A DNA stretch of 11,343 nucleotides from positions 1-11,343 of the forward strand of contig JAOUHR010000034.1 in the NCBI GenBank assembly GCA_029884515.1, read 5' to 3'. Shown here in pieces: positions 1 to 11,343 of this stretch. The stretch comes from Gemmatimonadota bacterium (GTDB lineage Bacteria; Gemmatimonadota; Gemmatimonadetes; Gemmatimonadales; Gemmatimonadaceae). The notes beneath the pieces are model-generated. The model saw only the letters and a list, made by a program, of their open reading frames with translations, was not told the origin of the DNA and ran no database searches. The stretch's first letter is position 1; the number at the start of each line of letters is the position of its first letter. Position numbers and translations under genes: made by a program.

Positions 1-730
1 CCAGCATGGACAGGTCCCCACCGACATAGCGCAAGTCCACTGCCTGGAAGCCACGCCCACGCCGGTACGGGCATTCCTCCTTCCGGTGCATCAGATGCGC
101 CCGCACCTCGCCACCGCCGCACACGTGGAATGGCTCACGTCGTGTGGCGCTCCTCTTGAACGGAAGGTCCCATCTCCCCTTGAAGTGGACTGCATTCGCG
201 AGCACCAGATCCGTGTCGGCGGACAGACAGCCAGGAGGGACCAGTTCGAGGATCCGCCGCTTCGTCTTGTTCGCGACCCACCTGTTGATCTCGACGTACG
301 CCGATGCCGCTTCGCGGCGGAAGTCGATCGGGTGCAGCTCGCCGGCATGGTACGTGGCGATCAGCTCGAGGAACGCAGGCTGAAGGGCCATGCCCTCCTG
401 CACCCAGAGCGAGTTCGCCACGGCCATCTCGTACGCGCGGCCGCCTGATGCGTTGAGTCGCTGGATCAGCTTCGCGAAGGCAACGTGCTCCTCCGTGCCG
501 GCGGCGGGCCAGCGAAGGGCGGTCCGCATCTGCACCGCCGTCTCTCCGCGCGCGCCTTCGACGACGATCCCGAGGGCCGCGCGAATGCTGAGGGGAGAGA
601 AGATCAGGTTGCCCGGCTCTTGGAGCAGCTGTGCGAACAACGCGAGCGACGCGTCGTTGTGTCTCTCAGCGACCGCGGTCGAGCCTGCCGCGTCGATCGT
701 GTCCCTCCGATCCCACTGGAACGTTCGCAT
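1..730 (-). CDS. Serpin-family serine protease inhibitor, N-terminal part (3' end beyond window)
   Basis: The minus strand is open from an ATG at 730 to the window edge, giving 243 residues without a stop. The translation matches the serpin fold closely: NLIFSPLSI at residues 41-49, EGARGETAVQM at 58-68, ANSLWVQEG at 105-113, INRWVANKT at 148-156, LVLANAVHFKGRW at 175-187, PFKRSATRREPFHV at 190-203, and GGDLSML at 237-243. These are the conserved helix-B, shutter and sheet-A segments of the family. Serpins are suicide inhibitors of serine or cysteine proteases and are usually 370-420 residues long, so roughly the last 130-160 residues, including the reactive-centre loop that fixes the target, lie outside. 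No signal peptide is visible from this start, so the product looks cytosolic; no in-frame upstream start was found. An AGGTG Shine-Dalgarno-like stretch precedes the ATG. The upstream NTF2-like gene ends 7 nt away, indicating an operon. Confidence 0.9.
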   Translation of the reverse strand, partial: MRTFQWDRRDTIDAAGSTAVAERHNDASLALFAQLLQEPGNLIFSPLSIRAALGIVVEGARGETAVQMRTALRWPAAGTEEHVAFAKLIQRLNASGGRAYEMAVANSLWVQEGMALQPAFLELIATYHAGELHPIDFRREAASAYVEINRWVANKTKRRILELVPPGCLSADTDLVLANAVHFKGRWDLPFKRSATRREPFHVCGGGEVRAHLMHRKEECPYRRGRGFQAVDLRYVGGDLSML

Positions 731-737
731 GGCGCAC

Positions 738-1217
738 CTACCGCCCTGAATCCGGGTCTGGCACAGCCATTCCGCCGATGAACGTCCACCGGCCGTCGAT
801 GCGCTGCCAGATGTTGAGCTGTTTCTGGCTCGTCGTCTTCACCTCGCCGTCGATCCCACGCACGGTCTGCGTGGCCCAGAAGTGGATCAGGGCGGTCCCA
901 TTGAAGATCCGGACCGAGATGGGATTGATCTCCCAGTAGATCCACACCTCCTTCGAGCCGACGGCATCCATGAATCGACGCACGTTCGTGGCATACCAAC
1001 CCTTGTCCGGTGCGGCGTTCGGCGTCCACCAGCTCCGTGCGTCCGGATGCTCGTTGCACGTGGCTGCGATGCGCGGCAGCTCATGACTCGCCCAGGCATC
1101 CCAGCAGCCCTGGTTCAGGTCGATGATCTCGCGCTCCGCCGGACTCCAGCTCTGCGTCGACGCTGTGGTCGGCACGAGGAGTGTTGCCACGAGTACCGCG
1201 GTGAGATGCAGTCGCAT
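738..1217 (-). CDS. Exported NTF2-like (SnoaL/DUF4440-type) protein
   Basis: 159 residues. The N-terminus (basic MRLH, hydrophobic core to about residue 16, TTA before a likely cleavage near residue 19) is a Sec signal peptide, so the mature protein should be periplasmic or secreted. The mature part has the pattern of the NTF2-like alpha+beta cone: an N-terminal helix (AEREIIDLNQGCWDAW), then strands around VWIYWEINPISVRIFNGTAL, ALIHFWATQTV and the closing QLNIWQRIDGRWTFIGGMAV. The final segment, a Trp-containing strand followed by a GGM turn, is typical of SnoaL/DUF4440 proteins, which range from small-molecule isomerases to stand-alone binding domains; no catalytic residues can be assigned. 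The start is supported by GGAGG at 1222-1226, 4-5 nt before the ATG. It lies 64 nt after the small lipoprotein gene and 7 nt before the serpin gene. Confidence 0.8.
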   Translation of the reverse strand: MRLHLTAVLVATLLVPTTASTQSWSPAEREIIDLNQGCWDAWASHELPRIAATCNEHPDARSWWTPNAAPDKGWYATNVRRFMDAVGSKEVWIYWEINPISVRIFNGTALIHFWATQTVRGIDGEVKTTSQKQLNIWQRIDGRWTFIGGMAVPDPDSGR

Positions 1218-1281
1218 GTCGCCTCCATGCTGAGATGACCTTGAACACCTGCCAGTCCTCCGCGCCGGGACTCCCCCAGGT

Positions 1282-1683
1282 TCACTTCCACACCAGTCGA
1301 ACCGTCACGGCACGCAGGCGCCGACTGTACGTCACGAGCATGTCCTTCCCACTCGCGTTGCCCACCGCGTCGCGGCGATCGGCCATGAGGCCGCGAAAAT
1401 GGTAGAGTTCGAACAACTGCAGGTCAGGGTCCGCATCGGCACGGATGCGCACGAAGTAGCCCTCGGGCTCCTCCCCGCGGGTGCGCATGTCGGCGATGAT
1501 CGCCTGGGCCCCGAGTTGATGTTCGCGGTCGAGCCTCGTGTACTCGCGCAGCCTGATCAGGCCTCGCGCGTCGGCCTCGACGATCGCCTCCGCCGGAGGC
1601 GCGCTGCGGGACAGCGCGGGCTTCGCGCAGGCCACGCTCGCCAACGCACCCACCACTCCGAGAACGCGCATTCGAGCATGCAT
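1282..1683 (-). CDS. Small putative lipoprotein of unknown function
   Basis: 133 residues from the ATG at 1683. Residues 1-18 form a short signal sequence ending in the lipobox-like LASVAC, with the lipidation cysteine at residue 19, so the product is probably a membrane-anchored lipoprotein. The rest is charged and soluble, with a helical stretch rich in Arg and Glu (RLREYTRLDREHQLGAQ) and two later beta-like segments (GYFVRIRADADPDLQLFELYHF and the C-terminal DMLVTYSRRLRAVTVRLVWK region). I do not recognise a family. A second in-frame ATG at 1671 would also keep the lipobox, but the 1683 start is better placed after a GAGAG stretch about 11 nt upstream. The gene begins 8 nt after the stop of the lipocalin-like gene, so the two are very likely co-transcribed. 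Confidence 0.7.
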   Translation of the reverse strand: MHARMRVLGVVGALASVACAKPALSRSAPPAEAIVEADARGLIRLREYTRLDREHQLGAQAIIADMRTRGEEPEGYFVRIRADADPDLQLFELYHFRGLMADRRDAVGNASGKDMLVTYSRRLRAVTVRLVWK

Positions 1684-1691
1684 GGGCGACG

Positions 1692-2216
1692 TCACTCTCG
1701 CAGCCGCACGAGGCGGAGCACGTACTTCGCTCCACCTTCGTAATACGGATCGGCGACGCCGTCCGCCGTCCTCTGATCGACGTAGGTCAGCGTCGCCGTG
1801 TCGCCGGAGACCCCGACGCCGATCCGTGTCTCGCTGTCGATCACGGAGGGGTAGAGCGCGAACTCCGGCCGGAGCACGAGCCGCGAGTCCGTGAGGTGGT
1901 ACCTCCCGGCGTTCGTGACCAGCGCACTGAACCGCTCGCGCCTCTCGGCTTCCGTCGGGCTGAAGGGCGCTGCGAACCGTGGCGAACGCGCCGGGTGATG
2001 CGAATACCCCATGCTGTACCGGCCGTCGGCGAACAGGAAGAGACTCTCCTGTGGCGTGCCTGCGGTCGCGCGGCCGTCGGCCGCCACGTACTCGATGGCG
2101 ACCAGTCTCCACGCGCCCTGCAGCGGGGAGGAGGACCTCGCTTCGGTGTCGATCGCCTGGCAGGCCGGTGCGAACAGCGCGAGGAACAGCAGCGCGTGCG
2201 CGCGTGCGTGGGCCAT
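1692..2216 (-). CDS. Lipocalin-like domain lipoprotein
   Basis: 174 residues. The N-terminus is a lipoprotein signal peptide (hydrophobic core HALLFLALFAP, lipobox FAPAC, lipidated Cys19). The domain opens with LQGAWRLVAIEYVAADGR (residues about 32-49), followed by SLFLFADGRYSMGYSHH. This GxWxL plus LxxDGRYS arrangement is typical of the bacterial lipocalin-like family (Pfam Lipocalin_5 type), small beta-barrels thought to bind hydrophobic ligands. Later segments fit further barrel strands: NAGRYHLTDSRLVLRPEFAL, TRIGVGVSGDTATLTYVDQ and the closing KYVLRLVRL. GGGGAGG about 7 nt before the ATG is an excellent ribosome-binding site and fixes the start. It is the first gene of the minus-strand run towards the serpin gene. 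The ligand cannot be inferred. Confidence 0.82.
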   Translation of the reverse strand: MAHARAHALLFLALFAPACQAIDTEARSSSPLQGAWRLVAIEYVAADGRATAGTPQESLFLFADGRYSMGYSHHPARSPRFAAPFSPTEAERRERFSALVTNAGRYHLTDSRLVLRPEFALYPSVIDSETRIGVGVSGDTATLTYVDQRTADGVADPYYEGGAKYVLRLVRLRE

Positions 2217-2293
2217 CTGGATGCCTCCCCGCCGGCTGGCGCTCCGGCGGATTCAGGCCTCGATCCGGCGGCCATCCATGGAGCACGAGAACC

Positions 2294-2305
2294 TGTGAAA
2301 TCACA
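2294..2305. promoter_or_regulatory. Inverted repeat TGTGA-AA-TCACA, possible operator
   Basis: A perfect 5-bp inverted repeat with a 2-nt spacer lies 78 bp upstream of the lipocalin-like gene start, in unusually AT-rich sequence for this window. The half-sites resemble those of CRP/FNR-family regulators (TGTGA), but the classical CRP site has a 6-nt spacer, so the protein that might bind is unknown. No promoter elements were found to support it. Confidence 0.25.
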
Positions 2306-2503
2306 CCGGGCCAAAGCGAATCCTCACCGGCTCGACGGAGAACGCTGTAGGGGGTTGCACCCTGATCCTGTGGGAAGAGCTCTGTAATCCGCGTCACGAA
2401 TCAGACGCTACCGACCGTTCCTGGATCCACACCCCTCAGCGCAGTACCGCCGTTCGCACGGCCGCGATGGCGGAAGAAGCGGCAGGGAGGGGGAGGTGAG
2501 GGA

Positions 2504-2540
2504 GGGGGCCAGCGGCGGAAGCGCCGCTGGCCCCCTTTCT
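2504..2540 (+). terminator. Rho-independent terminator, 14-bp stem, orphan
   Basis: Bases 2504-2517 pair perfectly with 2522-2535 around the tetraloop GAAG, and the stem is followed by TTTCT. The strong GC stem plus T-rich tail fit intrinsic termination on the plus strand. The minus-strand side of the stem has no T-run. No plus-strand gene precedes it in the window, so what it terminates is unclear: an unannotated small RNA, an attenuated leader for the gene at 2728, or a leftover of a deleted gene. Confidence 0.7.
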
Positions 2541-2727
2541 CGTCGCGGACGGACTCGGCGGCTGTCTCGTGCGGAGCGCGGAATTGCCCAATCAGGCAGT
2601 GCCGTGTTGCGCGTCGCGCAGCCGCTTCGGTTCGGGGCGGTCGATCGAACCAGCCGGCGTGATGAGGGTTGCGGGGCGGAACCGTCTGATACACGTTCGG
2701 CAGACGAGTCAACCTCGGAGGCGCAGC

Positions 2728-2907
2728 ATGAATCAGGGCTACGCGGTCGGCTGGGGCGCTTTGGCGCTTATCAACGCCAACATCGCCCAGCTCAAAGGTC
2801 GGAGTGCAGTGCTCTGGTTCTTGGGGTCATGCATCGGCGGCCCCATCGCCACCTTGATTCTCGTGTTCGTAGAGAACCGGGCCAAGTCAGGCGGCGGCGC
2901 TGCCTGA
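2728..2907 (+). CDS. Small membrane protein, 59 residues
   Basis: A 59-residue protein starting with MNQGYAVGWGALALINANIA. A GRS motif at about residues 24-26 leads into a hydrophobic segment (about residues 27-48, AVLWFLGSCIGGPIATLILVF) and ends in a short polar tail. Small proteins with a segment like AxxKGRS followed by one transmembrane helix containing GP are common and uncharacterised in bacteria. A GGAGG at 2717-2721, 6 nt before the ATG, strongly supports this start. The DinB-like gene follows after 69 nt in the same direction. No function can be assigned. Confidence 0.72.
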   Translation: MNQGYAVGWGALALINANIAQLKGRSAVLWFLGSCIGGPIATLILVFVENRAKSGGGAA

Positions 2908-2976
2908 CGGCGCTTGGTGACGGACGGCCGGCCAGGGTGGCGGGTTGGCGGCTCCCCACGAGGAAGTCGAGGACGA

Positions 2977-3492
2977 ATGGCGAATACCGAGTGGTGGCAG
3001 CGTGGTCCCATCGACGGCATCCCCTCCGTGCTGCAACCGATCGCGCACATCCTTCTTCAAGTGCGCGAGAGTGTCGGCGAGATCGTCGCGCCTCTGACGG
3101 AGCAAGAATGGAACGCCCGCCCTGCCGGGGTGGCTTCCGCCGCCTTTCATGTGCGACATATAGCAGGAGTCATCGATCGCCTCTTCACCTACGCTCGAGG
3201 GACCGCATTGTCGGCAGAACAATTCGCGGCGATTGAGTCGGAAGGTCAGGAACTTCTCGGAGCGGACGTCGCGACAGTCCTGGACGCCCTGTCCACACGA
3301 GTCGACATCGCCATCGCCGAGCTTCGCACGATCGATGTTTCAACACTTGGCGACTTTCGTGCCGTGGGACGGGCCCGGCTACCTGCGACCGTCATCGGTT
3401 GCCTGGTGCATGGCGCAGAACACGCGATGCGTCACGTGGGACAGCTTTCGGTCACCGCTCGCATCGTGCGGGCTGGCATGCGTGGAGCGTGA
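2977..3492 (+). CDS. DinB-superfamily (DinB_2-type) putative metal-dependent protein
   Basis: 171 residues from the ATG at 2977. The translation follows the DinB/YfiT four-helix-bundle pattern: PIAHILLQVRESVGEIVAPL (helix 1), then FHVRHIAGVIDRLFTYARG (residues 57-75) with His58 and His61, SAEQFAAIESEGQ, and a last helix with VHGAEHAMRHVGQ carrying His145, His149 and His153. In this superfamily three histidines, one in helix 2 and two in the last helix, bind a divalent metal; His61, His149 and His153 are the likely set. Members include thiol-S-transferases using bacillithiol or mycothiol and many of unknown reaction, so the substrate is open. A longer reading from 2914 adds a Gly/Arg-rich stretch unlike the family and was not chosen. 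Purine-rich AGGAAG and GAGGA precede the chosen ATG. Confidence 0.85.
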   Translation: MANTEWWQRGPIDGIPSVLQPIAHILLQVRESVGEIVAPLTEQEWNARPAGVASAAFHVRHIAGVIDRLFTYARGTALSAEQFAAIESEGQELLGADVATVLDALSTRVDIAIAELRTIDVSTLGDFRAVGRARLPATVIGCLVHGAEHAMRHVGQLSVTARIVRAGMRGA

Positions 3493-3580
3493 CTGTCGCT
3501 GAGCTCTCTGCGCGGCCTGACAGGCGGCTGAGCGGCGGTCGTTGGACCGACGTGGATCGACGATCGGGCGCGAACCTTCC

Positions 3581-3585
3581 GGAGG
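3581..3585 (+). promoter_or_regulatory. Shine-Dalgarno site deciding a TTG start
   Basis: GGAGG (within GGAGGGAG) lies 7 nt before a TTG at 3593 but 16 nt before the nearest ATG at 3602 in the same frame. Normal spacing therefore favours TTG as the start of the zinc-ribbon membrane protein. Confidence 0.5.
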
Positions 3586-3592
3586 GAGACGG

Positions 3593-3919
3593 TTGAGGCA
3601 CATGCTGACGCGAGCGGCCCGCGCGCTGTATTGGGTCGGCCTTCTTGCAGGACCCTTCCTGGGCGCCGCGTTGATCACCACGGGTGTGTTCGTCGCGTTG
3701 CGCACCAGCCGCGTTGGCTTTGGACTGATTCCCGCGCTCGTGATCGCGATAGGTCTGCTCAGTTGGATGGGGCTCATCCGCGCATATCGCAGAGTCATGC
3801 CGTTACCGTGTTCGAGGTGTGGCCGGGCGGCCAGCGCGTCGTCGCTCAACCCGGTCACGGTCCGGTGCGGGTCGTGTGGCTATGTGGAGGAGCTCGACAT
3901 CCGAATCCTGGGGGCGTAG
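3593..3919 (+). CDS. Two-helix membrane protein with C-terminal zinc ribbon
   Basis: 108 residues if translation starts at TTG 3593 (105 from the ATG at 3602). Two hydrophobic segments, about residues 12-36 and 43-62, span the membrane, separated by a short loop (RTSRVG). The C-terminus carries two CxxC knuckles, Cys73/Cys76 (PCSRCGR) and Cys92/Cys95 (RCGSCGY), 15 residues apart, as in rubredoxin-like or zinc-ribbon modules, presumably cytoplasmic given the basic RAYRR just before. I recognise no named family. The downstream TPR-like fragment begins 12 nt after the stop, with its ribosome-binding site overlapping this stop codon, so the two are probably translated together. Confidence 0.65.
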   Translation: MRHMLTRAARALYWVGLLAGPFLGAALITTGVFVALRTSRVGFGLIPALVIAIGLLSWMGLIRAYRRVMPLPCSRCGRAASASSLNPVTVRCGSCGYVEELDIRILGA

Positions 3920-3931
3920 GAGCCTGCGTGC

Positions 3932-4327
3932 GTGGCTCGTCTGGGAATCCCAGGAGAGCGTGAGACGCGGCCGCGGGCCAACATCCCGATGACGCTGTCG
4001 GTCCGTGTGTCGGTCCGTGTCGCCGGCGGTCAGGCGCGCTCATGGAACGAGGGACTCATCGCGTCGGCGCGGGGCGACACGGCGGGCGTGCGGCGCGCGC
4101 TGAAGGCCCTGGACGGCGACCCGCGATACGCGCAGCGCGCCGGCCTCCTGTTCCTGGTCGGCGCCAGGGACAGCGCCTATGCCATGCTGGACCGCGCGGT
4201 CGCCGAGCGCGATCCCGACCTGCTGCAGGTCCTGAACGCGATGCCGGCGCTGTACCCCTTCCGGAGGGAACCGCAATTCCAGGCGTTGCTCGCGCGTATC
4301 GGCATGCCGGAGCGGCTGCGCCGATAG
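3932..4327 (+). CDS. TPR-type protein fragment (C-terminal region only)
   Basis: 131 residues from a GTG at 3932 preceded by GTAGGAG. Residues from about 34 on resemble the last repeats and end of long TPR proteins attached to bacterial serine/threonine kinases or adenylate cyclases: helical pairs (WNEGLIASARGD, GVRRALKALD, SAYAMLDRAVAERD) and the ending YPFRREPQFQALLARIGMP at 109-126, which corresponds to the common DPRFQALLRRMGLP-like tail. The first 30 residues are low-complexity, include a 12-bp tandem duplication, and look unrelated. Full-length relatives are several hundred residues, so this is either a decayed remnant or a short derivative with a new start. Its own translation is possible but unproven. 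Confidence 0.45.
   Translation: MARLGIPGERETRPRANIPMTLSVRVSVRVAGGQARSWNEGLIASARGDTAGVRRALKALDGDPRYAQRAGLLFLVGARDSAYAMLDRAVAERDPDLLQVLNAMPALYPFRREPQFQALLARIGMPERLRR
3997..4020 (+). repeat. 12-bp perfect tandem duplication
   Basis: GTCGGTCCGTGT occurs twice in direct succession (3997-4008 and 4009-4020). In the TPR-fragment frame it encodes SVRV twice, adding four residues without a frameshift. It sits in the part of that reading frame that does not resemble the TPR family, consistent with slippage in sequence under weak constraint. Confidence 0.85.
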
Positions 4328-4329
4328 CG

Positions 4330-4542
4330 TCAGGCCCGCCCGCGGTCCCAGCGGTCTGCGCGGTCACGGCTGCCATCCGCGACCTGGTCGAGGGCGCCCG
4401 CGGCGCTCGCTTCAGCCAGTCGTTCCACCTGGGCGCTCGCGAACTTCGCGAATGTCGCCGCCATCTCGCGTACGAGTTCATCCCCGCCGGTCAGGCGGAT
4501 CTCGTAGATGGCGTGCCGGGCGTCCGGAGGTGGTTGGTGCAC
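4330..4542 (-). CDS. Possible remnant of a minus-strand gene, unknown family
   Basis: A 70-residue frame from a GTG at 4542 (GAGG a few bases upstream) to a TGA at 4330. Its translation reads like real protein rather than a shadow: HAIYEIRLTGGDELVREM, then a helix TFAKFASAQVERLAEASA and a charged tail. It sits in the gap between the TPR fragment, which it meets tail to tail at 3 nt, and the TonB receptor, from which it is divergent. The opening suggests the middle or end of a small regulator or enzyme that lost its N-terminus. I cannot name the family. The long minus-strand frame continuing upstream through the TonB gene is a GC-rich shadow and is not part of it. Confidence 0.28.
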   Translation of the reverse strand: MHQPPPDARHAIYEIRLTGGDELVREMAATFAKFASAQVERLAEASAAGALDQVADGSRDRADRWDRGRA

Positions 4543-4566
4543 GCCCTCACTATTAGGGTTCGCCGC

Positions 4567-6762
4567 ATGATGAACCCGATGCGCCGAGCCGGCGTCCTCC
4601 TCTCCCTCGCAACGGGTGCCGTCGCGGCCCCGGTCGCCGTCCAGTCGCAGGTGGCCCTTCGCGTCGAGGTCGTCCACGAGGGTCGGGCGGCCGGCGCGGT
4701 CGTCGTGCGAGCCGGCCGCACCGGTGCCCAGACCGGGACCGATGGCGTCGCGACGCTCCTGCTGCCGCCTGGCCGGCATCGCGTGATCGCCTCCCGCACC
4801 GGTCTCGCGCCCGACTCGCTCGACCTGACCCTCGTCGCCGGCCGCGACACGACCATCCGGTTCGCGCTCGCCGGCGCGACCGAGCTCGAGTCGGTCGTGA
4901 TCAGCTCCACGCGCGGCGAGCGGCGCATCGAGGACGAGCCGCTGCGGGTCGAGGTGATCTCGCGCGAGGAGGTGGACGAGAAGCTCCTGATGACGCCGGG
5001 CGACATCGCGATGCTGCTCAACGAGACCTCCGGACTTCGAGTGCAGACGACGTCGCCGTCGCTCGGGGGCGCTACGGTACGGATCCAGGGGCTCGGGGGA
5101 CGCTACACGCAGTTGCTCAGCGACGGGTTGCCCCTCTACGGCGGGCAGACGGGCGGGCTGGGCCTGCTGCAGATCCCGCCGATGGACCTCGGCGGCGTCG
5201 AGGTGATCAAGGGCGCCGCCTCGGCCTTCTACGGCGCGCAGGCGCTCGGCGGCGTCGTGAATCTCATCTCGCGCCGGCCGGGGGATTCTCCCGAGAGGGA
5301 ACTGCTGCTCAACCGCACCTCGCGCGCCGGCACCGACGCCGTCGTCTTCGCCGCTGCACCGGTGAACGAGCGGCTCGGCTATACGCTGCTCGCCGGCGTC
5401 CACCATCAAGTGCGGCAGGACGTCGACAACGACGGCTGGACGGACCTCGCGGGGTATCGGCGTCTTCTCGTGCGGCCTCGACTCTTCTGGACGGGGAGCG
5501 CGGGCCGAACGCTCTTCGTGACCGCCGGGCTGCTCGACGAGACGCGCGAGGGAGGCACCCTGAGCGGCGCGACCGCCCCGAACGGCCTCCCCTATCGCGA
5601 GGCGCTCAGCACGACCCGATTCGACGTCGGCGCGGCCGGGCGCACCCCCGTCGGTTCGAGCTTCCTCTCGGCGCGGTTCTCCTTCGCCTCGCAGCAGCAG
5701 GATCACCGATTCGGACCGGTGCCGGAGAGCGACTCGCACGGCACCGGGTTCGCCGAGGTCTCGCTGCTCCGGCCCGGCGAGCGCGTGAGCACGGTGCTCG
5801 GCGCCGCGCTCTCGCACGACCGCTACGCGAACGCGAACGTGAGCGGGTTCGACTTCGTGCACACGACGCCGGGCCTGTTCGCCCTCATCGACCTCGACCC
5901 GACGACCTGGCTGGCGATCGCCGCGACGGCTCGAGTCGACGCGCACAGCGAGCATGGTGCGACCTTCACGCCGCGGCTCTCGGCACTCCTCCGCGCATCA
6001 GAAACGTCGCGCGTCGCCGGATGGACGGCGCGGCTCTCGGGCGGGAGCGGCATCTTCGCGCCATCGGCGCTCACGGAGGAGACCGAGGTGACGGGACTGA
6101 CGGCGCTGGTGCCGCTGGGGACGCTCACGCTCGAGCGCGCCACGACGGCGTCGCTCGACCTCGGAGGGCCGCTCGGCGCGGTCGAGGTGAACCTGAGCCT
6201 GTTCGGCGCGGAGGTGCGCGACCCGCTCGCGACCGCCGAGGCACCACCGCTCATCCCGGGCGGCCCCACGCGTCTCGAGCTCCTGAACGTGGATCGCCCG
6301 ACCCGCACGCTCGGCACCGAGGTGCTCGTGCGCCATGTCGCCGGGCCCTGGCACGTGACGGCGTCGTATGCGGTGCTGCGCGCCACACAGGTCTCGGCGG
6401 AGACCGGCCTCCGCGAGGACGCGCCGCTGGTGCCGCGGCAGGCGCTGGGGATCGTCGGGATGTACGAGATCGAGGGACGCGGTCGCATCGGTCTCGAGTT
6501 CTACTACACCGGGACGCAGGCGCTCGAGCATAACCCGTACCGCCTCGAGAGCCCGTCGACCGTCATCATCGGCGCACTCGTCGAGCACCGGATCGGGCCG
6601 GCGCGGCTCTTCCTGAACCTCGAGAACATCACCGACGTGCGGCTCACCAGGCACGATCCGCTGCTGCTGCCGACCCGGGGGCGTGGCGGGCGGTGGACCA
6701 CGGATGCGTGGACCGAACTCGCCGGGCGGACGATCAATGGGGGCGTCCGGCTCTCGTTCTGA
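4567..6762 (+). CDS. TonB-dependent outer-membrane receptor with carboxypeptidase-like regulatory domain
   Basis: 731 residues from the ATG at 4567. A signal peptide covers about residues 1-27 (MRRAGVLLSLATGAVAAPVAVQS). Residues about 28-103 form a carboxypeptidase-regulatory-like beta domain (GAVVVRAGRTGAQTGTDG, LLPPGRHRVIASRTGL). A TonB-box-like ELESVVISSTR follows at 107-117. The plug domain, about 118-238, carries the hallmarks DIAMLLNETSGLRVQ, RIQGLGGRYTQLLSDGLPL and GGVEVIKGAASAFYGAQALG. The remaining 490 residues are the 22-strand barrel, ending in aromatic Phe (GGVRLSF) as expected for BAM-dependent assembly. Such receptors import siderophores, cobalamin, sugars or other scarce ligands with energy from TonB-ExbBD; the ligand is unknown here. 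No TonB, ExbB or permease gene is next to it. A longer upstream reading from 4042 covers the TPR fragment in another frame and lacks a signal peptide, so it was rejected. The Shine-Dalgarno is weak (AGGG). Confidence 0.92.
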   Translation: MMNPMRRAGVLLSLATGAVAAPVAVQSQVALRVEVVHEGRAAGAVVVRAGRTGAQTGTDGVATLLLPPGRHRVIASRTGLAPDSLDLTLVAGRDTTIRFALAGATELESVVISSTRGERRIEDEPLRVEVISREEVDEKLLMTPGDIAMLLNETSGLRVQTTSPSLGGATVRIQGLGGRYTQLLSDGLPLYGGQTGGLGLLQIPPMDLGGVEVIKGAASAFYGAQALGGVVNLISRRPGDSPERELLLNRTSRAGTDAVVFAAAPVNERLGYTLLAGVHHQVRQDVDNDGWTDLAGYRRLLVRPRLFWTGSAGRTLFVTAGLLDETREGGTLSGATAPNGLPYREALSTTRFDVGAAGRTPVGSSFLSARFSFASQQQDHRFGPVPESDSHGTGFAEVSLLRPGERVSTVLGAALSHDRYANANVSGFDFVHTTPGLFALIDLDPTTWLAIAATARVDAHSEHGATFTPRLSALLRASETSRVAGWTARLSGGSGIFAPSALTEETEVTGLTALVPLGTLTLERATTASLDLGGPLGAVEVNLSLFGAEVRDPLATAEAPPLIPGGPTRLELLNVDRPTRTLGTEVLVRHVAGPWHVTASYAVLRATQVSAETGLREDAPLVPRQALGIVGMYEIEGRGRIGLEFYYTGTQALEHNPYRLESPSTVIIGALVEHRIGPARLFLNLENITDVRLTRHDPLLLPTRGRGGRWTTDAWTELAGRTINGGVRLSF

Positions 6763-6864
6763 TCATCGGCGAGGCGGCCGCCAGTCGGCCTGAGCGCCGA
6801 GCGCACGGATCCGCCATCGCCGTGCCGGTCCCCGCCCTCACGTCGACCGCCGGCACCGCCGCGA

Positions 6865-8886
6865 TCAGCGATGCACGAACACGGCGTTCGCACGCGGCCC
6901 GTTCTGCGTGAAATTCCGGATCCCGATCCCCATGTCCTCGGTCGCGCAACAGGCGGCGAACAGCTCCGACTCCGTGCGCAACCCCTCGGCGAGCGGCTTC
7001 CGACAGCCCTCGAGGATCGCCCGGCACATCAGCGCATCGATCGCCCGGCTCAAGTGCCCGATGTCCAGCGGCGGCAACTCGGATGGGGTCACGAGCGGAC
7101 CAGGATCCGGTCGCGCGATCGGTGACCTGCCGCGCGCGATGTCGCGCGCGAGGGCGGCGGCCGCCGCGACGAGGTCGCCCTCCACTTCGGCGTGCACGAA
7201 TCCGCTGGCGAGCGCCTCCCGGCCCGAGAGGCCCTGACCCGTCCTGAGCATCCGTGCGGCCAACTCCACGCCGACCAGTCGTGGCAGGCGCTGCGTCGCG
7301 CCCGCGCCGGGGATGATGCCGAGCTTCGCTTCCGGCGTTCCGACGGCGAGCGACAGGCCTTTCCGCGCGATGCGCGCGGTGCAGCAGAGCGCGAGCTCGC
7401 ATCCTCCGCCGAGCGCGAATCCGTTGAGGGCGCACACCACCGGCTTTCCGAGCGACTCGATGAGGTTCCCGACGGACTTCGACTCCAGCGAGGTCGCGAG
7501 CCCCTGCTGCGGTGACGTGATCGCGGCCAGGAAGTGCACATCGGCTCCTGACACGAATGCCTTGGGCCCGAATCCGGTGAGGACGACACCCACCACCTGC
7601 GGATCGTCCCGAAGCGCGGTGAACCGTTCGTGGAGCTGCGCATACACATCGGCGTTGAGCGCGTTCAGTGCCTGCGGTCGCCGGATGGTGAGCACGGCGA
7701 TCCCCTCGACGTCTCGTCGCAGAACCCAATCGACAGGGAACGGTTCGCGACGCGCGGCCTGTTCGACCAGACAACGCGGGACACGGAACCCCGCATGAGC
7801 GGCAGCGTAGTCCCGTACCAGGCCGAGCGCGCGGTCGAGGCCCAGTGCGTTCATCGCCTGGAACGGCGGCTGAACCACAAGGCCGATCTCGACCGCCAGC
7901 TCGAGATCGGAGAGCGTGACGATGCCACTGTCGAGGATCTGCCCCGCCAGACCGAAGAACGCCCCACGCATGACGTCGCCGATGCGCTCCTCCTGGAGGG
8001 GCGGGAGTTCCACGGGATCGTCACGGCGCGCCACCTCCCACTCCCCGCCGGCCGCCATCGTCTCGCGCATCAGGCGCGGGACGCGATACCAGGTTCCCAG
8101 CTTCGTGGTCATCACGTCGAGCGCATGGGCGGTGATGGGATTCCCGCCCGTCAGGTTCATGGCCGTGAATGGCCCTACGCCCAGACCGAGCGCGCGTCGC
8201 GCCGCCGCATCCACCTCGCGCACGGTGCCGAGCCCCTCTTCCACCGCGAGTGCCGCCGCGAGGAAGAGCCCCTCGAACACCGGATTCACCGCAAAGCCGA
8301 ACCGCCCACGGACGGCGATCGGCACCTTCCCGATGCCTTCGTAGAACGCGAGCACGTCCTCCGTGAGCCGCGGATCGGTCTTCGCGGAGGGAACGATCTC
8401 CACGAGCGGGTTGCGTTCCGCGGGGAAGAAATAGTGGATCACGAGCGCGCGCGAAGGATCGCGGAGCCCGTCAAAGACGACCTCTGGCTCGATGTGTGAG
8501 GAGTTCGACGCGAGCACAGCGGTCGCGCCGCACGTGGCCTCGAGTGATGCGAAGATCGTCCGCTTGACGTCGGCGTCCTCGGTGGCCGCTTCGATCACGA
8601 GCCCCGCATCGGCGAGTCTTCCGATGTCGGTGGTGAAGACCAGCGCAGCACCGATGGCCGCGGCGTCCTGCGCCGTGAACGCCCTGGTCTCGACCCCCTT
8701 CGCGATCTTCTTCCGACACTTGGCCTCGCCACGCTCCAAGGCGTCGGGCGAGACATCCACGACCACGACCTTGGTGCCGCGGGCGTGCAGGGACTTCGCG
8801 AAGAACAGGGCGATGTCGGGGCCGATCTGTCCCGATCCGACGACCCCGACCGTGTCGAGACTCAGGCTTCTGGAGGTGCGACCCAT
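6865..8886 (-). CDS. Bifunctional 3-hydroxyacyl-CoA dehydrogenase / enoyl-CoA hydratase (dehydrogenase first)
   Basis: 673 residues. Residues about 11-200 are the NAD-binding dehydrogenase domain (VGVVGSGQIG at 13-22, acidic Asp44 for the NAD ribose). Catalytic positions of the family are present: Ser129/Ser130 in SNSSH, His151, Glu163 in LVEIV and Asn201 in GFAVN. The usual HFFNP is HYFFP, so the Asn after the catalytic His is lost. Two helical dehydrogenase C-domains follow (about 200-375). Residues about 385-673 are a crotonase fold with the oxyanion motif SGADV (446-450), ALGGGCELAL and GTPEAKLGIIPGAG; both catalytic glutamates, Glu497 and Glu519, are kept, so hydratase activity is expected. 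FadB and FadJ have the opposite order; this order is known from archaeal crotonyl-CoA hydratase/3-hydroxybutyryl-CoA dehydrogenases. GAGG precedes the ATG by 5-6 nt. It is divergent from bcrC. Role: hydration and oxidation steps of ring or ring-opened acyl-CoAs; exact substrate unknown. Confidence 0.92.
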   Translation of the reverse strand: MGRTSRSLSLDTVGVVGSGQIGPDIALFFAKSLHARGTKVVVVDVSPDALERGEAKCRKKIAKGVETRAFTAQDAAAIGAALVFTTDIGRLADAGLVIEAATEDADVKRTIFASLEATCGATAVLASNSSHIEPEVVFDGLRDPSRALVIHYFFPAERNPLVEIVPSAKTDPRLTEDVLAFYEGIGKVPIAVRGRFGFAVNPVFEGLFLAAALAVEEGLGTVREVDAAARRALGLGVGPFTAMNLTGGNPITAHALDVMTTKLGTWYRVPRLMRETMAAGGEWEVARRDDPVELPPLQEERIGDVMRGAFFGLAGQILDSGIVTLSDLELAVEIGLVVQPPFQAMNALGLDRALGLVRDYAAAHAGFRVPRCLVEQAARREPFPVDWVLRRDVEGIAVLTIRRPQALNALNADVYAQLHERFTALRDDPQVVGVVLTGFGPKAFVSGADVHFLAAITSPQQGLATSLESKSVGNLIESLGKPVVCALNGFALGGGCELALCCTARIARKGLSLAVGTPEAKLGIIPGAGATQRLPRLVGVELAARMLRTGQGLSGREALASGFVHAEVEGDLVAAAAALARDIARGRSPIARPDPGPLVTPSELPPLDIGHLSRAIDALMCRAILEGCRKPLAEGLRTESELFAACCATEDMGIGIRNFTQNGPRANAVFVHR

Positions 8887-8936
8887 CGTTTCCTCGTGCG
8901 CGTCGATCACCCTGGGGGCTGATTCGAGAGGTGGGC

Positions 8937-8965
8937 TGGACAAGGGAGGACTCGCGCCATAATAT
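8937..8965 (+). promoter_or_regulatory. Sigma70-type promoter of bcrCB
   Basis: TGGACA at 8937-8942 (one mismatch to TTGACA) and TAATAT at 8960-8965 are separated by exactly 17 nt, the best promoter match in the window. Transcription would start near 8972, leaving a leader of about 50 nt before the bcrC GTG. The AT-rich -10 region stands out against the GC-rich surroundings. Confidence 0.6.
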
Positions 8966-8991
8966 ATCGAACGTTCGTTCAGTATTTTCAA
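8961..8991 (-). promoter_or_regulatory. Weaker divergent promoter for the fusion gene
   Basis: Read on the minus strand, TTGAAA (8991-8986) and TATATT (8966-8961) are good hexamers, but the 19-nt spacer is longer than the optimum. The -10 element overlaps that of the bcrC promoter on the other strand, so RNA polymerase could not occupy both at once. Confidence 0.4.
8968..8977. promoter_or_regulatory. Palindromic operator candidate between bcrC and the fusion gene
   Basis: CGAACGTTCG is a perfect 10-bp palindrome. It covers the predicted start point of the bcrC transcript and lies between the -35 and -10 of the opposing promoter, an ideal place for one repressor to shut both. AACG/CGTT half-sites are typical of TetR-family repressors that sense acyl-CoA or aryl-CoA thioesters (PaaR- and FadR-like). 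The regulator itself is not in the window. Confidence 0.5.
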
Positions 8992-9014
8992 GGGTCGCTC
9001 CTTTTCCAGGGACC

Positions 9015-9019
9015 GGAGG
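9015..9019 (+). promoter_or_regulatory. Shine-Dalgarno site deciding the GTG start of bcrC
   Basis: GGAGG ends 4 nt before the GTG at 9024. No ATG is available in frame near it, and the resulting N-terminus aligns with the start of known BcrC proteins, so GTG is the likely start. Confidence 0.6.
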
Positions 9020-9023
9020 CCGC

Positions 9024-10190
9024 GTGGCGCGAGCGGAGATACTCGACTGGGCCCGGGAAGTCTCCCAGGACGTCGATTTCGCCTCAGCTCGCCAGTGGCT
9101 GGAGGAGGATTCCAGCCGTCTGGCGGGCGGATACCTCCCCGTGTACGCACCGCGCGAGGTACTCCACGCCTGCGGATTCCTGCCCGTCGGCATCCACGGC
9201 GCGGGCGACCAGATCGAGACGATCCGGGGCGACGCCTTCTATCAGTCGTACATCTGCCACCTGCCTCGGTCGGTCATCGAGCTCGGACAGTCGGGTCGGC
9301 TCGATTTCCTCTCGGCGATGCTGTTCCCCTCCACCTGCGACGTGATCCGGAACCTCTCGGGCATGTGGAAGATGCTCTACCCGGACACGTACGTGCGGTA
9401 CATGGACGTGCCGCAGTCCCCTGACATCGGGGCCGCCACGGAGTTCTGGGAGGGGGAGCTCCGGCGCCTGGTCGACGATCTCTCCGAGCGCTCGGGCCGG
9501 CGTCCCACTGACGAGGTGCTGCACCGGTCGATCGCACTCTATAATGAAGTGCGCGCCATGGTACGGCAGCTGTACGGGGTCCGTCGGGATCGCCCGTGGG
9601 ACGTTCCCGCCGAGGAACTGTACCTGCTCCTGAGGGCTGGAGAGGTGATCCCGGCCGAGCAGTTCCTCGCGAAGTCCCGCGCCTATCTGGCCGCGGTGGA
9701 GGCCGACCCGCGCCGCGCCCGTGACAACAGCCGCGTGATCGTGCTGGGCGCCTTCTGCGAACAGCCACCACTCGGGCTGATCAAGTCGATCGAGCGGGCC
9801 GGCTGCTACGTGGTGGACGACGATTTCCTGTTGGGCAACCGATTCCTGACGGGCGACGTCCCCGTCGACGGGGATCCGCTGCGTGCGCTCGCCGCGGCGC
9901 TCGTGAGTTCCGGCGTGCGGACCTCGGTGATGTACGAGGGAGACGCGAACGGGAAGAGGCGGTTGACGGCGGACCTGGCGGCGGCGTCGAACGCAGACGG
10001 CGTGATCTTCGCGGCGCCCAGTTTCTGCGATCCCGCGCTGCTCGACCAGCCGATGCTGCGTTCCGGCGCGGAGCGCGAGGGGTTGCCGTGCATGGCCTTC
10101 AGGTATTCCGAGAACACGGGGCAGTTCCAGCAGTATCGCGAGCAGGCCGGCACCTTTGCCGATTCGATCAAGCTGTGGGGAGGTGCGTGA
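9024..10190 (+). CDS. bcrC: Class I benzoyl-CoA reductase subunit C
   Basis: 388 residues from GTG 9024, against about 385 for BcrC of Thauera aromatica. It belongs to the 2-hydroxyacyl-CoA dehydratase D-component family (HGD-D). With BcrB it carries the ring-reducing active site, which converts benzoyl-CoA to cyclohexa-1,5-diene-1-carboxyl-CoA in the cytoplasm using reduced ferredoxin and ATP supplied through BcrA/BcrD. Segments matching BcrC as I remember it: YAPREVLHACGFLPVGI (41-57), GDAFYQSYIC (69-78), PRSVIELG (81-88), LFPSTCDVIRNLSG (100-113), VRYMDVPQ (124-131), FCEQPPLGLIKSIE (244-257), CYVVDDDFLLGNRF (261-274), APSFCDPALLDQPML (331-345) and REQAGTFADSIKLW (372-385). Cys105, Cys245 and Cys335 fall in conserved blocks and are candidate iron-sulfur ligands. 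The bcrCB order is the Thauera order. Generic 2-hydroxyacyl-CoA dehydratase activity is possible but less likely given these blocks. Confidence 0.93.
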   Translation: MARAEILDWAREVSQDVDFASARQWLEEDSSRLAGGYLPVYAPREVLHACGFLPVGIHGAGDQIETIRGDAFYQSYICHLPRSVIELGQSGRLDFLSAMLFPSTCDVIRNLSGMWKMLYPDTYVRYMDVPQSPDIGAATEFWEGELRRLVDDLSERSGRRPTDEVLHRSIALYNEVRAMVRQLYGVRRDRPWDVPAEELYLLLRAGEVIPAEQFLAKSRAYLAAVEADPRRARDNSRVIVLGAFCEQPPLGLIKSIERAGCYVVDDDFLLGNRFLTGDVPVDGDPLRALAAALVSSGVRTSVMYEGDANGKRRLTADLAAASNADGVIFAAPSFCDPALLDQPMLRSGAEREGLPCMAFRYSENTGQFQQYREQAGTFADSIKLWGGA

Positions 10191-11343
10191 TGGCCGGGCG
10201 CGTGGAGGACGCCGTGAAGGAGGTCGTGCAGGATGTGCGGAAGGAGGCGATGAAGGACCGTTCGATGGAGCTGCAGAAGGAGATGATCGCGGGCCACTTC
10301 GCTCGCCTGGAGAAGGCGCCGGAGACGAAGGAGCCCGTGGTCTACACGTTCGTGCCCGGGAACCTCACGGAGTTGATCCGGTCGTTCGGCGCGCTCCCCA
10401 TGCTCCCCGAGATCAACGCGCTGCAGTCGGGGATGCGCAAGCTCTCCGGCGATTTCATCGCCGAAGCCGAACGGGCGGGGCACTCGGAGGACGTGTGCAC
10501 CTACGTGAAGTGCGACATCGGGATGATGCGCGCGGGCAACATCGGTCCCGCGGGCACCAAGCTGCCGAAGCCGGATCTCCTGCTGCTCTCCTACACGGGC
10601 TGCTACACCTTCATGAAGTGGTTCGAGCTGCTCCGCGAGGAATACGACTGCCCCGTGGTCTTCTTGCACGTTCCGTATCAGGGGGATGGCACGCTCGAGC
10701 CTGCGCACCGCGAGTACATGCTGCGACAGCTCCGGGATCAGGTGATCCCGGCGCTGGAGAAGGCGACGGGTCGAGCGTACGACGAGGAGCGGTTGAAGCA
10801 TCACCTCGCGCTCTCGGCGCAGGCGGAGGATGATCTCGTCGCGGTGCTGCAGGCGGGCAAGCTGCACCCGAGTCCGATCGACGGGTATTTCGGCACCGTG
10901 TACTACGTGGGGCCGATCTTCAGCGCGTTCCGCGGCACCCAGGAGGGCGTCGACTATTACCGTGCGCTGCGCGCCGAGGTGGAGGCGCGTGCTGCCGCCG
11001 GGCTCGGGCCGGTGACACCTGAGGGTCCGCTCGATGACCAGCGCTACCGCCTCGTGGTCGAGGGCCCGCCGAACTGGACGAGCTTCCGCGACTTCTGGAA
11101 GATGTTCGCGGACGAGCGAGCGGTCGTGGTGGCGTCCACCTACACCAAGGTCGGCGGCACGTACGATTCCGGATTCCGGCACGATCCGTCGGATCCGCTG
11201 GGGACGATGGCGGACTACTGCAGCGGCTGCTACACCAATCTGAACCTGCCGTCGCGCGTGGACATGCTCGTGCGATACATCAGGGAGTACGAGGCCGACG
11301 GGTTCCTGATCAACTCCGTCAAGTCGTGCAACTCGTTCTCGGC
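10190..11343 (+). CDS. bcrB: Class I benzoyl-CoA reductase subunit B, 3' end beyond window
   Basis: 384 residues are visible; Thauera BcrB is about 435, so about 50 are missing. The ATG shares its A with the bcrC stop (TGATG), so the two are translationally coupled, and GGAGG lies 6 nt upstream. The match to BcrB/BadE/BzdO is strong throughout: YTFVPGNLTELI (52-63), PEINALQSGMRKLSG (73-87), GHSEDVCTYVKCDIGMM (97-113), LLLSYTGCYTFMKWFELLRE (131-150), PSPIDGYFG (227-235), YYVGPIFSAFRGT (238-250), YRLVVEGPPNWTSFRDFW (286-303), VVVASTYTKVGG (312-323), FRHDPSDPLGTMADYC (329-344), NSVKSCNSFS (375-384). Cys103, Cys108, Cys138, Cys344, Cys347 and Cys380 are conserved-block cysteines, some of which should hold a [4Fe-4S] cluster. 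With BcrC it forms the substrate-reducing half; bcrA and bcrD (ATPase/activator half) are expected next and are not in the window. Confidence 0.94.
   Translation, partial: MAGRVEDAVKEVVQDVRKEAMKDRSMELQKEMIAGHFARLEKAPETKEPVVYTFVPGNLTELIRSFGALPMLPEINALQSGMRKLSGDFIAEAERAGHSEDVCTYVKCDIGMMRAGNIGPAGTKLPKPDLLLLSYTGCYTFMKWFELLREEYDCPVVFLHVPYQGDGTLEPAHREYMLRQLRDQVIPALEKATGRAYDEERLKHHLALSAQAEDDLVAVLQAGKLHPSPIDGYFGTVYYVGPIFSAFRGTQEGVDYYRALRAEVEARAAAGLGPVTPEGPLDDQRYRLVVEGPPNWTSFRDFWKMFADERAVVVASTYTKVGGTYDSGFRHDPSDPLGTMADYCSGCYTNLNLPSRVDMLVRYIREYEADGFLINSVKSCNSFS

Follow-up and report, generated by a model that had tools for sequence, protein, structure and literature searches.

The question raised by this locus is whether two coupled genes at the end of a Gemmatimonadaceae contig encode a class I benzoyl-CoA reductase (BCR), an oxygen-sensitive enzyme that overcomes the stability of the benzene ring, and what such an enzyme would serve in a host of this kind. 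The window, meaning the whole stretch of 11,343 nucleotides analysed here, is one entire contig of a fragmented, 77%-complete genome. On its forward strand, bcrC (BCR subunit C; 9024..10190) is complete, with 388 aa between a GTG start and a TGA stop. It is followed by bcrB (BCR subunit B; 10190..11341), whose ATG at 10190 overlaps the bcrC stop by one base and of which 384 aa are present, the 3' end being lost at the contig edge. BcrC scores 480 bits against the curated equivalog model TIGR02263 (cut-off 421) and BcrB 575 bits against TIGR02260 (cut-off 487), spanning profile positions 1-366 of 413; the competing models are much lower, with 142 (HadC) and 76 bits (BzdN) on BcrC, and 124 (HadB) and 68 bits (BzdO) on BcrB. 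The cluster-ligand cysteines of BcrC (C78/C105/C335), assigned by conservation and by alignments to solved relatives, are invariant among the 120 homologues listed. Those of BcrB (C103/C138/C380), mapped on HadB, are also present, and HadB positions 37 and 56 are occupied in BcrB by BCR-type residues. The coupled bcrC-bcrB pair claimed in a sequence-only reading of this DNA is thus borne out by both curated cut-offs and by the retained cysteines.

In the BcrB tree, the window protein lies inside the BcrB clade (support 100/99), separate from the dehydratases, which agrees with the BCR side of the choice between BCR and dehydratase that the reading had posed. The BcrC tree has a single dehydratase row, serving as outgroup, and for this reason BcrC was judged against the dehydratases on model scores (480 versus 142 bits). 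The window genes almost certainly encode class I BCR subunits of the bcr subclass. The solved structures nearest to BcrC are MbdN (9g87_B) and HadC (3o3m_B), and the 3-methylbenzoyl-CoA reductase MbdONPQ (9g87) is the solved relative nearest to both window proteins, although these fall outside the MbdN/MbdO clade.

For the bcrA and bcrD ATPase genes sought beyond the pair, the outcome is divided: a search of the host's incomplete assembly, in which the window contig stops within bcrB, found neither, whereas in relatives both lie directly 3' of bcrB, and in the one relative tested their products exceed the cut-offs (BcrA 580.5 versus 578; BcrD 334 versus 313). In G118, bcrA and bcrD appear broken or miscalled. 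The host contig C179 was also considered for these genes and set aside, since its BadF/BcrA-type kinase stands alone next to a transporter gene (labels assigned by eye). The system resembles the BcrCBAD of Thauera (models TIGR02263, TIGR02260, TIGR02259, and TIGR02261) in its C and B subunits, over cut-off in the window, in A and D, over cut-off in that one relative, and in the bcrCBAD order. It differs in its host phylum, in the linkage to hcr-like genes and a dehydratase-like module, and in having divergent relatives in place of Oah and Dch.

Divergent from bcrC on the reverse strand is a gene overlooked in the earlier reading (6865..8886, the start codon being our choice), a fusion of an N-terminal 3-hydroxyacyl-CoA dehydrogenase and a C-terminal enoyl-CoA hydratase (PF02737, PF00725, and PF00378). 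A homologue occupies the equivalent place in nine of the 10 relatives with the cluster that were fetched, and the gene is assigned to the bcr cluster. The intergenic stretch between the divergent gene ends (8887..9023) likely harbours the promoters of both, as judged from position alone. Among the more distant neighbours named in the reading, the serpin matches PF00079 and the lipocalin-like lipoprotein matches Lipocalin_5. The TonB receptor has its plug domain, but the proposed carboxypeptidase stretch (CarboxypepD_reg) falls under the cut-off (27.9 versus 32.3), and for the 'TPR fragment' (3932-4324) the Pfam comparison gave no hit.

The non-classical host holds good, being a member of Gemmatimonadaceae and no known benzoate-degrading proteobacterium. 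The BcrC proteins of this cluster type form one clade (96/90), with the window BcrC within its Gemmatimonadota members, and this clade joins Krumholzibacteriota and Eisenbacteria (100/100). Given these two nodes, a recent proteobacterial origin, suggested earlier as a 'transferred cluster', is unsupported; an older or within-group transfer may have taken place. The suggestion of a lineage not credited with the trait stands in the literature checked but not in the public records, which name a 'benzoyl-CoA reductase subunit C' in Gemmatimonadota. In the host's order, a BcrC-like group of approximately 260 bits is found in 22 of 201 genomes (229-281 bits). Five of these were fetched (G011, G023, G085, G107, and G187), and both their gene make-up and the trees mark them as MBR-like, the tree support covering the BcrB-like proteins of all five and the BcrC-like proteins of four, with G085 left out; an MBR-like type is present in other genomes of this order. 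G003 (BcrC 424 bits) has a gene order unlike this cluster and closer to the Thauera type.

Two rival explanations concern the window itself. That its genes encode 2-hydroxyacyl-CoA dehydratase subunits could appeal to the Pfam family HGD-D, common to both enzymes, yet the BCR cut-offs are passed where the HadB and HadC models score far lower, the residues and the BcrB tree oppose it, and BcrA and BcrD are found in relatives; this assignment was rejected on the curated scores, the residues and the BcrB tree, and deserves next to no credence. Misbinning of the contig, or its recent acquisition from a proteobacterium that degrades benzoate, would fit the fragmented genome, the lack of bcrC in all 11 other same-genus genomes of the sampled set, and the flanking genes, which, except for the TonB gene, have no match in three same-genus stretches, where no empty site was located by synteny. 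It is nevertheless highly improbable: BcrC sits within the Gemmatimonadota part of its clade, three of 16 further genomes of the genus carry relatives of the TonB gene (57, 56, and 44% identity), and three more contigs of the host assembly carry the rest of the cluster.

The window holds the left end of a large Gemmatimonadaceae catabolic cluster. In relatives, this conserved cluster of approximately 20 kb comprises bcrCBAD, 4-hydroxybenzoyl-CoA-reductase-like genes (hcrB-like and a fused hcrC-hcrA-like gene), beta-oxidation genes, a ligase, Had, an Oah/BadI-like hydrolase, a thiolase, an SDR, a hydratase, and the dehydratase-like module, and its gene order is constant across 10 relatives, as far as fetched. 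Most of the remaining cluster genes of the host lie on three other contigs: C547 runs from TetR to PanE; C532 carries PanE-D1-A1-D2-A2 and the start of the ligase; and C206 holds the rest of the ligase together with Had (413 bits, cut-off 339). The ends of C547 and C532 have 135 bp in common at 98.5% identity. A comparison of the ends of C532 and C206 gave no overlap, and their adjacency is deduced because the ligase gene is split between them and from the gene order in relatives. For NosZ, nothing beyond a 32-bit fragment, situated where a contig ends, was found.

For the HcrA-like proteins of L005 and of two Myxococcota, the best-matching family is 4-hydroxybenzoyl-CoA reductase, with all three scores under the cut-off of that model (929 for L005, and 854 and 775, versus 995). 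The HcrB-like protein is closer to XdhB (197 versus 138 bits). The top Hcr match in the host assembly reaches 414 bits versus 929 for the L005 protein and was put down to other xanthine-oxidase-family enzymes. At 140 bits (cut-off 292.5), the cluster enoyl-CoA hydratase is weakly dienoyl-CoA hydratase-like, and the Oah-like protein reaches neither the Oah nor the BadI cut-off. The kind of ligase varies among lineages; a PRK12582/FadD3-like one has feruloyl-CoA synthetase as a weak top solved match (111.7 bits; next an oxalate-CoA ligase, 110). Going by their labels, the cluster genes include no aminotransferase.

The module consists of four genes, PanE-D1, A1, D2, and A2, and resembles a 2-hydroxyacyl-CoA dehydratase. 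D1 is a dehydratase-type subunit fused to a ketopantoate-reductase-like (PanE) domain, and the predicted structure of PanE-D1 (mean pLDDT 83) matches HadB (3o3m, TM 0.92-0.93 by target) as well as ketopantoate reductase/D-mandelate dehydrogenase. Among the 120 homologues listed, the ligand cysteines of D1 number 0 (Cys1), 0 (Cys2), and 9 (Cys3); on these alignments D1 has lost its iron–sulfur ligands. D2, by contrast in residues with the BcrB and MbdO types, which have Pro/Ala/Met37 and Ile/Thr56, keeps dehydratase-type rather than BCR-type active-site residues: the three ligand cysteines, Ser37, Glu55, and Asn56 of HadB (numbered from the alignment with HadB) recur in 119-120 of the 120 homologues listed. 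Ser37 and Glu55 presumably take part in catalysis. Both D1 and D2 group with HadB-type dehydratases (100/99), separate from the BcrB and MbdO types, and D2 probably performs dehydratase chemistry. The nearest solved relative of the module dehydratase is HadB (2-hydroxyisocaproyl). A literature search pairing Ser37 with 2-hydroxyisocaproyl-CoA dehydratase returned no match, nor did one pairing 2-dehydropantoate 2-reductase with benzoyl-CoA reductase.

The two activase genes are dissimilar, where dehydratases have one homodimeric activase. The GGQD motif is altered in A1 (12/12) and intact in A2 (12/12), which parallels one relative in which it is altered in BcrD and intact in BcrA. Compared with HadBC and its activase (3o3m), the likeness lies in the three cysteines, Ser37, Glu55, Asn56, and tree position of D2 and in the fold of D1, and the difference in D1 being without cluster ligands and fused to a PanE-type domain, and in the two unlike activase genes. 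Since D1 is without the ligand cysteines found in dehydratase beta subunits, and so would not carry their [4Fe-4S] cluster, the module may not be a functional dehydratase; a separate, unlinked beta subunit may exist.

Within the order, 14 of the 15 genomes that carry bcrC of this class I type also have D2, versus two of 186 others, a contrast whose significance is inflated by shared ancestry; the count leaves out G003 and takes in G074, in which bcrC is split across two contig ends and adjoins the fusion gene. More broadly, D2 and bcrC occur together in eight of 42 genomes searched, from Eisenbacteria, Krumholzibacteriota, and Myxococcota, with three of the eight from Gemmatimonadota. Module and BCR genes share one contig in the Gemmatimonadota relatives, Eisenbacteria, two Myxococcota, and G085, where the D2 accompanies a different BCR type; in Krumholzibacteriota, D2 and A2 alone of the module lie on the BCR contig. 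One-contig linkage is not readable in G032, G074, and G225, whose contigs are too short.

In the proposed pathway, BcrAD would drive two low-potential electrons into BcrCB, which would reduce benzoyl-CoA to a cyclic diene. Ring opening by Had and the Oah-like hydrolase would follow, with beta-oxidation then continued by the fusion protein and thiolase. The module would supply this route as a 2-hydroxyacyl-CoA dehydratase, with D2 as its catalytic subunit, A1/A2 as a BcrA/BcrD-like activase pair, and D1 as a cluster-free partner bearing the substrate-making dehydrogenase. An arylpyruvate, e.g., 4-hydroxyphenylpyruvate, as the most likely substrate would be reduced to an aryllactate, activated by the ligase, and dehydrated to a cinnamoyl-type CoA, which beta-oxidation would convert into (4-hydroxy)benzoyl-CoA; 4-hydroxybenzoyl-CoA would be dehydroxylated by Hcr and then dearomatised by BCR. 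A BCR cluster with a dehydratase module feeding arylpyruvates into the benzoyl-CoA pathway is the best overall explanation and a reasonably probable one, while the case for an aryl compound as the module substrate is evenly balanced.

The module admits two other readings. The cluster may serve benzoate/4-hydroxybenzoate only, with the module as a second ring-directed reductase (on the diene or hydroxybenzoyl-CoA, for instance), as its presence with BCR genes on one contig in several lineages, its D-A-D-A composition resembling bcrCBAD, and the nearby hcr-like genes would suggest. Yet D2 has the dehydratase Ser37/Asn56, unlike the BcrB and MbdO types, and groups with HadB, and ring reduction offers no obvious role for a PanE-type 2-oxoacid reductase, which leaves this reading quite unlikely. 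Slightly less unlikely is a dehydratase for a non-aromatic acid, of the branched-chain or 2-hydroxyglutarate type, sharing only regulation and low-potential electrons with BCR: HadB is its nearest solved relative, and the PanE-like D-mandelate dehydrogenase has broad specificity according to PMC12350541. Against it, the module accompanies BCR and hcr-like genes in several phyla, and the PRK12582/FadD3-like ligase has its weak top match in feruloyl-CoA synthetase.

The window BCR adds one more member to a known enzyme type, and the linked module represents a novel variant. Genes for ATP-driven dearomatisation are placed in a phylum whose reported sources include soil, freshwater, marine, and sediment samples (PMC13101482); surveys of bcr genes should therefore not default to Proteobacteria. 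The bcr genes of Krumholzibacteriota (PMC10936416) have their BcrC in one common clade with these, and the passages available from that account describe no dehydratase module. In L009, a member of this phylum, one contig carries bcrCB, D2, and A2, and a second carries PanE-D1, A1, and Had; unlike the Gemmatimonadota cluster, it retains a true Oah (581 bits), and an ATP-grasp/CoA-binding (ADP-forming type) ligase gene adjoins A2. More tentatively, and at somewhat less than even confidence, the four phyla Gemmatimonadota, Eisenbacteria, Krumholzibacteriota, and Myxococcota may share an anaerobic, carbon-saving pathway for aromatic amino acids, undescribed so far, by way of an asymmetric four-protein dehydratase borrowing the BCR design, its two D subunits and its two ATPases each being unlike one another. 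If true, aromatic amino-acid skeletons would reach benzoyl-CoA via dehydration and beta-oxidation, not via arylacetate, and a 2-hydroxyacyl-CoA dehydratase would function with a single iron–sulfur subunit.

FldABC of Clostridium sporogenes is reportedly a phenyllactyl-CoA dehydratase. The conversion of aryllactyl-CoA to cinnamoyl-CoA proposed here would be of the same kind, with a ligase in place of the CoA-transferase and a product leading to benzoyl-CoA, not phenylpropionate. Phenyllactyl-CoA dehydratase FldABC is named in PMC13416013, a recent account that proposes the same chemistry for the anaerobic degradation of benzene, marks the dehydratase as unassigned, and discusses candidates. A public record labels the D2 protein of G080 a phenyllactyl-CoA dehydratase, presumably an automatic name.

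The last two genes of the window, bcrC (9024-10190) and bcrB (10190-11341, cut by the contig end), passed the curated NCBIfam cut-offs for benzoyl-CoA reductase (BCR) subunits C and B, with 480 bits for BcrC (cut-off 421) and 575 bits for BcrB (cut-off 487), and the bcrB start codon shares one base with the stop codon of bcrC. Models for 2-hydroxyisocaproyl dehydratase and for bzd-type subunits scored far below the BCR models on both proteins, and the ligand cysteines are kept in the alignment of both, those of BcrC being invariant among the 120 homologues listed. These results confirm the class I bcrC-bcrB pair proposed in the sequence-only reading, and the BCR of the window alone is a further member of a known BCR kind. 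At the other end of the window, the contig start truncates a serpin gene of bacterial type (2-730; PF00079, 189 bits).

The same reading had placed class I BCR in a non-classical host, and it was right: among the 80 BcrC loci retained out of 189, the closest belong to Gemmatimonadaceae and Gemmatimonadota (69-72% identity), followed by Krumholzibacteriota (68%) and Eisenbacteria (66%), and the remaining ones reach 57% at most. An organism name is given for nine of the 120 BcrC homologues listed, all nine of Gemmatimonad type, and most of them are already labelled 'benzoyl-CoA reductase subunit C' in public records. The trait is patchy, since the BcrC cut-off was passed by 15 of the 201 genomes drawn from the order of the window and a bcrC match was found in none of the 11 other genomes of its genus in that draw. 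In the accessible parts of two papers (PMC10936416; PMC13101482), BCR in Gemmatimonadota is unreported, and an earlier report may exist elsewhere; the former found no bcr or bam genes in its 37 FCB representatives, one Gemmatimonadota genome included.

The surroundings of the cluster were compared in ten relatives (G080, G088, G007, G040, G008, G050, G102, G118, G068, and G019), of which G080 and G088 share a family code with the genome under study. Within the stretches compared, the order is bcrC, bcrB, bcrA, bcrD, an hcrB-like gene, a fused hcrC-hcrA-like gene, and TetR; then a thiolase, an Oah/BadI-like crotonase, an SDR, and an enoyl-CoA hydratase; and then a fusion of a ketopantoate-reductase-like domain with a dehydratase-like subunit (PanE-D1), the activase gene A1, the second dehydratase-like subunit D2, the activase gene A2, a ligase, and Had, with seven of the ten stretches stopping short of Had. 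The stretch of G118 stops in the hydratase, with D1 and D2 farther along the same contig, and its bcrA and bcrD appear broken or miscalled. A homologue of the divergent dehydrogenase/hydratase fusion of the window adjoins bcrC in nine of the ten relatives, G007 being the exception. In the relatives tested, BcrA (580.5 vs. 578 bits), BcrD (334 vs. 313), and, by a clear margin, Had (426 vs. 339) passed their cut-offs. The best family for the HcrA-like protein is 4-hydroxybenzoyl-CoA reductase, but its score of 929 bits stays below the cut-off of 995; the HcrB-like protein scored higher with XdhB (197 bits) than with HcrB (138 bits). The 2Fe-2S and molybdenum subunits of this Hcr-like enzyme form a single fused protein in the clusters of Gemmatimonadota (L005:15454-18384 and other relatives); two Myxococcota loci encode them as separate genes.

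The ATPase genes expected beside bcrCB were found directly after bcrB in the relatives but not in the assembly under study, where the window ends within bcrB. That genome is fragmented (2.74 Mb in 548 contigs, 77% complete, 1.7% contamination), the window making up all of its contig C203, and most of the remaining cluster is spread over three further contigs: C547 carries TetR, the thiolase, the Oah/BadI-like gene, the SDR, the hydratase, and the PanE start; C532 carries the remaining PanE-D1, A1, D2, A2, and the ligase start; and C206 carries the remaining ligase (55% identical to an Eisenbacteria ligase) and then Had (413 bits). C547 ends in 135 bp that recur, at 98.5% identity, at the start of C532; no overlap was found between the ends of C532 and C206. 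One block, bcrA-bcrD-hcrB-hcrCA, was not found in the assembly; in relatives it sits exactly between the parts held by the window and C547, and its absence is read as a probable assembly gap. In the C547/C532 overlap (L109:1-135, L088:2-136), two bases differ, which suggests that strain variation broke the assembly.

D1 and D2 both belong to the HGD-D group and share 40% identity; in the tree they are sisters and group with HadB-type proteins (100/99), separate from the BcrB and 3-methylbenzoyl-CoA reductase (MBR) types, in a small dehydratase set of HadB, on a long branch, and three myxococcotal proteins. Among the 120 homologues listed, D2 keeps the three cluster cysteines of HadB (a 2-hydroxyisocaproyl-CoA dehydratase subunit) together with Ser37, Glu55, and Asn56, with one exception at one cysteine. 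At position 37, BcrB and MbdO types instead carry Pro, Ala, or Met, and at position 56 they carry Ile or Thr. The cluster ligands of D1 are lost (Cys1 in 0, Cys2 in 0, and Cys3 in 9 of the 120 homologues listed). D1 is fused to the PanE domain in all ten genomes checked for the fusion, the genome under study among them (its copy on C532 is without its start), and also in the 120 homologues listed for a query that was the fusion itself. Its predicted structure (mean pLDDT 83, pTM 0.60) has two folded parts joined by a loose linker, and the solved structures that match it best are HadB (3o3m, target-based TM 0.92-0.93) along with ketopantoate reductases and D-mandelate dehydrogenase. The activase cysteine pair is kept in A1 and A2 in 12 of 12 genomes, while the GGQD motif is present in A2 in all 12 and in A1 in none, a pattern like that of the one relative aligned, whose BcrA has GGQD and whose BcrD is without it. 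The dehydratases described in the accessible part of a review (PMC11574389) carry one cluster per D subunit and use an activase that is a homodimer. Judged by its residues, the module therefore resembles these enzymes in the active site of D2, but the cluster loss in D1 and the two activase genes set it apart from an ordinary member; what is new here is a BCR cluster joined to a PanE-fused, cluster-free dehydratase subunit, a variant on a known kind.

The module is linked to BCR across the order: D2 was found in 16 of the 201 genomes (a 142-bit match in G193, which would be the 17th, was left out) and window-type class I bcr in 15, with both in 14, a co-occurrence whose Fisher p of 1.4e-18 is inflated by shared ancestry. 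Only G131 has bcr alone, on a contig of 5.9 kb, and two genomes have D2 alone. The module contig of one, G032, begins within an hcr-like gene, so a contig break may account for the absence of bcr; in the other, G085, the module adjoins an MBR-like BCR on a single contig. In a search of 42 BcrC genomes, from 80 loci, D2 was found in eight (three Gemmatimonadota, one Krumholzibacteriota, one Eisenbacteria, and three Myxococcota) and not in the other 34, which are the proteobacterial ones, L008 (Gemmatimonadota), two each from Myxococcota and Planctomycetota, and one from Acidobacteriota. In two of the three D2-bearing Myxococcota, the contig with bcr also carries the module, next to hcr-like genes whose HcrA-like proteins score 854 and 775 bits, below the cut-off, with 4-hydroxybenzoyl-CoA reductase as the best family; in the third, the module contig stops before bcr.

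A transferred cluster had been offered as an alternative. In a BcrC tree of 48 of the 96 extracted sequences and two from solved structures, whose root depends on a very long branch, the 15 sequences of the window type form one clade (96/90) that joins Krumholzibacteriota and Eisenbacteria (100/100), separate from Proteobacteria and Myxococcota. This placement argues against a recent proteobacterial origin, and transfers within the group are not touched by it. The BcrC of G003, from the same order, lies outside the clade on a long branch with a Planctomycetota sequence (98/82); therefore, at least two kinds of bcrC occur in the order. Its cluster (L130:6717-15332), the third bcr type there, has Had, Oah-like, and hydratase genes preceding bcrCBAD, and no dehydratase module was found in the 19 kb fetched. 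The second type is MBR-like with a short BcrA-type ATPase (L147, L148, L149, L150, and L176); 22 of the 201 genomes scored 229-281 bits with the BcrC model, below the cut-off, the five inspected being MBR-like, and the class I type was found in none of the 22.

The sequences establish the gene content and its arrangement, and the working proposed for the cluster draws on known enzymes, of which Hcr converts 4-hydroxybenzoyl-CoA to benzoyl-CoA, BCR converts this to the diene, and Had and an Oah-type hydrolase then open the ring. A PanE-type D-mandelate dehydrogenase is described, in the part of the source available, as broad in specificity and applied to aromatic acids (PMC12350541). Given this breadth, the presence of a PanE domain on a dehydratase subunit suggests that the module would convert a 2-oxoacid to a 2-hydroxyacid and then to a 2-enoyl-CoA. 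The ligase, hydratase, dehydrogenase, and thiolase would complete the route, with Hcr dealing with the para-hydroxyl group, and an arylpyruvate from tyrosine or phenylalanine would yield (4-hydroxy)benzoyl-CoA and acetyl-CoA with no carbon lost. We infer arylpyruvate as the substrate found to give every cluster gene a role; against it, the Oah-like and Dch-like proteins fall below their cut-offs, and the ligase kind varies between lineages. The accessible part of PMC13416013 proposes the same reaction sequence for benzene; the dehydratase is labelled there as unassigned, and possible genes for it are considered. The literature searched, with subscription journals mostly outside it, gave no link between 2-dehydropantoate 2-reductase and BCR and no 4-hydroxyphenyllactate in the 15 best of 33 matches. 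The public name of the D2 protein of G080, '(R)-phenyllactyl-CoA dehydratase alpha subunit', is an annotation and not a test.

Further genes lie at or near the cluster. A hemerythrin-domain gene (PF01814, a possible oxygen binder) adjoins Had at the cluster end in the three genomes tested, convergent with it at L116:10313-10873 and L124:10671-11231 and on the same strand at L176:2115-2672; genes with similar starts are found in L186 (convergent with Had) and L177 (same strand). Near bcrC, L005:3312-6719 encodes a fusion protein in which a GltD-like NAD(P)-binding part is joined to one resembling indolepyruvate ferredoxin oxidoreductase alpha (597 bits, cut-off 651), possibly a reductant source or a competing arylpyruvate route. 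Directly beyond the fusion gene of the G040 cluster, the stretch L120:662-9100 holds a [NiFe] hydrogenase large-subunit-like gene (best models below cut-off), accompanied by apparent hydrogenase and maturation genes.
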